From NCBI RefSeq assembly GCF_017487405.1, contig NZ_CP062222.1, positions 2,403,001 to 2,467,000 of the forward strand: a stretch of 64,000 nucleotides of DNA, in the 5' to 3' direction. Positions 1 to 64,000 of the stretch are shown here, piece after piece (the first letter of the stretch is position 1; each line of letters opens with the position of its first letter). The notes under the pieces are model-generated. The model saw only the letters and a list, made by a program, of their open reading frames with translations. It did no database searches and was not told where the DNA came from. The DNA is from Brevundimonas goettingensis. GTDB lineage: Bacteria; Pseudomonadota; Alphaproteobacteria; Caulobacterales; Caulobacteraceae. Made by a program: the position numbers and the translations under genes.

Positions 1-834
1 GCTGGGGACCAGCAGCGCGCCCGGCCGCGCCCCCACCAGCGGCCTGAGCAGGTGCGGCGTCACCAGTCCGACGAAGCCGATCACCCCCGTCACCGCGACA
101 CTGGCCCCGGCCGCCAGACCGACGCCCAGGGCGATGCTCCAGCGCGTGACGGGCATGGACACCCCCAGCGACCGCGCGCCGGTCTCGCCCAGGGTCAGGG
201 CGTCCAGCGCCCGTCCGGTGGTCAGCAGCAGGCCGCAGCCCGCCAGGATGAAGGGCGTCGCCATCTTCACCTCCTCGAAGCTGCGGTCGGCCAGCGACCC
301 CATCAACCAGTCGACGATCTCGTTCACCGCCCAGGGATTGGGCGCCAGCGACAGGGCCAGGGACACCCCGGCGCTCGACAGGATGTTCAGGATCGCCCCC
401 GCCAGCACGAAGGTCACAAGGCTGGAGGCCGAGCCCGACAGCAGCATCAGGATCGCCACACCGATCAGCGCCCCGCTGATCGCCGCCACCGGCAGGGCCC
501 AGGGCGCCACGGCGGTCAGGCCGTAATAGAGGGTCAGGACCGCGCCCAGCGCCGCCATGGCCGAGACGCCCAGCACGCCCGGATCGGCCAGCGGATTGCG
601 CGTATAGCCTTGCAGCACCGCGCCCGAGAGACCCAGCGCCGCGCCCACGGCGATGCCCAGCAGGGTGCGCGGCAGACGCAGTTCGAACACGATCGCCCAG
701 CGCGGATCGATGTCTGGCTGCGTCCACGCGCTGAACGGCACCCAGACCTTGCCGGAGATCAGGCTGAGGCCTGACAGCAGCACCAGCAGGGCAATCAGCC
801 CGGCATAGAGAAGAGGTCGGCTGATCGGCTTCAT
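1..834 (-). CDS. btuC: Vitamin B12 (corrinoid) ABC transporter permease, BtuC/FecCD family, C-terminus cut by window edge
   Basis: The reading frame is open from an ATG at 834 down to base 1 (278 codons) with no stop, so the C-terminus lies outside the window. It is a very hydrophobic FecCD-type permease: a first membrane helix immediately after the start (RPLLYAGLIALLVLL), then family-typical segments such as LRLPRTLLGIAVGAALGLSG, GYTRNPLADPGVLG and GVIGFVGLVTPHLLR. These permeases form the inner-membrane channel that imports corrinoids or iron chelates with a periplasmic binding protein and an ATPase. The ATG overlaps the stop of the upstream btuF-like gene (ATGA), so the two are translationally coupled. 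The substrate is inferred as cobalamin from the riboswitch-led operon; the sequence alone would also allow a siderophore. An ATPase gene (btuD) is expected just outside the left edge. Confidence 0.88.
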   Translation of the reverse strand, partial: MKPISRPLLYAGLIALLVLLSGLSLISGKVWVPFSAWTQPDIDPRWAIVFELRLPRTLLGIAVGAALGLSGAVLQGYTRNPLADPGVLGVSAMAALGAVLTLYYGLTAVAPWALPVAAISGALIGVAILMLLSGSASSLVTFVLAGAILNILSSAGVSLALSLAPNPWAVNEIVDWLMGSLADRSFEEVKMATPFILAGCGLLLTTGRALDALTLGETGARSLGVSMPVTRWSIALGVGLAAGASVAVTGVIGFVGLVTPHLLRPLVGARPGALLVPS

Positions 835-1724
835 GCCCGGTCTTTCAATGCATTTTCTCGCGCCCGCGACAGGGCGGCGGCCGTCTGGATCAGGACCGGG
901 CCGCCGCAGAACAGCAGCCGCTCGGGGAAGGTCTCGCGCTGCATATGACCCGCCACATGGCTCAACGCCGGATGGGTCATGACCCGCACGGCCCGGCTCG
1001 GAGCCCCGGGATAGGGCTCACCCGACATCAGCAGGTCCGGCGGATCGGCGATGACCTGCTCCAGCGGCACATTCATGGAGCGGGTCAGGCCGTATTTCGG
1101 CGCGGCGTTGTCCAGCCCCATGCGCCGCATCATCTCGTCCATCAGTGTACCCGGTCCCGAGGCGAAGCCGCCGGGCATGAAGACCAGGGTCGACAGCCGG
1201 GGCGTCCCCGGCTTTGGCGCGGCGGCCGCCAGCGCCGCCTCGATCCGGGCCACCAGCGCCTCGCCGCGTTCGGGACGGCCGACCAGCCGCGCCACCTCCC
1301 GCACCTGCTCCAGGCTTTCCGCGACCGTCTCGGGCACGCCGAACAGGGCCGTCGGAATCTTCAGGCGGTCCAGCGCATTGCGGGTCGCCAGCGAGGAGTG
1401 CCGCCCCGTCATCACCAGATCCGGCGACAAGGCCAGGACCTCCTCCGCAGTCTCATAGGTGAACGGCAGGGTCCGGGCGAGCGGCGCGAAGGTCGAGCCG
1501 TAGCTGTCCCTCGCATAGTGGCTCAGGGCCGCGATCTGCTCGCGGTCGGCGACATGGATCAGGATCACGTCCAGGCAGGGGTTCAGCGACACGATCCGCT
1601 GCGGCCGCCCCGCCTTCACCACCGGCCCCGACGGTCCGGGCGCGACGCCGCAGCCGGCCAGCATCGCCAGCGCGCCCGCCGCCATCCCCCCCGCCACCAG
1701 AACCGTCCGCCGGTCGATCGTCAT
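831..1724 (-). CDS. btuF: Corrinoid-binding ABC transporter substrate-binding lipoprotein, BtuF-like
   Basis: A 297-residue protein begins with MTIDRRTVLVAGG and a hydrophobic stretch ending in LAGC, so it is probably a lipoprotein; the double arginine also allows Tat export. The mature part has the PeripBP type III layout (RIVSLNPCLD near the start, then a long connecting helix, then a second lobe around LEQVIADPPDLLM). In the family this protein captures a corrinoid or siderophore and delivers it to the BtuC/BtuD complex. Its ATG shares one base with the stop of cobO (TGATG) and its stop overlaps the start of the permease (ATGA), placing it firmly in the cobalamin operon. The cobalamin assignment rests on this context and the upstream riboswitch. 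Confidence 0.85.
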   Translation of the reverse strand: MTIDRRTVLVAGGMAAGALAMLAGCGVAPGPSGPVVKAGRPQRIVSLNPCLDVILIHVADREQIAALSHYARDSYGSTFAPLARTLPFTYETAEEVLALSPDLVMTGRHSSLATRNALDRLKIPTALFGVPETVAESLEQVREVARLVGRPERGEALVARIEAALAAAAPKPGTPRLSTLVFMPGGFASGPGTLMDEMMRRMGLDNAAPKYGLTRSMNVPLEQVIADPPDLLMSGEPYPGAPSRAVRVMTHPALSHVAGHMQRETFPERLLFCGGPVLIQTAAALSRARENALKDRA

Positions 1725-2329
1725 CAGAAGTCGATCCCCCGCTGGGCCTTCACGCCCTGTTCGAACGGATGCTTCACCAGGGTCATCTCGGTGACCAGAT
1801 CGGCGACGGCCAGCAACTCGGGCTTTGCATTGCGGCCGGTGACGCAGACATGTTTCCCCTCCGGTCGCGCGACCAGTCCGGCGACCACCGCATGGATGTC
1901 CAGATAGTCGTATCGCAGGGCGATATTCAGCTCGTCCAGCAGCACCAGATCCAGCGTCGGATCGGCGATCATCTCCAGCGAGGTCGCCCAGGCCGCCTCG
2001 GCCGCCGCGATGTCGCGCGCCCGGTCCTGGGTGTCCCAGGTAAAGCCTTCGCCCATGACCTCGTAACGGACCTGATCGGGAAATTTGCGAAAGAACTGGC
2101 GCTCGCCGGTTATCCATTTGCCCTTGATATACTGGACGATGCCGACCCTCTGGCCCCAGCCCAGGGCGCGGGCGACCATGCCGAAGCCGGCCGTCGACTT
2201 GCCCTTGCCGTCACCGGTGTTGACGATCAGCAGGCCGCGCTCCTCGGTCTTGGTGCGCATCAGCTCACGCCGCTCGGCCTGCAGGGCCTTCATCGCCTCC
2301 GCATGTTCGGCTTCGGTTTGATCGGTCAT
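1724..2329 (-). CDS. cobO: Cob(I)yrinic acid a,c-diamide adenosyltransferase (CobO/BtuR/CobA type)
   Basis: The 201-residue product has the family's N-terminal P-loop NTGDGKGKST (about residues 37-46), then GFGMVARALGWG, IVQYIKGKW and the DELNIALRYDYL motif, all typical of the CobO/BtuR adenosyltransferases. The enzyme transfers the 5'-deoxyadenosyl group of ATP to the cobalt of corrinoids, both in synthesis and in salvage. Length matches the usual 190-210 residues. The ATG at 2329 overlaps the stop of cobC as ATGA and its own stop overlaps the btuF start as TGATG, so three genes are translated in a coupled chain. An upstream extension to 2614 in the same frame runs through cobC and was not used. 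Confidence 0.95.
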   Translation of the reverse strand: MTDQTEAEHAEAMKALQAERRELMRTKTEERGLLIVNTGDGKGKSTAGFGMVARALGWGQRVGIVQYIKGKWITGERQFFRKFPDQVRYEVMGEGFTWDTQDRARDIAAAEAAWATSLEMIADPTLDLVLLDELNIALRYDYLDIHAVVAGLVARPEGKHVCVTGRNAKPELLAVADLVTEMTLVKHPFEQGVKAQRGIDF

Positions 2330-3300
2330 CGCGACGCCTCCAGAGCGGCCTGAAGCCGCCGCCAATTCTTTCTTCCCGGCAGACCGAAACGGATCAGGGT
2401 CGGGTCGTGCGGGAAGGTCCGCACCAGAACCCCCTGCTCTCCCAGTCGCCACGCCCTGCCCTTCGCATCCCCGTATCGCGCCAGCCGGAACAGAGGCGTT
2501 CCGCCGACAATCGTGAAGCTTGTCGCGGTCAACAAGCCGTCCAATCGTTCCATATCCCAAACGAGGGACGCGCGCGTCTTCAACGCCCACGCCGTATCGG
2601 CATAGGCGGCGCATCCCATGGCAATGGCGTCGCCGCTCACCGGCCAGTCGCCGGTCCGCGCCCGTACGCGCCGCGCCAGTTCGGGACTGCCCACCACAAA
2701 GCCCAGCCGCAATCCCGGCAGGCAGTAGAATTTGCCGAACGAGCGCAGCACCACCGTCCGCTCGTTCAGATGCGGAATGGCGCTCATCGTCGGCTCTGTG
2801 TCGACGAAGGATTCGTCGATTACCAGCCAGCGCCGGCCGGCCGCTGCGACCAGCTCAACGCCCGGCGTCATCGCCCCGTCCGGATTGTTCGGATTGACCA
2901 CCACAAGGGCGTCGGTCGGCTGCTGGAACAGCGTCGAGCGCTCGATCTCCGTCGTCGTCACCCGCGCCTGTCGCCAGGCGTCGGCATGGCTGCCGTAGGT
3001 CGGCCCGGCGATCGCGACCCGGGCCACGTCGAGCAGGCCGGGCAGAAGCCGCAAGCCCGCCTCCGCCCCCGGCACGGCCGCGACCTGATCGGGCTCGCAG
3101 CCGAAGGCCAGGGCCGCCGCCGCTTCCAGCGCCGCCGTCTCCGCCGGATCGGGCAGGACCGTCAGGGCGGTGGTCGGGGCGCGCACGCCCCGCCATCCAT
3201 CCGGATTGATCCCGGTCGAGACATCGAGCCAGGGCTCCGGCGCGGACGGATGTTCCGCCCGCGCCGCCGCCAGTCGCCCGCCATGAAAGAGGGCGGCCAA
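2326..3300 (-). CDS. cobC: Threonine-phosphate decarboxylase / class I aminotransferase of cobalamin synthesis (CobC/CobD)
   Basis: The 324-residue protein is a PLP-dependent fold-type I enzyme: NPNNPDG at about residues 136-142, IDESFVD near 161 and the PLP lysine in SFGKFYCLPGLR (Lys about 190). In the family it makes (R)-1-amino-2-propanol phosphate from threonine phosphate, the linker of the nucleotide loop of B12. The start is taken as TTG at 3300, five bases past the btuB stop, because there is no in-frame ATG between the btuB stop and the N-terminal conserved region; frame continuation upstream to 3510 would run through btuB. The stop overlaps the cobO start (ATGA). The exact start is the least certain part. 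Confidence 0.85.
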   Translation of the reverse strand: MAALFHGGRLAAARAEHPSAPEPWLDVSTGINPDGWRGVRAPTTALTVLPDPAETAALEAAAALAFGCEPDQVAAVPGAEAGLRLLPGLLDVARVAIAGPTYGSHADAWRQARVTTTEIERSTLFQQPTDALVVVNPNNPDGAMTPGVELVAAAGRRWLVIDESFVDTEPTMSAIPHLNERTVVLRSFGKFYCLPGLRLGFVVGSPELARRVRARTGDWPVSGDAIAMGCAAYADTAWALKTRASLVWDMERLDGLLTATSFTIVGGTPLFRLARYGDAKGRAWRLGEQGVLVRTFPHDPTLIRFGLPGRKNWRRLQAALEASR

Positions 3301-3304
3301 ACCC

Positions 3305-5269
3305 CTAGAACCGGGCCCGCACGCCGACGAAGGTCCCGCGCCCGGCGGAGCCATAGTCGGTGGTCGTCTGGTACTGCTCGTCCCCGACGTTCTCGACGCG
3401 GCCATAGATCTCGACCGTGTCGTTGATCGGATACGACGCGCGCAGATCGACCAAGGTGTAGGGTTCCAGACGCACCGAATTGGACGCGTTGTTGAAGCTC
3501 TCGCCCGCATACTGGACCGCCACCGTCGTCGTCAGGCGGAACGGCCAGACATAGGTCGCCGACAGATTGGCGGTCTCTTCCGGACGGCGCGCCAGATGCT
3601 TGCCGAGGTTGGCGCCGGCCGTCTCGTTGGTGGCGTCGGTGAAGGTGTAGTTGGCCTGCACCTCGACCGGCCCGACCCAGGCCGCGGCGGCCAGTTCGAC
3701 CCCGTTGGCCTGGGTCTTGGCCGTGTTGCTGTAGTAGCCGAAGCGGCGGACGTTGTTGACGAAGCACAGAGGCGCCGCCGCCTGGGTCACCGTGCTGGAG
3801 CAGGAGACGTAGTCGATCTGGTTGGTCGTATCGCGGCTGAAGTACGTCGCAGACACCATCAACTTCTTGTCGAGGAAATGCTGCTCGACGCCGGCGTCCC
3901 AGCCGTCCGCCTCTTCCGGCTGCAGCGTCGTGTTCCCGTACTCGCTGTACAGTTGATACAGGCTCGGCGCCTTGAAGCCCTGACCGAAGCTGGCGCGCAG
4001 CACCGTGCCGCCGTCGTTCAGCGACCAGGCCACCGCCGCCTGACCCAGGGTCTTGCCGCCGAAGGTGTCGTGCTCGTCGCGACGCACGCCGCCGGTCAGG
4101 GTCAGGCCGTCGACGACCTCGCCCTGGACCTGCAGATAATAGCCGTCGAGACCGACCGAATTGGCCGTCGGCGTCGGACTGGGCGTGAACTCCGACGGGG
4201 AAGCCGTGCGGAACTCACTGTCCTCATGCTCGGCGCCGAAGGTGGCGACCCAGCCCTGAACGATGTCGAACACGCCCTGGTATTCGAACCGCCTGTTTTC
4301 GCCGCGCGCGTCGAAGGTCAGGTTGGTCACGGCCTGGGCGGGATTGAAGTTCTGGCGGTCGGTCTGGGTGTAGGCATAGGCCACCCGGTTCTTCAGCCGG
4401 TCTTCGAACAGGTCGAAATTGAGCCCGGCATAGGCGACCAAATCCTTGGTCGTGCCGTATTCGCGCGTGTCGCCGAAAGAGTAGGTCGGCGCCGGGAAGC
4501 CGTCGATGTCGGTGCGGCCGCTGGACCAGACCGAGCGCAGGTCGATCGAGACGTCCTCGGTCAGCTTGATATTCACCCGACCGCTCAGGCCGGTGTTCTC
4601 ATAGCCGTCCTTCTCTGTCCCCCGAGCGAAGGTCGAGAAGCCGTCGGTCTGGTAGTGCGAGGCCGCCAGACGCCAGTTGATGCGCTCGCCGACGCCGGCG
4701 AGGCCGCCCCGCAGATACGACGTGCCGCGCGACCCGACCTCGGCGTCCAGCGCAGCCTGGAACGGACGGGTCGGTTCGGCCGTGATCAGATTGACCACCC
4801 CGCCGATGGCCTGCGAGCCCCACAGGGTCGACTGGGCGCCGCGCAGGATTTCGATCCGGGCGATGTCGCCGGTCAGCAGGTTGCCGGGATTGTAGCCGCT
4901 GCCGGTCGACGACGGGTCGTTCAGCTTCACCCCGTCGATGACATAGACGGTCTGGTCGGCCTCGGCGCCACGGATGCGCAGCGCGGTCGTGGTCCCGATG
5001 CCGCCGTTGCGCGACAGGCTGACGCCGGGCGTGCGGACCAGCAGGTCGACGACCTCGACCGTCTGGCTGGCCTCGATCTGCTGCGTGGTCAGGACGGTCA
5101 CCGACTGGCCGACGCGGTCGGCCGCCTGGGCCGACCGGTTGGCGGTGACGATGACGTCGCTCAGCAGGGTCGAATCGTCGGTCGTCGGCGACGTGGTTTG
5201 CGCGGCGGCGGCGCCGGCGGTCAGAAGCAGCGCGGCCGTGGCGGCGCCCCGGTACAGTTCAGGTCTCAT
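3305..5269 (-). CDS. btuB: TonB-dependent outer-membrane cobalamin receptor, BtuB-like
   Basis: The 654-residue protein starts at ATG 5269 with a signal peptide ending near AGAAAAQ, followed by a TonB-box region (LSDVIVTANR), a plug domain (VRTPGVSLSRNGG, IRGAEADQTVYVIDGVKLND, RIEILRGAQSTLWGS) and a beta-barrel ending in the aromatic C-terminal residue phenylalanine. BtuB-like receptors bring cobalamin across the outer membrane using TonB energy. The gene is the first of a minus-strand operon and lies about 160 bases downstream of a cobalamin riboswitch on the same strand, which makes the corrinoid assignment strong. The frame stays open upstream into the riboswitch, but that extension lacks a signal peptide at its start and overlaps the RNA element, so it was rejected. 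Confidence 0.93.
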   Translation of the reverse strand: MRPELYRGAATAALLLTAGAAAAQTTSPTTDDSTLLSDVIVTANRSAQAADRVGQSVTVLTTQQIEASQTVEVVDLLVRTPGVSLSRNGGIGTTTALRIRGAEADQTVYVIDGVKLNDPSSTGSGYNPGNLLTGDIARIEILRGAQSTLWGSQAIGGVVNLITAEPTRPFQAALDAEVGSRGTSYLRGGLAGVGERINWRLAASHYQTDGFSTFARGTEKDGYENTGLSGRVNIKLTEDVSIDLRSVWSSGRTDIDGFPAPTYSFGDTREYGTTKDLVAYAGLNFDLFEDRLKNRVAYAYTQTDRQNFNPAQAVTNLTFDARGENRRFEYQGVFDIVQGWVATFGAEHEDSEFRTASPSEFTPSPTPTANSVGLDGYYLQVQGEVVDGLTLTGGVRRDEHDTFGGKTLGQAAVAWSLNDGGTVLRASFGQGFKAPSLYQLYSEYGNTTLQPEEADGWDAGVEQHFLDKKLMVSATYFSRDTTNQIDYVSCSSTVTQAAAPLCFVNNVRRFGYYSNTAKTQANGVELAAAAWVGPVEVQANYTFTDATNETAGANLGKHLARRPEETANLSATYVWPFRLTTTVAVQYAGESFNNASNSVRLEPYTLVDLRASYPINDTVEIYGRVENVGDEQYQTTTDYGSAGRGTFVGVRARF

Positions 5270-5432
5270 AGCGGGTCCAATCCCTTGCTCGACAACGAGC
5301 CGGCCGAACGAGGCCGTGATCGGATGCGGACGCGCCCGGTCACGACCGCGCGCGCACGCGGCCCAACAGACGTCGTCATTCGGGTAGATCCCGTTCCGCT
5401 CGGCACACCACGTCCGCGCGAAGGACGACCAC

Positions 5433-5622
5433 GACGGGCAGGTCTCCTGGCTCACGGGTCAATGCCGGTGCGCACCGCCTTCCCAGGCCGTCCGGCTTTC
5501 GCCTTCGGGGTCCAGTGGCTAATGGTGCGCGGGCTCGCCGCTTACAGTTGCGTGGGCAGTCCGGGATTTGCACCCGAGTTCCCTTTTCATCCCCGTTTCC
5601 GGGGAACCTGTCGCGGGGCCGA
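5433..5622 (-). promoter_or_regulatory. Cobalamin (adenosylcobalamin) riboswitch in the btuB leader
   Basis: Read on the minus strand, this leader has the ordered conserved blocks of the B12 riboswitch: GAAAAGGGAA, then GGTGCAAATCCCGGACTGCC, then CGCAACTGTAA, the B12 box AGCCACTG, GGGAAGGCG, and finally GAGCCAGGAGACCTGCC near 5436-5452. In the family, binding of adenosylcobalamin represses downstream expression. It controls btuB and by read-through cobC, cobO, btuF and btuC. About 160 bases separate it from the btuB start, enough for an expression platform, though I did not resolve the alternative hairpins. Its 5' edge lies only about 40 bases from the start of the divergent cobU. Confidence 0.95.
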
Positions 5623-5661
5623 CTTAGGCCAAAGCGTAGCGGCAGGCAATGGAGTGTCTTG

Positions 5662-6177
5662 ATGCCGACCACGCTCGTTCTCGGCGGCGCCCGCTCCGGC
5701 AAGACGGCCCATGCCCAGAGCCGGACGGAATCGATCGCCGCCCCCATGCATCGGCGGCTTCTGATGATCGCCACCGCCCAGGCCTTCGACGCCGAGATGA
5801 CCGACCGCATCGCCCGGCATCAGGCCGACCGTGACGAGCGCTGGAGCACGGCGGAGGCGCCGCTGGACCTGCCCGTAGCCCTCGCCGCCCTGACGCCCGA
5901 CGATGTCTGCGTCGTCGACTGCCTGACCCTGTGGCTCAGCAACCTGATGCTGGCCGAGGCGAATATCGAGGTTGCGTTCGACGCCCTGGTCGCGGCGGTC
6001 GTCGCCTGCCCCGCCGATCTGCTGCTGGTCTCCAACGAGGTGGGCTGGGGCATCGTGCCCGACAACGCCCTCGCCCGCGCCTTCCGCGACCACGCCGGAC
6101 GGCTGCACCAGCGACTGGCCAAGGTCGCCGAGGAGACGGTGCTGATCGTCGCCGGCCTGCCGCTGAGACTGAATTAG
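5662..6177 (+). CDS. cobU: Bifunctional adenosylcobinamide kinase / adenosylcobinamide-phosphate guanylyltransferase
   Basis: The 171-residue protein carries the P-loop GGARSGKT (residues 8-15), IATAQAFDAEM, the RHQADRDERW block that includes the guanylylated-histidine region, VDCLTLWLSNLM and LVSNEVGWGIVP, which together define CobU/CobP. It phosphorylates adenosylcobinamide and then activates it with GTP for nucleotide-loop assembly. Length fits the usual 170-185 residues. It is transcribed divergently from the riboswitch-led btuB operon; because the riboswitch begins about 40 bases upstream on the other strand, the cobU promoter must sit inside or very near the riboswitch DNA. The frame is open upstream to 5515, but ATG 5662 aligns with the family N-terminus. 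Confidence 0.94.
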   Translation: MPTTLVLGGARSGKTAHAQSRTESIAAPMHRRLLMIATAQAFDAEMTDRIARHQADRDERWSTAEAPLDLPVALAALTPDDVCVVDCLTLWLSNLMLAEANIEVAFDALVAAVVACPADLLLVSNEVGWGIVPDNALARAFRDHAGRLHQRLAKVAEETVLIVAGLPLRLN

Positions 6178-6348
6178 AGGAATTTATTCCTGCGTCGATC
6201 TTGCGTCCGACGATTGGCCTCCCATGTCGCGGCGACGGTCTTTGAAATGTTCATGTCTGCGCAGCGCCCGGAGACACGGGATTTCGCATAATCTGGCGGT
6301 GTCGGAGCAGTCGAAATTTCCAAACCCTCTGATTTCATTCGAAGTCGT

Positions 6349-6391
6349 TGGCGGTGTTTGGCGGTGTGGCGGTGTTTTTCTGACCGCCAAA
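6349..6391 (+). repeat. Dispersed GGCGGTGT-type intergenic repeat, copy 1
   Basis: Bases 6349-6378 are identical to the reverse complement of 33735-33764. The 30-base unit consists of three GGCGGTGT modules and ends in a T run. It is followed in both places by CCGCCAAA, so TTTGGCGGT (6357-6365) can pair with ACCGCCAAA (6383-6391) as a 9-bp stem. It lies between the convergent ends of cobU and the minus-strand gene at 6396. Position after gene ends, stem and T run suggest a repeat family with transcription-ending or mRNA-end function, which is inference. Confidence 0.6.
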
Positions 6392-6395
6392 GCCC

Positions 6396-6728
6396 TCAGG
6401 CGCAGGCGTCGCGGACCAGGGTAATGAAGGCCAGCGACCCGTCGTCCTTCGAAAGCCCCTGCGGCTCGCGATAGAGGAACAGCTTGCCGTCCGCAGTGCC
6501 GCAGATGACCGTCTTGCCGTTTCGCTCCCGCGCCCGGTCGAAATGGATTTCGGTCGCGCCCGTCGCCTTCACCGCGACCTCGGCCCGTCTGGCGAAGCCC
6601 GGCTTCTGATGGCTGTAGGTCCAGTAGGCCAGGGCCGCCAGGACGATGGCCCCCATCCACCGGATGCGGTTGGCGCCCGGATCGTTCGACAGCGACCGCG
6701 GCGCGCGCGGCCCCGACCGGTCCGCCAT
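6396..6728 (-). CDS. Small single-pass membrane protein, function unknown
   Basis: A 110-residue product with a basic N-terminus, one predicted membrane helix at about residues 23-42 (RWMGAIVLAALAYWTYSH) and a C-terminal soluble part with ICGTADGKLFLYREP. I do not recognise the family. The start is put at ATG 6728, fourteen bases after the stop of the cysteine-cluster gene at 6743, with which it is probably co-transcribed. A longer in-frame start at 6797 would overlap that gene. The repeat element at 6349-6391 lies immediately beyond its stop. The C-terminal part could face the periplasm; this is a guess from topology. Confidence 0.65.
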   Translation of the reverse strand: MADRSGPRAPRSLSNDPGANRIRWMGAIVLAALAYWTYSHQKPGFARRAEVAVKATGATEIHFDRARERNGKTVICGTADGKLFLYREPQGLSKDDGSLAFITLVRDACA

Positions 6729-6742
6729 TCGACGCGGCCGGA

Positions 6743-7303
6743 TCAAGACGGCGTCTCCCCGACGGCATAGCGGGCGACGACCCCGTCCGGCTGCCACGCG
6801 TGGTTCGCCAGACTGTCCAGCGAGTACGCCACCAGCCGGTCGAACAGGTCGCGGTCCCCCGCCGTGATCGCCTGCTTCAAATAGTCGGTGACCACCGCCC
6901 GCACGGGATAGGTCCCCACCGGCCCCGGGATGCTCAGCGCCAGCCGGATGTCGTTGTCCAGCCAGTGGACCACGGTGTCGAAGAAGTCGTCGGACTCGAG
7001 GAAGTCGGTCCGCTCAATGACGTAGAGGGTGATCTCACCGTCCTGCAGGCCGTCGGGCCGGACGATCACCCCGCTACGGTCGGGCCGCCAGTCGTCGGAC
7101 AGCTCCACCACCCGCCAGACGCAGAACCAGGTCCGGCAGGTCTGGGGCCGGATCGCATGCACGCCACATCCCGCCCCGTCGATGCAGTAGGCGCACAGTT
7201 CACCGGTCGGCTTGGCCAGCTCGGGCAGGTCGAGCGGAATGTAGCGGCAGCACTCCACGCAGCCGCCGCAAGTTCGGTCCGGAAGGAGCGGCAAGCCGGT
7301 CAT
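6743..7303 (-). CDS. YkgJ-type cysteine cluster protein (putative zinc/iron-binding)
   Basis: The 186-residue protein shows the cysteine pattern of the YkgJ family: CGGCVECC at residues about 13-20, then CAYCIDGAGCGVHAIRPQTC and FCVW. Such proteins are thought to bind a metal or Fe-S cluster, and their role is generally unknown. The second half (residues about 90-186) is less typical and lacks further cysteines. ATG 7303 is used; the regulator gene upstream ends at 7335, and the small membrane protein follows 14 bases after its stop, so the two small genes look like one unit. Confidence 0.8.
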   Translation of the reverse strand: MTGLPLLPDRTCGGCVECCRYIPLDLPELAKPTGELCAYCIDGAGCGVHAIRPQTCRTWFCVWRVVELSDDWRPDRSGVIVRPDGLQDGEITLYVIERTDFLESDDFFDTVVHWLDNDIRLALSIPGPVGTYPVRAVVTDYLKQAITAGDRDLFDRLVAYSLDSLANHAWQPDGVVARYAVGETPS

Positions 7304-7334
7304 GATGAGGTCTTCGACATGGCCCGGACCTACC

Positions 7335-8738
7335 TCACCCGTCCGAGAAACCGAAGGGGGTGCTGGTCCGGCGGATGTCGTCGGGCAGGATCTGGCGACC
7401 GATGGGCGGCGCTGACCGGGCGGTGCACTCCATCCTCTGGCACAGCCGGCAGGTGACCCCGATCGGCGTCGGGTCGGGTTCGGGCGCCCCGTGGGTGTAG
7501 ATCAGCCGGTGGGCGTGCTCGGCCGCGCACCCCAACGCAATCGCCCGCTCGACCCTCTGGGCCCCGAAGGCGCCGCCCCCCGCCGTCACCGTCCGGGCGA
7601 TGGAAAAGAAGCGCTGGCCATCCGGCAGCTCCAGCCACTGGGTGACGATCTCGCGCGGCGTCCTGAAGGCCAGATGCACCGACCACAGAGGACAGCCCCC
7701 GCCATGCCGCGCGAACGAGAAGCCGGCCCCGTCCAGCCGCTTGGAGACATTGCCCGCCGGATCGACCCGGATGAAGAAGAAGGGCACCCGCTCCTGCCCC
7801 GGCTTCTGCAGCGTCGTCAGCCGGTGGGCCGTCTGCTCGAAGCTGGTCCCGAACTGCCGGGCCAAGGCCTCGACGTCATAGCGCCGGGTCTCCGCCGCCC
7901 GGGCAAAGGCCGTGTAAGGCATGACCATGGCCGCCGCGGCATAGGAGGCCAGGGCCCGCTTGGTCAGCCGCTCCCCACCCTCGGTCGCGAACACCCCGCC
8001 CGCTGCGACGGCTTCGATGTCGGCCCTCAGGTCCAGCCAGGCGATCTGCAGGGCCAGCTGGAACGACCGGCTCGCGGCGTCCAGGGTGTCGTCCACCAAC
8101 ACCTCGCGCCGGTGCAGGTCATAGCGCCGGATCGACCCGACCATGACGTCGGGCGGCATGCGGCGTGTCCGCAGGCCGTGGGTCTCGCTCAGATAGCCCT
8201 CGAGCCCGCCCGCCTCCGCGACCGCCGCCGCCAGTCGCTCGGCGGCCTCGTCCAGCACCGGAAAGCTGTTGCGCCGCGCCGCCAGGAACCGCCGCGACTC
8301 GGCCACCGGATCGGCGCTGTCGGCCCCGTCGGGATCGACCGCCTCCACGCTCCGGTCCGCCAAGGCCAGATGCTCTTCTTGATAGGCGGTGTAGAGCCTC
8401 AACAGGGCCTCGGTGACGCCTGGGAAGTTGGTGACCAGGTCGGCGTTCTCAAGCGGCGGCAGGTCGATGTCGGCGAACATCGGGTCCTTTAGCGCCGACT
8501 GCAGCCGCGCCGCGATGTCGGTCGACGCGTCCCCGGCAAGGGTCGCCATGTCCAGCTTGTAGGTCTGGGCCAGCCTGAGCAGCATCTCGGCGCTGAGCGG
8601 CCGGTGATTACGCTCCAGCAGGGCCACATAGGAGGCCGAGACCTCCAGATCGGAGGCCATGTCCGCCTGGGTCAGGCCGAGGTCGCGTCTCAGCCGCCTG
8701 AGGCTGGGCCCGACATAGAGGCGGCGTTGAGCGGGCAT
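7335..8738 (-). CDS. XRE-family regulator of the ScfR/RamB type (short-chain fatty acid / glyoxylate control)
   Basis: This 467-residue protein has an N-terminal Cro/CI helix-turn-helix (residues about 10-65, LGLTQADMASDLEVSASYVALLE in pieces), a middle region related to IrrE/ImmA whose metallopeptidase motif is not present (RSFQLALQIAWLDL in place of an HExxH helix), and the family's C-terminal cysteine segment CRLCQRMECTARSAPP. Members such as RamB regulate acetate and glyoxylate genes. It stands divergent to aceA with 155 bases between, which fits local control of isocitrate lyase. ATG 8738 starts it. Regulation of aceA by this protein is inferred from position and family, not shown. Confidence 0.88.
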   Translation of the reverse strand: MPAQRRLYVGPSLRRLRRDLGLTQADMASDLEVSASYVALLERNHRPLSAEMLLRLAQTYKLDMATLAGDASTDIAARLQSALKDPMFADIDLPPLENADLVTNFPGVTEALLRLYTAYQEEHLALADRSVEAVDPDGADSADPVAESRRFLAARRNSFPVLDEAAERLAAAVAEAGGLEGYLSETHGLRTRRMPPDVMVGSIRRYDLHRREVLVDDTLDAASRSFQLALQIAWLDLRADIEAVAAGGVFATEGGERLTKRALASYAAAAMVMPYTAFARAAETRRYDVEALARQFGTSFEQTAHRLTTLQKPGQERVPFFFIRVDPAGNVSKRLDGAGFSFARHGGGCPLWSVHLAFRTPREIVTQWLELPDGQRFFSIARTVTAGGGAFGAQRVERAIALGCAAEHAHRLIYTHGAPEPDPTPIGVTCRLCQRMECTARSAPPIGRQILPDDIRRTSTPFGFSDG

Positions 8739-8793
8739 GGCAAACGGCCTGAAATCAGCACTGGTCGATACATTACATCATTACAGCAAAACC

Positions 8794-8807
8794 TTGTAAA
8801 GTTTGAC
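8794..8807 (+). promoter_or_regulatory. Candidate operator in the regulator-aceA intergenic region
   Basis: The sequence TTGTAAAGTTTGAC lies in the 155-bp divergent region and resembles the TTTGCAAAGTTTGC-like sites that I recall for RamB-type regulators. It sits about 87 bases upstream of the aceA start, in an AT-richer patch unlike the flanks. Only one clear copy is seen and the match is imperfect, so this is tentative. Confidence 0.35.
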
Positions 8808-8893
8808 AGCTACACCGCAAAGCCCCTGCCCTAGCCTGAACCTCACGCTTACGGATGCCCTCAACGTCATCTCCGTGCGTCGAGGAACACTCC

Positions 8894-10495
8894 ATGTCCT
8901 ATCAGGATCAAATCACCCAGGTCGCTTCGCTGATCGAGGCCAAGGCCGCCCCCTGGTCGGGCATCTCGGCCGAGGCCGTCGCCCGGATGCGGCTGCAGAA
9001 CCAGTTCCGCACCGGCCTCGACATCGCCCGCTACACCGCCGCCATCATGCGCAAGGACATGGCGGCCTATGACGCCGACCCGTCCAAGTACACCCAGTCC
9101 CTGGGCTGCTGGCACGGCTTCATCGGCCAGCAGAAGATGATCTCCATCAAGAAGCATTTCGGCACGACCGACCGGAAGTACCTGTACCTGTCCGGCTGGA
9201 TGATCGCCGCCCTGCGCTCGGAGTTCGGCCCCCTGCCCGACCAGTCGATGCATGAGAAGACCTCGGTCCCGGCCCTGATCGAGGAGCTGTACACCTTCCT
9301 GCGTCAGGCCGACGCCCGCGAGCTGGGCATGCTGTTCCGCGATCTGGACGCCGCCCGCGAGGCCGGCGACGCCGCCGCGGAGCGTAAGGCGCTGGACGCC
9401 ATCGAAGGCCACCAGACCCACGTCGTGCCGATCATCGCCGACATCGACGCCGGCTTCGGCAATGCCGAGGCGACCTATCTGCTGGCGAAGAAGATGATCG
9501 AGGCGGGCGCCTGCGCCCTGCAGATCGAGAACCAGGTCTCTGACGAGAAGCAGTGCGGTCACCAGGACGGCAAGGTCACGGTCCCGCACGAGGACTTCCT
9601 GGCCAAGGTCCGCGCCTGCCGCTACGCCTTCCTGGAGCTGGGCGTCGAGGACGGCGTCATCGTGACCCGCACCGACAGCCTCGGCGCCGGCCTGACCAAG
9701 CAGATCGCCGTCTCCAACGAACCCGGCGACCTGGGCGACCAGTACAACAGCTTCCTGGACTGCGAGGAGATCGCGCCCTCGGACCTGAAGAACGGCGACG
9801 TCATCCTGAACCGCGACGGCAAGCTGCTGCGGCCCAAACGCCTGCCCTCCAACCTGTTCCAGTTCCGCGCCGGCACGGGCGAGGACCGCTGCGTCCTAGA
9901 CAGCATCACCAGCCTCCAGAACGGCGCCGACCTGCTGTGGATCGAGACCGAGAAGCCCCACGTGGAACAGATCGCCGGCATGATGGACCGCGTTCGCGAG
10001 GTCATCCCCAACGCCAAGCTGGTCTACAACAACTCGCCCTCGTTCAACTGGACGCTCAACTTCCGCCAGCAGGTCTTCGACACCATGCAGGCCGAGGGCA
10101 AGGACGTCTCGGGCTATGACCGCGCCAAGCTGATGAGCGCGGCCTATGACGAGACCCCGCTGGCGGCCGAGGCCGACGAACGCATCCGCACCTTCCAGGC
10201 CGACGGCGCCAAGCGGGCGGGCATCTTCCACCACCTGATCACCCTGCCGACTTATCACACGGCCGCCCTGTCCACGGACAACCTGGCCAAGGAATACTTC
10301 GGTGACGCCGGAATGCTGGGCTATGTCGCGGGCGTCCAGCGCAAGGAGATCCGCCAGGGCATCGCCTGCGTGAAGCACCAGAACATGTCCGGCTCGGACA
10401 TCGGCGACGACCACAAGGAATACTTCGCCGGCGAGGCCGCCCTGAAGGCCGGTGGCGTCCACAACACGATGAACCAGTTCGGCGAAGCCGCCTGA
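8894..10495 (+). CDS. aceA: Isocitrate lyase
   Basis: The 533-residue product has the isocitrate lyase core: SLGCWHGFIGQQKM, ADIDAGFGNAEATYLLAKKM, the catalytic-cysteine segment SDEKQCGHQDGKV (Cys about 221) and a C-terminal region with SGSDIGDDHKEYF. It splits isocitrate into glyoxylate and succinate, the first step of the glyoxylate bypass for growth on acetate and fatty acids. Length and the KQCGH rather than KKCGH form fit the larger (about 530 residue) subgroup also found in Pseudomonas. ATG 8894 is preferred over the in-frame upstream start at 8855 because the family begins here. A ScfR-type regulator is divergent, and a strong terminator follows. Confidence 0.97.
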   Translation: MSYQDQITQVASLIEAKAAPWSGISAEAVARMRLQNQFRTGLDIARYTAAIMRKDMAAYDADPSKYTQSLGCWHGFIGQQKMISIKKHFGTTDRKYLYLSGWMIAALRSEFGPLPDQSMHEKTSVPALIEELYTFLRQADARELGMLFRDLDAAREAGDAAAERKALDAIEGHQTHVVPIIADIDAGFGNAEATYLLAKKMIEAGACALQIENQVSDEKQCGHQDGKVTVPHEDFLAKVRACRYAFLELGVEDGVIVTRTDSLGAGLTKQIAVSNEPGDLGDQYNSFLDCEEIAPSDLKNGDVILNRDGKLLRPKRLPSNLFQFRAGTGEDRCVLDSITSLQNGADLLWIETEKPHVEQIAGMMDRVREVIPNAKLVYNNSPSFNWTLNFRQQVFDTMQAEGKDVSGYDRAKLMSAAYDETPLAAEADERIRTFQADGAKRAGIFHHLITLPTYHTAALSTDNLAKEYFGDAGMLGYVAGVQRKEIRQGIACVKHQNMSGSDIGDDHKEYFAGEAALKAGGVHNTMNQFGEAA

Positions 10496-10518
10496 TCCAC
10501 CGACTGGCCTAAAACGAC

Positions 10519-10553
10519 AGCCGGCCCGGAGCATGCGCTCCGGGCCGGCTTTT
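10519..10553. terminator. Bidirectional terminator between aceA and ileS
   Basis: A perfect 14-bp stem, AGCCGGCCCGGAGC with its complement at 10537-10550, closes a four-base loop and is followed by a short T run on the plus strand and an AAAAC tract upstream that gives a T run on the minus strand. It lies between the convergent ends of aceA (10495) and ileS (10574) and can serve both. Confidence 0.9.
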
Positions 10554-10573
10554 CGTTCAGCGATGTGTGCGGC

Positions 10574-13489
10574 TCAGCCGACGTGCCGCTCGTCCCAGTA
10601 GCGGACCGCATCAGCGTCCCGGGCGCTGAGCTCGGGATAGGCGGCGTCCGACCCGACGTCCGGCACGCGCCGCCAGGAACGGGCGCATTTCGGATAGTCG
10701 GCCAGCCTGACCTCCGCCGTCACCGCCTCGCCGCCGACCACCAGTTCGGCGCCAGAGGTGCGGAACACCTCAGCGGCGTCCAGACCTTCGAAGGGCGCGA
10801 AGGCTCCAGCCGGGCCGGTGACCACCGGCCAGGCGTCCAGCGCCCCGCCGATGACCTTGTCGCGACGCGCGGCCTCGAGCTGTTCGTTGACCGTTTCCAG
10901 AACTGTCTGGACCTTGGCCCAGCGCGCCGCTTCCGCCTCGTTCTTCCAGCTGTCCGGCGTCTCGGGGATGACCCGGGCGCAGTTGGTCTGGGAGTTCGGG
11001 AAGCGCGTCTGCCAGGCCTCTTCCATGGTGAAGGGCGTCAGCGGGGCCAGCCAAGCGGTCAGGCGGGCGAAGACCTCGTCCATCACCGTGCGAGCCGCAC
11101 GGCGACGGATGGCGTCGGGCCGGTCGCAGTACAGGCTGTCCTTGCGGACGTCGAAATACAGCGCCGACAGGTCGTTGGAGCAAAACTCCAGCACCGGCCG
11201 CACCACATCCTGGAAGCGGTATTCGCCATAGGCCTTGCGGACCTGGCCATCCAGCTCGTGCAGACGATGCAGGATGAACTTCTCCAGCGGCGGCATCTGG
11301 TCCAGCGGCAGGCGCTCGGCCTCGTCGAAGTCGGCCAGGGCGCCCAGCAGATAGCGGACTGTGTTGCGCAGCTTGCGATAGGCGTCGACCGTGGTCTGCA
11401 GGATCTGCTTGCCGATCCGCTGGTCGTCCGAATAGTCCACCAAAGCGACCCAGAGGCGCAGAATGTCGGCGCCTGACTCCTTGATGATGGTCAGGGGATC
11501 GGTAGTGTTGCCCTTGGACTTGGACATCTTCTCCCCCTTCTCGTCGAGGGTGAAGCCGTGGGTCAGGACCGCCTCGAAGGGCGCCCGGCCGCGCGTGCCC
11601 GAGCCTTCCAGCAGCGACGACTGGAACCAGCCGCGGTGCTGGTCCGAGCCTTCCAGATAGAGGTCGGCCGGCCAGTGCGACGGACGGTCGCCCGTATAGC
11701 CGCTCTCGGCCGTTCGCGGGTCGATGGTGAAGGCGTGGGTCGAACCGGAATCGAACCAGACGTCGAGGATGTCCTCGACCTTCTCGAACCGGGCCGGGTC
11801 GTGGGCGCCGAGGAAGTCGCTGTCGGGCGCGGTGAACCAGACGTCGGCGCCGCCGTCGGCGACGGCCTTGACGATGCGGGCGTCGACTTCCGGATCATGC
11901 AGCGGCTGGCCAGTCTGCTTGTCGATGAACATGGCCAGAGGCGTGCCCCAGGCGCGCTGGCGGCTGACCAGCCAATCGGGACGGCCCTCGACCATCGAAC
12001 GGATGCGGTTCTTGCCGCCCGCCGGGTGGAAGGCGGTGGCGTCGATCGACTTCAGCGCCGTCTCACGCAGGGTGTCGCCGGACTTCAGCGGCTCATCCAT
12101 GCGGATGAACCACTGCGGCGTGTTGCGGAAGATGACCGGCGCCTTGGAGCGCCAGGAGTGCGGATAGGAGTGCTCCAGCCGGCCGCGGGCCAGCAGGGTC
12201 CCGGCCTCGATCAGCTTCTCCATCACCGCGCCGTTGGCGGGACCGAATTTGCCGGTCTTCTTGCCCTCGGTCTCAAGCACCTTCAGCCCCGCGAACAGGT
12301 GCACGCCCGGATAGTAGGCGCCGTCGGGATCGACCGTGTCCGGCACCTCGTGATGACCGTGGGCCTTCCAGACCTCGAAGTCGTCAGCGCCGTGGCCGGG
12401 CGCGGTGTGGACGAAGCCCGTACCGGCGTCGTCGGTGACGTGGTCGCCGCTGAGCAGGGGCACGGAGAAGCCATAGCCCGGATCGAGCGCCGCCAGCGGG
12501 TGGGCGCATTCCAGACCCGAGGGATTGAGGTCGTCGACGCGGGTCCAGGAGGCGATCTTCGCGGCCTTGAACACGTCCTCGGCCAGCTTGTCGGCGACGA
12601 TCAGGCGATCGCCCGGTTTGGCCCAGGGCTCGAACTCCAGCCCGGTCTCCATGGCCGTGACCTCGTACAGGCCATAGGCGATCTCGGGACCGTAGCTGAT
12701 CGCGCGGTTGGCCGGGATGGTCCAGGGGGTGGTCGTCCAGATGACGATCGCGGGCGTGGCGTTGCGGAAGCTCAGCAGGTCGTCGGAATGATCATCGGAG
12801 GCCGCGATGACCGGGAACTTGACCCAGATCGTCGGGGAGACGTGGTCGTGATACTCGATCTCGGCGTCGGCCAGGGCGGTGCGCTCGACCGGCGACCACA
12901 TCACCGGCTTGGAGCCGCGATAGAGCTGGCCCGAGTTCTTGAACTTGTGGAACTCCGCGACGATGGCCGCCTCGGAGGTGAAGTCCATGGTGGCGTAGCG
13001 GTTGGCGAAGTCGCCAGTGATGCCGAGGCGCTTGAACTGTTCTTTCTGCAGGTCGATGTATTTGCCGGCATAGGCGCGGCAGGCGCGGCGGAACTCCTCC
13101 TTGGAGACCTCGTCCTTGCGGCGACCCTTGGAGCGGAACTCCTCCTCGATCTTCCATTCGATCGGCAGGCCGTGGCAGTCCCAGCCGGGGACATAGTCGA
13201 CGTCATAGCCCAGCAGGAAGCGCGACCGGACCACGAAGTCCTTCAGCGTCTTGTTCAGGGCGTGACCGATGTGGATGTCGCCGTTCGCATAGGGCGGGCC
13301 GTCGTGCAGGACGTACAGCGGAGCCTTCTGCTTCTGACGCTCGGCGCGCAGGGTTCCGTAGAGGTCGCCCCACTGTTCAAGGATCACCGGCTCCTTCTGC
13401 GGCAGGCCGCCCCGCATGGGGAACGGCGTCTCCGGCAGGAAGACGGTTTCGCGGTAGTCGCGGGCGGATTCGGCGGGGGTATCGGACAT
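10574..13489 (-). CDS. ileS: Isoleucyl-tRNA synthetase
   Basis: A 971-residue class I synthetase with the HIGH motif in GDIHIGHALN (residues 73-76), KMSKS in GEKMSKSKG (about 654-658), an editing domain and an anticodon-binding C-terminal half. It charges tRNA-Ile. The extreme C-terminus reads CARSW then LSARDADAV, whereas bacterial relatives with a zinc site have two CxxC pairs there; only one cysteine of four is left, so the C-terminal zinc site appears lost. ATG 13489 was chosen over the further upstream start at 13534, as the family begins near MSDTPAESARDYRETV. It is separated from ribF by an opposing lipoprotein gene. Confidence 0.98.
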   Translation of the reverse strand: MSDTPAESARDYRETVFLPETPFPMRGGLPQKEPVILEQWGDLYGTLRAERQKQKAPLYVLHDGPPYANGDIHIGHALNKTLKDFVVRSRFLLGYDVDYVPGWDCHGLPIEWKIEEEFRSKGRRKDEVSKEEFRRACRAYAGKYIDLQKEQFKRLGITGDFANRYATMDFTSEAAIVAEFHKFKNSGQLYRGSKPVMWSPVERTALADAEIEYHDHVSPTIWVKFPVIAASDDHSDDLLSFRNATPAIVIWTTTPWTIPANRAISYGPEIAYGLYEVTAMETGLEFEPWAKPGDRLIVADKLAEDVFKAAKIASWTRVDDLNPSGLECAHPLAALDPGYGFSVPLLSGDHVTDDAGTGFVHTAPGHGADDFEVWKAHGHHEVPDTVDPDGAYYPGVHLFAGLKVLETEGKKTGKFGPANGAVMEKLIEAGTLLARGRLEHSYPHSWRSKAPVIFRNTPQWFIRMDEPLKSGDTLRETALKSIDATAFHPAGGKNRIRSMVEGRPDWLVSRQRAWGTPLAMFIDKQTGQPLHDPEVDARIVKAVADGGADVWFTAPDSDFLGAHDPARFEKVEDILDVWFDSGSTHAFTIDPRTAESGYTGDRPSHWPADLYLEGSDQHRGWFQSSLLEGSGTRGRAPFEAVLTHGFTLDEKGEKMSKSKGNTTDPLTIIKESGADILRLWVALVDYSDDQRIGKQILQTTVDAYRKLRNTVRYLLGALADFDEAERLPLDQMPPLEKFILHRLHELDGQVRKAYGEYRFQDVVRPVLEFCSNDLSALYFDVRKDSLYCDRPDAIRRRAARTVMDEVFARLTAWLAPLTPFTMEEAWQTRFPNSQTNCARVIPETPDSWKNEAEAARWAKVQTVLETVNEQLEAARRDKVIGGALDAWPVVTGPAGAFAPFEGLDAAEVFRTSGAELVVGGEAVTAEVRLADYPKCARSWRRVPDVGSDAAYPELSARDADAVRYWDERHVG

Positions 13490-13709
13490 TCGGCGTCTCG
13501 GATCAGGCAAGGGGACGTAGGCGAAAAGCTTCAAACCCGGCGTAAGCGTGGGGGAACCCCATCGGCGCTACGCCGGGCGGCTAATCCGGGCCAAAATGAT
13601 CAGGCGGACGTCCATGCCGGGCGGTGTAACAGGTGACAGCGCAGGGGAAAAGCGTAGCGTGCGGTTCAAGAGCGCCGTGGGTGGCGCCGTCGTCGCTTCG
13701 GAGGATCTC

Positions 13710-14261
13710 ATGCGCGCTCTTCTCCTGCTTCCCGCCGCCGCCATGGCCCTGCTGGCCGGCTGCTCCGAACCGGAGAATAAGCCAGAGGCGCCCGCCGCTC
13801 CCGCCTCGGCCAGCATGACGCCCGGCCGCCCCGCCATCTACCAGGCCGCCGGTGAAGGCCCCGAGCCCTTCGTGCGCGCCATCTACGCCGTCTATGTCGC
13901 GGGCGGACCGAAGGAGCCGCCGCCCGCCGCCGGTCAGGACCCGATCTATTCGCGCATGCTGAACGCCACCCTCGGCGCCGACGTCCGGGTGGCCAAGGGC
14001 GAGGTCCCGACCGTCAACTACGACATCCTGTGCGGCTGTCAGGACCAGGGCGCCTTCACCCTCGACAGCCTCGCCGTCACAAAGACGGGGGCGAACGACG
14101 CCACCGCCGCCGTGGCCTTCACCAACGCCGGCCAGACCACGCACCAGACGCTGAAACTGGTCCGCGAAGGCATTAACTGGAAGGTCGACGACGTCGTCGA
14201 CGCCGACGGCAAGTCCGTGAAAGACGCGACGATCAAGGTGATCGAGGCGGCGGGGGGCTGA
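13710..14261 (+). CDS. Putative lipoprotein, function unknown
   Basis: The 183-residue product starts MRALLLLPAAAMALLAGCSEP, a clear lipoprotein signal with lipobox LAGC and the modified cysteine at residue 18. A proline/alanine linker follows, then a compact domain with FVRAIYAVYVAGGP, a CGC pair (DILCGCQDQ) and a C-terminal segment LKLVREGINWKVDDVVDADG. The last segment resembles the WKIDDI motif of small periplasmic proteins of the DUF3828 kind, a weak similarity from memory. Start at ATG 13710 rather than the upstream frame because the signal peptide begins there. It converges on ribF with three bases between stops. Confidence 0.75.
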   Translation: MRALLLLPAAAMALLAGCSEPENKPEAPAAPASASMTPGRPAIYQAAGEGPEPFVRAIYAVYVAGGPKEPPPAAGQDPIYSRMLNATLGADVRVAKGEVPTVNYDILCGCQDQGAFTLDSLAVTKTGANDATAAVAFTNAGQTTHQTLKLVREGINWKVDDVVDADGKSVKDATIKVIEAAGG

Positions 14262-14264
14262 GGC

Positions 14265-15200
14265 TCAGCGCTTCAAGATCGCCTTCGCCGCCTCGGCGTC
14301 CGCGTCGATCTGGACCTTGAGGGCGTCAAGGCTGTCGAAGTTGAGCTCGCCGCGCAGGAAGGCAACCAGCTTGGTCTCGACGGTCTGGCCGTAGAGGTCC
14401 TCGGCGAAATCGAACAGCCAGACCTCCAGCAAGGGAGTCTCGATTTCGAACATCGGGCGGACGCCGAGGTTGGCGACGCCGTCGATGACGCGGCCATCCG
14501 GCAGTCGGGTGCGGGTCGCATAGACCCCGTAGGCCGGGCGCATATAGTCGCCGAGCGCGACATTGGCCGTGGGCACGCCGATGGTCCGGCCGCGCTTGTC
14601 GCCGTGGATGACCTCGCCCTCGATGGCGAAGGGGCGGCCCAGAATGGCGGCGGCGCGGGCCATGTCGCCGGCCTTGAGCGCCTCGCGCACTGCGCTGGAC
14701 GACAGCTTCAGCCCGTGCGGATCGTCGATGCGCTGGGTCGTGGAGACGGTGAAGCCCAGGGTCTCGCCATAGGTCCGCAGCGCCTCGGGAGAGCCCGAGC
14801 GGCCGCGCCCGAAGGTGAAATCGAAGCCGACCGCCGCATGGCGGATGCCCAGGCCGTCGGCCAGCACCCGGCGCGCGAACTCGACGTCGGTCATGGCCGC
14901 CATCTCTGCGTCGAACGGCAGCAGATAGAGACGGTCGACGCCCAGGGGCTCCAGCGCCCGCGCCATCTGGCCGGGGCTCATCAGACGGAAGGGCGCGGCC
15001 TCGGGCTGGAACCAGCGGCGCGGATGGGGATCGAAACTGACGACGGCCAAGGGGGCGCCGATGGCGTCAGCGGCCTGGCGCGCCGCGGCGATCACCGCCT
15101 GATGGCCGCGATGCACGCCGTCAAAGGCGCCGACAGCGACGGCCGCGCCCTTCGCCGTTTCCGGCAGGTCGCGCCAGCCGCGGAAAACCTCGATGGTCAT
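14265..15200 (-). CDS. ribF: Bifunctional riboflavin kinase / FAD synthetase
   Basis: The 311-residue protein has the nucleotidyltransferase motif VGAFDGVHRGHQAVI at about residues 22-36, the SSSAVREALKAGDMARAAAILGRPF region and a riboflavin kinase C-terminal domain (GVPTANVALGDYMRPAYGVY, GVANLGVRPMFE). It converts riboflavin to FMN and then to FAD. The ATG at 15200 shares one base with the stop of the MaoC-type hydratase gene (TGATG), so the two are translationally coupled. ribF commonly lies next to ileS; here a small lipoprotein gene of opposite direction sits between them. Confidence 0.97.
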   Translation of the reverse strand: MTIEVFRGWRDLPETAKGAAVAVGAFDGVHRGHQAVIAAARQAADAIGAPLAVVSFDPHPRRWFQPEAAPFRLMSPGQMARALEPLGVDRLYLLPFDAEMAAMTDVEFARRVLADGLGIRHAAVGFDFTFGRGRSGSPEALRTYGETLGFTVSTTQRIDDPHGLKLSSSAVREALKAGDMARAAAILGRPFAIEGEVIHGDKRGRTIGVPTANVALGDYMRPAYGVYATRTRLPDGRVIDGVANLGVRPMFEIETPLLEVWLFDFAEDLYGQTVETKLVAFLRGELNFDSLDALKVQIDADAEAAKAILKR

Positions 15201-15661
15201 CAGCCCTTGGCGGGACGACGCCGGCGCGGGACCCGGACGGTGGCCTCCCCGTCCATGATCGGCTCGTCGCCGACATAGCCTTCGCAGCGCAGGGTGACGC
15301 GGGCCGAGACCTCGTCCACGGCCGAGACGGTGATGCGGGCGATGACCACATCGCCGATGCGCACCGGCTTGTGGAAGGCCAAGGTCTGGGTCAGGTAGAT
15401 GGCGCCCGCGCCCGGAAGGATGGTGCCGACCACCGCCGAACCGAAAGACGCCGACAGCAGACCGTGCGCGATCCGCCCGCGATAGGCGGTCTTCGACGCA
15501 AAGGCCTCGTCCATATGCACGGGATTGAAGTCGTCCGAAGCCTCGGCGAATTGCGCGATACGGGCTTCGGTGACCTCGACAGCCTTCTCGGCCATCATCC
15601 CCACGCGGAGTTCGTCGAGGATATAGCCCCCCGACGGATGCTTCTGAACCAGTTCAACCAT
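15200..15661 (-). CDS. MaoC-like (R)-enoyl-CoA hydratase / dehydratase
   Basis: A 153-residue hot-dog fold protein with the hydratase 2 motif around DDFNPVHMDEAFASKTAY followed by GRIAHGLLSASFGS; the Asp and His of this segment are the catalytic pair in the PhaJ/MaoC family, which hydrates trans-2-enoyl-CoA to (R)-3-hydroxyacyl-CoA. Length fits a single-domain member. It may feed polyhydroxyalkanoate synthesis or act in acyl-CoA handling; nothing nearby decides. ATG 15661 starts it, and its stop overlaps the ribF start (TGATG). Confidence 0.88.
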   Translation of the reverse strand: MVELVQKHPSGGYILDELRVGMMAEKAVEVTEARIAQFAEASDDFNPVHMDEAFASKTAYRGRIAHGLLSASFGSAVVGTILPGAGAIYLTQTLAFHKPVRIGDVVIARITVSAVDEVSARVTLRCEGYVGDEPIMDGEATVRVPRRRRPAKG

Positions 15662-15704
15662 CGGACGGTGTTAGCGCCGGTGCGCCGATTTGGCGAGGCC
15701 GAAC

Positions 15705-16574
15705 CTACCAGATCAGGTCGAGGGCGGCATAACGGGCGTAGGTGGTCTCGGCCTTGAGCAGGTCGGCGGCCTTGGCCGGGTCCAGCTTGCCGTCATCGCC
15801 CCGCGCCGCATCGCCGTGGATGCCCTGCGCGATGAACAGGCAGTCGAGGCCCTGCTGGTTGGCGCCCATGACGTCGGTGACGACGCCGTCGCCGATGCAC
15901 AGGACGCGCGAACGATCGACCGGACGGCCCAGGAGCTGCTCCGCCTCGGTCAGGGCCAGGGCGTAGATCGGACCATAGGGCTTGCCCGCCATGGTCACCC
16001 GGCCGCCCATGGATTCGTAGAGATCGGCCAGAGACCCGCCGCAGTAGATGATGCGGTCGCCGCGCTGCACGACCCGGTCCGGGTTGGCGCAGATCATCTC
16101 CAGATCGCGGGCGGCGGCCGGGGCGAAGCGCTCGCGATAGTCCTCGGGAGTCTCGACCTCGTCATCGGTCGGGCCGGTGACGGAGACGAAGGCGGCGTCC
16201 TCGGCGCTTGCGGCCAGCTCCAGCCCAAGGCCTTCATAGAGGGGGGCGTCGCGGTCGGGGCCGATGATCCAGGCCGGGCCGGGCGCGCGCTTGCCGAGTT
16301 CGAACCGGGTGGCGTCGCCCGAGGTGACGATGGCCTTCCAGCTCTCGCGCGGAACGTTCAGCTGGTCCAGCTGGACCACAACGCCCGGCGTCGGGCGTGG
16401 CGAGTTGGAGATCAGCACCACCGTCCCGCCCTCGCGGTTGAACCGGGCCAAGGCCTCGCAGGCCTCGGGCCAGCTCTCGCGGCCGTTGTGGATCACCCCC
16501 CAGATGTCGCACAGCAGGACGTCATAGTCGGCGGCGACGGCGCCGAGGCCGGAGAGAGCGTGGGGCTGGGTCAT
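15705..16574 (-). CDS. HAD-superfamily class IIA phosphatase-like protein (TIGR01459 type)
   Basis: The 289-residue product has the HAD motifs: DIWGVIHNGRESWP at the N-terminus (motif I), SNSPRPTPG (motif II), and GDGVVTDVMGANQQG near residue 230 (motif IV), with a capping domain between. These proteins are NagD-like phosphatases whose natural substrate in alphaproteobacteria is unknown. Start at ATG 16574; the gene begins about 45 bases from the small secreted protein's stop at 16620. The spacing does not exclude co-transcription with the MaoC-ribF pair that follows 44 bases downstream. Confidence 0.88.
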   Translation of the reverse strand: MTQPHALSGLGAVAADYDVLLCDIWGVIHNGRESWPEACEALARFNREGGTVVLISNSPRPTPGVVVQLDQLNVPRESWKAIVTSGDATRFELGKRAPGPAWIIGPDRDAPLYEGLGLELAASAEDAAFVSVTGPTDDEVETPEDYRERFAPAAARDLEMICANPDRVVQRGDRIIYCGGSLADLYESMGGRVTMAGKPYGPIYALALTEAEQLLGRPVDRSRVLCIGDGVVTDVMGANQQGLDCLFIAQGIHGDAARGDDGKLDPAKAADLLKAETTYARYAALDLIW

Positions 16575-16619
16575 GCCGGGCTTCTAGCCCGCTCGGCCCC
16601 TCGGGTGAAGGCGCGAAGC

Positions 16620-16976
16620 CTATCGTCCGGCGATCAGATCGACACGGATGGTTTCACCGGTCACGGCCTTGGCGGTCCAGTGGCTGCCGATGCCGCCTGG
16701 GACGATCGGGGTGCAGAAGGATCCCGGCAGGGGCACGGGCCGACGCTGGCTGAAACAGACCTGGCCGTCGCGCACCCGCCAGGTCCCGCTGCTGAGGCCG
16801 CCACGCCGGCCCCGCCCTTCGAACCGCCCGCCGCGCTGCAGCCACATCCGCGCGGTGCGCCCGTCCGGATAGGTGGACAGAAGGGTGTTGCCGAAGGCGG
16901 GCTCCAGATCGGCCTCGGTCGGCGTCGGATGCGCCTGAAGCAAAAGCATCAGGCTGAACGCGGTCGTCAAAAGCAT
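16620..16976 (-). CDS. Small secreted protein, function unknown
   Basis: The 118-residue product begins with a short hydrophobic signal peptide (MLLTTAFSLMLLLQAH) and no lipobox. The mature part is about 100 residues with two cysteines (VCFSQ and FCTPIV) and segments FGNTLLSTYPDGRTARMWL and SSGTWRVRDGQVCF, reminiscent of small beta-rich periplasmic proteins. I do not recognise the family. Start ATG 16974-16976. It lies between an ABC exporter gene (stop 17039, same strand) and the HAD gene. Confidence 0.65.
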   Translation of the reverse strand: MLLTTAFSLMLLLQAHPTPTEADLEPAFGNTLLSTYPDGRTARMWLQRGGRFEGRGRRGGLSSGTWRVRDGQVCFSQRRPVPLPGSFCTPIVPGGIGSHWTAKAVTGETIRVDLIAGR

Positions 16977-17038
16977 ACTGTCTTCCCTCTCCCGGGCTGA
17001 CAGTCGCTCCGAATGCGGATGATTTCAATCCGGCAGGA

Positions 17039-18886
17039 CTATTCCGCGCGGAACTGGAGCTTCGCCAGCCGGGCGTAGAGGCCGCCCTTGGCCACCAGCT
17101 CGGCGTGGGTCCCCTCTTCCGCGACGCGGCCGTCCTCCATGACCACGATGCGGTCGGCGCGAAGGACGGTGGCCAGGCGGTGTGCGATGACCAGGGTGGT
17201 ACGGCTCTCCATCGCCTGATCCAGCGCCACCTGCACCAGACGCTCGTTCTCGGCGTCGAGCGCGCTGGTCGCCTCGTCCAGCAGCAGGATCGGAGCGTCG
17301 CGGACCAGGGCGCGGGCGATGGCCAGGCGCTGGCGCTGGCCGCCCGACAGGCTCTTGCCGCGCTCGCCCAGTGGTGTGGCGAAACCTTCGGGCAGAGCGT
17401 CGATGAAGGTCAGGGCCTGGGCCTCGGTCGCGACGGCGCGCGCGTCCTCCTCCGTGGCGTCCTCGCGGCCGAACTGGATGTTCTCCAGCGCCGAGCCCGA
17501 GAACAGCGGCGCCTCCTGCGACACCCAGGCGAAGCGGTTGCGGACCGCCGTCGGATCGGCCGCTCGCACATCGACGCCGTCCACCGAAACGACGCCGGCC
17601 TGCGGATCATAGAAGCGCAGCAGCAGGCGGAAGACGGTCGACTTGCCCGCGCCCGACGGCCCGACCAGGGCCACGGTCTCGCCGGGCCGGACGGTGAGGG
17701 AGAAGCCTTTCAATGCCGGGAGATCCGGACGGCCCGGATAGGCGAAGGCGACGGCCGACATCGACACTTCGCCGCGCGGCGGGCTCGGCAGGGCGACAGG
17801 CTTTTCGGGCGCGGCGATGTCGGGCGTTGCGCGCATCAGCTCGTCGATCCGCTCCATGGCCCCCGCGGCCTTCTGGACATCGCCCCAGCTTTCACCCAGT
17901 GCGCCGACGGCCCCGGCGACGAAGACCGACAGCAGAACGAATTGCAGCAGGGCGCCCGGCGACATCGCGCCCCGGACCACGTCCTGCGCCCCCAGCCAGA
18001 GCACCAGGGTGACGCCACCGAACATGACCACGATGACCAGGGCGGTCATCAGGGCCCGGGCCTTCATCCGGGTCAGGGACACGGCGAAGGCCGCCTCCAC
18101 CGCCGCGCCGAAGCGGGCGATGGCCGAACCGACGCGACCAAAGGCCTGGACCGTCTCGATGGCGTCGACGCTCTCGCCCGCGAAGCCCACCGCATTGGCG
18201 AACCGGTCCTGAGACGCCACGGTCAGCTTGCGCACCGTGCGCCCGAACAGGAAGACCGGCCCCAGCAGGACCGGGGCGATCAGCAAGACCAACCCCGTCA
18301 GCTTGGGGCTGACCACGAACAGCATGCCGATGCCGCCGACCAGGGTCAGGAAGTTCCTGAGCGCGAAGGAGACCGATGTGGTCAGAAGCGTCTCGACCAG
18401 GGCGATGTCAGTGGTCAGGCGGCTAAGCACCTCGCCGGTCCGCATCTTCGCATAGAAGGAGGGATCCAGCGTCAGGATGCGGCCGAACAGGGCGGTGCGC
18501 ATGTCGGCAATCATCCGCTCGCCGGTCTTGGTCACATAGAAATAGCGGACGGCGGTCGCGCCCCCGAGGATCAGGGCGTTCACGCCGAGCAGCAGGAACC
18601 AGCGATTGATGTGCGATCCGCCGCCGGCGAATCCCTGATCGATCGCCCCGCGCGCCGTGGCGGTCAGGGCCAGCGATGCGCCGGTCGAGGCCAGAAGCCA
18701 GAACAGGGCGAACAGGGCGTCCAGCTTGTGCTTGCCCAGATAGGGCAGCAGCCGGCCCAGGGGGCGGATGTCCTTGCGCTTCTGGCGTCGCGAGCCCGCC
18801 TCGCCCAGCTGTTCGACCAACAGGGCGCCGGCCCCGGGGCGTCCCTGAACGTCGGCGGGCGTAGCGGTCGGCGAAACGTCGGTCAT
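17039..18886 (-). CDS. ABC transporter with fused membrane and ATPase domains (MsbA/ABCB-type exporter)
   Basis: The 615-residue protein carries an N-terminal six-helix transmembrane domain (residues about 40-330) and a C-terminal nucleotide-binding domain with Walker [10 protein letters not shown] (about 409-417), the signature [15 protein letters not shown] (about 511) and Walker [14 protein letters not shown], followed by the H-loop IAHRL. It is a half-transporter that would work as a homodimer, exporting lipids or toxic compounds. The substrate cannot be told from the sequence. The N-terminal 40 residues form a charged cytosolic extension. The gene appears monocistronic. Confidence 0.93.
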
Positions 18887-19013
18887 GGCCGCCTCTTGCC
18901 CCGGAACGCCCTGCGGTGTAAACGCCGCCGCTCATTCCCGCCCCTGCTGGCGGGTTTTCTCATTTATGCGCACCGACGGTCGGCATCGTCATCGCGCCAG
19001 AGGCCGGACGACC

Positions 19014-19238
19014 ATGAAAGCGAATACGCACCCCGACTACCACTTCATCACCGTCACCCTGACGAACGGCGACACGTATCAAACGCGTTCGACCTACGGC
19101 AAGGAAGGCGAAGTGCTGAACCTGGATATCGACCCCTCGACCCACCCGGCCTGGACCGGCGGCAACCAGCAGATGCTGGACCGCGGTGGTCGCGTTTCGC
19201 GCTTCAACAACAAGTTCGGCGGCTTCATCAAGAAGTAA
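19014..19238 (+). CDS. rpmE: 50S ribosomal protein L31, zinc-independent form
   Basis: A 74-residue protein, [16 protein letters not shown] at the start and [14 protein letters not shown] near the end, matches bacterial L31. It lacks the CxxC-type zinc ligands of the C+ form, so it belongs to the zinc-independent C- class. It sits in the large subunit near the subunit bridge. ATG 19014 is preceded by AGGCCGGACGACC. A factor-independent terminator follows about 55 bases after the stop. The ABC exporter is divergent. Confidence 0.96.
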
Positions 19239-19293
19239 GCCGGTTCCCCGCGTCGCGCCATTTTCTGGCACTGCGCTTTTGGGATCACGAAAG

Positions 19294-19320
19294 GCGCCGG
19301 TCCTGCGACCGGCGCTTTTT
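19294..19320 (+). terminator. Rho-independent terminator after rpmE
   Basis: A 9-bp perfect stem GCGCCGGTC (19294-19302) and GACCGGCGC (19307-19315) with a four-base loop is followed by five T residues. It ends the rpmE message before the L,D-transpeptidase gene. Confidence 0.92.
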
Positions 19321-19405
19321 GTTTGCGTTGAACCTCGGTAACATCAGGGCGTTCGGCGTCCCGGGGGCAGTCCCTGGGGCGGCGGACCGATTAGAGCGGA
19401 CTGAG

Positions 19406-20980
19406 ATGAATCGACGGGAATTGGGTTTCGGCATCGCGACAGCGGCGATGGTTTCGGCTGCGGGTTCGGCCCAAGCCGCCCAGTTCCGCCGTTCCCGCCC
19501 CGCCCAGCCCGCTGCGGCGCCCGGCGGCCAGGCTGTCTTCGCGCCCCAGATCGCCCGCCTGCCCGCCAATGTGAAGGATGACGTCAGCGCCTTCTACACG
19601 GCCAACGGCTGGAAGGCCGTCTGGACCCCGGCCCAGATGCAGGCGCTCAACGCCGTCGCCCGCAAGTCCGAAAACCACGGCCTGGCCGCGACAGACTTCT
19701 TCGACTTCGTGGGTCTGGCCGCCGATCCGGCCTCCAGCGACGTGCGCACCACCGCCGCCGCCATCCTCTACGCCCGTGTCCTGGCCGAGGGCCGCGTCCG
19801 GCCCGAGGACGTGGAAGACCTGTGGGAGATGGGCAAGAACCGCGTCGACATCCCGACCGGTCTGAACGCCGCCCTGGCGCAGAACCAGCTGGCCCAGTGG
19901 TTCGACGGCCTGCCGCCCACCGACATCGGCTATACCAATCTGTCGAACGGCTATCTGCGCTATCGCCGCCTGAGCCGCGCCGGCGGCTGGCCGACCTTCA
20001 ACCAGGGCGCTGGCATCGAGCCGGGAATGAGCGACGTGCGCATTCCGGTCCTGATCGAACGTCTGGTGGCCGAGGGAGACCTCAGCGCCGCTGACGGCGC
20101 GCGCCTCAAGGCCCAGGGCCTCACCTATGGCGACGAACTGCAGACGGCGGTGCGCGGCTTCCAGCAGCGTCACGGTCTGCTGCCCGACGCCCGGATCGGC
20201 ACCGGCACCCAGCGCTCGCTCGGCGCCTCGTCCGACGACCGCGCCCGCCAGATCGCCCTGAACCTGGAACGCCGCCGCTGGCTGAAACGCGAGCTCAATC
20301 CCGAGCGGATCGAGGTCAACACCGCCGCCGCCATCATGGTCTACTGGAAGGAGGGCCGTCCGGTTCACTCCAACCGCGTCGTCGTCGGCTCGGCCGAGAA
20401 CCAGACCCCCAGCCTCGAGAAGCCCTTCGCCTCGGTCGTGGCCAACCCGCCCTGGTACGTCCCGGCCGGCATCGCGCGCCGCGAGATCCTGCCCCAGGGC
20501 CCGGCCTATCTGGCCGCCCGGGACATGTATATTTCCAACGGCCAGGTGATCCAGCGCGCCGGACCGCAGGCCGCGCTCGGCTATGTGAAGTTCGAGCTGC
20601 GCGACAGCTACGCCATCTTCCTGCACGACACCCCGGCCAAGGGCGCCTTCGATCTGGCCACCCGCCAGCGCTCGCACGGCTGCGTCCGGGTTCAGGGCGC
20701 GGTCGAGTTCGCGCGCCTGCTGCTGTCGCCCGATCCGCTGCGTCTGGCCGAGTTCGATACGGCCCAGCAGACGCGTGAGACCCAGCGCATCCAGACCGGC
20801 CGCGAAATCACCGTGCGCCTTCTCTACTGGACCGCCTTCGTCGACGGTCAGCAGCGCGTGGCCTTCCGTGAGGACGTCTACAAGCGCGACCAGAAGCTGG
20901 CCGAGGCCTTGGGCATCGCCGTCAACCTGCCGGTGCCCGTGGATGACGGCGCCGCCGTCGCCAACGACGTCGGGCCGTAG
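19406..20980 (+). CDS. L,D-transpeptidase (YkuD, YcbB-like) with peptidoglycan-binding domain
   Basis: The 524-residue protein starts MNRRELGFGIATAAMVSAAG, a signal peptide with a twin arginine, then a proline-rich stretch. A peptidoglycan-binding domain lies at about residues 240-275 (ELQTAVRGFQQRHGLLPDAR), and the catalytic YkuD domain follows with IFLHDTP and RSHGCVRV, in which the cysteine at about residue 426 is the nucleophile. YcbB-like enzymes make 3-3 cross-links in peptidoglycan in the periplasm. ATG 19406 is used; the same frame is open far upstream through the antisense of the ABC exporter and rpmE, which is coincidental. Confidence 0.93.
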   Translation: MNRRELGFGIATAAMVSAAGSAQAAQFRRSRPAQPAAAPGGQAVFAPQIARLPANVKDDVSAFYTANGWKAVWTPAQMQALNAVARKSENHGLAATDFFDFVGLAADPASSDVRTTAAAILYARVLAEGRVRPEDVEDLWEMGKNRVDIPTGLNAALAQNQLAQWFDGLPPTDIGYTNLSNGYLRYRRLSRAGGWPTFNQGAGIEPGMSDVRIPVLIERLVAEGDLSAADGARLKAQGLTYGDELQTAVRGFQQRHGLLPDARIGTGTQRSLGASSDDRARQIALNLERRRWLKRELNPERIEVNTAAAIMVYWKEGRPVHSNRVVVGSAENQTPSLEKPFASVVANPPWYVPAGIARREILPQGPAYLAARDMYISNGQVIQRAGPQAALGYVKFELRDSYAIFLHDTPAKGAFDLATRQRSHGCVRVQGAVEFARLLLSPDPLRLAEFDTAQQTRETQRIQTGREITVRLLYWTAFVDGQQRVAFREDVYKRDQKLAEALGIAVNLPVPVDDGAAVANDVGP

Positions 20981-20983
20981 GCC

Positions 20984-21787
20984 CTAGATGGCCTCGGGCG
21001 TGTTCGACGCCCACGCCGCTTCGAGACGTTGGATCAGAACCGGATCGCCTGAGAAGGCGTGATCGCCGATGGCCGTCACCGCACAGGCGGGCGTGGCGCT
21101 GTTGCAGATGAAGGCCTGATCGAAATCGGGCAGATCGGATAGATGCAGAGGCCGCGTCTCCGACGTCAGGCCAACGCTCGCCAGCTCCTCCTCGATCAAG
21201 ACCTGGGTCACCCCCGCCAGCATGGGCGCCGCCGGCCAGGTGACGCGGTCGCCTTTCACGAAGCCGATGTTCCAGAGGCTGCCTTCGGAAATCAGTCCTG
21301 CCTCGTCGACGAAGATGGCGTCGTCGAAGCCGGCATCCTGCGCCTGTCTCCGTGACTGGATCAGGCCGAACAGGGCCGTGTGCTTCAGATGGGGGGCGTC
21401 GCGCGCATAGACCCGCGTGGCGACTCTGAGCGAGGCGGCCAGCGGCGGCGGCGGATCGGCCGCCATGGTCATGACCTTGGGGACGCCGCGCCAGGACGGC
21501 GTCCGGGCCCAGAGTTCGGGCGAGAACAGGCTGACCCGCAGCCAGCAGGCGTCCCGCCCCTCGACCGCCCCCCGCATCAGGTCGCGAAGCCGGTCCTCCC
21601 CGGGGCTTTTTCCGAACAGCTCGACCGCCGAGGCCTCTAGCCGCGCCAGATGCCGCCCCAGCCCCCGCGCCGCGCCGTCTTCGACGCTGAACGAGGTGTA
21701 GGCGCCATAGTTGACCAGGGCCAGATAGGTCAGGTCGTCGGTCGAGGCGGGTTCGCCGTCGATGAGGATCGGCGGGAACCCGGTCAT
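20984..21787 (-). CDS. Class IV (fold-type IV) PLP aminotransferase / aminodeoxychorismate lyase-like
   Basis: The 267-residue protein has the fold-type IV layout: arginine-rich region LGRHLARLEAS, the PLP lysine in PHLKHTALFGLIQSRR, then FDDAIFVDEAGLISEGSLWNIG, which is the family's (S)EG(T/S)xxN motif, and a cofactor-binding segment AGVTQVLIEE. Members include branched-chain and D-amino acid aminotransferases and 4-amino-4-deoxychorismate lyase; short length and sequence fit the lyase side but do not prove it. ATG 21787 lies four bases after the gyrA stop, so it is probably in the gyrA transcript. Confidence 0.85.
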   Translation of the reverse strand: MTGFPPILIDGEPASTDDLTYLALVNYGAYTSFSVEDGAARGLGRHLARLEASAVELFGKSPGEDRLRDLMRGAVEGRDACWLRVSLFSPELWARTPSWRGVPKVMTMAADPPPPLAASLRVATRVYARDAPHLKHTALFGLIQSRRQAQDAGFDDAIFVDEAGLISEGSLWNIGFVKGDRVTWPAAPMLAGVTQVLIEEELASVGLTSETRPLHLSDLPDFDQAFICNSATPACAVTAIGDHAFSGDPVLIQRLEAAWASNTPEAI

Positions 21788-21791
21788 GCGA

Positions 21792-24584
21792 TCAGCTTTC
21801 GCCGCCGTCCCCGGTCCCTTCGACGCCTTCGTCGCCACCGACCTCATCATCGCCGCCCGGCGTTTCCGCCAGACGCTCGACCGAGACCACCCGCTCGCCG
21901 TCGCCGGTCTTGAAGATGGTGACGCCCTGGCTGGAGCGGCCGACCACGCGGACCTGTCCGACCCGGGTCCGGATCATCTGGCCGCTGGAGGTGACCATCA
22001 GCAGTTCGTCGGTCTCTTCCACCGGGAAGGCGGCGGCCAGACGGGTGCCGGCGCGACCACCCAGGCCGTGGGCCGTCAGCCCCTGCCCGCCGCGACCCGT
22101 GCGGCGATACTCATAGGCCGAGGACCGCTTGCCGAAGCCGCTGTCGGTGACGGTCAGGATGAACTGCTCCGCCGCGCCCAGTTCGGCGATGCGTTCGACG
22201 GTCAGGGCGGCGTCGCCGACCACCTCGTCATCGGCCTCGGGCGTCGAGACATCCTCGTCGCCATCAGCGCCCGCCAGAGCCTTGCGCATGGCGTTGGCGT
22301 GCTTGACGTAGGCGGCGCGCTCTTCCGGCGTCGCATCGACGCGGCCCAGCACGGCCATGGAGATGACCTCGTCGCCGTCCTGAAGCCGGACGCCGCGGAC
22401 CCCGGTCGAGTCGCGACCCTTGAAGACGCGAACATCGTCGGCCTTGAAGCGGATAGCGCGGCCCAAGGCGGTGGTCAGCAGGACGTCGTCCTCTGCCGTG
22501 CACAGGGCGACCCCGACCATGTGGTCGTCGTCTTCGAGCTTCATGGCCAGCTTGCCGGCGCGATTGACTGTGGCGAAATCCGACAGCTTGTTGCGGCGCA
22601 CGTCGCCCGACTTGGTGGCGAACATGATGTCGTAGTCACCCCAGGACGCCTCGTCCTCGGGCAACGGCAGGACGTTCATGATGCTGTCGCCCGGCTCGAT
22701 GGGCAGCAGGTTGACGAAGGCCTTGCCGCGCGAGGTCGGCCCGCCCAGCGGCAGGCGCCAGACCTTGAGCTTGTAGGCCTTGCCGTTGGTGGCGAAGAAC
22801 AGCACCGGCGTATGGGTCGAGGCGGAGAAGACGCCGGTGATGGCGTCCTCGTCCTTCATCGTCATGCCCGACTTGCCCTTGCCGCCGCGATGCTGGGTTC
22901 GATAGGCGTTCAGGGCCACGCGCTTGACGTAGCCGCCGTGGGTGACCGTGACGACCATGTCCTCGCGCGGGATCAGGTCCTCGTCCTCCATCTCGGCGTC
23001 GCCCTCCCCGATCAAGGTGCGGCGCGGCACGGCGAACTCGTCCTTCACCGCCAGCAGGTCCTCGCGGATGATGGCGATGATGTTGGCGCGGTCCGACAGG
23101 ATGGTCAGGTGGCCCTGGATGGTGTCGGCCAGGCCGCGGGCCTCGCCGAAGATGTCGTCACGGCCCAGGCCGGTCAGACGCGACAGGGTCAGGGCCAGGA
23201 TGGCGCGAGCCTGTTCATCGGTCAGGTTCAGCTTGTCGCCGTCGATCAACATCGAGCGCGGATCGGCGATCAGTTCGACCAGGGCCAGCATGTCGCCGAC
23301 CGGCCAGGACTTGGCCTGCAGGCGCTGACGCGCTTCCGCCGGATCGGCCGACGAGCGGATGATGTGGATGACCTCGTCGATATTGGCCACGGCGACGGCC
23401 AGACCCACCAGGACGTGGCCCCGGTCGCGGGCCTTGGCCAGTTCGAACTTGATCCGGCGGACCACGACTTCCTCGCGGAACTCGAGGAAGGCCTCCAGCA
23501 GTTGGCGCAGCCCCATCTGCTCGGGCCGGCCGTGGTTCAGGGCCAGCATGTTGACGCCGAACGACGACTGCATGGCGGTGTAGCGCCACAGCTGGTTCAG
23601 GATCACGTCGCCCGAAGCGTCGCGCTTCAGCTCGATCACCATCCGCATGCCCTGACGGTCGGATTCGTCGCGGACGTCGGAGATGCCTTCGATCCGCTTC
23701 TCGCGGACCATTTCGGCGATTCGCTCGATCAGGGTCTGTTTGTTGACCTGATAGGGCAGTTCGGTGACGACGATCGCCTCGCGGTCCTTGCGGATGGTCT
23801 CGATCGAGGCCTTGCCGCGCACGATGACCGAGCCGCGGCCGTCGCGCAGGGCGTTGCGCGGCGCGGTGCGGCCCATGATCTCGCCGCCCGTCGGGAAGTC
23901 GGGACCGGGGACGATGTCCAGGATGGCGTCGTCGGAGATGTTCGGATCGTCCAGCAGGGCCACGGCCGCATCGACGATTTCACCGAGATTGTGCGGCGGG
24001 ATGTTCGTCGCCATGCCGACGGCGATGCCGCCCGCGCCGTTGACCAGCAGGTTCGGGATCCGAGACGGCAGGACGACCGGCTCCAGCTCCTTCTCGTCGT
24101 AGTTCGGCTGGAAATCGACCGTGTCCTTGTCGATATCGGCCAGCAGGGCCACGGCCGCTGGCGCCATGCGCGCTTCCGTGTATCGCATCGAGGCTGGCAT
24201 ATCGCCGTCGACCGAGCCGAAATTGCCCTGGCCGTCGACCAGCATCAGACCCATCGAGAACGGCTGGGCCATGCGGACCAGGGCCATATAGACCGAGGCG
24301 TCGCCGTGCGGGTGGAAGCGACCAAGCACGTCACCGACGACGCGCGCGCACTTCGAGTACGACCGCTCGGGCGTCATGTTCAGGTCGTGCATCGAATAGA
24401 GGATGCGACGGTGCACCGGCTTCAGGCCGTCACGCGCGTCCGGCAGGGCGCGCGAGACGATCACACTCATGGCGTAATCGAGGTAGGAGCGTTTCAGCTC
24501 GTCCTCGATCGTGATGGTCGAAATGTCGGAACCGCCGCTCGGTCCTGCAGGAGGTGCGGCGTTTTCGTAGCTGTCGTCGGTCAA
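21792..24584 (-). CDS. gyrA: DNA gyrase subunit A, with quinolone-resistance-like QRDR
   Basis: The 930-residue protein has the full GyrA layout: catalytic Tyr135 in SMRYTEARM (E. coli Tyr122), the breakage-reunion core, and a C-terminal wrapping domain with the GyrA box QHRGGKG. The QRDR reads [15 protein letters not shown], with Ala96 and Met100 in place of E. coli Ser83 and Asp87. Gyrase introduces negative supercoils with GyrB. An acidic insertion ([16 protein letters not shown]) interrupts the C-terminal domain between two blades. The start is TTG at 24584, since an in-frame TAA lies 12 bases further upstream; no better start is available. The class IV aminotransferase follows four bases after the stop. 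Confidence 0.97.
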
Positions 24585-24705
24585 GGAGTTTAGGCTTTAA
24601 ATGGCCGGAATCGGAACGTGATCCGCTGTCCGGTTTTCTAGCATCCGTGGCGTCCGGAGGCAAAGTTTACGCCGGTTTCGACGTCGTCCGTGAAAGGAAG
24701 AATCC

Positions 24706-25296
24706 ATGCGCGCCCTCCCCCTCGCCGCCGCCTTCGCCGCCGGCACCCTTCTCGCCTCCGGAGCGGCTCTCGCCCAGACCGCGGCGCCTGCTCCGACGCC
24801 CTCCCCGGCGGCCCCGCCGCAGGCCGTGGTCATCGCCGCGCTGAAGACGGCGGACGGCGCCGAGGCCGGCACGGTGACCGGCTATGAGGGTCCCAAGGGG
24901 ATGATCTTCCGCGTCGTCGGCAAGGGCTGGCCCGCCGGCTGGCACGCCGTCCACCTGCACGCCGTCGGCAGCTGCGAGGCGCCCGGCTTCACCTCGGCCG
25001 GCGGCCATGTGAACCACGCCGAGGGCGCCCGGCCGCACGGCCTGCTCAACAAGGACGGCGGCCCGGATTTGGGCGATCTGCAGAACGTCTTCGCCGCCGC
25101 CGACGGTTCGGCCAACGCCGACGTCTATCTCGCCTGGGAGGGTCTGGACGCGCACGAGAGCGACTATGTGGACGCCAACGGCCTGTCGTTCGTGGTCCAC
25201 GCCAACGCCGACGACTATGTCAGCCAGCCGATCGGCGGCGCGGGCGGCCGCATCGCCTGCGGCGTGTTCGAGCCGGTGGTCGTCACCGCTCACTGA
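24706..25296 (+). CDS. sodC: Periplasmic Cu,Zn superoxide dismutase
   Basis: The 196-residue protein begins with a signal peptide ending near ALAQ (residue 24) and has the SodC metal motifs: copper ligands His83 and His85 in WHAVHLHAVGSC, bridging His101 in GGHVNH, His165 in VVHANADD, disulfide cysteines 90 and 185, and the active-site arginine in GGRIACGV. At the zinc site His111 and Asp124 are present, but the residue that aligns with the third zinc histidine (RHVGD in other SODs) is Asp121 in GPDLGD. It detoxifies superoxide in the periplasm. ATG 24706 has a good ribosome site (GGAAG). It converges with the EamA exporter gene, 9 bases away. Confidence 0.9.
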   Translation: MRALPLAAAFAAGTLLASGAALAQTAAPAPTPSPAAPPQAVVIAALKTADGAEAGTVTGYEGPKGMIFRVVGKGWPAGWHAVHLHAVGSCEAPGFTSAGGHVNHAEGARPHGLLNKDGGPDLGDLQNVFAAADGSANADVYLAWEGLDAHESDYVDANGLSFVVHANADDYVSQPIGGAGGRIACGVFEPVVVTAH

Positions 25297-25305
25297 CCTC
25301 CTGTA

Positions 25306-26211
25306 TCAGGCCTTGGCCGCGCCGGCGCGCAAGCCCCGCTCGGCCAGGGCCACCACCGCGACCCCGGCCATGGCGATGGCCGAGCCGATCAGGATCTGGG
25401 GCGTCAGAACGTCGCCCATCAGACCCCAGCCGATCAGGATCGAGACCACCGGCGTCGCCAGCAGATAGGGCGTCACCCGCCCGGCCTCCCGCTTTTGCAC
25501 CAGCCAGAACAACAGGGTCGTCGCCACGACGGAGGACACGACCCCGGCCCATAGCAGCGAGATCCAGACGATCGGGGTCGCGGCCTTCACGGCCTCGATC
25601 TGATGGTGTTCGAAGACGGCCGAGCCGAAAGCCATGACCGGCAGGGTGCCGACCGCCAGCATGGCCTGCATCTTCAACGGCGGGACCGAGGTCGTCCGAC
25701 GCGCGACCACCGTGGTCAGGGCCCAGGCGGCCGCAGCTGCGATCCCGACCAGGATGGCGCGCCAGTCCTGGAGCGCATGGGCGTCCAGCGTCATCCAGCC
25801 GACGCCGACGAAGGCCACGACCATTCCCACCATCGCCGCCCGGCTGAGCCGTTCCTTCAGCAGCAGGAAGGCGAACAGGGCCGTGAACGGAATCCACAGC
25901 TGGTTGGCGACGGTCACCGGGCTGACGTCCCGGGCCAGCCAGTAGGCGGTGTAGACGAGGCCGTACTGCAGCGACCCGCCCACCAGGACGATGATCAGCA
26001 GACTTTTCCAGTCCGGAAACGGCGGCCGGATGAAGCCGGCGAGACAGAGGCTGGCGATGCCGAACCGGATCGCCCCGACCAGCAGGGGCGACATCTGTTC
26101 GGTGGCCACCTTGGCCCCGGCGTTGTTCACGCCCCAGATCACGATGATCGCGACGATCGCTCCGATCTCGAGCAGGGTCAGCGGGCTGTGCGGTTTGTCG
26201 GGCGTGGTCAC
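25306..26211 (-). CDS. EamA/DMT-family transporter
   Basis: The 301-residue product has about ten hydrophobic segments in two repeated halves, each an EamA domain: first half IVIWGVNNAGAKVAT, second half VSSVVATTLLFWLVQKREAG with FLLLKERLS and LIGWGLMGD between. Members export amino acids, metabolites or drugs, and the substrate here is not told by the sequence. The start is put at GTG 26211, preceded by AGGCGAG; an in-frame start 27 bases upstream is possible but has no ribosome site. It is preceded by ssb on the same strand, 85 bases upstream. Confidence 0.85.
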   Translation of the reverse strand: MTTPDKPHSPLTLLEIGAIVAIIVIWGVNNAGAKVATEQMSPLLVGAIRFGIASLCLAGFIRPPFPDWKSLLIIVLVGGSLQYGLVYTAYWLARDVSPVTVANQLWIPFTALFAFLLLKERLSRAAMVGMVVAFVGVGWMTLDAHALQDWRAILVGIAAAAAWALTTVVARRTTSVPPLKMQAMLAVGTLPVMAFGSAVFEHHQIEAVKAATPIVWISLLWAGVVSSVVATTLLFWLVQKREAGRVTPYLLATPVVSILIGWGLMGDVLTPQILIGSAIAMAGVAVVALAERGLRAGAAKA

Positions 26212-26296
26212 CGCTCGCCTATCGCACGCCAAACGCAAAACGTCGGCTCAAAATGCATGAGCCGACGTTGCAGGGTCAGATTGTGACCGGCAGACC

Positions 26297-26785
26297 TTAG
26301 AACGGGATGTCGTCGTTCAGGTCGTAGCTTTCGCGCGGGCCGGAGGGCTTGTTGGCGCCGCCGGTGGAGAAGCCGGACGAATAGTCGTCGTCGTTGCCGC
26401 GACCGCCGCCGCCCTGCGAGGCGCCGCCACCGTCACGACCGCCCAGCATGGTCAGCTGGCCGTTGAAGCGGCCGATGATGACCTCGGTCGTGTATTTCTC
26501 GATGCCGTCCTTGTCGGTCCACTTGCGGGTCTGCAGCGAGCCCTCGACATAGACTGTCGAACCTTTTTTCACATAGTTTTCAACGACCTTGACGATGTTG
26601 TCGTTGAAGACCGAGACGCGGTGCCACTCGGTCTTCTCCTTGCGCTCGCCCGAGGACTTGTCGCGCCAGGTTTCCGAGGTGGCCAGGGAGAAGTTGGCGA
26701 TGCGGTCGCCGTTCGGCATCGACCGGATTTCGGGGTCGCGCCCCAGGTTGCCGACCAGAATGACCTTGTTGACGCTGCCCGCCAT
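26297..26785 (-). CDS. ssb: Single-stranded DNA-binding protein
   Basis: The 162-residue product has the OB-fold N-terminal domain ([38 protein letters not shown]), a glycine-rich linker and the conserved acidic tip DDIPF that recruits partner proteins. It coats single-stranded DNA in replication, recombination and repair. ATG 26785. A GTTC-N7-GTTC SOS box lies 152 bases upstream at 26937-26951, which suggests LexA control. Confidence 0.97.
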
Positions 26786-26936
26786 GATGCTCTCTCGTTG
26801 TCTGCCCCGCGCCCGTCCGTGGGTCGCGGCTTGCTTGAATGCCGTGTCCGACGATCAGTCGTCGGAGGACCGGCCTAGCGCGCAAAGGCCGCCAAGCCAC
26901 CCCCAGTTAAGACATCCTAAACGAAAGCTTGTGGAT

Positions 26937-26951
26937 GTTCCAGCTTTGTTC
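26937..26951. promoter_or_regulatory. SOS (LexA) box upstream of ssb
   Basis: GTTC-CAGCTTT-GTTC matches the alphaproteobacterial LexA operator GTTC-N7-GTTC exactly. It lies between the 3' end of a minus-strand lipoprotein gene and the ssb start, so ssb is the only gene it can control. In Caulobacter ssb is reported in the SOS regulon. Confidence 0.75.
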
Positions 26952-26990
26952 TCGCCAACCCTGTGGGACCGGGAGCCAAAGGCCGCTCGC

Positions 26991-27395
26991 CTATTGGGCC
27001 GGAGCGCGCTCGATCGTGCCCGGAGTGGCCAGACGGCCGTCGCCGGTCCGGGCCAAGGCGAAGAACCGCTGGCCTTCCAGGGTCTTGCCGAACCAGACGC
27101 CCGCGCGATCCAGGAAGATGAACTGGCCCTGATAGGCGCCGACGATGTCGTTGTTCGATCCGCCCATGCTCAGAAAACGCAGTCGCATGTCTTCCAGCCG
27201 GGCCGCGCAGTCCTCGATGCGGGCCTGATCCCGGGCCAGAACATTGAAGCGCGGTTCGGCCTTCTCGCCCGCGTCCGGCAGGGCGACGCTGTAGCAGACG
27301 CCCTGATCGAACGGGGCCTTGGTCTGGGTCGAGCAGCCGGCCAGCGCCCCTGCGGCCAGAACCCCGGAGATCGCGGCGACGAGGGAGATGCGCAT
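26991..27395 (-). CDS. Putative lipoprotein, function unknown
   Basis: A 134-residue product with a lipoprotein signal (MRISLVAAISGVLAAGALAGCS; lipobox ALAGC, modified Cys21). The mature part contains CYSVALPDAGEKAEPRFN, a second cysteine (IEDCAARLEDMR) and QGQFIFLDRAGVWFGKTLEG. I do not recognise the family. The ATG at 27395 shares a base with the stop of the upstream gene (TGATG), so the two small genes form an operon. Both appear to be envelope proteins. Confidence 0.75.
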   Translation of the reverse strand: MRISLVAAISGVLAAGALAGCSTQTKAPFDQGVCYSVALPDAGEKAEPRFNVLARDQARIEDCAARLEDMRLRFLSMGGSNNDIVGAYQGQFIFLDRAGVWFGKTLEGQRFFALARTGDGRLATPGTIERAPAQ

Positions 27396-28075
27396 CAGTT
27401 CAGTCCCGGAAATTGGCAGCTGCGGTCTTGTTCGGCGAGGACGCGGAAACGGCTGTTGTCGCTCGACTGTTCCACGCGACGGGGCACCAGACGCAGGGTC
27501 TGGTCGCCCCAACGGCCGTACTGGGCGTCGCCCGGACGGCCCACGCACTGACCGGCATAAAGGGCTTGGACGCACTGACCGAGCGTCGTCCCGGTCGAGA
27601 CGGTCCGCCATTCATTGCCGGTGTAGCGCAGGCAGGGGCTGCCGTTGACGATGGCGGTCTGGGCGGGCGCGGGATGAGCGTCGGTCGGGGTGGCGGCGGC
27701 CGGGGCCTCAACCACCGGCTCGGCGGCGGGGGCGGCAGGCGGCGGAGCAAAGGCGGCGGTCGGGGCGGCGGCAAGGGCGCCGGTCTCGTCCAGACCCACG
27801 TCCAGGGCGTCGGTGGCCAGGCCGTTGCGCCGCGCGCAGTCCGCCAGGGTGGCCATGCCGACGAACTGGCCGTTGACGAAGCAACGCAGTTCGCGCGTCG
27901 TCTCAAGCACCGGGGCCTCGGCCAGATCGATGTTCAGACCGCCGCGAGAGGCGGGCGGCGCCTCAGGCGTCTTGTCGCCCCCGCCGGCGAAGACCAGCCC
28001 CGCCACCACCGCGGCGATGACGACCAGGCCGGCGCCGATCGCGATGATGGTTCGATTGTCGTTGGGAAACGCCAT
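27395..28075 (-). CDS. Single-pass membrane protein with periplasmic Cys-containing domain, function unknown
   Basis: A 226-residue protein with one N-terminal membrane helix (IIAIGAGLVVIAAVVAGLVF, residues about 10-29) and a large outer part rich in Ala/Pro in the middle (residues about 95-140). Two cysteine-containing segments, RELRCFVNGQFVGMATLADC and GSPCLRYTGNEWRTV with GQCVQALYAGQCVG, suggest small disulfide-stabilised modules. No family recognised. ATG 28075; the stop overlaps the start of the lipoprotein gene, so it is the first gene of a coupled pair. Confidence 0.72.
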   Translation of the reverse strand: MAFPNDNRTIIAIGAGLVVIAAVVAGLVFAGGGDKTPEAPPASRGGLNIDLAEAPVLETTRELRCFVNGQFVGMATLADCARRNGLATDALDVGLDETGALAAAPTAAFAPPPAAPAAEPVVEAPAAATPTDAHPAPAQTAIVNGSPCLRYTGNEWRTVSTGTTLGQCVQALYAGQCVGRPGDAQYGRWGDQTLRLVPRRVEQSSDNSRFRVLAEQDRSCQFPGLN

Positions 28076-28173
28076 GGAGCACTCGCGGGGGACCGGTGCC
28101 TCAATAACCCCGCCATCACCCTTGAGGTCAACCGCCAACCGTCAGGCTGCGACGCCGAAGAGAGATACGCCGA

Positions 28174-30996
28174 TCAGGAACCGCCGGTCAGGCGCGACAG
28201 GGCCGCCTGATAGTTGGAGATCTGGTTGGTCAGATAGGCGGGAACGGCGCCACTGGCCGCCGTCGTGGCCGGGTCGACCGGGGCCAGGGCGCGATAGGCG
28301 TCCCGCACGGCCTTGAGCGCCGCCTGCAGCTTCTCGCCAGAAGTCTTGATCGAGGCGGCGTCGTTGAGCGTCAGGTTGGACGGCAAACCCATCCCATAGG
28401 TCGAGATCGACTTGTCGACGGTCGCCAGGCCGATATAGCCGGCCGAAAGACCCAGGCCGGCCAGGGCGTCGCGGCCCGTCTCGCCAGAGGTGATGACCGC
28501 GCCCTTGACCCCGTCCTTGGCCGTGATCGAGAGGCGCTGGAAGCCGCCGGTCGTTGTGGTCGTCTCGCCGTCCTTGCCGGTGACCGTGCCCCCTTCAGAG
28601 GCGACGGTGACCTTGAGCTTGCCGCCCGAGGCGACCGAGATCTTGCGCGCCAGGGTGGCCAGGGTGTCCTTGGCCTCGATGGTCACGGGCACGGCGCGGC
28701 CTCCGTCGGGCGGGCTGATGTAGAAGCGGTCGCCGACCCGCAGCGAGGTCGCCGCGGTCAGATATTTGGAATCGCTCTGGTCGATCTCGCCCTGGGGCAG
28801 GCCCAGCCGGTCCAGCACGCTGGCGCCGTTGGAAGCGATGGCGAGGGTGGCGGGCTTGGCCTGGTCGCCGACGCCGGTCCAGCTCTGCTCGTACTCGACC
28901 ATCCCGGTCAGGGGATCCAGCCGGGCCAGATAGCCTTTGGTCGGGTCGGTGGCCGTGGCGCTCTCGCTCTTGCCAGTGATGCCCGTGATCCAGACCTTGC
29001 CGTCGTGGACCTTGACGTCGGCCGCAGTGTCCTCGCCCGCCGTCCCGTACCAGCTCAGCCGGTCGCTGGCGGAAGGCGTCAGATTGGTCGACAGGGCGGC
29101 GACGAAGACGTCCTTGCCGCCGGAATTGGCGTTGGTCGCCGTGCCCACCGCCAGGCCGCTGTCGCGGCTGGTCCCGGTCAGGATGACCTTGCCGTCGGCG
29201 ACGGCGATGCCGGCGATGTCGCCGCTGATCAGGCCCAGGTCGCGCGTCGCCGCCAAGGTCGGCACGCCGTCGGCGCCGAGGGTGAACTGACGCACCACCG
29301 CATGGCCGTCCTCGATCCCCGCCGTATAGAGGTTGTTGCCGTCGACCGTGGTCGCCGCGACGCTGTCGTCGCCGCCGGTGCCGAACTGGGTGACGCCGAT
29401 CGACTTGGAGACGATGCCGGCGGTCGGATAGGGCTCGGCGGCCTTGAAGGCCTGGACATAGCCGTCCCAGCCGCCGACGCTGGCCGCGCCCGTCATCGCC
29501 GACTGGGATCGCCCGGCGACATAGACGACGCCGTCGGCGCCGAAGCTGACCGAGGTCGCCTCGTCCGCCGCCCGCGCGCCACGCCGCTGGGTCCAGACTT
29601 CCTCGCCGTCCTTGTTAAAGACGGTCACGAAGCTGTCGGCGACGCCGGCGACGTCGCCGGTCTTGCCCGCATCGGTCGTGGAGGTGTTGAGCGCGCCGGT
29701 GACCGAGCCCGCGACCGCGACATTACCGTTGGCGTCGATGGCGAGGGCGTAGCCACTGGCGGTCGAGGCGGCGCCAAGCGCCCGCGTCGCTACCAGCCGG
29801 CCGGCCGAGTCGTACTTCATCAGGGCGACGTCCTGGACGCCCTTGATCGGCTGGGTGTCCGGCCCCGCGGTGACATCGGCGACGATCCACAGCGAGCCGT
29901 CCGGGCCGACCGCACTGGCCCGCACGGTTTGGACGCCTTCGGGAAGGGTTTCCTGCGACAGGCGGCCCTCGACCCATTGGGTCTCGCCGACATTGCCCGA
30001 GGTCGGTTCGGGCGCATCGCCGCCGTCGACCTGGAACTTCAGGATCTGGTTGGTCAGGGTCGAGGCGGATGTGGTCTTGGTTGTGCTGACGCCGTTGACC
30101 GTGGTCGTGGTGGTCACCGCGGCATTGCCCGCCTGCTGGACCACATAGACGGCGTCGGAGGTCTCGGCCGCGGTGAAGCCGACCGTCTCGGTCGAGGTTC
30201 CGCGGATCGCCAGCGCCCATTTGTCCGGGCCGGCCGGCAGGGTCACAGCCTTGCCGTTGACCTGGACCGTCTTGGGATCTTCCTTGATCTGCTGACGGCC
30301 GATGCGGGTCTGGAAGCCGCCGTCTTCGAGCTTTTTGTTGATGTAGCTCAGGACGTTGTCCATCGTCCGGGGCGTAGAGCCCATTGTGGACAGGTCGATC
30401 GGGACCGAGGTCGTGGTCGAGGACAGCCCGACGGGCACCTTGATGGTGATGTTGAATTTCGTGTCGCCCTCGAAGGCGGCGACCGGCGTGTCCAGCGAGC
30501 CTTCGTGGATGGGGCCCGTGATTGAGACGGCGCTGTCGCGCGGCACGGCGGCCGTGGTCTTTGACGTGGTGGCGGCGGTGCCCTGGACGATGCGAACCCC
30601 GTCCAGATCGGCCGTGGTCATATATTTGCTCAGCTCGGCCAGGCCCGAGGCGAAGCGCTTTTGCAGCAGGGCCGTCTCGGTCGAGGTCAGGCCGCTGGTT
30701 GAGGCGCGGTTGGCCAGGGCGCTCAGGGTCTCCAGACCCGAGTACATGGCGAACAGCTTCTTGTAGTCGGCCGAGGCGCCCTTGACGTCCAGCTGGGCGG
30801 CGTTCTCGTTGATGATGTTGCGGCCCGCGAGGGCGGAACGGACGAGAGCTGAAGGGTCGGACGCCTTGGCGCCGGTGGACCAGGGCGCGGTCGGCTGGGC
30901 CTTTTTCGTGATCGCGGTCGTCAGGGCGGTGGCGCTCGAAGCGTCATAGCTCCCGCCGAACAGACCCAGAAGATAGCCGTTGTTGACCGATGTCAC
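28174..30996 (-). CDS. flaEY: Flagellin-locus regulatory protein FlaEY-like
   Basis: A 940-residue protein beginning at GTG 30996, which has a GGAGG ribosome site five bases upstream; the longer in-frame start at 31035 has none. The N-terminal part (residues 1-130) has VNNGYLLGLFGGS and a LSALANRAS helix, the middle (about 380-680) shows several repeats of the form G-V-x-V-A-G and G-K-V-x-I-T-G that look like SBBP beta-propeller blades, and the C-terminus is helical (ALKAVRDAYRALAPVD). Its place next to flagellin genes and its composition match Caulobacter FlaEY, a protein of the flaEYG/flj locus needed for normal flagellin levels. Function is by homology and position. Confidence 0.72.
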   Translation of the reverse strand: MTSVNNGYLLGLFGGSYDASSATALTTAITKKAQPTAPWSTGAKASDPSALVRSALAGRNIINENAAQLDVKGASADYKKLFAMYSGLETLSALANRASTSGLTSTETALLQKRFASGLAELSKYMTTADLDGVRIVQGTAATTSKTTAAVPRDSAVSITGPIHEGSLDTPVAAFEGDTKFNITIKVPVGLSSTTTSVPIDLSTMGSTPRTMDNVLSYINKKLEDGGFQTRIGRQQIKEDPKTVQVNGKAVTLPAGPDKWALAIRGTSTETVGFTAAETSDAVYVVQQAGNAAVTTTTTVNGVSTTKTTSASTLTNQILKFQVDGGDAPEPTSGNVGETQWVEGRLSQETLPEGVQTVRASAVGPDGSLWIVADVTAGPDTQPIKGVQDVALMKYDSAGRLVATRALGAASTASGYALAIDANGNVAVAGSVTGALNTSTTDAGKTGDVAGVADSFVTVFNKDGEEVWTQRRGARAADEATSVSFGADGVVYVAGRSQSAMTGAASVGGWDGYVQAFKAAEPYPTAGIVSKSIGVTQFGTGGDDSVAATTVDGNNLYTAGIEDGHAVVRQFTLGADGVPTLAATRDLGLISGDIAGIAVADGKVILTGTSRDSGLAVGTATNANSGGKDVFVAALSTNLTPSASDRLSWYGTAGEDTAADVKVHDGKVWITGITGKSESATATDPTKGYLARLDPLTGMVEYEQSWTGVGDQAKPATLAIASNGASVLDRLGLPQGEIDQSDSKYLTAATSLRVGDRFYISPPDGGRAVPVTIEAKDTLATLARKISVASGGKLKVTVASEGGTVTGKDGETTTTTGGFQRLSITAKDGVKGAVITSGETGRDALAGLGLSAGYIGLATVDKSISTYGMGLPSNLTLNDAASIKTSGEKLQAALKAVRDAYRALAPVDPATTAASGAVPAYLTNQISNYQAALSRLTGGS

Positions 30997-31286
30997 ACGA
31001 ACCTCCGCCTTGGCAGTATCCCAGACGAGAGGCAACGGACCGTTAACACGGAGGCGGAACCGGGCAGGGAATCGTGCGTTAATCGCGTCTCAGGAGAGCA
31101 GGGTTCGACGAGCGCTTGCCGCCGAACCCGGAACGCCCTCGGCATTCTGGAGCGTCGCGATGAGTTTTCCGTCGGTGGTTCAGTCTTTTCTGGCGCTTTA
31201 CGGCTTCGGAGATCGCGCCCATGCGCCGCGTCGCCGCCCGGCCCCGGTGATGATCGGAGCCCCTCAGCCCAAGCGCTGAACCGGGG

Positions 31287-32117
31287 TTACTGGAACAGCT
31301 TGAGGATGACCTGCGGCGACTGGTTCGCGATAGAGAGCGATTGCGCGCCCAGCTGCTGCTGAACCTGCAGGGCCTGAAGGCGCGCACTTTCCTTGGCGAG
31401 GTCGGCGTCCACCAGATTGCCGATGCCCGATTCCAGCGTATCCGTCAGTTTGGACACGAAGGTGTTGTGGGCCTCGATCTGCTTGGCCTGAGCCCCCAGG
31501 GCGCCCAGCGCGGCGTTCACGGCCGTGATCGAATTGTCGAGCTTGTTCAGGGCCGTGGTCGCGCCGGTGAGGGTGAGCAGGCTGTCGGCCATGCCCAGGC
31601 TCAGGATCGACCCGGACAGGCTCAAATTCTGCGTCGACAGGGTCACGAAGGCGCTGGCGTCGGCGTTGGCGAGGAACTTCAGTCCGGTGGGCAGCGAGCC
31701 GTTCAGGACGTTGCCGCCGTCGAAGGTGGCGTTGTCGACCGCCGACTTGATCGCGCCCAGCAGGGCCTTGAAGTCGGAGTTGAGCAGTTGCCGCGACTGG
31801 GTCTTCAGCGACGGGTCCTTGGCGGCGGTGACCTTTTCCTTGAGCTGGTTGAGCAGGTCCGAGATCGATTCGCCGGCAGAGCGGGCGACGTCGGCGATCG
31901 AGGTGGCGCGGTCCAGGCTGGACTTCACGGCCCCGAGGGCTCCCACATCGGCGCGCTGACTCTGGGCGATGGCCCAGACCGCGGCGTTGTCCTTGGCCCC
32001 CTGGACCTTCAGCCCGGTGCTGATCCGGCCCTGAACGTCCGTCAGCTTGTTGTTCGTCGTGGTCAGGTTCTGCAGCGCAATCGCGGCTGCGGAGTTGGTG
32101 AGAACGCTGTTGCTCAT
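31287..32117 (-). CDS. Flagellin
   Basis: The 276-residue protein has the typical short Caulobacterales flagellin form without a large variable domain: N-terminal helix AAAIALQNLTTTNNKL and ISTGLKV, then AIAQSQRADVGAL, and C-terminal ESARLQALQVQQQLGAQSLS with IANQSP. It assembles into the flagellar filament. ATG 32117. The upstream 150 bases hold two TTAACCAT sites and two GTGGTTA motifs and no clear sigma-54 element. It lies between flaEY and flaG on the same strand. Confidence 0.95.
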   Translation of the reverse strand: MSNSVLTNSAAAIALQNLTTTNNKLTDVQGRISTGLKVQGAKDNAAVWAIAQSQRADVGALGAVKSSLDRATSIADVARSAGESISDLLNQLKEKVTAAKDPSLKTQSRQLLNSDFKALLGAIKSAVDNATFDGGNVLNGSLPTGLKFLANADASAFVTLSTQNLSLSGSILSLGMADSLLTLTGATTALNKLDNSITAVNAALGALGAQAKQIEAHNTFVSKLTDTLESGIGNLVDADLAKESARLQALQVQQQLGAQSLSIANQSPQVILKLFQ

Positions 32118-32151
32118 CGTTTTGATAGCCCCGGAGATTTCCAGGCAGCTT

Positions 32152-32179
32152 ATGGTTAACAAGTGAGCGGATGGTTAAC
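32152..32179. promoter_or_regulatory. Two direct TTAACCAT motifs upstream of the first flagellin gene
   Basis: ATGGTTAAC occurs at 32152-32160 and again at 32171-32179 (TTAACCAT on the transcribed strand), 19 bases apart, with two GTGGTTA-type motifs further upstream (about 32182-32205). TTAACCAT half-sites are known from cell-cycle and flagellar promoters in Caulobacter (CtrA/SciP/MucR-related). Which protein binds here is inference. Confidence 0.4.
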
Positions 32180-32270
32180 GCGCGATAACCACGCATTTTA
32201 ACCACGTCAGGGGCTCCCTGCGTGGCGAAAAGGATGTCGCGTTCCAGACACCTGGTGTCTCTTCCGGTTG

Positions 32271-32555
32271 TCAGGCGGTGGTGTCGAACACCGATCCCGC
32301 GTCGTACTTCTTGGCTTCAGCCATGCGGATCACCTGTTCCCGGGGAAACTGGCGGACGATCTCGCCGGTGGCGCTGTCCATGGTCTTGTAGATGAATGAC
32401 CCGATGGTCGGGCCTTCCTCGATCACCAGCCGGTACTGGGCGGCTTGTTCGACCTCGCTGGAGGACTTGGTGACGGGGCTTTCGTCTCCGGTCGTCGCGG
32501 CGGGCGTGACGGCGGGGGCGGGGATTACAAGACTCAGCTTTGCATTGGTTTCCAT
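32271..32555 (-). CDS. flaG: FlaG-family flagellar protein
   Basis: A 94-residue product with the FlaG core: VEQAAQYRLVIEEGP, then FIYKTMDSATGEIVRQFPREQVIRM and a short C-terminal tail. FlaG proteins affect filament length or assembly. The N-terminal 30 residues are Pro/Thr rich. ATG 32555. It sits between two flagellin genes on the same strand, with a GC hairpin (32612-32633) between it and the upstream flagellin. Confidence 0.88.
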   Translation of the reverse strand: METNAKLSLVIPAPAVTPAATTGDESPVTKSSSEVEQAAQYRLVIEEGPTIGSFIYKTMDSATGEIVRQFPREQVIRMAEAKKYDAGSVFDTTA

Positions 32556-32611
32556 GACTCCCTGCGCCGAGATCTGTTTCGGCTCCCTGATGAGGATGAA
32601 GGGTCAAGGTC

Positions 32612-32633
32612 GGGCGGGGCCGAAGCCCCGCCC
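32612..32633 (-). terminator. GC-rich hairpin between flagellin and flaG
   Basis: GGGCGGGGC (32612-32620) pairs with GCCCCGCCC (32625-32633) around a four-base loop, giving a 9-bp stem about 15 bases after the flagellin stop at 32645. No T run follows, so it could be a partial terminator or an mRNA-stabilising end that lets some read-through into flaG. Confidence 0.5.
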
Positions 32634-32644
32634 TTCCGAGAGTA

Positions 32645-33478
32645 TTAGCGGAACAGGCCCAGCAGGACCGACGTCGACTGGTTGGCGATCGACAGAGCCT
32701 GCACACCCAGCTGTTGCTTGGTTTGCAGCGACTGCAGACGAGCGCTTTCCTTGGCGAGGTCGGCGTCGACCAGGTTGCCAACGCCGGCTTCCATGGCGTC
32801 CGACAGCTTGCCGACGAACGTAGCATGGGTTTCCAGCGACTTGGCGCCGGTGCCCAGGCGAGCCAGGGAAGCCGAGACCTTGTCGATGGAGGCGTTGACC
32901 AGGGCCAGGGCCGAGGTGGCCGTGGTCGAGGTGCCGATGGTGGTGGTCGCCGCGACGGTGACGTTGGCGCCGCCCAGCGAGAGGTTTTCACCAGCGACCT
33001 TGATGGTCGAACCGGTGGTGTTCGAGAGCGCCTTGTAGCCCGCGGTGCCCGTGGAGTTATCCAGCAGGTTGATGCCGTTGAACTTGGCGTTGTTGACCAC
33101 GGTGGTGATCTGGTCGCGGATCGCCTTGAAGTCTTCGTTCAGGGCGCTGCGCGAGGCCGTCGACAGCGACTTGTCAGTCGCCGACAGGGCCTTTTCCTTC
33201 AGCTGGCTCAGCAGGTCGGAGACCGACTCGCCGGCAGCGATGGAGACGTCCACGGCGGACGAACCACGGGACAGGGAGTCCTTGACGGCGCCCAGAGCCG
33301 AGATTTCCGAACGCTGACCTTGGGCAATAGCCCAGATAGCGCCGTTGTCTTTCGCGGAGTTGACCTTCTTGCCGGTGTTGATACGCGACTGGACGACGCC
33401 CAGTTCGTTGTTCGTGGCATTCAGGTTTTGCAGGGCGACGAGGGCGCCCGAGTTCGTGTTCACGCTGTTCACAGCCAT
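32645..33478 (-). CDS. Flagellin
   Basis: A 277-residue flagellin starting MAVNSVNTNSGALVALQNL with the conserved SRINTGKKVNSAKDNG and AIAQGQRSEISAL segments and the C-terminal ESARLQSLQTKQQLGVQA with IANQS. It is paralogous to the flagellin at 31287 but more typical, and is probably a major filament subunit. Two in-frame ATGs lie at 33484 and 33478; AAGGA is eight bases from the second, and flagellins start MAVN, so 33478 was chosen. A sigma-54 promoter is 74 bases upstream. Confidence 0.96.
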   Translation of the reverse strand: MAVNSVNTNSGALVALQNLNATNNELGVVQSRINTGKKVNSAKDNGAIWAIAQGQRSEISALGAVKDSLSRGSSAVDVSIAAGESVSDLLSQLKEKALSATDKSLSTASRSALNEDFKAIRDQITTVVNNAKFNGINLLDNSTGTAGYKALSNTTGSTIKVAGENLSLGGANVTVAATTTIGTSTTATSALALVNASIDKVSASLARLGTGAKSLETHATFVGKLSDAMEAGVGNLVDADLAKESARLQSLQTKQQLGVQALSIANQSTSVLLGLFR

Positions 33479-33551
33479 GACCATAGTCCTTGTTTCAAGG
33501 TGTCCGACCGCCATTTTAGCCGTCGGGAGCATTTTGCTCGGAGAGACCCTG

Positions 33552-33567
33552 AGCAAGGGCCGCGCCA
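33552..33567 (-). promoter_or_regulatory. Sigma-54 (-24/-12) promoter of the flagellin gene
   Basis: On the minus strand the sequence is TGGCGC-N5-TTGCT, one mismatch from the sigma-54 consensus TGGCAC-N5-TTGC with exact spacing. The expected start of transcription is about 60 bases before the flagellin ATG. Late flagellar genes of Caulobacterales use sigma-54 with the FlbD activator. Confidence 0.75.
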
Positions 33568-33721
33568 GACACCGTCGTTCGGCCTGGAAGCCGTGCCAGA
33601 CCCCGGTTTCGTTGTTTTTATTACGGTACTTTCGCTTAACCAAGCTTCGAGCCCGGCAAGCCCTGCCGGGTAAAGGCGAGGGTGGCGGCAAGAACTGCCG
33701 GGCGCCCGGCAGGAGCTGCCG

Positions 33722-33764
33722 GGTTTGGCGGCCCAAAACACCGCCACACCGCCAAACACCGCCA
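33722..33764 (-). repeat. Dispersed GGCGGTGT-type intergenic repeat, copy 2
   Basis: Bases 33735-33764 are the exact reverse complement of 6349-6378. Read on the minus strand the element has three GGCGGTGT modules, then a TTTT run, then CCGCCAAA (33722-33731 region), so it can form the same stem as copy 1. It sits about 33 bases beyond the stop of the gene at 33797, in the same direction as that gene. Confidence 0.6.
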
Positions 33765-33796
33765 CTTCGCCTCGTCCGGTCACGGACGAACAGCTC

Positions 33797-34087
33797 CTAT
33801 CTGTCTCGTCCCAGCCTCGGCTGCATGTCCGCGATGAGCTCAAGCAACTGCTCGGCGGTCGGGGCGACGAGGTAGAGGATGAGCAGCAGGGCCAGCAGCC
33901 CCATCAGACCGTCCGACAGATGCGGCAGCGCCTGAGGAGGCGCGGTGCGGATGATGCCAGCCAGCAGACCCCACAGCCCCAGACTGACGCCGAAGACATA
34001 GACGCGCCGCCACAGCCAGCGGCCTTCGGCCAGCGGAGGCGGTTGCTGGCCGGGTTGCGAGGCTTTGGGCGTTTCGGGTTCGGTCAT
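33797..34087 (-). CDS. Small two-helix membrane protein
   Basis: A 96-residue product with a charged, proline-rich N-terminus and two predicted membrane helices (VYVFGVSLGLWGLLAGII and GLMGLLALLLILYLVA). No family is recognised. Its ATG at 34087 overlaps the stop of the 54-residue gene upstream (ATGA), making the third member of a tightly coupled set that begins with the glycine-rich tail-like gene. A role such as a phage-type holin is suggested only by size, two helices and context. Confidence 0.65.
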   Translation of the reverse strand: MTEPETPKASQPGQQPPPLAEGRWLWRRVYVFGVSLGLWGLLAGIIRTAPPQALPHLSDGLMGLLALLLILYLVAPTAEQLLELIADMQPRLGRDR

Positions 34088-34248
34088 CGGTCATCATCCT
34101 TGTCGGGTTCGGTCAGGGCGCCCTGGCGCCGAAAATCGACACCGAGGCAGGCGTCGCGGTCGAAAGGGCTGAGGCGGCGTGGCGCCTCGAAGGTCTCGGG
34201 ATCGAGAAGGTCGATCTCGGGCGGGATATCGGGCGGGCTCTGTGTCAT
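34084..34248 (-). CDS. 54-residue charged protein, unknown
   Basis: A short frame starting MTQSPPDIPPEIDLLDPETF and ending with an acidic-charged tail (EPDKDDDR). The start ATG at 34248 overlaps the stop of the glycine-rich gene (ATGA), and its own stop overlaps the start of the two-helix membrane protein (ATGA). The two couplings are the main evidence that it is real. No family is recognised. Confidence 0.6.
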   Translation of the reverse strand: MTQSPPDIPPEIDLLDPETFEAPRRLSPFDRDACLGVDFRRQGALTEPDKDDDR

Positions 34249-35736
34249 CCGATCGCCGTCAGCCGGACGAGGCCCGAGCCCCCTGCCCCACCGGCGCCGG
34301 AGGCCGTGACCCCCGCACCGCCCCCACCACCACCGGCGCCCGCCGCCCCGGCAGCGCCCGCATAGCCCCCAGACGTCGAGGCCCCACCGCCGCCACCGCC
34401 GCCCGCGCCCCACGACCGCGCGGGGGTCGAGGCCGCCGTTCCTGCCGAACCCGCCGCCCCACTGCCGCCCGCGCCGCCGTTGGCCGGGGAGGCCAGACTG
34501 CCGCCCGCTCCGACCGCGCCCCCGGCCCGCGCCGTATTGGCCGAATCCAGGCCGCCGCCCGCCCCGCCGCCGCCGGATCCATCCGGGCGGGTGAGCGACG
34601 CCCCCGCGCCGGAGGTCGCCGTGACGGAGGCCGAGCCCCCGCCGTTCGAGGCCGGGAAGCCCGCCCCCCGCCCCCCGCCGGCCCCGGACGAGGCGCTGCC
34701 GCCCTGCCCACCCGAACCGCCGGGCGCGCTGATCAGGGTCACGCCCCCTGGCGATGGTGCTGGTCCCGCCGCCCCCGCCCGTATTGCCCGTCCCGGAGGC
34801 GACCGAGCCCCCTGCCGATCCCGCCGCGCCGACGGTGACCGTCAGGGTCGAGGCCAGATCCGCCACGGACCAGGCCGCCATACAGGCGCCGCCCGCCCCG
34901 CCGCCCCCGCCGCCGAAGCGGGACGCGCCCGAGGCCCCCGCACAGCCCGAGCCGCCGCCACCTCCGCCGCCAACCACCACCGCCTCGATCCGACGCGCCC
35001 AGGCCGGGACGGTCCAGGTCGCGCCGCTGGCCAGGACGGTCGTCTCCACCCGGCCGCAGCCGGTCGGGAAGATGGCCGCCCCCGTGCTGCGATCCACCGT
35101 CAGGGCCGTGCGCCAGGTCGAGCCGTCGGCGCTGACCTTCAGCGTCAGGTCGTCATCGCCGATCAGCCCCAGTTCGGCCCGCCCGCCCCAATTGCTCTGC
35201 AACAGCAGGGACAGGACGTCCGCCGCCGCCTCCTTGTTGAAGGTCATGCGCAGATCGCCGTCGCCGCCGTCGGCGGCGTTAATCGCGGTCCACAGCGCCT
35301 TGTTGATCCGCGCCGCGAAGGGGTTGGTGGAATCCGCGTTGGTGTTCAGCCCGAGCCGCGTCAGGGCCTGGACGGCGCCCAGCCTCTGACCCAGGGAGAC
35401 CCAGGTCGCGCCGTCGCGCACGACGAAGACGTCCTCGTCGGCGATCCAGACCAGGGCGCCGTCCGGGACCGCAACCAGGGTCCAGCCGCCCGCCTCAAAG
35501 CGCATCAGGTCGCCGGCAGCCCGGCTGGCCCAGACCGCTCCAGTGGGAGAGGCCGGCAGGATGTAGAGGGCTCCGTCGTCGGGCGAGGTCGGCTGGGCCG
35601 CCGTCGATCGGCTGGCCGCCCGCATCTGGACCAGGGCGTCCAGCCGGGTCAGGGCCTCGTTCAGGGTCACATGTTTCTGAAGCTGGCCCGGGGCCAGATA
35701 GGACAGGCCCAGACGGGCGCTGGCGTCGTCACTCAT
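34245..35736 (-). pseudogene. Phage-tail-like DUF2793 protein with glycine-rich C-terminus, frameshifted at a C5/G5 run
   Basis: Starting at ATG 35736, the N-terminal 200 residues (LGLSYLAPGQLQKHVTLNEA, DGALYILPA) match DUF2793 proteins of phages and gene transfer agents. A glycine-rich region follows (TVPAWARRIEAVVVGGGG). The frame is lost after residue about 330, at the five G bases complementary to 34744-34748. Removing one base restores an uninterrupted glycine-rich frame to a stop at 34245 (about 496 residues) ending GGSGLVRLTAIG. As written, the first frame instead runs in low-quality arginine-rich sequence to 34084. The restored frame's stop overlaps the next start as ATGA, so it is the natural one. 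Either a sequencing error, a switchable run or a true mutation. Confidence 0.75.
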
Positions 35737-36052
35737 TTCCGATCTCCATCGATTGAAGAGATCAGTGTCCGCCCGCCGGCGACCCGGGCGGGCTCAGGCG
35801 GATGGTTTCCGTTCAACGGTCGGAAATCGCGGAACTTTCGGTCCGGCAATACGGGGGCTTGCCGGATCGGCGCCCCCTACCGCCGCCCGAAAAGGGGGTG
35901 CGGGGAGACCGTGGAAGGGCTTTTGTGGTCTCCCCGCTGACCGGGACGCGGCTGTCAGGACCGCTCGGGAGGGGTGAACCGTCCCGCACGCCCGATCGCG
36001 TGAGCTACGTCGCTCGGTCAGGCGCGGATGCGGATCCGGGCGGAAAATTCGT
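35737..36052. other. Gene-free region with three inverted repeats
   Basis: No gene is supported here. It contains a 7-bp stem at about 35767-35789 (GCCCGCC with GGCGGGC), a perfect 9-bp stem with a 16-base loop (GGGGAGACC 35902-35910, GGTCTCCCC 35927-35935) and CGGGACG (35942-35948) with CGTCCCG (35980-35986). The upstream part is the leader of the tail-like gene. No tRNA was recognised. Confidence 0.5.
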
Positions 36053-36514
36053 TCAGTCGTGCAGATAGACGATGCGTTTGAGCTTCCGGTCGCCGCGCAC
36101 CGTCTCGAGATGCCGCTCATGCTCGCCCGAGGCCTTGGCCTCCCGCTCCGAGCCCTCGACCCAGTGGGTCGAGGCGATGTCCTTCTGCAGGGCCTTGGCC
36201 GCCAGAAGGTGCCCAGGGAAGAGGGTGTCGACTGCATAGCCCGCGATCGGCACCGCGTCGGTGGCCGTATCCAGACCGATATAGGCGACCATTTGGGCCA
36301 GCGTGGAGACCGAGGCGCTGGCGCGCACAGCCTGAAGGATCAGCCATCCCCCGGCGCCGACAGTGTAGACCTGGTTGACCACGGGGATCCAGGCCAGCAG
36401 GCCGTCGAGGCCAATGCCGAACGGACCAATGCCCACAACCCGGTCGGAGAGCTTTTTGACGCCCTCGACATTGGACCAGATTTTCTCGATATCCTTGATC
36501 GTCCGCCTGGCCAT
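36053..36514 (-). CDS. DUF4112-domain protein
   Basis: The 153-residue product has the DUF4112 core, with RVVGIGPFGIGLDGLLAWIPVV and a following hydrophobic helix (GAGGWLILQAVRAS), and a charged C-terminus. DUF4112 proteins are small membrane proteins of unknown function, common in alphaproteobacteria. ATG 36514 has a strong ribosome site GGAGGGG; the in-frame start at 36550 does not. It is divergent from the EEP-family gene, 68 bases away. Confidence 0.82.
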   Translation of the reverse strand: MARRTIKDIEKIWSNVEGVKKLSDRVVGIGPFGIGLDGLLAWIPVVNQVYTVGAGGWLILQAVRASASVSTLAQMVAYIGLDTATDAVPIAGYAVDTLFPGHLLAAKALQKDIASTHWVEGSEREAKASGEHERHLETVRGDRKLKRIVYLHD

Positions 36515-36582
36515 CTTCCCCTCCGCAGCGGATACCCAACGCACCATCACGAACAGCGTTCACCATAAAAAGGCAAGGCTGC

Positions 36583-37611
36583 ATGCCCAAGCTGCTGTCT
36601 GATCGCGGACCCGAGCATCAGCCCATCAGCTGGACGATGCGCGGCCCGGACGGGCGGATGGTTTTGAAGCGGATCGCAACCCTTCTCGCGATCGGCGTCC
36701 TGGCGGCGCCGCTGACCATCGGCGTGGCCGCGTTGAGCGGTCTGGATCACCGCTGGCCGGACATCCTGGCCCAGTTCACGGCCCCCGCCCTGGCGGCGAC
36801 GGCGCTGTTCACCCTTGTCCTTCTGGCGCTACGGCTCCGGGGCGCCGCCATCGCCGCCCTCACGGTCTCGGCGATCCTGGCGGCGGCGCTCTGGCCACAG
36901 GCAATGCCGGATGCCGGCAAGGCCCGCCCCGGCGCCCCGGTCGTCACCCTCTATTCCGCTAATCTCCACTACCGGAACACCGACACCGGGAGGATCCGCG
37001 CCTCCATCACAGCGGCCGATCCCGACATCATCGTCCTGATCGAGACGTCAGCCCCGGTGGCGGCCCGGCTCGATACGGTTCTGGCCGGGTATCCCCACCG
37101 CCAGATCTCGGCCAACGGCGTGCACAAGGGCAAGGACGCGACGGTGATCGCCTCGCGCTATCCCCTGACGTCGAGCCGACCCTGGGATTTCAGCCAGAAC
37201 TATATGGTGACGGTCGTCGACAGTCCGCTGGGGCGGCTCAACGTCGTCGGCGCCCACCTGACCCGACCCTGGCCTTTCCAGATCCAGTGGGAGCAGATCC
37301 GACAGGCGACGGACCTGACCGACCTGATGTCGGGCCTGAGCGGGACGACGATCGTCGCCGGCGACTTCAACAGCATTTCCAGCGGGCGGATCGGTCGTCA
37401 GATCAAGAGCGAGACCGGGCTGAAGGCCAATCCCGGCTGGCCCGGCACCTGGCCGGCGCAGCTGCCGGCGGTCCTGGGAATGACGATCGACCAGGTCTGG
37501 CGGACGCCCGATCTGGCCGTGGTCAGCCGCCAGATCGGCCAGCGCAACGGCTCGGATCACCGGCCGGTCGTGACGCACCTTACCCTGGCAGAGCCTCGAC
37601 CAACATCCTGA
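36583..37611 (+). CDS. Membrane-anchored endonuclease/exonuclease/phosphatase (EEP) family protein
   Basis: A 342-residue protein with three N-terminal hydrophobic segments (residues about 27-110) and a C-terminal EEP domain showing its motifs SANLHYRN, LIETSAP, VVGAHLTRPWPF, AGDFNS and GSDHRPVV. Such proteins are phosphodiesterases acting on DNA, lipids or nucleotides; the active site would be periplasmic. Family members near the envelope are often annotated as hydrolases with unknown substrate. ATG 36583 has AAGG nearby; shorter starts at 36637 and 36658 are possible. Its last 32 bases overlap the convergent end of the cca gene. Confidence 0.85.
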   Translation: MPKLLSDRGPEHQPISWTMRGPDGRMVLKRIATLLAIGVLAAPLTIGVAALSGLDHRWPDILAQFTAPALAATALFTLVLLALRLRGAAIAALTVSAILAAALWPQAMPDAGKARPGAPVVTLYSANLHYRNTDTGRIRASITAADPDIIVLIETSAPVAARLDTVLAGYPHRQISANGVHKGKDATVIASRYPLTSSRPWDFSQNYMVTVVDSPLGRLNVVGAHLTRPWPFQIQWEQIRQATDLTDLMSGLSGTTIVAGDFNSISSGRIGRQIKSETGLKANPGWPGTWPAQLPAVLGMTIDQVWRTPDLAVVSRQIGQRNGSDHRPVVTHLTLAEPRPTS

Positions 37612-38791
37612 GCCGATCGGCGTGGCCTTCGGTCGGGAAGTCGTCGGCGATCCAGCCGTCCTCGAAGGCGGCCAACACCTGACCCGTCAGCGGCCCGGCC
37701 GCCAGACCCGCCGCCGCGACCTGACGCCCGCCGACCGGCAAGCGCGGCACCGGCCAACGGTCGGCGAGTTCGAGCAGGGCCGCGCTCGCGCCGGGGCGAT
37801 TCGACATCGCTTCGGCCCTCAGCACCCGGTCGGCGAAGGTCGGCTTGCCCAGGCGATAGATCAGGGCCCGGGCCGTGCGGGCGTCCGTGGCCGGATCGAC
37901 CTCTCCCCCCGCCGCCGCCAGCAGCCGGTCGCGCATCGCATTGGGCAGGCGCAGGCGTTTCGCCGCCGCCTCGACCTTCGGTTGGTCTGACGACAGCAGG
38001 GCCGAGAGCCTCAGAACCGGGTCGCCTGTGAGGCCGACCATGACCTCGAAGGCGGCCGGCTGATCCGCCTCGGGCAGGAGGCGGGCCAGCACCCCGGTCT
38101 CGGACATGGCGCGGACCGCCGGACGCGGATCGGGCGCGGCCAGCAGTTTGAGCAGTTCCTTCGACACGCGTTCGGCCGAGAGGCGCACCATGCCCTCGGA
38201 CAGGTCAGCGCAGGCCGCGAGCCCTGCGGTGTCGGGCTCGCCCCGACCATACCAGGCGAAGAAGCGGAAGAAGCGCAGGATCCGCAGATAGTCCTCGCGG
38301 ATGCGGGTCTCCGGCTCGCCGACGAAGACGATGCGTCCCTCGCGCGCATCCTCGACCCCCTGGCCGGTCGGATCGAAGACCCGGCCTTGCGCGTCGGCGT
38401 AGAGGGCGTTCAGGCGGAAGTCGCGGCGGGCGGCGTCTTCGGCCCAGTCATCGGTGAAGGCCACCGTGGCGTTGCGGCCATCGGTCGAGACGTCGCGACG
38501 CAGGGTGGTGATCTCATAGGGTCGCCCTTTCGACACCGCCGTGACCGTGCCGTGGGCGATGCCGGTCGGCACGACCTTGAGCCCGGCCTTCTGCAGCGCC
38601 GCCATCGTGGCCTCGGGCAGCAGGCGGGTGGCCAGGTCGAGGTCGTCGACCGTCTGGCCCATCAGGGCATTGCGGACGCAGCCGCCGACGAAGCGGACGC
38701 AGTCGGGTCCACCCGCGGCCTCCAGCGCATCGAGCACCGCCCGCGTCGCCGGAGCGGTCAGCCAGTCCTGATCGGCGACGGATGCGCTCAT
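37580..38791 (-). CDS. cca: CCA tRNA nucleotidyltransferase
   Basis: The 403-residue product begins with the class II nucleotidyltransferase fold: FVGGCVRNALMG (GGxVRD-like), DDLDLATR with the catalytic acidic pair, then RRDFRLNALY and the RFRRREDYLRILRFFRF segment (REDYLRILRFFRF). It adds or repairs the 3' CCA end of tRNAs. Its ATG overlaps the stop of the Nudix gene (ATGA), and its stop lies 32 bases inside the convergent EEP gene. The signature of an HD domain was not seen. The pathway role is firm from the family. Confidence 0.95.
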   Translation of the reverse strand: MSASVADQDWLTAPATRAVLDALEAAGGPDCVRFVGGCVRNALMGQTVDDLDLATRLLPEATMAALQKAGLKVVPTGIAHGTVTAVSKGRPYEITTLRRDVSTDGRNATVAFTDDWAEDAARRDFRLNALYADAQGRVFDPTGQGVEDAREGRIVFVGEPETRIREDYLRILRFFRFFAWYGRGEPDTAGLAACADLSEGMVRLSAERVSKELLKLLAAPDPRPAVRAMSETGVLARLLPEADQPAAFEVMVGLTGDPVLRLSALLSSDQPKVEAAAKRLRLPNAMRDRLLAAAGGEVDPATDARTARALIYRLGKPTFADRVLRAEAMSNRPGASAALLELADRWPVPRLPVGGRQVAAAGLAAGPLTGQVLAAFEDGWIADDFPTEGHADRLRMLVEALPG

Positions 38792-39450
38792 GCGGCGTCC
38801 TCGGCAGCGGCGGCCTCCGGGTCGGGGACGTCCTCATAGAGGCGGTCGTGCAGGGCGCGGATCATCCCGGCGGTGACGCCCCAGATGTAGCGGTTCTCGA
38901 ACGGCATGGCCCAGAACCAGCGGCGCGGGCCCTCTGGCGGGTCCATATGGCCGCGCTGGTGATTGGCGACGTTCATCAGGAAGTCCCAGGGCACCTCGAA
39001 GATGTCGGCGACCTCCCCGTCCTGGGCGGTCAGTTCGGGCGCGGCGGCGATCCAGCCGATCACCGGGGTGATCAGGAAGCCCGTGCCGGTGCGGTAGGCG
39101 GGCATGATGCCCAGCACCTCGACGGCGGCGGGGTCCAGCCCGACCTCCTCATTGGCCTCGCGCAGGGCGGTCTGGACGGCGGTCTCCCCGGCCTCATGAC
39201 GGCCGCCCGGGAAGGCGATCTGGCCCGAATGGCTGGTCAGGGTGTCGGCGCGGCGGGTCAGGAGGACGGTCGCCCCGTCGGCATGGGCAATGACCGGCAC
39301 CAGCACCGCCGCCGGCTTCAGCGGCTTCCCGTCCGGGGTCAGGCCCGGATTGAGATCGAAGTCCGAGCGTTCGGCGTCGGCGTCCGGCCGCCAGCTCTCG
39401 GGCGAATGCAGGCGCTCGATCAGACGCGCCTTCAGCGAACCGAGGCTCAT
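38788..39450 (-). CDS. CoA-type Nudix hydrolase (CoA pyrophosphatase-like)
   Basis: The 220-residue protein carries a complete Nudix box, G-R-H-E-A-G-E-T-(7)-REANEEVGL (residues about 82-104), preceded by LTSHSGQIAFPGG, the CoA pyrophosphatase subfamily motif (LLTRRxxxLxxHxGQVAFPGG). It probably cleaves CoA or related dinucleotides. Its ATG overlaps the stop of the DUF1285 gene (ATGA) and its stop overlaps the cca start (ATGA), forming a coupled three-gene unit DUF1285-Nudix-cca. Confidence 0.9.
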   Translation of the reverse strand: MSLGSLKARLIERLHSPESWRPDADAERSDFDLNPGLTPDGKPLKPAAVLVPVIAHADGATVLLTRRADTLTSHSGQIAFPGGRHEAGETAVQTALREANEEVGLDPAAVEVLGIMPAYRTGTGFLITPVIGWIAAAPELTAQDGEVADIFEVPWDFLMNVANHQRGHMDPPEGPRRWFWAMPFENRYIWGVTAGMIRALHDRLYEDVPDPEAAAAEDAA

Positions 39451-40004
39451 TCGACCCCCGCCCCGACCGGCCCCAGGGGGAAGCGCTGGCCCGCCGAGCT
39501 GACGGTCAGCCGGCCATCGACGACCTCGGCCATCTCGACCAGATCGTAGAAGACAGTGCGGGCGATGCGGGCCTCGAGGTCCGCGCGAACCCGGATGCGC
39601 GGGGCCGGCTCGCCGGTCACCGGATCGGTCTCGACCACGATGGGGTGTTCGGCGTCGGCCAGAACCTCGTCACCGACGTCGGTGGTGAAGGTCAGGCCTT
39701 CCTCGCCCTGCTCCATGGTCACGGCGCGGAACGGCAGGTCCTCGACGCGGATCTTCATCTTCTCGACAGGCGTGACCAGATGATAGCCGTCCGGATCGAG
39801 GCGCAGGACGGTCGAGAACAGCCGCACCAGCTCCTTGCGGCCGATGGGCGAACCCTCATGCATCCAGGTCCCGTCGGCGCGGATCAGGATGTCGATGTCG
39901 CCGCAGTGCTCGGGATGCCAGAGATGCACCGGCGGCAGGCCCCGGCCCGGCGCCTGTTTGGCGGCGGCGGCGATGCCTGCGAGTCCCGAGGGTTGATCCG
40001 TCAT
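39447..40004 (-). CDS. DUF1285-family protein
   Basis: A 185-residue protein with the DUF1285 hallmarks: HPEHCGDIDILIRADGTWMH and SPIGRKELVRLFSTVLRLD. Members are soluble beta-rich proteins of unknown function in proteobacteria. ATG 40004; the stop overlaps the Nudix gene start. The gene is the first of the coupled DUF1285-Nudix-cca unit, which suggests some linked expression rather than a known joint function. Confidence 0.9.
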   Translation of the reverse strand: MTDQPSGLAGIAAAAKQAPGRGLPPVHLWHPEHCGDIDILIRADGTWMHEGSPIGRKELVRLFSTVLRLDPDGYHLVTPVEKMKIRVEDLPFRAVTMEQGEEGLTFTTDVGDEVLADAEHPIVVETDPVTGEPAPRIRVRADLEARIARTVFYDLVEMAEVVDGRLTVSSAGQRFPLGPVGAGVE

Positions 40005-40044
40005 GCCCCGACTTAAGCGCGCGGAAGCCGCATCGCAAACCCGA

Positions 40045-40539
40045 TCAGGCCACCGGCGTCACCGACCCTGCGGGAACGGACGCCGTGATCGGCAGCCACA
40101 TGACCCGTCGCCGATCCACCGGCCCGGGCAGAACGGCCTCCGGGGCGGGCAGGAAGCCGAAGCGCTCGAAATAGGGCGGATCGCCGACCAGAAGCACGCC
40201 GCCGACGCCGTCCTGACGCGCCGCTTCGATACAGGCCGCGACCAGATCGCCGCCCAGCCCGCCCTTGCGGCAGGTCGCATCGACGGTGATCGGCCCCAGG
40301 AAGACCGCCGGGACCTCGCCCACCTTGACCGCCCACAGATGGACCGAGCCGACGATCCGATCGTCATCGCGCGCCACCAGACCCAGGGTCATGCGGGCGT
40401 GTTCGCGGATGCGCTCGGCTGTCTTGGCGTAGCGGCCCGGGCCGAAGGCGGCCAGAACCAGGGCCTCGACCGCGGCGCGGTCGGACGGAAGTTCCGGCGT
40501 GATGGCCAGAGAGGTGTTGCGAAGGGCGGCGGCGGTCAT
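40045..40539 (-). CDS. GNAT-family N-acetyltransferase
   Basis: The 164-residue product has the GNAT core: LGLVARDDDRIVGSVHLW, the acetyl-CoA-binding signature CRKGGLGGDLVAACIEAARQ (R-x-x-G-x-G/A) and a C-terminal segment DPPYFERFGFLPAP, as in the YhbS-like subgroup. The substrate is unknown. ATG 40539. It stands between the enoyl-CoA hydratase gene and the DUF1285 cassette, all on the same strand. Confidence 0.88.
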   Translation of the reverse strand: MTAAALRNTSLAITPELPSDRAAVEALVLAAFGPGRYAKTAERIREHARMTLGLVARDDDRIVGSVHLWAVKVGEVPAVFLGPITVDATCRKGGLGGDLVAACIEAARQDGVGGVLLVGDPPYFERFGFLPAPEAVLPGPVDRRRVMWLPITASVPAGSVTPVA

Positions 40540-40572
40540 GGCGCGCGCACCTAGGCTTTTAGTGTGACGGGT

Positions 40573-41349
40573 TCAACCGGCTTTCGAGAAATCCGGCGCA
40601 CGTTTCTGGCTGAAGGCCATGAAGGCCTCCATCGCCTCGGGGCTGGACAGCTGCGATCCGAAGGCCTCGCCCTCGCGCTGCATCAGGGCCCAGATCTGCT
40701 CCGCGTCACGCATCAACCGCTTGGTCTTGCGGATGGAATTGGGCGCACGGGCCGCCAGTTTTGCGACCAGACCGTCGGCGACGGCGTCCACCTCGGCGGC
40801 CGGGACGCAACGGTTGGCCAGGCCCCAGGCGAAGGCCGTCTTGCCGTCGATGGGTTCGCCGAGCGCGAACATCTCGAAGGCGCGCTGATGACCCATGACC
40901 ATCGGCAGCAGCATGGAGGACGCCGCCTCGGGCGCCAGGGCCAGGTTGACGAAGGGCGTCGACAGCAGGGCGTCTTCGGCGACCACCACCAGATCGCAAT
41001 GCAGCAGCAGGGTCACCCCGATTCCGACCGCGCGGCCGCGCACCGCCGCCACCGCCGGCTTGTCCAGCTCGGCCAGGCTCTTGAGGAAGCGGAAGACGGG
41101 CGCGTCCAGCATCTGGCCGCCGCCGCTGGTCCCGATAGCGATGAAGTCGGCGATGTCGTTGCCGGCGGAGAAGCTGTCCCCCTCGGCCTTGAACACCAGA
41201 ACCCGCACGGCGGCGTCGGTCTGGGCCCGCTCCGTCGCCTCGGCCAGGGCCGCGTACATGGCCTGGGTGATGGCGTTCTTCTTCTCGGCCCGCGCCAGGG
41301 TGACGGTCAGGACGCCGTCGTTGAGTTCGGTGCGGATGGGGTCGCTCAT
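40573..41349 (-). CDS. Enoyl-CoA hydratase/isomerase family protein
   Basis: A 258-residue crotonase-fold enzyme: FSAGNDIADF (the oxyanion-forming A-G-N-D segment), KPAVAAVRGRAVGIGVTLLLHCDL and TPFVNLALAPEAASSM. It probably hydrates or isomerises enoyl-CoA in fatty acid oxidation; the second catalytic residue near AP(E)A is Glu, as in enoyl-CoA isomerases. Its ATG overlaps the stop of the MBL-fold gene (ATGA), so the two are coupled. Confidence 0.9.
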   Translation of the reverse strand: MSDPIRTELNDGVLTVTLARAEKKNAITQAMYAALAEATERAQTDAAVRVLVFKAEGDSFSAGNDIADFIAIGTSGGGQMLDAPVFRFLKSLAELDKPAVAAVRGRAVGIGVTLLLHCDLVVVAEDALLSTPFVNLALAPEAASSMLLPMVMGHQRAFEMFALGEPIDGKTAFAWGLANRCVPAAEVDAVADGLVAKLAARAPNSIRKTKRLMRDAEQIWALMQREGEAFGSQLSSPEAMEAFMAFSQKRAPDFSKAG

Positions 41350-42464
41350 GCGGTCGTTTCCTCTTCGGGATCGTTCCCGATTTCAGTGTCAGTGCGGGTC
41401 GCCGTCCACCAGTCGACGCCATCGGCGCCCCGGTCGCGGCGGGCGCGGCCCTGGGCTTCCAGATAGTTGAGGTGAGCCACGCTCTCGCCGGTGGCCATGC
41501 CGAAGACGGCGTCGCCGATCGGGCGGGCGAACAGGCTGGAGAAGACGTCAATGGCCCGGCGCGGTTCGCGCAGCGCCCGCTCCAGCCGGGTCAGCCCGGT
41601 GTGATGGCCCTTGGTCAGGGCGTCGAGCCGCGTATGGACGCCGGTAAAGGGCTCGCCGTGCGACGGCAGGACAAACAGGCCCACGGGCAGCAGGGCGCGG
41701 AGCTTGGTCAGCGAGGTCATCCAGTCGCCCAGCGGATTCTGGAGAGGCTCGGTCGGCCAGACCGAAACGTTGGACGAAATGCGCGGCAGTATCTGGTCGC
41801 CCGACAGGAAGACATCGTCCGACTTGCGCCAAAGGCAAACATGCTCAGGGCAATGGCCGTTGCCGACCACGACGGTCCAGACGTCGCCGCCGATCTCGAT
41901 GTCGTCGCCTTCGCTCAGCCGCTGATAGCTCTGCGGCATGGGATAGACGCCCTTGCCGAAGCGGCCGAACTCGCGCCGCCAGCCGTCGATCCGGTCATCG
42001 TCCCAGCCGGCCGCGCGGAAGAAGGTCTCGCCCTCGGGCGGCGCCGGGCCGGTGTCGGCGACCAGCATCCGGGCGGTGACATATTCCAGCCGCGACATGA
42101 GAAGCGGAACCCCGAACCGCTCGCACAGCCAGCCGGCGAGACCCAGGTGGTCGGGGTGCATATGGGTGCAGATCACCCGCTTGACCGGCTTGCCCCCCAA
42201 AGGCCCGGCGAAAGCCGCCTCCCAGCCCGCGATCGAGGCCTTGGTGTAGAGACCGGTGTCGACCAGGGTCCAGCCATCCCCATCGGCGAGGGCGTAGACA
42301 TTGATATGGTCCAGCGACATCGGCAGGGGCAGGCGCAGCCACAGGACCCCGGGCGCGGCCTCGACCGCCTGACCCGGCGCGGGCGGCGCGCCGAGCGGAT
42401 AGGTCAGGCCCCGCTCGGTGCGGGGTCCGGACGCCACATCCGTCGAGGTCACGCCATCGGCCAA
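41346..42464 (-). CDS. Metallo-beta-lactamase-fold hydrolase
   Basis: A 372-residue protein with the MBL metal motif THMHPDHLGLAGW (residues about 105-117), then the downstream histidine in VGNGHCPEHVCLW and Asp in FLSGDQILPRISS. MBL-fold proteins of this length hydrolyse thioesters, lactones or phosphodiesters. Coupling to an enoyl-CoA hydratase suggests a role in acyl-CoA metabolism, an inference. The start is taken as TTG 42464 with GGAG six bases upstream; other in-frame starts upstream fall in a region with weak coding character and overlap the opposite-strand gene's leader. Confidence 0.8.
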   Translation of the reverse strand: MADGVTSTDVASGPRTERGLTYPLGAPPAPGQAVEAAPGVLWLRLPLPMSLDHINVYALADGDGWTLVDTGLYTKASIAGWEAAFAGPLGGKPVKRVICTHMHPDHLGLAGWLCERFGVPLLMSRLEYVTARMLVADTGPAPPEGETFFRAAGWDDDRIDGWRREFGRFGKGVYPMPQSYQRLSEGDDIEIGGDVWTVVVGNGHCPEHVCLWRKSDDVFLSGDQILPRISSNVSVWPTEPLQNPLGDWMTSLTKLRALLPVGLFVLPSHGEPFTGVHTRLDALTKGHHTGLTRLERALREPRRAIDVFSSLFARPIGDAVFGMATGESVAHLNYLEAQGRARRDRGADGVDWWTATRTDTEIGNDPEEETTA

Positions 42465-42702
42465 GTCAGTCTCCAATCGAAACGCTGGCACATAAACCCA
42501 TCCTCCAACGCCCGTCCAGAGACGGAAGCCGCGAGAGGAGCCGCGAAGGCTTCCACAGCGTGTCCGGGCCCAGGATTCCCGGCCTGCGCGAACGCCGTGC
42601 GGCCAAGCTTCGGCGGCCGTTTCGACCTGACGCAAACCGCGCCTTGACCGCGCCACACGGGCGGGCCAATGCAGGCCCGAATTGTCCCTTCCGGAGCCTG
42701 TC

Positions 42703-43692
42703 GTGTTCAATCGAAACCTGTTTGTCGCCCTGGGCTCCGCCCTCTTGCTCGCTGCCGGCGGCGTGGCCCCCGCGATGGCCCAGACCACGACGCCGGGCGC
42801 CACCACCAACGGCGCCGAGACCACCGTGCGCGGCGAACGCGTCCTGCCCGGTCGCATCGGCGGCGACCGCAGCGAGCGGCCGCAGACCCGCAACCAGCGC
42901 GGCCGCCCCGCCCCGACCCAGACTCCGGAACAGGTCAAGGCTGCGGCCACCGTCCTGGCCGCCTCGACCAACAGCGGCTGCGCGGTCGCCGACGCCAGCC
43001 TGCGCGGCGAGAACGCTGAAAAGCAGTCGGTCTATGAGGTCACCTGCACGACCGGCCCCGGCTTCATCCTGATCGGCTCGGCCCCTCCTTCGGCCGTCGA
43101 TTGCGTGATCCTGTCCGGCCAGGCCGACATCACCCGCTCGCGCGACGCCGCAGCCGACGTCGGCCTGCAGTGCGCGATGGAGCCCAACAAGGACGTCCTG
43201 CGCGTCGTCGCCGCCTATGCCGTCGAAGCCGGCGTCCACTGCACGGTCGACCAGGGCTCCTCGGTCGGCAAATCGGCTGCGGACAACGTCATCTATGAAG
43301 TCGGCTGCGCCGGCGCCGACGGCTACTGGCTCGAAAAGACCCCCACGGGCTGGGTCACCACCGAATGCCTGAAGCTGGTCAGCCGCAACGCCGCCTGCAA
43401 ATACACCGTCCCGGCCGAACAGGTCGCCACGGTCACCAAGTGGTTCGAGGGTTCGCAAGCCGCGGCCTGCGCCCCGACGGAAGTCCGCTACATCGGCTCC
43501 AACCCCAACGGCGCCTTCTATGAAGCCAAATGCGCCCAGGGCGACGGCCTGATCGCCCGGTTCGACACCGCCATGGCCGTGCAGCAGGTCTATCCCTGCG
43601 CCGAAGCCCAGCGCATCGGCGGCGGCTGCAAGCTGACCGTCGTCCCCGACGCCGCTCCCGTGGCCGCCCCGGCTCCGGCGACACAGCAATAG
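42703..43692 (+). CDS. Secreted 12-cysteine triple-repeat protein, copy 1 of a tandem family
   Basis: A 329-residue protein with a signal peptide (residues 1-27, ending PAMAQ). After a low-complexity linker, twelve cysteines occur in three units, each C-x(20-22)-C-x(19-22)-C-x(9-22)-C (Cys 93, 115, 134, 157; 180, 202, 222, 232; 256, 277, 299, 309). Each unit contains YEVxC or YEAKC. The family is not one I recognise. The start is GTG 42703 with GGAG seven bases upstream. Two paralogs (43993 and 45094) follow, and a collapsed copy lies between this gene and the second. Confidence 0.82.
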   Translation: MFNRNLFVALGSALLLAAGGVAPAMAQTTTPGATTNGAETTVRGERVLPGRIGGDRSERPQTRNQRGRPAPTQTPEQVKAAATVLAASTNSGCAVADASLRGENAEKQSVYEVTCTTGPGFILIGSAPPSAVDCVILSGQADITRSRDAAADVGLQCAMEPNKDVLRVVAAYAVEAGVHCTVDQGSSVGKSAADNVIYEVGCAGADGYWLEKTPTGWVTTECLKLVSRNAACKYTVPAEQVATVTKWFEGSQAAACAPTEVRYIGSNPNGAFYEAKCAQGDGLIARFDTAMAVQQVYPCAEAQRIGGGCKLTVVPDAAPVAAPAPATQQ

Positions 43693-43710
43693 GCCGCCCA
43701 ACCGGCCTAT

Positions 43711-43750
43711 CGGCCAAGCCTGACGCGAAGCCGGACGGCCAAGCCTGACG
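43711..43750 (+). repeat. 15-bp direct repeat after the first Cys-repeat gene
   Basis: CGGCCAAGCCTGACG occurs at 43711-43725 and 43736-43750, with a 25-base period, just beyond the stop of the first copy and before the terminator. It is a likely tandem duplication with no assigned function. Confidence 0.6.
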
Positions 43751-43754
43751 GAAT

Positions 43755-43784
43755 GAGGACCGCGCCCCGTCGCGGTCCTCTTTT
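43755..43784 (+). terminator. Rho-independent terminator after the first Cys-repeat gene
   Basis: A perfect 10-bp stem GAGGACCGCG with CGCGGTCCTC (43771-43780) and a six-base loop is followed by TTTT. It separates the first gene from the collapsed copy and the rest of the array. Confidence 0.9.
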
Positions 43785-43871
43785 CGTATGCAGGTCCGAA
43801 AATCTCGCCAAGCTTGCATAATCGCATAACAGCGATCAACCTGAGGCCTCGCGATCACGGGGGAGGCCTCT

Positions 43872-43954
43872 ATGTTCAGAATCGTTCTGTCCCTCCCCAG
43901 GCGGCCACCATCGGCGGTGGCTGCACCCTGACGGTGCGCGCCTCGACGGAATAG
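43872..43954 (+). pseudogene. Collapsed remnant of a fourth Cys-repeat gene
   Basis: The first 21 bases encode MFRIVLS, like the MFKTVLS start of the neighbouring copy, and the last frame reads AATIGGGCTLTVRASTE then TAG, matching the C-terminal AATIGGGCKL of the third copy. The two parts are in different frames and directly joined within about 83 bases, so about 900 bases of an ancestral gene have been lost. It is the dead remains of a paralog lying between copies one and two. Confidence 0.75.
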
Positions 43955-43992
43955 CGATCCCTTCTGATACAGCGAAAATGCCGGAGATTCAG

Positions 43993-44979
43993 ATGTTCAA
44001 GACCGTCCTGTCCGCCTTGGGCGGCATCATGAGCGCCGCCCTCGTTCTGGCGGTCGCGCCCGCCGCATCGGCGCAATCCGAAAGGGGCGTCGGACCGGCG
44101 AGCAACGGCGACCTCGCGCGCGGCGTGCGCAGTATGTCGGCCGCGCTGGTCGATCCGCGCTCGAGCCCCGTCACCCAGGTCCTGCCCAGCCGACTGGACC
44201 GACAGCGCAACCGCAACGGCGTCTATACCCAGCAGCCCACGCCCAACCAGATCCTGTCCACCAGCCAATCCCAGATAAACACCGCCAACGTCGAGTGCCG
44301 CGTAGTCGACGCCGCCCTCCTGGGCTATAACGCCGACCAGCAGGGGGTCTATGAGGTCTCCTGCGGCTCTGGCATGGGCTATGTGGTCGCGGCGGCCTCC
44401 CCGCCCACGGTCACCGACTGCGTGACCCTGGCCAGTCGCGCCGAGAGCATCCGGGCCCAGGATCCCGCCGCCCCGGCCGCACTCGTCTGCAAACTGGTCG
44501 GCAACAGCAACATCGCCCATATGGTCGCCACCTACGGCCAGCAGGCCGGGGTGACCTGCGCCGTCGATCAGGCAGCCATGGTCGGCACCTCGGTCGCAGG
44601 CAATGCGGTCTATGAAATCGGCTGCCCGGGCGCCGAGGGCTACTGGATCGAGAAGACCACCGCGGGGTGGACAACCACCCCCTGCATCAAGGTCGCTGCG
44701 ACGGGCACGTCCTGCCGCTTCACCACCGGCGAGGAATCCGCCGTGTCGGCCCGGGCCTGGCTGGTCAACACCCCGGCCTCCGCCTGCGACGTGACCGACG
44801 TCCGGTATATGGGCGCCAATGCCGCCGGGGCCTTCTACGAAACCAGATGCGGCGCGGGCGGGGGCTTCGTCGCTCGCCTGGACAACAGTATGGCGGTGCA
44901 ACAGGTCTATCCCTGCGCCGAGGCCGCGAGCATCGGCGGCGGCTGCAAGCTGACCGCGGCGGTCGATCCCCGCCCGTAA
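43993..44979 (+). CDS. Secreted 12-cysteine triple-repeat protein, copy 2
   Basis: A 328-residue protein with signal peptide (MFKTVLSALGG to AASAQ, about residues 1-31) and the same three-unit cysteine pattern as the copy at 42703, including YEVSCGSGMGY, YEIGCPGAEGYW and YETRCGAGGG. The C-terminus reads EAASIGGGCKL. ATG 43993 has GGAG seven bases upstream (CCGGAGATTCAG). A GC hairpin follows at 44988. It is closely similar to the third copy, including a 46-base identical stretch, so copies two and three are the most recent pair. Confidence 0.85.
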   Translation: MFKTVLSALGGIMSAALVLAVAPAASAQSERGVGPASNGDLARGVRSMSAALVDPRSSPVTQVLPSRLDRQRNRNGVYTQQPTPNQILSTSQSQINTANVECRVVDAALLGYNADQQGVYEVSCGSGMGYVVAAASPPTVTDCVTLASRAESIRAQDPAAPAALVCKLVGNSNIAHMVATYGQQAGVTCAVDQAAMVGTSVAGNAVYEIGCPGAEGYWIEKTTAGWTTTPCIKVAATGTSCRFTTGEESAVSARAWLVNTPASACDVTDVRYMGANAAGAFYETRCGAGGGFVARLDNSMAVQQVYPCAEAASIGGGCKLTAAVDPRP

Positions 44980-44987
44980 AGGCGTCC

Positions 44988-45024
44988 GGCGGGAGGGCCG
45001 ACAAATCGCCGCGCCCTCCCCGCC
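44988..45024 (+). terminator. Hairpin between the second and third Cys-repeat genes
   Basis: GGCGGGAGGGC (44988-44998) can pair with GCCCTCCCCGCC (45013-45024) with one bulge. No T run follows, so termination is not assured. It lies about nine bases after the second gene's stop. Confidence 0.45.
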
Positions 45025-45093
45025 TGCCCCCGCTCCGGCTTGCGCTCCAGCGGAACAGCGTTCAGTCTGACTTCCGGGAAGCTGGAGGTTCAG

Positions 45094-46068
45094 ATGTTCA
45101 AAACTGTCGTGTCCGCCGTGTGCAGCCTCATCGTGCTGGCGGCCGGCTCTACCGCCCTGGCGCAGAACCCGGGCAGTACGCAAGTCGGCAATGGGGGCCT
45201 GTATTCGGGCGCGCGCAGCATGTCGGCCGCGCTGGTCGATCCGCGCTCGAGCACCGTCACCCAGGTCCTGCCCAGCAGACTTGACCGTCAGCGCAACCGC
45301 AACGGCGTTTACACCCAGCAGCCCACGATGGCGCAGGTGCTGGCCACCAGCCAGTCCGAGATGAACACCGCCAATGTCGAGTGCCGCGTCGTCGACGCCT
45401 CGCTGCTCGGCTACAACGCCGCTCAGCAGGGCGTCTATGAAGTCTCCTGCGGCTCGGGCATGGGCTATGTGGTCGCCGCCTCGTCGCCGCCCGCCGTGAC
45501 CGACTGCGTCACCCTCGCCGGCCGCGCCGAAATGGCCCGGGCCCAGGATCCCGCCGCCCCGGCCGCACTCGTCTGCAAACTGGCGGGCAACAGCAACATC
45601 ACCCGCATGGTCGCCGTCTATGGCCAGCAGGCCGGCGTTCACTGCGCCGTCGATCAGGCGGCCATGGTCGGCACCTCGGTCGCGGGCAATGCGGTCTATG
45701 AAATCGGCTGCCCGGGCGCCGAGGGCTACTGGATCGAGAAGGCCGCCTCGGGCTGGATCACCACCCCTTGCATCAAGGTCGCGGCGACCGGCACCGCCTG
45801 CCGCTTCACGACCACGGCCGAATTGGCCGCCTCGGCCAAAACCTGGCTGGTGGGCACCCCCGCTTCCGCCTGCGACGTCACCGACGTCCGCTACATGGGC
45901 GCCAACGGCGCGGGCTCCTTCTATGAAACCCGCTGCGGCGCCGGCGACGGCTTCGTGGCCCGCCTGGATAACGCCATGGCGGTGCAGCAGGTCTATCCCT
46001 GCGCCGAGGCCGCGACCATCGGCGGCGGCTGCAAGCTGGCGGCGACGGCGGCGGCCGATCGCCAATAG
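45094..46068 (+). CDS. Secreted 12-cysteine triple-repeat protein, copy 3
   Basis: A 324-residue protein, MFKTVVSAVCSLIVLAAGS then ALAQ as signal peptide, followed by the three-unit cysteine repeat with YEVSCGSGMGY, YEIGCPGAEGYW and YETRCGAGDG; C-terminus EAATIGGGCKL. ATG 45094 has GGAGG near. Segments SMSAALVDPRSS and VTQVLPSRLDRQRNRNGVY are nearly identical in the second copy. The array sits next to housekeeping xthA. Function unknown; likely an extracytoplasmic disulfide-rich protein. Confidence 0.85.
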   Translation: MFKTVVSAVCSLIVLAAGSTALAQNPGSTQVGNGGLYSGARSMSAALVDPRSSTVTQVLPSRLDRQRNRNGVYTQQPTMAQVLATSQSEMNTANVECRVVDASLLGYNAAQQGVYEVSCGSGMGYVVAASSPPAVTDCVTLAGRAEMARAQDPAAPAALVCKLAGNSNITRMVAVYGQQAGVHCAVDQAAMVGTSVAGNAVYEIGCPGAEGYWIEKAASGWITTPCIKVAATGTACRFTTTAELAASAKTWLVGTPASACDVTDVRYMGANGAGSFYETRCGAGDGFVARLDNAMAVQQVYPCAEAATIGGGCKLAATAAADRQ

Positions 46069-46078
46069 AAGACCATCC

Positions 46079-46127
46079 AGGGCGAGCCGTCCCGCCTGGC
46101 GACTTGCCGGAGGGGGCGGCTCGCCCT
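46079..46127 (+). terminator. Inverted repeat after the third Cys-repeat gene
   Basis: AGGGCGAGCCG (46079-46089) pairs perfectly with CGGCTCGCCCT (46117-46127) around a 27-base loop. There is no T run, and xthA starts 12 bases later, so it may also affect xthA expression. Confidence 0.45.
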
Positions 46128-46139
46128 AGCCTTCCGGCC

Positions 46140-46979
46140 ATGCGTATCGCCACCTGGAATGTGAACTCGGTAAACGCCCGTCTGCCGACGGTGCTCGCCT
46201 GGCTCGAGGCCGCCGCGCCCGACGTCGTCTGCTTCCAGGAGATCAAGACGATCGACGAGAAGTTCCCGCGCGAGGCGTTCGAGCGGCTGGGCTACAATGT
46301 CGAGACCCACGGCCAGAAGACCTACAACGGTGTGGCCATCCTCTCGAAATTCCCCCTCAGCGACATCCGGCGCGGCCTGCCCGGGGCAGAGGGCGCGGGC
46401 CCCGACGGCGCCGACGACGATCAGGCGCGCTATATCGAGGCCCTGATCGAGGCCCCCGTCCCGGTGCGGGTCGGCGCCATCTATCTGCCGAACGGCAATC
46501 CCGTGGGCACTGGCAAGTTTCCCTACAAGCTGGCCTGGTTCGACCGGCTGAACGCCCACGCCCGCGACCTGCTGGCGCTGGAAGAGCCCTTCGTCCTGTG
46601 CGGCGACTACAACGTCATCCCGGAAGCCGTGGATGCGAAGAACCCGGCCGACTGGGTCGGCGACGCCCTGTTCCAGCCCGAGAGCCGCGCGGCCTTCAAG
46701 GCGCTGAAATGGCTGGGTCTGTCCGAGGCCGGCGAGCTGGGCGAGCAACCGCCCGGGACCTACACCTTCTGGGACTATCAGGCCGGCGCCTGGCAGAGGA
46801 ACAACGGCATCCGCATCGACTTCCACCTGCTCTCGCCCCAGGCCGCCGACCGGTTCCGGGGCGTGGAGACCCACCGCGACGCCCGCGACATGGACAAGCC
46901 CTCGGACCATGTCCCCGTGGTCATCGAGCTTGATATGGAAGAGGTCGCGGCGCCGAGCGCGTCGCTCCGGGCCGCCTGA
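46140..46979 (+). CDS. xthA: Exodeoxyribonuclease III (AP endonuclease)
   Basis: A 279-residue protein with the ExoIII motifs: MRIATWNVNSVNARL at the N-terminus, CFQEIKT with the metal-binding Glu, VLCGDYNVIP with the active Asp and Asn, and the C-terminal SDHVPVV with catalytic Asp-His. It incises abasic sites and degrades DNA from 3' ends in base excision repair. ATG 46140; the stop shares one base with the next gene's start (TGATG). Confidence 0.96.
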   Translation: MRIATWNVNSVNARLPTVLAWLEAAAPDVVCFQEIKTIDEKFPREAFERLGYNVETHGQKTYNGVAILSKFPLSDIRRGLPGAEGAGPDGADDDQARYIEALIEAPVPVRVGAIYLPNGNPVGTGKFPYKLAWFDRLNAHARDLLALEEPFVLCGDYNVIPEAVDAKNPADWVGDALFQPESRAAFKALKWLGLSEAGELGEQPPGTYTFWDYQAGAWQRNNGIRIDFHLLSPQAADRFRGVETHRDARDMDKPSDHVPVVIELDMEEVAAPSASLRAA

Positions 46980-47494
46980 TGGGCGAGGCGCTGCGGGTCA
47001 TCCTGCTGGTCGGCCTCGCCGCCGCGGCCCTGACCACCGTCGCCCTGACGCTGAACTGGTGGATGGAGCCCGAGCGCCGCATGCGCCGCGCCCTGCTCAA
47101 GTCGCTGGGCGTTCAGCCCGAGGCCGAGGCCCTGTCGCCGACCGAGGGCCGGGCCGCCGGCCTGGACTTCGACGGCGGCCAGATCGCCGTCCTCTGGGAC
47201 CGGGGCGCCCACGGTCTGGTCTATGGCTTCGAGGAGGTCGAGGGCGGCGAGGTCATCGTCGACGGCCATGTCCTGGCCCGCATTCGCCGCGGCGAACCGC
47301 GCAAGTCGCTGGACGTCATGGCCCCTGACGCCGAACAGGTGACCCTGCGGCTGATGTTCGCGGACGCCCGCTATCCCGAGTTCGAACTGGCGCTGTGGAA
47401 CGCCGTCGCCCCGGCCCAGACGGGCTCTCCGGCCGAGGCCCTGCGACTGGGCCGTCGCTGGTTGTCCCACCTGGAAGCGCTGTTGAAGGCCTGA
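46979..47494 (+). CDS. Membrane-anchored protein of unknown function, coupled to xthA
   Basis: A 171-residue product with one N-terminal membrane helix (LRVILLVGLAAAALTTVALTLNWWM is more than one helix length, residues about 5-28), then a soluble part with FDGGQIAVLWDRGAHGLVYG and repeated acidic positions. ATG 46979 overlaps the xthA stop. No family is recognised. The C-terminal half resembles no known fold that I can name, so only topology is given. Confidence 0.65.
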   Translation: MGEALRVILLVGLAAAALTTVALTLNWWMEPERRMRRALLKSLGVQPEAEALSPTEGRAAGLDFDGGQIAVLWDRGAHGLVYGFEEVEGGEVIVDGHVLARIRRGEPRKSLDVMAPDAEQVTLRLMFADARYPEFELALWNAVAPAQTGSPAEALRLGRRWLSHLEALLKA

Positions 47495-47570
47495 TCGCCC
47501 TTTCGGCGCAAGCCGGGGAAGGCTAGAACCCCCCATTCCTTTCGTGCCTGAGTAATTCTGAGGAGCCCCC

Positions 47571-48479
47571 GTGGCCCGCCTTTTCGACGCCTATGTGATC
47601 GCTGACTGGACCGCCGCCGAGGGCAAGAAGCTCGGCGAGAACTCCGTATGGATCGGGGTGGCCAAGCGCGACGTGCGCTTCCGCCTGTACACCGAGACCC
47701 ACAATGTCGCGACGCGCGCCGAGGGCGAGGCCCTGCTGGCCTCGATCCTGGCCGATCACAGGAAGCGCGGCGACCGGGTCCTGGTCGGCTTCGACTTCTC
47801 GCTGGGTTACCCCACGGGCACGGCCGCGCGCCTGAAGCTGACGGGCGAGCCGATCTGGTCGGCCATGTGGAAATTCATCGCGGCCAACATCGTCGACAAA
47901 CCGGACAACACCAACAACCGCTATCAGGTCGCGGCCAAGATGAACCGCCTCATGACGGATGAAGCCTGGCCGTTCTGGGGCTCGCCCGCCAACCAGGCGC
48001 AGCGCTGGCTGACCACGACCAAGCCGCCCGCAGGCGCCGGCGCCGACATCCCCGAATATCGCGCGACGGAGAACGCCGTGCGCAAGGGCCGGCTGCAGCC
48101 CAAGTCGAACTGGCAGATGCACGGCGCCGGCGCCGTCGGCGGCCAGACCCTGGTCGGCATCCCGGCCGTGCGCCGCCTGCTGGAAAGCCTGGGCGCCTCG
48201 GCCGCCGTCTGGCCCTTCGGCACCGGCTGGCGGGCGCTAGACGCCGCCGACGTCGAGCCCCTGTCGGTGCTGGTCGCCGAGGTCTGGCCGTCGATGTGGC
48301 CCACCACCGCCGCCGAGGGCGAGTTCAAGGACCAGGCCCAGGTGCGCACCACGGCCATGGCCTTCGCCGAGCTGGACGACAAGGGCGAGCTGGCCCGGGC
48401 CTTCGGTCCGCCGAAGGACGCCTCACCCGAACTGATCGCGCAGGTCGAGCAGGAAGAAGGCTGGATCCTGGGCGTCTGA
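47571..48479 (+). CDS. Conserved hypothetical protein with RNase H-like first strand motif
   Basis: A 302-residue protein starting at GTG 47571 with AGGAG five bases upstream. The first segment RLFDAYVIADWTAAEG and RVLVGFDFSLGYPTG are the kind of acidic, glycine-rich strands seen in RNase H-like or DUF429 proteins, a resemblance only. Other segments include WWTTTKPPAG-type linkers and VRRLLESLGASAAVWPFGTGW. No enzyme class is assigned. It is followed by a small membrane-protein gene about 70 bases later. Confidence 0.6.
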   Translation: MARLFDAYVIADWTAAEGKKLGENSVWIGVAKRDVRFRLYTETHNVATRAEGEALLASILADHRKRGDRVLVGFDFSLGYPTGTAARLKLTGEPIWSAMWKFIAANIVDKPDNTNNRYQVAAKMNRLMTDEAWPFWGSPANQAQRWLTTTKPPAGAGADIPEYRATENAVRKGRLQPKSNWQMHGAGAVGGQTLVGIPAVRRLLESLGASAAVWPFGTGWRALDAADVEPLSVLVAEVWPSMWPTTAAEGEFKDQAQVRTTAMAFAELDDKGELARAFGPPKDASPELIAQVEQEEGWILGV

Positions 48480-48551
48480 GGACGCCTTAACCACGCCGGT
48501 TCATTGACGCGAAAAGCCGGTCGGCGAGGATGGGATCGAAAGGTCCCGCCG

Positions 48552-48908
48552 ATGAAACCTGTCGCCCACCGCCCTTCCCTTGTCGGACCCGCCTTCGTCC
48601 TGGGCGGCCTGGTCCTCGGCGGGTGCGCCATCGCCGCCCTGCGCAGCGGCGTCATCCTGTCCCGACACGCGGACATCACCGCGGCGAACGACCCCACGGC
48701 CTTTTTCGGCACGATCGCCCTCTGGGCGCTCTTCGGGACGATCCTGATCGGGCTCGGCGTCGGCCTTGTGCGGAGCGCCCCCGCCGAGAACCGCAGGCTG
48801 GACCGCTACCTCGCAGACCGCCACGCCGCCCGGGACGAGAGCCGGGAGCGTTTCGTCGCCCTTCCCCCATCCGCGTCCCCCACCGCCTCAACGCCGGACG
48901 ACGCCTGA
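48552..48908 (+). CDS. Small two-helix membrane protein
   Basis: A 118-residue product with two hydrophobic segments (VGPAFVLGGLVLGGCAIAAL and FGTIALWALFGTILIGLGVGLV) and a charged C-terminal tail (RRLDRYLADRHAARDESRE). ATG 48552. No family is recognised. A bidirectional terminator hairpin follows at 48923. Confidence 0.65.
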   Translation: MKPVAHRPSLVGPAFVLGGLVLGGCAIAALRSGVILSRHADITAANDPTAFFGTIALWALFGTILIGLGVGLVRSAPAENRRLDRYLADRHAARDESRERFVALPPSASPTASTPDDA

Positions 48909-48922
48909 ACCCTGCACATATG

Positions 48923-48966
48923 AAAAAGCCCGGCGGACATGGGGCAATGTCCGTCGGGCCTTCTTT
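48923..48966. terminator. Bidirectional terminator after the two-helix membrane protein
   Basis: AAAAAGCCCGGCGGACAT (left arm from 48928) and ATGTCCGTCGGGC (48947-48959) form a stem with one G-T mismatch and are followed by TTCTTTT. The A run before it gives a T run on the other strand, so it can serve both directions. Confidence 0.8.
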
Positions 48967-49078
48967 TCGCGGGTTGTTCCCCTGTCGCCCTTCCTGGCGT
49001 GCATCTCCCGAAAGAGAAGAACGATCGGCTGAACGGGGTCCCGGTCCCGCCGCACCTCTCCGTGCGCCGGAAGTCGAT

Positions 49079-49106
49079 GACGGGAGGCGCTGGAACACCT
49101 CCCGTC
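49079..49106 (-). terminator. Hairpin after the TonB receptor gene
   Basis: GACGGGAGG (49079-49087) pairs with CCTCCCGTC (49098-49106) around a ten-base loop, 20 bases past the receptor's stop at 49126. No T run is seen on the minus strand. Confidence 0.5.
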
Positions 49107-49125
49107 GGCTCTTCAGAGGTCGGGC

Positions 49126-52100
49126 TTACCAGGCCTTGTAGTTCAGGCCGATGAAGAAGCGGCGGCCGTAGGGGTCGAAGTTCGAGTAGAGCGTCGTGCC
49201 CAGGTACGGCGCTTGTTCGGCGTCGAAGGCGTTGACCACGCCCGCCCGCAGCGCCAAGTCGTCATTGACGTTGTAGCGGAAGGTGAAGTCGTTACGGACG
49301 AAGTTGCCGGTGCTCAGTTCGTTCGGCTGACGCGAGTCCATGTTGGAGATGTAGTCGCGGGCGAAGACGATGTTCTGGGACGTCTGCCAATCCGCCGTCC
49401 AGTTGACGCTCCAGGTCTCGTTCGGGGTCCAGGTCAGCGACGAGGTCATGCGAACACGCGGGTAGAAGAGCGTGCTGGCCAGTTCGTCATAGTCCGACGG
49501 ATCCGACTCGTTCAGGTACTGCTGCTGGGTGATCAGCCAGGAGCCGCCCAGCGAGTAGTCGAACTGACCGAAGTTGCGGCCGAACATTTCCTCGGTGTCG
49601 ATGCGGTAGCGGGCGTTGAAGTCCAGACCGCGGGTCTTCAGGGCGGCGTAGTTGAACGAACGCTCGATGAAGCTGCCGACGGCGAACGGGCTCACGCCGC
49701 CCGTACGGAAGATCGTCGAACAGGCGTCGGAGTTCAGCGTCGCGCCATTGACGCAGTTGGCCGCCGCCGTATCGGCCGAGACCGCCGCGATCACGTCGTC
49801 GATGTTGATCTCGTAGTAGTCGAGCACCAGGCTGAAGTTCGGGATGAAGCGCGGACGCAGAGCCACCGAGAAGGTGAAGGAGTCCGATTCTTCCGGCTTC
49901 AGGTTCGGGTTGCCGCCGGCGAGACCCGCGATGCCCGAGGTGTAGTTCGGACGGAAGTCGTCGGTGTTCTGGGGCGTGAGGCCGGCGAAGTCGAAGGTCA
50001 GCCCCTGGGCGGCTGCGAGAGCCGTACAGTTGTTGATCCGGTTGGTCCGGGTTTCCGCGTCGTTGACCGCTGCGATGTTGAGCGTGGTGCAGGGGTCGAC
50101 GATGCCGTTGGCGAAGGTCTGGCTGTTCGGCGCGAAATTCTCGCCCAGATCCGGCACGCGGATCGAGGTGTTGTAGCTGGTCTTGAAGGTGATGTCCTGG
50201 ATCGGACGATAGACCAGGTTCACGCCGTAGACGTCGGTGTTGCCGACGGTCGAATAGTCGGCGTAGCGGTAGGAGCCGCTCAGCTCGGCGTATTCGCCCA
50301 GGAAGGTGTCGCGGAACAGCGGCACCGAGAGTTCGGCGAAGAACTCCTTGCTGTCATAGCTGGCTTCGGGGAAGTCCGGGCCGGTGTTGAGGAACAGCAT
50401 CCGGCCGGCGGTGTCGCGGTCGCGACCCGTCGCCTCGGTGGTTTCCTTGCGGTATTCGCCGCCCAGGGCGACGCCGATGGCGCCGGCGCCCCAGAAGTCC
50501 CACAGGTTGCCGGAGATCGAGGCGATCCCCTGCTGCTGTTCGTTGCGCTCGGTGACGTGGATGGTCGCATCGACGTAGTCGAGCGCGGCCTGGCTCTGGT
50601 TGCCCTTGCCGAAGACGTTCAGCGGTTGGCAGGAGTTGATCGCGGCCTGACCGTAGGCGGTGTCACGCAGGTCGCCGAGGTAGTTGTCGGTGCCCGGGTT
50701 GTAGTCGGTGACCACGCCACCCTGCCTGGCGATAATCTGGGCGCGGCAGACGATGGCGCCGGGGGTGCCCATGACGCCGGCGGTGTCGACGACCGAGTCG
50801 ATGGCCAGAGCGAAGCGTTGGCTGTCGACGCCGCGTTCGAAGTTCTCAACCTCGACCTTGCCGTAGGTATAGCCGATGTCGAAATCGAGGTTCTTGACGA
50901 AGCCGAAGTCGCCCAGGTCGCCGCTCACGCCGGCGACATAGCGCTGCAGGTCACGGGTGTTGTCCTGGGTGCGGTCCGGGCCGAACATGCTGTGGCGCGC
51001 GTTCTGAACCAGGAACGGAGTACCCGCCGTGCCCGGCGTCGTCGCGGTCGGGGTCGAGTACGGCGTCACCAGGTTGGTGCGGATCGCGTCCTTGACGTTC
51101 TGCGGCAGGAAGGCGTTGTCCGACCAGCGCAGGTCGAAATTGTTCACCGCATAGATCGGGTTGGATTCGCGCGAGCCGTAGGAGTTGACCAGATCGATAT
51201 CGAAGAAGGTGGGCTGACCGACGTCGAAGGTGTCTTCGGTGACGTATTTGGCCTCACCGTAGGCGGTGATGTTGTCGGTGATCTTGAAGTTGGCGCCGAC
51301 CTGGTAGCGCTGCGATTCCGAACGGGGCACGCGCGAACCGGTCGAGAATTCGGCCGGGTTCTCGCCGTCGCCGCCGATGTTGTAGGGGCGGTTGGCGCCG
51401 GTGTTGCCGACACGCTGGCCGAAATTGGCCGCGCGGGCGGTCGTGCCGTCGTACCAGAAGGTCTTGCCGGGGGTCACGCCGAAGCAGTTGGAGGAGTAGC
51501 TGAAGTTGCCGGCCGAGTTGCCGCCCGGGAAGCAGTTCTCATAGGCGACGTTCGGGTTGGTCAGGTCGCTGGGCTGCTGGACGTTGGCCAGGGTGGTCTG
51601 ACCCCAGCGCGGACGGTCGATGCGGCTGACGCCGGTGTACAGGCGGGCGTCCAGGATGCCGTCATCAGGGCGGCTGGTCGGATCGGCGTCGACGCCGATG
51701 CGGACCGGAGCGCGACGCAGCCAGTCGATGTCGAGCGAGGTGACCTCGTCGATCTTCTCGTATTCGCCGTGGGCGTAGACGTTCAGGCGATCATCGAAGA
51801 AATTCTTGCCGATCAGGGCCGAGATACGGCGGTTGGCCTGACCGTCCTCGTTGATCTGGCCGTAGCTGGCGTCGACCTCGAGACCTTCGAAGTCCTTCTT
51901 CAGGATGAAGTTCAGAACGCCGGAGACGGCGTCGGCGCCATAGACCGACGAGGCGCCGCCCGTGACGATTTCGACGTTCTGGATCAGCAGGCGCGGGATG
52001 GTGTCGATGTCCACCGACAGCGAACCGCCCGACGAACCGACGTGGCGACGGCCGTCGACCAGGGTCAGGGTGCGGTTCGAACCCAGCGAGCGCAGGTTCG

Positions 52101-52425
52101 GCAGCGACAGACCGCCGTCACCCAGGTTCGAGCCCGTGGTGTCCGAAGGCACGACCGAGTTCGACAAGGCCGGGATGGTGGCCAGGTAGTCGATCACCGT
52201 CGACTGACCGGTGGTCAGCAGCTGGTCCTGCGAGATCTGGATCAGCGGGGTCGGGGCGTTGACGGCGTCACGGCGGATGCGCGAGCCGGTGACGACGACT
52301 TCCTCGACCGTGGTCGTGTCGTCCTGGGCGCCGGCGACCGGGGCCGGAGCAGTCTGTGCCAGGGCGGGAGCCCCAAGGGCGATGGCCGTCGTGAAGATTG
52401 TGGAGGCCAGCAAGTGCTTACGCAT
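49126..52425 (-). CDS. Large TonB-dependent outer-membrane receptor
   Basis: A 1099-residue protein: signal peptide to about residue 24 (IALGAPALAQ), a TonB-box region TVEEVVVTGSRIRR (residues about 39-52), plug domain (YLATIPALSNS, NLRSLGSNRTLTLVDGRRH, DIDTIPRLLIQNVEIVTGGA) and a very long barrel ending with tryptophan. The VVVTGSRI form marks the large receptors for carbohydrates, peptides or other organic nutrients in Caulobacterales. The substrate is not told. ATG 52425. The 545-base AT-richer region upstream is its probable control region; a hairpin follows the stop. Confidence 0.93.
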   Translation of the reverse strand: MRKHLLASTIFTTAIALGAPALAQTAPAPVAGAQDDTTTVEEVVVTGSRIRRDAVNAPTPLIQISQDQLLTTGQSTVIDYLATIPALSNSVVPSDTTGSNLGDGGLSLPNLRSLGSNRTLTLVDGRRHVGSSGGSLSVDIDTIPRLLIQNVEIVTGGASSVYGADAVSGVLNFILKKDFEGLEVDASYGQINEDGQANRRISALIGKNFFDDRLNVYAHGEYEKIDEVTSLDIDWLRRAPVRIGVDADPTSRPDDGILDARLYTGVSRIDRPRWGQTTLANVQQPSDLTNPNVAYENCFPGGNSAGNFSYSSNCFGVTPGKTFWYDGTTARAANFGQRVGNTGANRPYNIGGDGENPAEFSTGSRVPRSESQRYQVGANFKITDNITAYGEAKYVTEDTFDVGQPTFFDIDLVNSYGSRESNPIYAVNNFDLRWSDNAFLPQNVKDAIRTNLVTPYSTPTATTPGTAGTPFLVQNARHSMFGPDRTQDNTRDLQRYVAGVSGDLGDFGFVKNLDFDIGYTYGKVEVENFERGVDSQRFALAIDSVVDTAGVMGTPGAIVCRAQIIARQGGVVTDYNPGTDNYLGDLRDTAYGQAAINSCQPLNVFGKGNQSQAALDYVDATIHVTERNEQQQGIASISGNLWDFWGAGAIGVALGGEYRKETTEATGRDRDTAGRMLFLNTGPDFPEASYDSKEFFAELSVPLFRDTFLGEYAELSGSYRYADYSTVGNTDVYGVNLVYRPIQDITFKTSYNTSIRVPDLGENFAPNSQTFANGIVDPCTTLNIAAVNDAETRTNRINNCTALAAAQGLTFDFAGLTPQNTDDFRPNYTSGIAGLAGGNPNLKPEESDSFTFSVALRPRFIPNFSLVLDYYEINIDDVIAAVSADTAAANCVNGATLNSDACSTIFRTGGVSPFAVGSFIERSFNYAALKTRGLDFNARYRIDTEEMFGRNFGQFDYSLGGSWLITQQQYLNESDPSDYDELASTLFYPRVRMTSSLTWTPNETWSVNWTADWQTSQNIVFARDYISNMDSRQPNELSTGNFVRNDFTFRYNVNDDLALRAGVVNAFDAEQAPYLGTTLYSNFDPYGRRFFIGLNYKAW

Positions 52426-52971
52426 AACAACCGTTTCTCAAATGGAGCTGTGAAGCTCGTTCGCATCCCTGACGCAGAGACGCCGCGATGGGGACACAAA
52501 CATTTCACCGAGCTGACACGTCAAGCTTTGCCATATATGTAATTGCGGTTGTATCGCCGTTATTCGGGAAACCGTGATTTTAATGTGTCAATAGTCAAAA
52601 TCCCGAAATTCGTATGAAAAAGGTTATATTTTGTCATGGGACAGACCAAGTTGTGGCGACCTTGTGACGACGCAGACAACCTTTGCGTTTAATCACACGA
52701 GAGGTTGAATTTCGCGTGCGATGGTCGCGTGCGCGGCAGAGTCCGCCTCACGCCATTTCAGCGTTGAAACAATGACAAGCTTCGCGACTATGGCCGAAAG
52801 TAAATACGCGCTGATGAGGGCGTCGGTTGTGTCGAGACCGGCGAACTCTCCGGCAGCCTCCCCGCGCCGTCAGGCCGACGCGAGGCGCGCCACACGGCGC
52901 GGCGCCTCGCTGCACGCGGAGCTGATGACGCCGGAGTACCGGGGCTTTCCGGCCGCCTGAGGCGGATCGGC
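52426..52971. other. Long intergenic region between recN and the large TonB receptor
   Basis: About 545 bases with no well-supported gene. The part 52500-52720 is markedly richer in A and T than the rest of the window, as expected for a regulated promoter of the minus-strand receptor gene. An ATG-started frame at 52721-52960 would give a 79-residue basic, Ala/Arg-rich peptide without a recognised family and was not accepted. No repeat, tRNA or riboswitch was recognised. Confidence 0.5.
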
Positions 52972-54687
52972 TCAGCCGATCAGGGCCTTTGCCGCGGCGC
53001 GGGCCTCGTCGGTGATGACGGCGCCGGACAGCATCCGGGCGATCTCTTCCTGACGGCGGGCGTCGTCGAGGGCGACGACAGTGGTGGTGGTGACGCCGTC
53101 CTGGTCGGACTTCATCACCTTCCAGTGGGCATGGCCGCGGGCGGCGACCTGGGGACTGTGGGTCACGACCAGAACCTGGGCGCCGGTCGACAGGCGCTTG
53201 AGGCGCTGGCCAACGGCCTCGGCGACGGCGCCGCCGACCCCCTGATCGACCTCGTCGAAGATCATGACCGGCTGGCGCTGGTCCTCACGCCCCGCGAGCG
53301 CCGCCTTCATGGCCAGGGCGAAGCGGGCCAGCTCGCCTCCCGAAGCGATGGCGTCCAGCGGGCCGAAGCCGTCGCCGGCGTTGGTGGCGATCTCGAAGCG
53401 GATGGTCTCGACGCCCAGGGGGCCGCGCCTGCCCTCCCCCACCGGCTCGAAGGCGACGCGGAAACGGGCCCGTTCCAGCTTGAGCGGGGTCAGCTCGGCC
53501 ATGACGCCCGAGGTCAGCCGGTCGGCCGCCGCCTCGCGCGCCGAGGTCAGGAAGGTCGCGGCCAGGTCATAGGCCTCGCGCGCCGCTGTCGCCTCGCGCC
53601 GGGCGGCGGTCAGGGCGTCGGCGCCGTCCTCGATCAGCCGCAGCTGTTCGCGCAGGGAGATCCGCAGCCTCGGCAGGGCCGGGACGGTGGTGTTCAGCTT
53701 TCGGGCGGCGGCGCGCAGTGCGAACAGGCGTTCTTCGGCCTTGTCCAGCCGGCCGGGCTCGAAGTCGAAGGCGGCCGCGGCGGCGTCGACCTCGGCGATG
53801 GCCTCCACTGCCTCGACAATGGTGCGGTCGATGGCCTCGGCGGCGGCAGCCAGGCGGGCGATGACCGGATGGTCCGCTTCGGCCCCATCCTGCATTCCAA
53901 TGGCCTGCACCGCGCGCTGGCGGGCGTGTTCGACGGCGCGCAGGGCCGCCGACAGCTTCTGGCTCAGCTTGTCGCCGCCCAGCTGGGTCCGGGCGTCGGC
54001 CAGATCGGCCATGGCCTTTTCGGCGGCGCCGAGGATGGCGCGCTCTCCGGCCAGTTCAGTCTCCTCGTCCTCGCGCGGGTCCAGCGCATCGAGGTCGGCG
54101 AGGTTGAGCGCGATCTCCTCGGCCCGGGCCGCGGCGTCGGCGGCGGCGGCCTTAAGCTCGGACAGGCGCGCCTCGGCGGCCTTCAGGGTCTCGGCGGCGG
54201 CGGCGACCGCAGTCAGCTGGGGCGACAGGCCGCCATAGCCGTCCAGCAGGGCGCGGTGGGTGCGCCAATCCAGCAGGCCGACGGTCTCGTGCTGGCCATG
54301 CACCTCGACCAGCCGCGATCCGATTTCGCGCAGGGCCGCGACCCCGGCGGGCTGGTCGTTGATATAGGCCCGGCTCCGGCCGTCGGCGGACAGGACCCGG
54401 CGCAGGATCAGATCCTCGCCCGCCGCCACCTCGAAGCCGCGCTCGGCGATGAGGGCGATCAGGTCGGCGTCGTCGGGGGCGGTGAAGACGGCCGTGGCGC
54501 TGGCCTGTTTGGCGCCGGTGCGAACCAGCCCCGCCTCGCCGCGCCCGCCGAGCGCCAGACCCAGGGCGTCAAGGATGATCGACTTGCCCGCCCCGGTCTC
54601 GCCGGTCAGCACGGTCAGGCCGGTCTCCACGTCCAGGTCGAGCGCATCGACGAGGACGATGTCCCGGATAGCCAAAGCGGTCAGCAT
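52972..54687 (-). CDS. recN: DNA repair protein RecN
   Basis: A 571-residue SMC-like protein with Walker A TGETGAGKSIIL at about residues 28-39, the DVETGLTVLTGETGAGKS lead-in, long coiled-coil helices (LAAEARLSELKAAAADAAAR), and the C-terminal Walker B region MIFDEVDQGVGG with VTHSPQVAA. RecN helps join ends at double-strand breaks. ATG 54687. A GTTC-N7-GTTC SOS box lies about 60-70 bases upstream at 54745-54759, so LexA control is likely. Confidence 0.96.
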   Translation of the reverse strand: MLTALAIRDIVLVDALDLDVETGLTVLTGETGAGKSIILDALGLALGGRGEAGLVRTGAKQASATAVFTAPDDADLIALIAERGFEVAAGEDLILRRVLSADGRSRAYINDQPAGVAALREIGSRLVEVHGQHETVGLLDWRTHRALLDGYGGLSPQLTAVAAAAETLKAAEARLSELKAAAADAAARAEEIALNLADLDALDPREDEETELAGERAILGAAEKAMADLADARTQLGGDKLSQKLSAALRAVEHARQRAVQAIGMQDGAEADHPVIARLAAAAEAIDRTIVEAVEAIAEVDAAAAAFDFEPGRLDKAEERLFALRAAARKLNTTVPALPRLRISLREQLRLIEDGADALTAARREATAAREAYDLAATFLTSAREAAADRLTSGVMAELTPLKLERARFRVAFEPVGEGRRGPLGVETIRFEIATNAGDGFGPLDAIASGGELARFALAMKAALAGREDQRQPVMIFDEVDQGVGGAVAEAVGQRLKRLSTGAQVLVVTHSPQVAARGHAHWKVMKSDQDGVTTTTVVALDDARRQEEIARMLSGAVITDEARAAAKALIG

Positions 54688-54744
54688 GGCGCGGTCAGCA
54701 TGAAGGGGCCCGATTCGACATCAAGCCCCCTCTATAGCCGTGTA

Positions 54745-54759
54745 GAACCAATACGGAAC
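54745..54759. promoter_or_regulatory. SOS (LexA) box upstream of recN
   Basis: On the minus strand the sequence is GTTC-CGTATTG-GTTC, an exact match to the alphaproteobacterial LexA operator. It is 58-72 bases upstream of the recN ATG and only 28 bases from the stop of the bamD gene, so recN is the likely target. Confidence 0.8.
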
Positions 54760-54786
54760 CGAGTCCGCCACCGGATCAGCCTTTGA

Positions 54787-55683
54787 TCAGCCCGGAATCA
54801 GGCGGTGCAGCCAGCCTTCGCGTTGGCCCGTGGGGGCCGTCTCGGGCTTCTGGCCCTGTTCACTCAGCAGGGCATAGGCCTCGGCGTACCAGGGGCTGCC
54901 CGGGTAGTTATAGCCCAGGACCGCGCCGTTGCGGGTCGCTTCTTCCTTGAGGCCCAGGGTCAGATAGACCTCGACCAGACGATAGAGGGCCTCCGGCGTG
55001 TGCGAGGTGCGCTGATAGGCGTCGTTGTCGATGACAGCCTTGTAACGCCCGATGGCCGCCAGAGGCTGGTTGGCGCGCTGGTAATAGCGGCCGATGTTCA
55101 TTTCCTTGCCGGCCAGCTGGTCGTTGACCATGTCGATCTTGACCATGGCGTCGGTGGCGTAGGCCGAGCGCGGGTAGCGGCGCTGAACGTCCTTCAGCCC
55201 GTCGAGTGCCGCCTGGGCATAGGCCTGGTCGCGACCCACATCGACGATCTGCTCGAAGTTGCAGGTGGCCTTCATATAGAAGGCGTAGGCGGCCGAGGGG
55301 CTGCCGGGGAAGAGCTGGATGAACCGGTCCGACGCCGCGATCGAGTCGGCGTAGTCGCCGTTTTGATAATAGGCGTAGATCTGCATCAGGATCGCGCGGC
55401 GCGACCATTCCGAATAGGGGTGCTGGCGCTCCACCTCCTGGAAATAGTCGACGGCGTCGGCCCAGCGGTGGCTCTGCAGCCGGTCGTAGCCGGTGTTGTA
55501 GAGCAGTTCGACCGGACGCTCCTCATAGGCCAGCTTGGGGCGTTGCTTGCCCTGGCAGGCGGCGACGGTGACGGTCAGGGCCGCGGCCAGCAGGATCGTT
55601 CCGGCGCGCGACAGGCGCGCACGCGACGACCGGGCGGAACCCGAGGAGGACAGCGCCGAATTAGCAGACAAAGAAGACCTCAT
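54787..55683 (-). CDS. bamD: Outer-membrane assembly lipoprotein BamD
   Basis: A 298-residue lipoprotein with a signal region ending VTVAACQ (modified Cys about 43) and repeated TPR helices: VELLYNTGYDRLQSHRWADA, YYQNGDYADSIAASDRFIQL, YPRSAYATDAMVKIDMV. BamD is the essential BAM complex lipoprotein for outer-membrane protein assembly. The N-terminal region before the signal core is unusually long (about 27 residues), so the real start may be a few codons downstream of ATG 55683. Single-gene context; recN follows on the same strand. Confidence 0.94.
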   Translation of the reverse strand: MRSSLSANSALSSSGSARSSRARLSRAGTILLAAALTVTVAACQGKQRPKLAYEERPVELLYNTGYDRLQSHRWADAVDYFQEVERQHPYSEWSRRAILMQIYAYYQNGDYADSIAASDRFIQLFPGSPSAAYAFYMKATCNFEQIVDVGRDQAYAQAALDGLKDVQRRYPRSAYATDAMVKIDMVNDQLAGKEMNIGRYYQRANQPLAAIGRYKAVIDNDAYQRTSHTPEALYRLVEVYLTLGLKEEATRNGAVLGYNYPGSPWYAEAYALLSEQGQKPETAPTGQREGWLHRLIPG

Positions 55684-55894
55684 GACACGCCGGACCTGTA
55701 GGGAGCATGCACCGCCCCGGTGATAACCGCGACCTCTATACCAGCCGCCGGTCCCAAGCCAATGCGCTCCAAATCGGCCATTAAGGCTGAAATCGACCGT
55801 ATTCGGCTTGCTCCCGTCCGGCGCGCTGGTAAAGGAGCGCGAGAATTGAACAGGCGTCATTGGCGGTCCGATGACGGCGAAAGGATGACCGGCG

Positions 55895-56827
<933 letters not shown>

Positions 56828-56916
56828 CGGTCGGAAAACCGTTTCGAAGGCGTTATAAGGCCTCCTGAGTAAGGGGCGTCGGCGACGACGCCCGCGTTCT
56901 TGTGGGGAAAGCCTCG

Positions 56917-58011
56917 ATGTCTCTGGTCCACCTTCGTCGCGGCGCCGCCGTCCTGGCCGCCGCAGCCGTCGCGGGCCTGCTGGCCAGCTGCTCGACCCCG
57001 GAACCCGCCGTCGTCGAGGCGCCCCCGGCGCCGGTCGTGCTGCCGCCGCCGCCCGTGACCCTGAACGCCAGCGTCGCCGACGCCGCCTCGATCTATGTGA
57101 ACTTCATCCGCGACGTCGGCACCATCCAGGCCGGCTTCCCCGACGCGGAATCGATCCAGCAGGCCATGCGCAAGGGCGCCGCCTATGATCCGGCCCAGCT
57201 GTCGCGCGGCATGATCGCCTACGCCTCGATCCTGGCCCTGCAGTCGCCCGAGTTCGTGGCCGGCGTGCGCCAGTACGCCGTCGATCCGGCCCAGCGCCGC
57301 CAGGTTGTCGCCGCCATCATCAACGACCCTGCCTATGCGGCCACCCTGCCGGGCGCGGACTATGCCGCCGGCCTGATCATCTCGACCCTGGGCCAGGACA
57401 TCTCGGCCCTGACCACCATCGCCGACGCGGTGGAGGGCGACGCTTATACGATCCAGGAACGTCAGGATCCGCGCCGTCGCTGGGCGATCACTCCGATTCC
57501 CAACCGCGAAGTGCGGCTGCAACAGGCCAAGACCATTTCCGAAGGCCGGATGCTGCCGTCGGCCGAGGAATCGGCCCGTCTGTTCGCCGCCGGCAACTCG
57601 GGCCAGGGCCTGAACGTCGCCTCGGCGCCGATTCGCGCGCCCTATACCCCGGCCGTGGCCAACGCCCTGGCCATCGCCGCCCTGGCCGCCCTGGGCGCCG
57701 CCGGCGACGAGGCCAAGGCCAACACCGACGCCCTGGCGATCGAGACCGGCAGCGAATTCTGCCTGAACATGTCCAAGCTGAACCTCTATCAGTGTCTGGC
57801 GGCCTCGCGCCCCAGCTATGAGGACATGTTCTGCGTCGGCCGCCACATCGTGCGCGACCTGGCCACCTGCGCCTCGACGTCAACCCGCACGGCGATCATC
57901 ACGGTCACCGACCCGACCGACACCACCGGTCAGCCGGCGCCCACCGTCAGCCTGCCGCAGCCCGGAACGACCGCCAGCCTGAACCAGTCTCCGGCGTCCG
58001 CCGGACACTGA
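56917..58011 (+). CDS. Putative envelope lipoprotein, function unknown
   Basis: A 364-residue protein with a lipoprotein signal (VLAAAAVAGLLASCSTP; lipobox LASC, Cys about 25), a Pro-rich linker (PPAPVVLPPPP) and a long helical domain with SIYVNFIRDVGTIQAGF, QSPEFVAGVRQYAVDPAQRR and AALGAAGDEAKAN. Four cysteines near the end (FCLNMSKLNLYQCL, FCVGRH, TCAST) suggest disulfides. Not a family I recognise. ATG 56917 chosen, as signal and lipobox fit; GTG 56902 is an alternative. Convergent with nothing; rplY follows. Confidence 0.75.
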   Translation: MSLVHLRRGAAVLAAAAVAGLLASCSTPEPAVVEAPPAPVVLPPPPVTLNASVADAASIYVNFIRDVGTIQAGFPDAESIQQAMRKGAAYDPAQLSRGMIAYASILALQSPEFVAGVRQYAVDPAQRRQVVAAIINDPAYAATLPGADYAAGLIISTLGQDISALTTIADAVEGDAYTIQERQDPRRRWAITPIPNREVRLQQAKTISEGRMLPSAEESARLFAAGNSGQGLNVASAPIRAPYTPAVANALAIAALAALGAAGDEAKANTDALAIETGSEFCLNMSKLNLYQCLAASRPSYEDMFCVGRHIVRDLATCASTSTRTAIITVTDPTDTTGQPAPTVSLPQPGTTASLNQSPASAGH

Positions 58012-58160
58012 CGCTCAAGAGTCTTTACGGAGTCGACCTCAGGCGGTTGCGCCTGTGGTCCGATGCGTGTAATGACCCGCGCTCTTGAATTCGAGGGTTG
58101 ATGACCCCGCCGCGCGGGCCACAGGTTGGCGCAGGCGTTTTTGTTGTTGAGGCGAGCCAG

Positions 58161-58844
58161 ATGGCCGAGATCATTCTGAACGTGGACGTCCGCGAAAACA
58201 CCGGCACCGGCGGCGCGCGCGCTGTTCGTCGTTCGGGCGCCGTTCCCGGCACCCTGTACGGCGGCGGCAAGGCCCCCGTCGCCATCTCGGTGAACGAGAA
58301 GGACTTCCGCAAGAACCTGTACACCGGCAAGCTGCTGGGCCACCTGGTCACGCTGAAGTACGGCAACGAGACCCAGCCGGTCATCGCCAAGGACGTCCAG
58401 TTCGACCCGGTGTCGGACCGTCCGCTGCACTTCGACCTGATGCGCGTCGACGAAAAGCAAGTCATCAAGATCGAAGTGCCGGTGCACTTCATCAACGAAG
58501 ACAAGTGCATCGCCTTCCGTCAGGGCGGCTCGCTGGAAATCGTGCGTCACTCGGTCGAGATCATGGTGCAGGCCAACCACATCCCGGAAGACCTGATCGT
58601 CGATCTGGCCGGCCACAAGCTGGGCGACAGCATCCGCATCTCGGACATCAAACTGCCCAAGGGCGTCGTTCCGGCCATCTCGGACCGCGACTTCATGATC
58701 GCCTCGATCAAGACCTCGTCGGCCGCCATCTCGGCCGCCCATGACGAGGAAGAAGACGCCGCTGCGGCCGCTGCCGCCGCCGCCGACGAAGTCCCCGCCT
58801 CGGAACAGGCTGACGACGCCGAAGGCGAAACCTCGGAAGGCTAA
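58161..58844 (+). CDS. rplY: 50S ribosomal protein L25 / general stress protein Ctc
   Basis: A 227-residue two-domain protein: N-terminal L25 domain (NTGTGGARAVRRSGAVPGTLYG) and a C-terminal TL5-type domain, followed by an Ala/Glu-rich tail (DEEEDAAAAAAAAADE). It binds 5S rRNA. The acidic alanine-rich tail is longer than in many relatives. ATG 58161. The downstream pth is 78 bases away with a hairpin between. Confidence 0.96.
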   Translation: MAEIILNVDVRENTGTGGARAVRRSGAVPGTLYGGGKAPVAISVNEKDFRKNLYTGKLLGHLVTLKYGNETQPVIAKDVQFDPVSDRPLHFDLMRVDEKQVIKIEVPVHFINEDKCIAFRQGGSLEIVRHSVEIMVQANHIPEDLIVDLAGHKLGDSIRISDIKLPKGVVPAISDRDFMIASIKTSSAAISAAHDEEEDAAAAAAAAADEVPASEQADDAEGETSEG

Positions 58845-58870
58845 GCCTCTCACGAGACCTGAACTTCGGG

Positions 58871-58900
58871 ACGGCCCATTCCTTCGCGGGAGTGGGCCGT
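58871..58900 (+). terminator. Hairpin between rplY and pth
   Basis: ACGGCCCA (58871-58878) pairs with TGGGCCGT (58893-58900) around a 14-base loop. Only TTTCC follows, so it may be a weak terminator, and rplY-pth read-through is possible. Confidence 0.45.
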
Positions 58901-58922
58901 TTCCATATCCGGACCTGACCGC

Positions 58923-59534
58923 ATGCTGATCATCGCCGGCCTCGGCAATCCGGGCCCCAAATACCAGAACAACCGCCACAACATCGGCTTCATGGCCGCC
59001 GACGAGATCGCGCGCCGCTGGCGCTTCGGTCCCGAGCGGGCGAAGTTCCAGTCGGTGGTGTCCGAGGGCGAGGTCGACGGGACCAAAATCCTGCTGATGA
59101 AGCCCCAGACCTATATGAACGAGAGCGGCCGGGCCGTCGGCGAAGCCGCGCGCTTCTACAAGGTCCCGCCCGCCGACATCATCGTCTTCCACGACGAGAT
59201 CGACATGGCCCCGGGCCGGTTCCGGATGAAGAAGGGCGGCGGGGCGGCCGGCCAGAACGGAATCCGATCCCTGATCAGCCATCTGGGCGCCGACTTCCGC
59301 CGAGCCCGGATGGGCATCGGCCATCCCGGCGAGGCGCATCTGGTCATGCCCCACGTCCTGGGCGACTTCCACAAGGCCGAACAGCCCTGGCTGGACGCCA
59401 TGCTCCAGGCCTGCGCCGACGCCCTGCCCTTCGCGGTCGCCGGCGAAGACGACCGCTACCAGGGCGAGGTCATGCGCTTGGCCCCCGCGCCCAAATTCAG
59501 CCCCCGCCAGCAGGCGCGAGGCGACCAGGGCTAG
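58923..59534 (+). CDS. pth: Peptidyl-tRNA hydrolase
   Basis: A 203-residue enzyme with the Pth signature GLGNPGPKYQNNRHNIGF (catalytic His19), MKPQTYMNESG and the LVFHDEIDM-like segment IIVFHDEIDMAPGR. It frees tRNA from stalled peptidyl-tRNA. Length and order match the family. It is usually found next to rplY, as here. The stop at 59534 overlaps the convergent end of the DUF4139-type gene by 4 bases. Confidence 0.97.
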   Translation: MLIIAGLGNPGPKYQNNRHNIGFMAADEIARRWRFGPERAKFQSVVSEGEVDGTKILLMKPQTYMNESGRAVGEAARFYKVPPADIIVFHDEIDMAPGRFRMKKGGGAAGQNGIRSLISHLGADFRRARMGIGHPGEAHLVMPHVLGDFHKAEQPWLDAMLQACADALPFAVAGEDDRYQGEVMRLAPAPKFSPRQQARGDQG

Positions 59535-61144
59535 TCGACAAACTCATAGGCGTAGGTCAGCCGCGCCTCGCCTCGGGCCGGAACCCGCACGCGCCAGACC
59601 GGATAGCCGCCGTCGCCAATCACGCTGCGGACGTTCGACGACAGGATACGGAAGCTGTCGTAGCTGTACTGTTGGGGCACGATCTCGACCTCGACGGGTT
59701 CAGGCTTGTCGTTGGTCAGGATCGAGACGCCCCGGATGACATAGCGGGTATGACCGTCCCTCGCGGAGTAGTCCCGCCTGTCCATACTGTTGGCGAGAGT
59801 CAGATCCATGGCCTCGCCAAAGCCCAGCTCGACCGGCAGGCCCACGGCGCGGTCCTCGAATCGGGCCTGCCCCGTGAACAGGGATTGCCCGGCCTGGGTC
59901 TGGATCAGGCTGACGCCGCCGCCCGGCAGGGGCAGGCCTAGCCCCCGGTCTGTCTGGTTGCGCATCCGGACCAGGAGCGTAAGCGGCTGCACCTGTTCCT
60001 CCTCGTCGTCCCAGGCGCTGAGCCGGCCCTGATAAATCCGTTCGAACGCCACACCTTCGCGCTGGATTAAGCGAAGCTGTTTGGTCTGGCGCGCCCGGAC
60101 GTCGGTGGGCTCCGGCAGGGTGTAGATCTTGTAGTCGCCCAACGTGTCCATCCGCACGATGCGCGAGCCTGTGACGACGACCTCATCGACCGAGGTGTCC
60201 GCGAGATTGTCGACAGCCATCGGGGCCGCCATGGCAAAGCCGCCCCTGAGCCGCGATCCAGTGACGATGACCTCATCGACGTCCGCCCCGCCTGTCGTCG
60301 TATCCATAGGCCAGCAGCCGGGCGTCTTCCGTATGACCTCCGGCTCCACCGGAACCGAGTCGTCGTCGCGGTTGAGGTTGCCCGCCACCACCTGGACCGG
60401 AGCGTTGGCGAAACTGGTGCCGCCGAAATTGGCTAGGGTGATCCAGCCGTCGAGGTTCAGGGTCCGGCCGTCCGGATTGATCCGCGCCACATAGTCCGCC
60501 GACCACTGAAGCCCGGTCGCCAGATAGGCCAGGGTGACAGTATAGCGGCCCGCCGTCGGCGCCCGCGTCCGCACCGACAGAATGGGCTGGTCGCTGAGCC
60601 CCTCGGGCACACGGTCGAAGACGATGCGCTCTGGGCCGCCCGAACATTGCAGGGCCTCCAGCCGGCCGTCGATCTCCAGCACCGCGCCGTTCGGGCCCGA
60701 GCGGACGATGGCCGTCTTCTGAACCTCCGCCCCGGTCTCGGGATTGGTCCGCACCAGCCTGACCGTTTCCCCCACGGACTTCTGCAGGAGAGCGCCGGGG
60801 CTCAGCAGATCGAAGTCGGTGTTGCGCTCCAACACCGTGGCAGGGAGCCCGTCGAGGGTCGCGGTCTGGGGGATGATGCCCGTGGCGACGCCCTTCAGCC
60901 GGATCACCGTCTCGCCGGCGGGGAGGTCGATGGTCCGGGTCTCGACGATCAGGGCCAGACCCTGCCGATCAAGCTCGTTCCACGACTGTTGCGACTCCTC
61001 CAGCAGTCGGCTCGTGTTCACGACCCGGTCGCGATAGATGACCACGGCCGTCTTCTCCGCCCCGGCCGAGACGGTCTCGACCTGGGCCAAGGCAGGATTG
61101 GCCACGGCCAGACCCAGCAGCGCGAAAAGAACGGATCGACGCAC
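59531..61144 (-). CDS. Secreted DUF4139-family protein with two TonB-box-like motifs
   Basis: A 537-residue protein starting at GTG 61144 with a signal peptide (SVLFALLGLAVANPALAQ). The DUF4139 domain is recognised by GLQWSADYVARINPDGRTLNLDGWITLANFG and the C-terminal WRVRVPARGEARLTYAY. In a loop at about residues 289-330 it has VDEVIVTGSRLRGG and, 30 residues later, VDEVVVTGSRIVRMD, both like the TonB box of outer-membrane receptors. The paralog at 61151 has no such motif at this place. DUF4139 is of unknown function; the motifs suggest contact with TonB or imitation of it, an inference. Its end overlaps pth by four bases. Confidence 0.82.
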   Translation of the reverse strand: MRRSVLFALLGLAVANPALAQVETVSAGAEKTAVVIYRDRVVNTSRLLEESQQSWNELDRQGLALIVETRTIDLPAGETVIRLKGVATGIIPQTATLDGLPATVLERNTDFDLLSPGALLQKSVGETVRLVRTNPETGAEVQKTAIVRSGPNGAVLEIDGRLEALQCSGGPERIVFDRVPEGLSDQPILSVRTRAPTAGRYTVTLAYLATGLQWSADYVARINPDGRTLNLDGWITLANFGGTSFANAPVQVVAGNLNRDDDSVPVEPEVIRKTPGCWPMDTTTGGADVDEVIVTGSRLRGGFAMAAPMAVDNLADTSVDEVVVTGSRIVRMDTLGDYKIYTLPEPTDVRARQTKQLRLIQREGVAFERIYQGRLSAWDDEEEQVQPLTLLVRMRNQTDRGLGLPLPGGGVSLIQTQAGQSLFTGQARFEDRAVGLPVELGFGEAMDLTLANSMDRRDYSARDGHTRYVIRGVSILTNDKPEPVEVEIVPQQYSYDSFRILSSNVRSVIGDGGYPVWRVRVPARGEARLTYAYEFVD

Positions 61145-61150
61145 GGCGGA

Positions 61151-62602
61151 TCAGCCGCCGGTGGTCACGACGGCCTTGAGGACCGTCTCGCCATTGGCCG
61201 GGACCGGCACACGCCAGACGATGGTATTGGAGTCCTGAAGCTCGCCCGGGATCGACTGGTCGTCCAGTTCAGTGTTGCGGCCCAGACCATGCTGGCGGAC
61301 CTCGACCGTCGTCGCCTCGGGCCGGGCGTTGCGGACCATGTATTCCATCTCGAACCGCGTCCGCCAGCGGTAGTAGGCTGGCTTGGGTGCGCTGATGGAG
61401 GAGACGACGCGCGGCTGGACCGTGACGTCGAAGGCCTGACCCGTGGTGATCACGATGTCCGATCCGGCGGGGGTGTGGGCCACCTGATCCTCGCCGATAA
61501 AGCGCGGCTCGCCCGAGGCGTCGTTGACATAGACCCGGGCCACCCCCGCCGGCAGCTGTGTCCCAACGCCCGAGGCCCGGCTGTTGGAGAAGATCACCGC
61601 GACATCGGCCGCCTGCGGCTCGGTCTCAGTGGTGAAGCTGTCCGCCTCATAGAGATAGCGTTTGGCGGCCGGCACGCCCGAGACGTCGATCAGCCCGACC
61701 TGCTTCGTCTGGTTGTTGGCCACGGTCACCGGCTCGGGCAGCGGATAGATATAGACGTCGGCCAGACCCTGCGCCTGGCCCTGCTCGGTCCCGTTGCCGC
61801 GCACGGTGGTCGTGCGCTGCTGGGGCGGGCGGTAGCTGCGACCATTGCCCGTGTCGTTGATCAGGGCGACGTCGCCCGCCACCACCCGGGTGTCGGCGTT
61901 GGAGAAGGTCACGCCCGAGCGATTGGTCAGGGTGATCCAGCCGGTCAGATCCAGCTTGCCGGCGGCCTCGTCGAAGCGGGCGACATAGTCGGCCTTCCAT
62001 TGCAGGCCGGTGGTCAGATAGGTCAGGCCGACGTCGCGGCGTCCGGCCCGGTCGGCCTCCAGCGTCACGCTCAACGTCGGGCGGGGACGCAGGTTCTCGG
62101 GCACACGGTCGAACACCACCCGGGTGGGCACGCCGTCGTCGCGCAGGACCACGACATGGCCGTCGACAGCCAGGACCACGCCCTGGTTGGCGGCCAGGAC
62201 GCGGGCGCGCTGGGTCTGTTCGGCGCCCGAGCCGGGGTTGGTGCGGACGATGCCGATCTCCTGCCCCACCGCCGACTGCATCAGCTTGTCCGGGGTCAGA
62301 AGGTCATAATCGAAATTCTGCTCCACCACCGACAGGCCCTGGCCGGTCAGGCCCACGGTCTCGGGCTTGATACTGGCGGAGACGCCCGGAAACTCGCGCC
62401 GCGACCGGCCGGCGGGCAGGGTCAGCGAGCGGGTGTCCTCCACTAGGGCGATGTCCTGATTATAGATGGTCAGGGAGACGTGATCCGGCCCGCCGGAGCC
62501 GTCCTGGACCGCGGCGGTCTGGGCAAGGACCGGACCGCCCAGCGTCGCGATCAGGGCGCCGAGGCCGGCGGCGGACAGGCACAGGTTGCGGCGGTCGGGC
62601 AT
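61151..62602 (-). CDS. Secreted DUF4139-family protein, paralog
   Basis: A 483-residue protein with a signal peptide (MPDRRNLCLSAAGLGALIAT; RR plus hydrophobic core to VLAQ) and the same two-part layout as the upstream-ranked neighbour: LTYLTTGLQWKADYVARFDE, WITLTNRSGVTFSNADTR and a C-terminal WRVPVPANGETVLKAVV. It lies directly upstream of the other gene in the same direction, with six bases between its stop and the neighbour's start. It lacks the TonB-box-like repeats. ATG 62602. Confidence 0.85.
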   Translation of the reverse strand: MPDRRNLCLSAAGLGALIATLGGPVLAQTAAVQDGSGGPDHVSLTIYNQDIALVEDTRSLTLPAGRSRREFPGVSASIKPETVGLTGQGLSVVEQNFDYDLLTPDKLMQSAVGQEIGIVRTNPGSGAEQTQRARVLAANQGVVLAVDGHVVVLRDDGVPTRVVFDRVPENLRPRPTLSVTLEADRAGRRDVGLTYLTTGLQWKADYVARFDEAAGKLDLTGWITLTNRSGVTFSNADTRVVAGDVALINDTGNGRSYRPPQQRTTTVRGNGTEQGQAQGLADVYIYPLPEPVTVANNQTKQVGLIDVSGVPAAKRYLYEADSFTTETEPQAADVAVIFSNSRASGVGTQLPAGVARVYVNDASGEPRFIGEDQVAHTPAGSDIVITTGQAFDVTVQPRVVSSISAPKPAYYRWRTRFEMEYMVRNARPEATTVEVRQHGLGRNTELDDQSIPGELQDSNTIVWRVPVPANGETVLKAVVTTGG

Positions 62603-62729
62603 GTTTACGACTCCAGACTGATTTCAGACCCTCCCACGGCCCTGCTCGACTGTCGAGGCGACCCGGCCCTGTTCCGGCGCGGCCCCTCGCCGCCTTTGCA
62701 GAGTGCGGCGGATCGGCTAGGCGGGGACC

Positions 62730-63119
62730 GTGAACCGCTCCCAGGCCGACAACTGGTCCATCCGGCGCTCGCTGGCCTTCTTGGCCGCGACGTTCGCGAT
62801 CACGTTCGGCAGCCTGATGCCGTTCGCGGCCCTTGCGGCCTCGACGCCCGGCCATCCGGTTTACTGTTCGGCCGACGGCCTCCAGACGGTCGCGGTCGAT
62901 GAAACCGGACATCCTCTGCCCGGCAAGGGGATGATGGGGGTCAAGTGCGCCGCCTGTCTTCTCGCCCTGTCGATCGCCTTGCCCGAGCCGCCGCTGGTCA
63001 CGGTCGCCGCCGCGCCCACGACCCGGCCGGCCTCGGTCTTCATCGCCGAGGCGCCGCGCTTGACGCCCCCGGCCCGCGGCCCGCCTCGCCCGCCGTCCAC
63101 CGCACCGCCCCTCGCCTGA
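62730..63119 (+). CDS. DUF2946-like small secreted protein
   Basis: A 129-residue product starting at GTG 62730 with an N-terminal hydrophobic stretch (SLAFLAATFAITFGSLMPFAALA) and a cysteine pair in VYCSADG and KCAACLLALS, the pattern of DUF2946 proteins, which often lie beside TonB receptors for metals such as copper. The C-terminus is proline-rich. It precedes the truncated TonB receptor by 67 bases and is probably co-transcribed. Confidence 0.7.
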   Translation: MNRSQADNWSIRRSLAFLAATFAITFGSLMPFAALAASTPGHPVYCSADGLQTVAVDETGHPLPGKGMMGVKCAACLLALSIALPEPPLVTVAAAPTTRPASVFIAEAPRLTPPARGPPRPPSTAPPLA

Positions 63120-63186
63120 ACCTCGACTGACGCCCTCCGCGCGAGCCCTCGCGCCTGCCCATTCCTGTTCAGGACCTCGAACCTTC

Positions 63187-64000
63187 ATGCTTCTCAAGAC
63201 CTCCGCGGCGCCCTGCGCGCTGCTGCTTGCCGCGCTCATCCCCCCCCCGGCCCACGCCCAAAGCGCCGATCAGGCCACTCGCCTCGACGAGATCATCGTC
63301 ACCGCCGCCCGCAATCCCGAAGACCCGCCCGTGGTCGCCGAGACCCGCGCGCGGCTGTCGCGGACACCCGGCGCGGTCGCCGTGGTCTCGGCCGAATCCT
63401 ATCGCGACCGCTATGCGCCCAACCTGGCCGACGTCCTGCGCGACGTGCCGGGCGTCTATGCGGAGAAGAAGTGGGGCGGCGACATTCGCTTGTCGATCCG
63501 CGGCTCGGGCATCGGCAACTCCAGCCATAACCGCGGGACCCTGCTGGCCCAGGACGGGATTCCGTTCAACGAGGCCGACGGCTTCGGCGACTTCCAGCTG
63601 ATCGACCCGTCGATCGCCCGCTACACCGAGGTCTACAAGGGCGGAAACGCCCTGCGCTTCGGCGGCGCCCTGCTGGGCGGAGCGATCAATCTGGTGACGC
63701 CAACCGGCCGGACGGCAGGGGCGGAAGACGCCTTCCGCATCGATGGCGGCTCATTCGGCACGCTGCGCGCCCATGCCGAGGTCGCGCGAACCTATGGCGA
63801 CTGGGACGTCTTCGTCGCCGCGACCGGTCAGAAAGCCGACGGCTGGCGTGACCAGTCGAACGGCCAGCAGCAGTACGGCTCCCTCAACATCGGCCGCCGC
63901 TTCGGCGAGGACCGCGAAGTCCGGCTCTATGTCTCCGGCGGCTATGTCCATCAGGAGATCCCGGGCTCGGTCAGCCTGTCCGACGCCCTGACCAGGCCGC
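63187..64000 (+). CDS. TonB-dependent receptor, C-terminus cut by window edge
   Basis: From ATG 63187 the frame is open to the window end (271 codons and one base) with no stop. It has a signal peptide (LLLAALIPPPAHAQ), a TonB-box region TRLDEIIVTAARN, and a plug domain (PNLADVLRDVPGVYAEKKWG, LSIRGSGIGNSSHNRG, YTEVYKGGNALRFGGALLGG). The DUF2946-like gene upstream suggests a metal or metal-complex substrate, an inference. Most of the barrel lies outside the window. Confidence 0.9.
   Translation, partial: MLLKTSAAPCALLLAALIPPPAHAQSADQATRLDEIIVTAARNPEDPPVVAETRARLSRTPGAVAVVSAESYRDRYAPNLADVLRDVPGVYAEKKWGGDIRLSIRGSGIGNSSHNRGTLLAQDGIPFNEADGFGDFQLIDPSIARYTEVYKGGNALRFGGALLGGAINLVTPTGRTAGAEDAFRIDGGSFGTLRAHAEVARTYGDWDVFVAATGQKADGWRDQSNGQQQYGSLNIGRRFGEDREVRLYVSGGYVHQEIPGSVSLSDALTRP

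What the first reader, a model, noticed from the sequence alone, without database searches (positions are those of the whole stretch)
42703..46068. Tandem array of three secreted 12-cysteine triple-repeat proteins of no recognised family
Three adjacent genes encode 324-329-residue proteins that share a signal peptide and three units of about 75 residues, each with four cysteines and a YEVxC-type core. I do not recognise the domain. Regular even cysteine numbers suggest disulfides, and the proteins look like extracytoplasmic, possibly surface or envelope-stress, factors. Tandem amplification with one dead copy suggests active gene-family turnover.
Basis: partly seen in the sequence, partly recalled or inferred. 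Interest (0 to 1): 0.78.

Follow-up and report, generated by a model that had tools for sequence, protein, structure and literature searches.

The report
Caulobacteraceae-only four-cysteine secreted repeat module
Three neighbouring genes encode probably exported proteins built from three copies of an unnamed cysteine-rich module that nearly every sampled member of one bacterial family, the Caulobacteraceae, carries and that was hardly ever seen elsewhere; what it does is still unknown.

Summary
Genes at 42703-43692, 43993-44979 and 45094-46068 encode signal-peptide-bearing proteins of 329, 328 and 324 residues with three homologous four-cysteine units; a gutted further copy lies at 43872-43954. 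Pfam, NCBIfam, PHROGs, PADLOC and PDB-sequence searches gave no significant match.

The module occurs as 3-unit proteins (Brevundimonas), 5-unit proteins (the other Caulobacteraceae genera examined, a few Brevundimonas) and a sporadic 1-unit Brevundimonas protein, with 12, 20 or 4 cysteines. A glutamate three residues before the second cysteine is present in 1065 of 1065 units compared. The family is in 146 of 149 Caulobacteraceae genomes (133 of 133 good ones) and 0 of 47 other Caulobacterales by profile. AlphaFold gives each unit as a helix plus a four-stranded, propeller-blade-like meander; PDB matches are weak and mainly single blades.

The gene usually lies divergent from an MBL-fold hydrolase gene, behind a conserved promoter. 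Most loci hold one copy; this array predates its closest relatives' split.

Best reading: a periplasmic or secreted, disulfide-clamped, multivalent binding scaffold. Module and distribution are well supported; export and fold are predicted; disulfides and binding are inferred; the ligand is unknown.

The parts
42703..43692 (+). Gene 1: 329-aa three-unit protein with signal peptide; the copy that groups with the mostly single-copy orthologues
42643..42671 (+). Promoter-like element of gene 1: CTTGACC, 16 bases, CCAATG
   Evidence: CTTGACC upstream of 108 of 137 distinct family upstream regions, 1.0 expected in mononucleotide shuffles; layout; rough control: 1 of 74, 1 of 90 and 1 of 93 upstream regions of three neighbour genes
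43872..43954 (+). Remnant of a further copy: start of the signal peptide and an out-of-frame C-terminal end, middle deleted
   Evidence: blastn match of 43886-43932 to gene 2 and 43886-43925 to gene 3
43993..44979 (+). Gene 2: 328-aa three-unit protein (P0002)
44236..44499 (+). Gene 2, unit 1 (residues 82-169; Cys 102, 124, 143, 166; Glu 121)
44500..44721 (+). Gene 2, unit 2 (residues 170-243; Cys 189, 211, 231, 241; Glu 208)
44722..44955 (+). Gene 2, unit 3 (residues 244-321; Cys 265, 286, 308, 318; Glu 283)
45094..46068 (+). Gene 3: 324-aa three-unit protein (P0003), 81% identical to gene 2
41346..42470 (-). Conserved divergent neighbour: MBL-fold hydrolase (start codon not settled)
   Evidence: Pfam Lactamase_B and B_lactamase-like_C above cut-off; divergent neighbour in 73 of 82 three-unit and 15 of 26 five-unit loci
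46140..46979 (+). Conserved downstream neighbour in Brevundimonas: exodeoxyribonuclease III gene
   Evidence: NCBIfam TIGR00195 and TIGR00633 above cut-off; directly downstream in 71 of 83 three-unit and 0 of 26 five-unit loci

Best explanation
The array encodes members of an apparently undescribed protein family, essentially restricted to Caulobacteraceae, of exported modular proteins. Each module is a small domain: an alpha-helix, then a four-stranded antiparallel meander resembling one beta-propeller blade, then a short helix, most likely clamped by two disulfides inside the module, with one invariant glutamate on the second strand. One, three or five modules are strung together behind a signal peptide and, in the one- and three-unit forms, a flexible tail. 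Most likely the mature protein works in the periplasm or at the cell surface as a multivalent scaffold whose repeated modules each bind the same kind of envelope partner, the invariant glutamate marking the binding face; five- and three-module forms, and the extra copies here, would tune avidity or dosage. SHOWN by comparison: module homology, cysteine and glutamate conservation, distribution, synteny. PREDICTED: fold (AlphaFold) and export (signal peptide read by eye, no predictor run). INFERRED: disulfides, binding role, glutamate as the binding residue. The ligand is unknown.
For: Glu at C2-3 in 1065 of 1065 units of 120 one-unit, 120 five-unit and 115 of 122 three-unit proteins (these are the best-scoring listed hits), and in 95 of 95 units of 19 diverse five-unit proteins, whose 380 of 380 cysteine positions are kept as well, although the units of gene 2 are only 23-28% identical; in a 29-unit alignment only 4 Cys, this Glu and one Gly are invariant. 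Cysteines come in even numbers: 4, 12 or 20, and three proteins have two extra cysteines, both in the N-terminal tail. One-unit proteins show that the module can stand alone. Confident models: 3-unit pLDDT over 90 across nearly all of the unit region, pTM 0.71; 5-unit pLDDT 86.9 with five helix-plus-four-strand repeats, pTM 0.57, as expected for beads with loose joints. Present in 146 of 149 family genomes, 133 of 133 good ones, 22 of 22 genera, arguing for a core function.
Against: No ligand, localisation or phenotype data. The invariant Glu could be structural (for example capping a helix or backbone amides). Isoelectric points differ widely (median 4.9 in 1- and 3-unit, 8.1 in 5-unit proteins), so no shared charged surface points to one ligand. 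The neighbours (MBL hydrolase, enoyl-CoA hydratase, exonuclease III) do not suggest an envelope pathway.
Confidence: 0.4

Rival explanations
1. An exported inhibitor or decoy: multi-domain, disulfide-rich inhibitors of proteases or of cell-wall lytic enzymes, each module inhibiting one enzyme, with the one-unit protein working with its operon partner, a lipoprotein with PdaC/DUF3298 domains of the kind that form the lysozyme-binding part of RsiV (that Pfam PdaC is the former DUF4163 is recalled).
For: One-unit genes abut or overlap (1-4 bases, by my start calls) the end of a gene for a PdaC/DUF3298-type lipoprotein in 3 of 3 genomes examined (Pfam scanned for two of the three, one of them around or below the curated cut-offs). 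RsiV, made of DUF4163 and DUF3298, binds lysozyme (PMC5014341, passages seen). Tandem disulfide modules and gene copies are common among inhibitors (recalled).
Against: The same paper reports that a related protein, Rv1980c, does not bind lysozyme. Only 1 of 19 five-unit proteins gave a weak, probably chance, match to an inhibitor family (Inhibitor_I69, E 0.015). The main locus has no such partner among the neighbours scanned. Strictly conserved modules are unlike an arms race.
Confidence: 0.15
2. A purely structural or spacer protein in the periplasm or at the surface: the modules are rods or spacers and the glutamate is a fold determinant.
For: The invariant positions are all compatible with fold maintenance; family-wide presence with changing unit number, 3 or 5.
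Against: Strand alternation puts the glutamate on the face opposite C2 and the hydrophobic residues of strand 2 (my inference; no coordinates seen), and it is kept even in one-unit proteins, where there is no neighbour unit to pack against.
Confidence: 0.2
3. The cysteines bind metal or a cofactor instead of forming disulfides, giving a redox or metal-storage protein.
For: Four cysteines plus one invariant carboxylate per module is a possible metal ligand set.
Against: Signal peptides imply the oxidising periplasm; the conserved cysteines are at least 9 residues apart, so no CxxC or CxxCH; the three proteins with extra cysteines have two each.
Confidence: 0.08
4. A lectin-like closed beta-propeller assembled from the blades, in one chain or by oligomerisation.
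For: Foldseek hits of both models are mostly propellers by their titles, including fucose lectins; 86 hits at E 0.001 or better for the five-unit model.
Confidence: 0.07

Closest known systems
Single beta-propeller blades (WD40, EPTP, lectin propellers in the PDB)
   Different: No sequence similarity; here each meander is preceded by a helix, carries four invariant cysteines and an invariant Glu, and the model does not superpose on a closed ring
RsiV-type PdaC/DUF3298 envelope proteins
   Same: Exported (by signal sequence); encoded next to the one-unit form in 3 of 3 genomes examined
   Different: A different protein: the one-unit protein itself has no Pfam match; partnership is only a lead
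Caulobacterales signature proteins of PMC2241609
   Same: Lineage-restricted hypothetical proteins of Caulobacter and relatives
   Different: Its Table 5 lists proteins shared by Caulobacter, Oceanicaulis and Maricaulis (one section read), whereas this family was not found in the other Caulobacterales families sampled; the table's entries were not compared by sequence
Disulfide-stabilised tandem-repeat secreted proteins in general (recalled class)
   Same: Repeated small cysteine-paired modules behind a signal peptide
   Different: No homology found to any catalogued member

Membership tests
The family defined here (four-cysteine Caulobacteraceae module) | Four cysteines per unit: C1-C2 21-23 apart (up to 30), C2-C3 18-28, C3-C4 9-12 or 17-24 | tested here: met
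   9 of 9 units of the three window proteins; spacings tabulated for 1065 units, top three values per unit type
The family defined here (four-cysteine Caulobacteraceae module) | Glu three residues before C2 | tested here: met
   1065 of 1065 units, 95 of 95 in A3; Glu 121, 208 and 283 of P0002 invariant in 115 rows
The family defined here (four-cysteine Caulobacteraceae module) | N-terminal signal peptide | not tested
   Read by eye (hydrophobic stretch and AxA-type end); no signal-peptide predictor was available
The family defined here (four-cysteine Caulobacteraceae module) | Two disulfides within each module | not testable with these tools
   Only even cysteine numbers support it
Any Pfam or NCBIfam family | Score at or above the curated cut-off | tested here: not met
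   3 window proteins, 3 relatives, the own genome's fourth paralogue and 1 one-unit protein: none above cut-off; 19 five-unit proteins: no match better than E 0.0043 in Pfam or 0.028 in NCBIfam, each in 1 of 19
Beta-propeller | Blade-like four-stranded meander | tested here: inconclusive
Beta-propeller | Blades closed into a ring | tested here: inconclusive
   Query-normalised TM 0.09-0.16 and rmsd 8.1-27.9 A in the listed rows, but unit orientation is uncertain (pTM 0.57 and 0.71)
Anti-phage defence (PADLOC) or phage protein (PHROGs) | Significant profile match | tested here: not met
   PADLOC 0 families for 5 proteins; PHROGs best E 0.004, over a short stretch; 55 pattern matches in viral contigs, none encoding a relative

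The most novel reading that the evidence does not exclude
A new extracytoplasmic domain family that arose at the base of the Caulobacteraceae and became universal there: a self-standing, disulfide-clamped 'single blade' module with an invariant glutamate, multiplied to 1, 3 or 5 copies as a multivalent binder of an envelope component peculiar to the Caulobacteraceae.
Probability: 0.4. Interest if true: 0.75.

Novelty: new variant of a known kind. Interest (0 to 1): 0.57.

Why it matters
A protein family found in 133 of 133 good-quality Caulobacteraceae genomes sampled (the family of the model bacterium Caulobacter crescentus), not found in the neighbouring families sampled and missing from every annotation library searched, is a candidate for a core trait peculiar to this lineage. 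The one-unit form gives a 4-cysteine domain small enough for quick structural and disulfide analysis, and the invariant glutamate gives one residue to change, so function is directly testable in standard laboratory strains. It also offers a marker for the family and a natural series (1, 3, 5 modules) for studying repeat gain and loss.

Tried and rejected
Known family: Pfam, NCBIfam, PHROGs, PADLOC and PDB-sequence searches gave nothing significant; PlyCA_N at E 0.54, FAD_binding_4 in 1 protein at E 0.0043, Inhibitor_I69 in 1 at E 0.015, phrog_11159 at E 0.004 and pleckstrin at E 0.26 are treated as chance. Viral origin: 55 pattern matches in viral contigs, none encoding a relative; predicted viral structures gave no match at E 0.001.

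Spread outside Caulobacteraceae, results against the restriction: genome surveys gave marginal hits only (G189 and G262 at E 0.008-0.009; G512 at 0.007; G332 at 0.0025 with a stop inside), treated as chance. One one-unit protein (P0250, 61% identical to the B. viscosa protein, on a 327-kb contig) is labelled [Roseibacterium] beibuensis, a Roseobacteraceae species; mislabelling, contamination or transfer was not resolved. A metagenome bin labelled Bordetella carries a Brevundimonas-type gene (L015) and is treated as mis-binned because the gene nests among B. diminuta sequences.

Disulfide connectivity from co-loss of cysteines failed, because no complete protein examined lacks a conserved cysteine. 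Cell-cycle (CtrA full site 0 of 137; GANTC 31 of 137, below the 53.5 expected) and ECF-type (GGAAC 16 of 137 v 16.6) elements upstream are not enriched.

Literature: six searches for possible descriptions found none (listings seen only); one section of PMC2241609 and passages of PMC12700997 do not mention it. Most subscription papers are not in that library, so 'not in print' is not claimed. The C. crescentus locus tag was not identified.

Functional link to the MBL hydrolase: adjacency is strong in Brevundimonas but shared there with exonuclease III, and weaker elsewhere (15 of 26), so it may be only a shared intergenic region.
Full report
WHAT IS THERE. Three + strand genes, 42703-43692 (GTG start), 43993-44979 and 45094-46068, encode proteins of 329, 328 and 324 residues. 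Genes 2 and 3 are 81% identical and gene 1 is 42% identical to gene 2. Each begins with a signal-peptide-like stretch (read by eye; no predictor was run), followed by a tail of about 50 residues and three units. Comparing the units as profiles gives probabilities of 97.3 (1 v 2), 96.9 (1 v 3) and 87.1 (2 v 3), with 28, 28 and 23% identity in gene 2, so they are true repeats. Between genes 1 and 2, at 43872-43954, lies a gutted copy: start of a signal peptide, then the last residues of a unit out of frame. By eye its C-terminal end (GGGCTLTVRASTE) resembles homologues P0018 and P0019 (GGGCTLTTRAETQ, GGGCTLTPRAAER) more than genes 1-3 (sequences), so the genome probably once had a fourth type that relatives retain. 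The own genome has one more three-unit gene, about 460 kb away (G000:C1:1986742-1987446), and 12 units in all. The window's genus is inferred to be Brevundimonas: handle G037, given as the same genus, shares a contig length with B. viscosa.

HOW CONSERVED. Of 123 homologues of gene 2 (120 listed), 115 rows were aligned (A2: the 3 window proteins and 112 of the 119 other listed hits; 7 listed hits left out, 4 of them truncated). All 12 cysteines are invariant in 115 of 115. The hits that bear an organism name are Brevundimonas or Caulobacteraceae; most bear none. In the other Caulobacteraceae genera examined the proteins are longer, 438-494 residues, and have five units; in 19 diverse five-unit proteins (A3), down to 25% identity to the first row, 380 of 380 cysteine positions and 95 of 95 glutamates are kept. 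Profile scores pair unit 1 with unit 1, 2 with 2 and 3 with 3 across the two forms, so the three-unit form most simply lost units 4 and 5. A few genomes of this genus carry five-unit genes (G083, G092, L062). A profile search with A3 found 766 proteins (120 listed). A genome search with A3 also hit, in two genomes of this genus, a one-unit protein with a signal peptide, of which 155 relatives were found (120 listed).

THE MODULE. I compared 120 one-unit, 120 five-unit and 115 of 122 three-unit proteins, that is, the best-scoring listed hits. The 7 three-unit proteins left out are 4 truncated sequences and 3 with two extra cysteines in the N-terminal tail. Having 4, 12 or 20 cysteines after residue 28 was the criterion for entering this count, so it shows cysteine conservation only in that so few were dropped. 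The residue three before the second cysteine was not selected for, and it is glutamate in 1065 of 1065 units. Independently, all rows of A2 (115), A3 (19) and A4 (68) keep every cysteine, and 105 distinct three-unit proteins from loci lose no cysteine and no glutamate (5 of these coincide with A2 rows). In a 29-unit alignment, with identities to the first row of 15-49%, only four Cys, this Glu and one Gly are invariant.

WHO HAS IT. Within Caulobacteraceae: 146 of 149 genomes and 22 of 22 genera, and 133 of 133 genomes that are at least 90% complete and at most 5% contaminated; the three misses are 63, 85 and 71% complete. Across the order with a five-unit protein as query: the 21 Caulobacteraceae match, and 1 of the 79 others has a marginal hit at E 0.007. 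With the five-unit profile: 13 of 13 Caulobacteraceae and 0 of 47 from four other families. With the unit profile: 3 of 190 genomes of the class, two of this genus and one marginal, and 4 of 150 of the phylum, all Caulobacteraceae. With a five-unit protein: 5 of 289 of the class, three of this genus and two marginal. The one-unit form is in 3 of 99 family genomes, all of this genus. Against the restriction, one one-unit database protein is labelled [Roseibacterium] beibuensis, a Roseobacteraceae species; this was not resolved.

NEIGHBOURHOOD. After removing loci with identical gene ends, a divergent MBL-fold hydrolase gene lies beside the unit gene in 73 of 82 three-unit loci and 15 of 26 five-unit loci with enough flank; exonuclease III follows directly in 71 of 83 and 0 of 26. 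Eight of the nine three-unit exceptions are second-site paralogues that I fetched on purpose. A first count over all 119 loci, duplicates included, gave 99 and 77; an intermediate one with cruder gene starts gave 73 of 84 and 12 of 27 for the MBL gene. CTTGACC occurs in the 150 bases upstream of 108 of 137 family genes (1.0 expected in mononucleotide shuffles; the genomes are related, so the sites are not independent, and starts were chosen by my own rule). It lies mostly 55-72 bases before the start, with a CCAAGG-like element 16 bases on (97 distinct sites). As a rough control it occurs upstream of 1 of 74 exonuclease III, 1 of 90 enoyl-CoA hydratase and 1 of 93 MBL genes. In the window only gene 1 has it. 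One-unit genes abut or overlap the end of a gene for a PdaC/DUF3298-type lipoprotein by 1-4 bases in 3 of 3 genomes (domains scanned in two).

EVOLUTION OF THE ARRAY. At the MBL locus 66 of 76 three-unit loci have one copy, 7 two and 3 three; truncated contigs may hide copies. In a quick tree of 148 rows gene 2 pairs with P0005 (SH-aLRT 99), gene 3 with P0006 (91), and gene 1 with P0040 (99), so the duplications predate these splits; 42 of 145 inner branches are weak. Genes 2 and 3 differ with dN/dS 0.28. Gene 1 against genes 2 and 3 gives 0.69 and 0.85, which is no sign of strong purifying selection; those pairs are far apart (59-62% identical DNA, tails included) and I do not interpret them further.

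MECHANISM. I commit to a disulfide-clamped, multivalent binding scaffold outside the cytoplasm, at 0.4. The least secure steps are binding and the role of the glutamate. Strand alternation puts the glutamate on the face opposite C2 and the hydrophobic positions C2-2 and C2-4 (inference, without coordinates); one-unit proteins keep it, so it is not explained by packing between units of one chain. Against: it may be structural, and isoelectric points differ between forms.

NOVELTY. As a domain family it found no significant match in Pfam, NCBIfam, PHROGs, PADLOC or, by sequence, the PDB. As a kind of thing, a secreted tandem-repeat protein with paired cysteines, it is familiar. Six literature searches found no description, in an incomplete library.

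Noticed in passing
L165 6154-7538; L166 7421-8817; L191 5673-7843: One-unit module genes abut or overlap the 3' end of a PdaC/DUF3298-type lipoprotein gene, downstream of a ubiA-like gene (named by eye), in 3 of 3 genomes; a possible functional pair.
   Followed up: partly
P0244-P0363; gene 2 residues about 65-76: A basic motif like PSRLxxxRxxxNRGR sits in the tail before the module: 110 of 120 one-unit proteins match a loose pattern, but only 1 of 122 three-unit and 0 of 120 five-unit proteins do. Genes 2 and 3 have a related stretch (PSRLDRQRNRNG), and its Arg is at least 90% conserved in A2. Its role is unknown.
   Followed up: partly
window 46979-47494 and 47571-48479 (+): Two genes downstream of exonuclease III recur in 76 and 74 of 119 loci but have no Pfam family; the second matches NCBIfam PRK14495.1 well below its cut-off.
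   Followed up: no
window 49126-52425 (-): TonB-dependent receptor (Pfam plug and barrel) near the array.
   Followed up: no
L004/L140, G000:C1:1986742-1987446: A fourth three-unit paralogue, 277 aa by my start call, elsewhere in the genome; the second-site paralogues compared share no neighbour genes with it at the cut-off used.
   Followed up: partly
P0010, P0011, P0014: Three relatives have exactly two extra cysteines in the N-terminal tail, as expected for an added disulfide.
   Followed up: no
L015; P0250: A metagenome bin labelled Bordetella carries a B. diminuta-like gene, and a protein labelled [Roseibacterium] beibuensis is a one-unit member; probably mislabelled, but transfer is not excluded.
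   Followed up: partly
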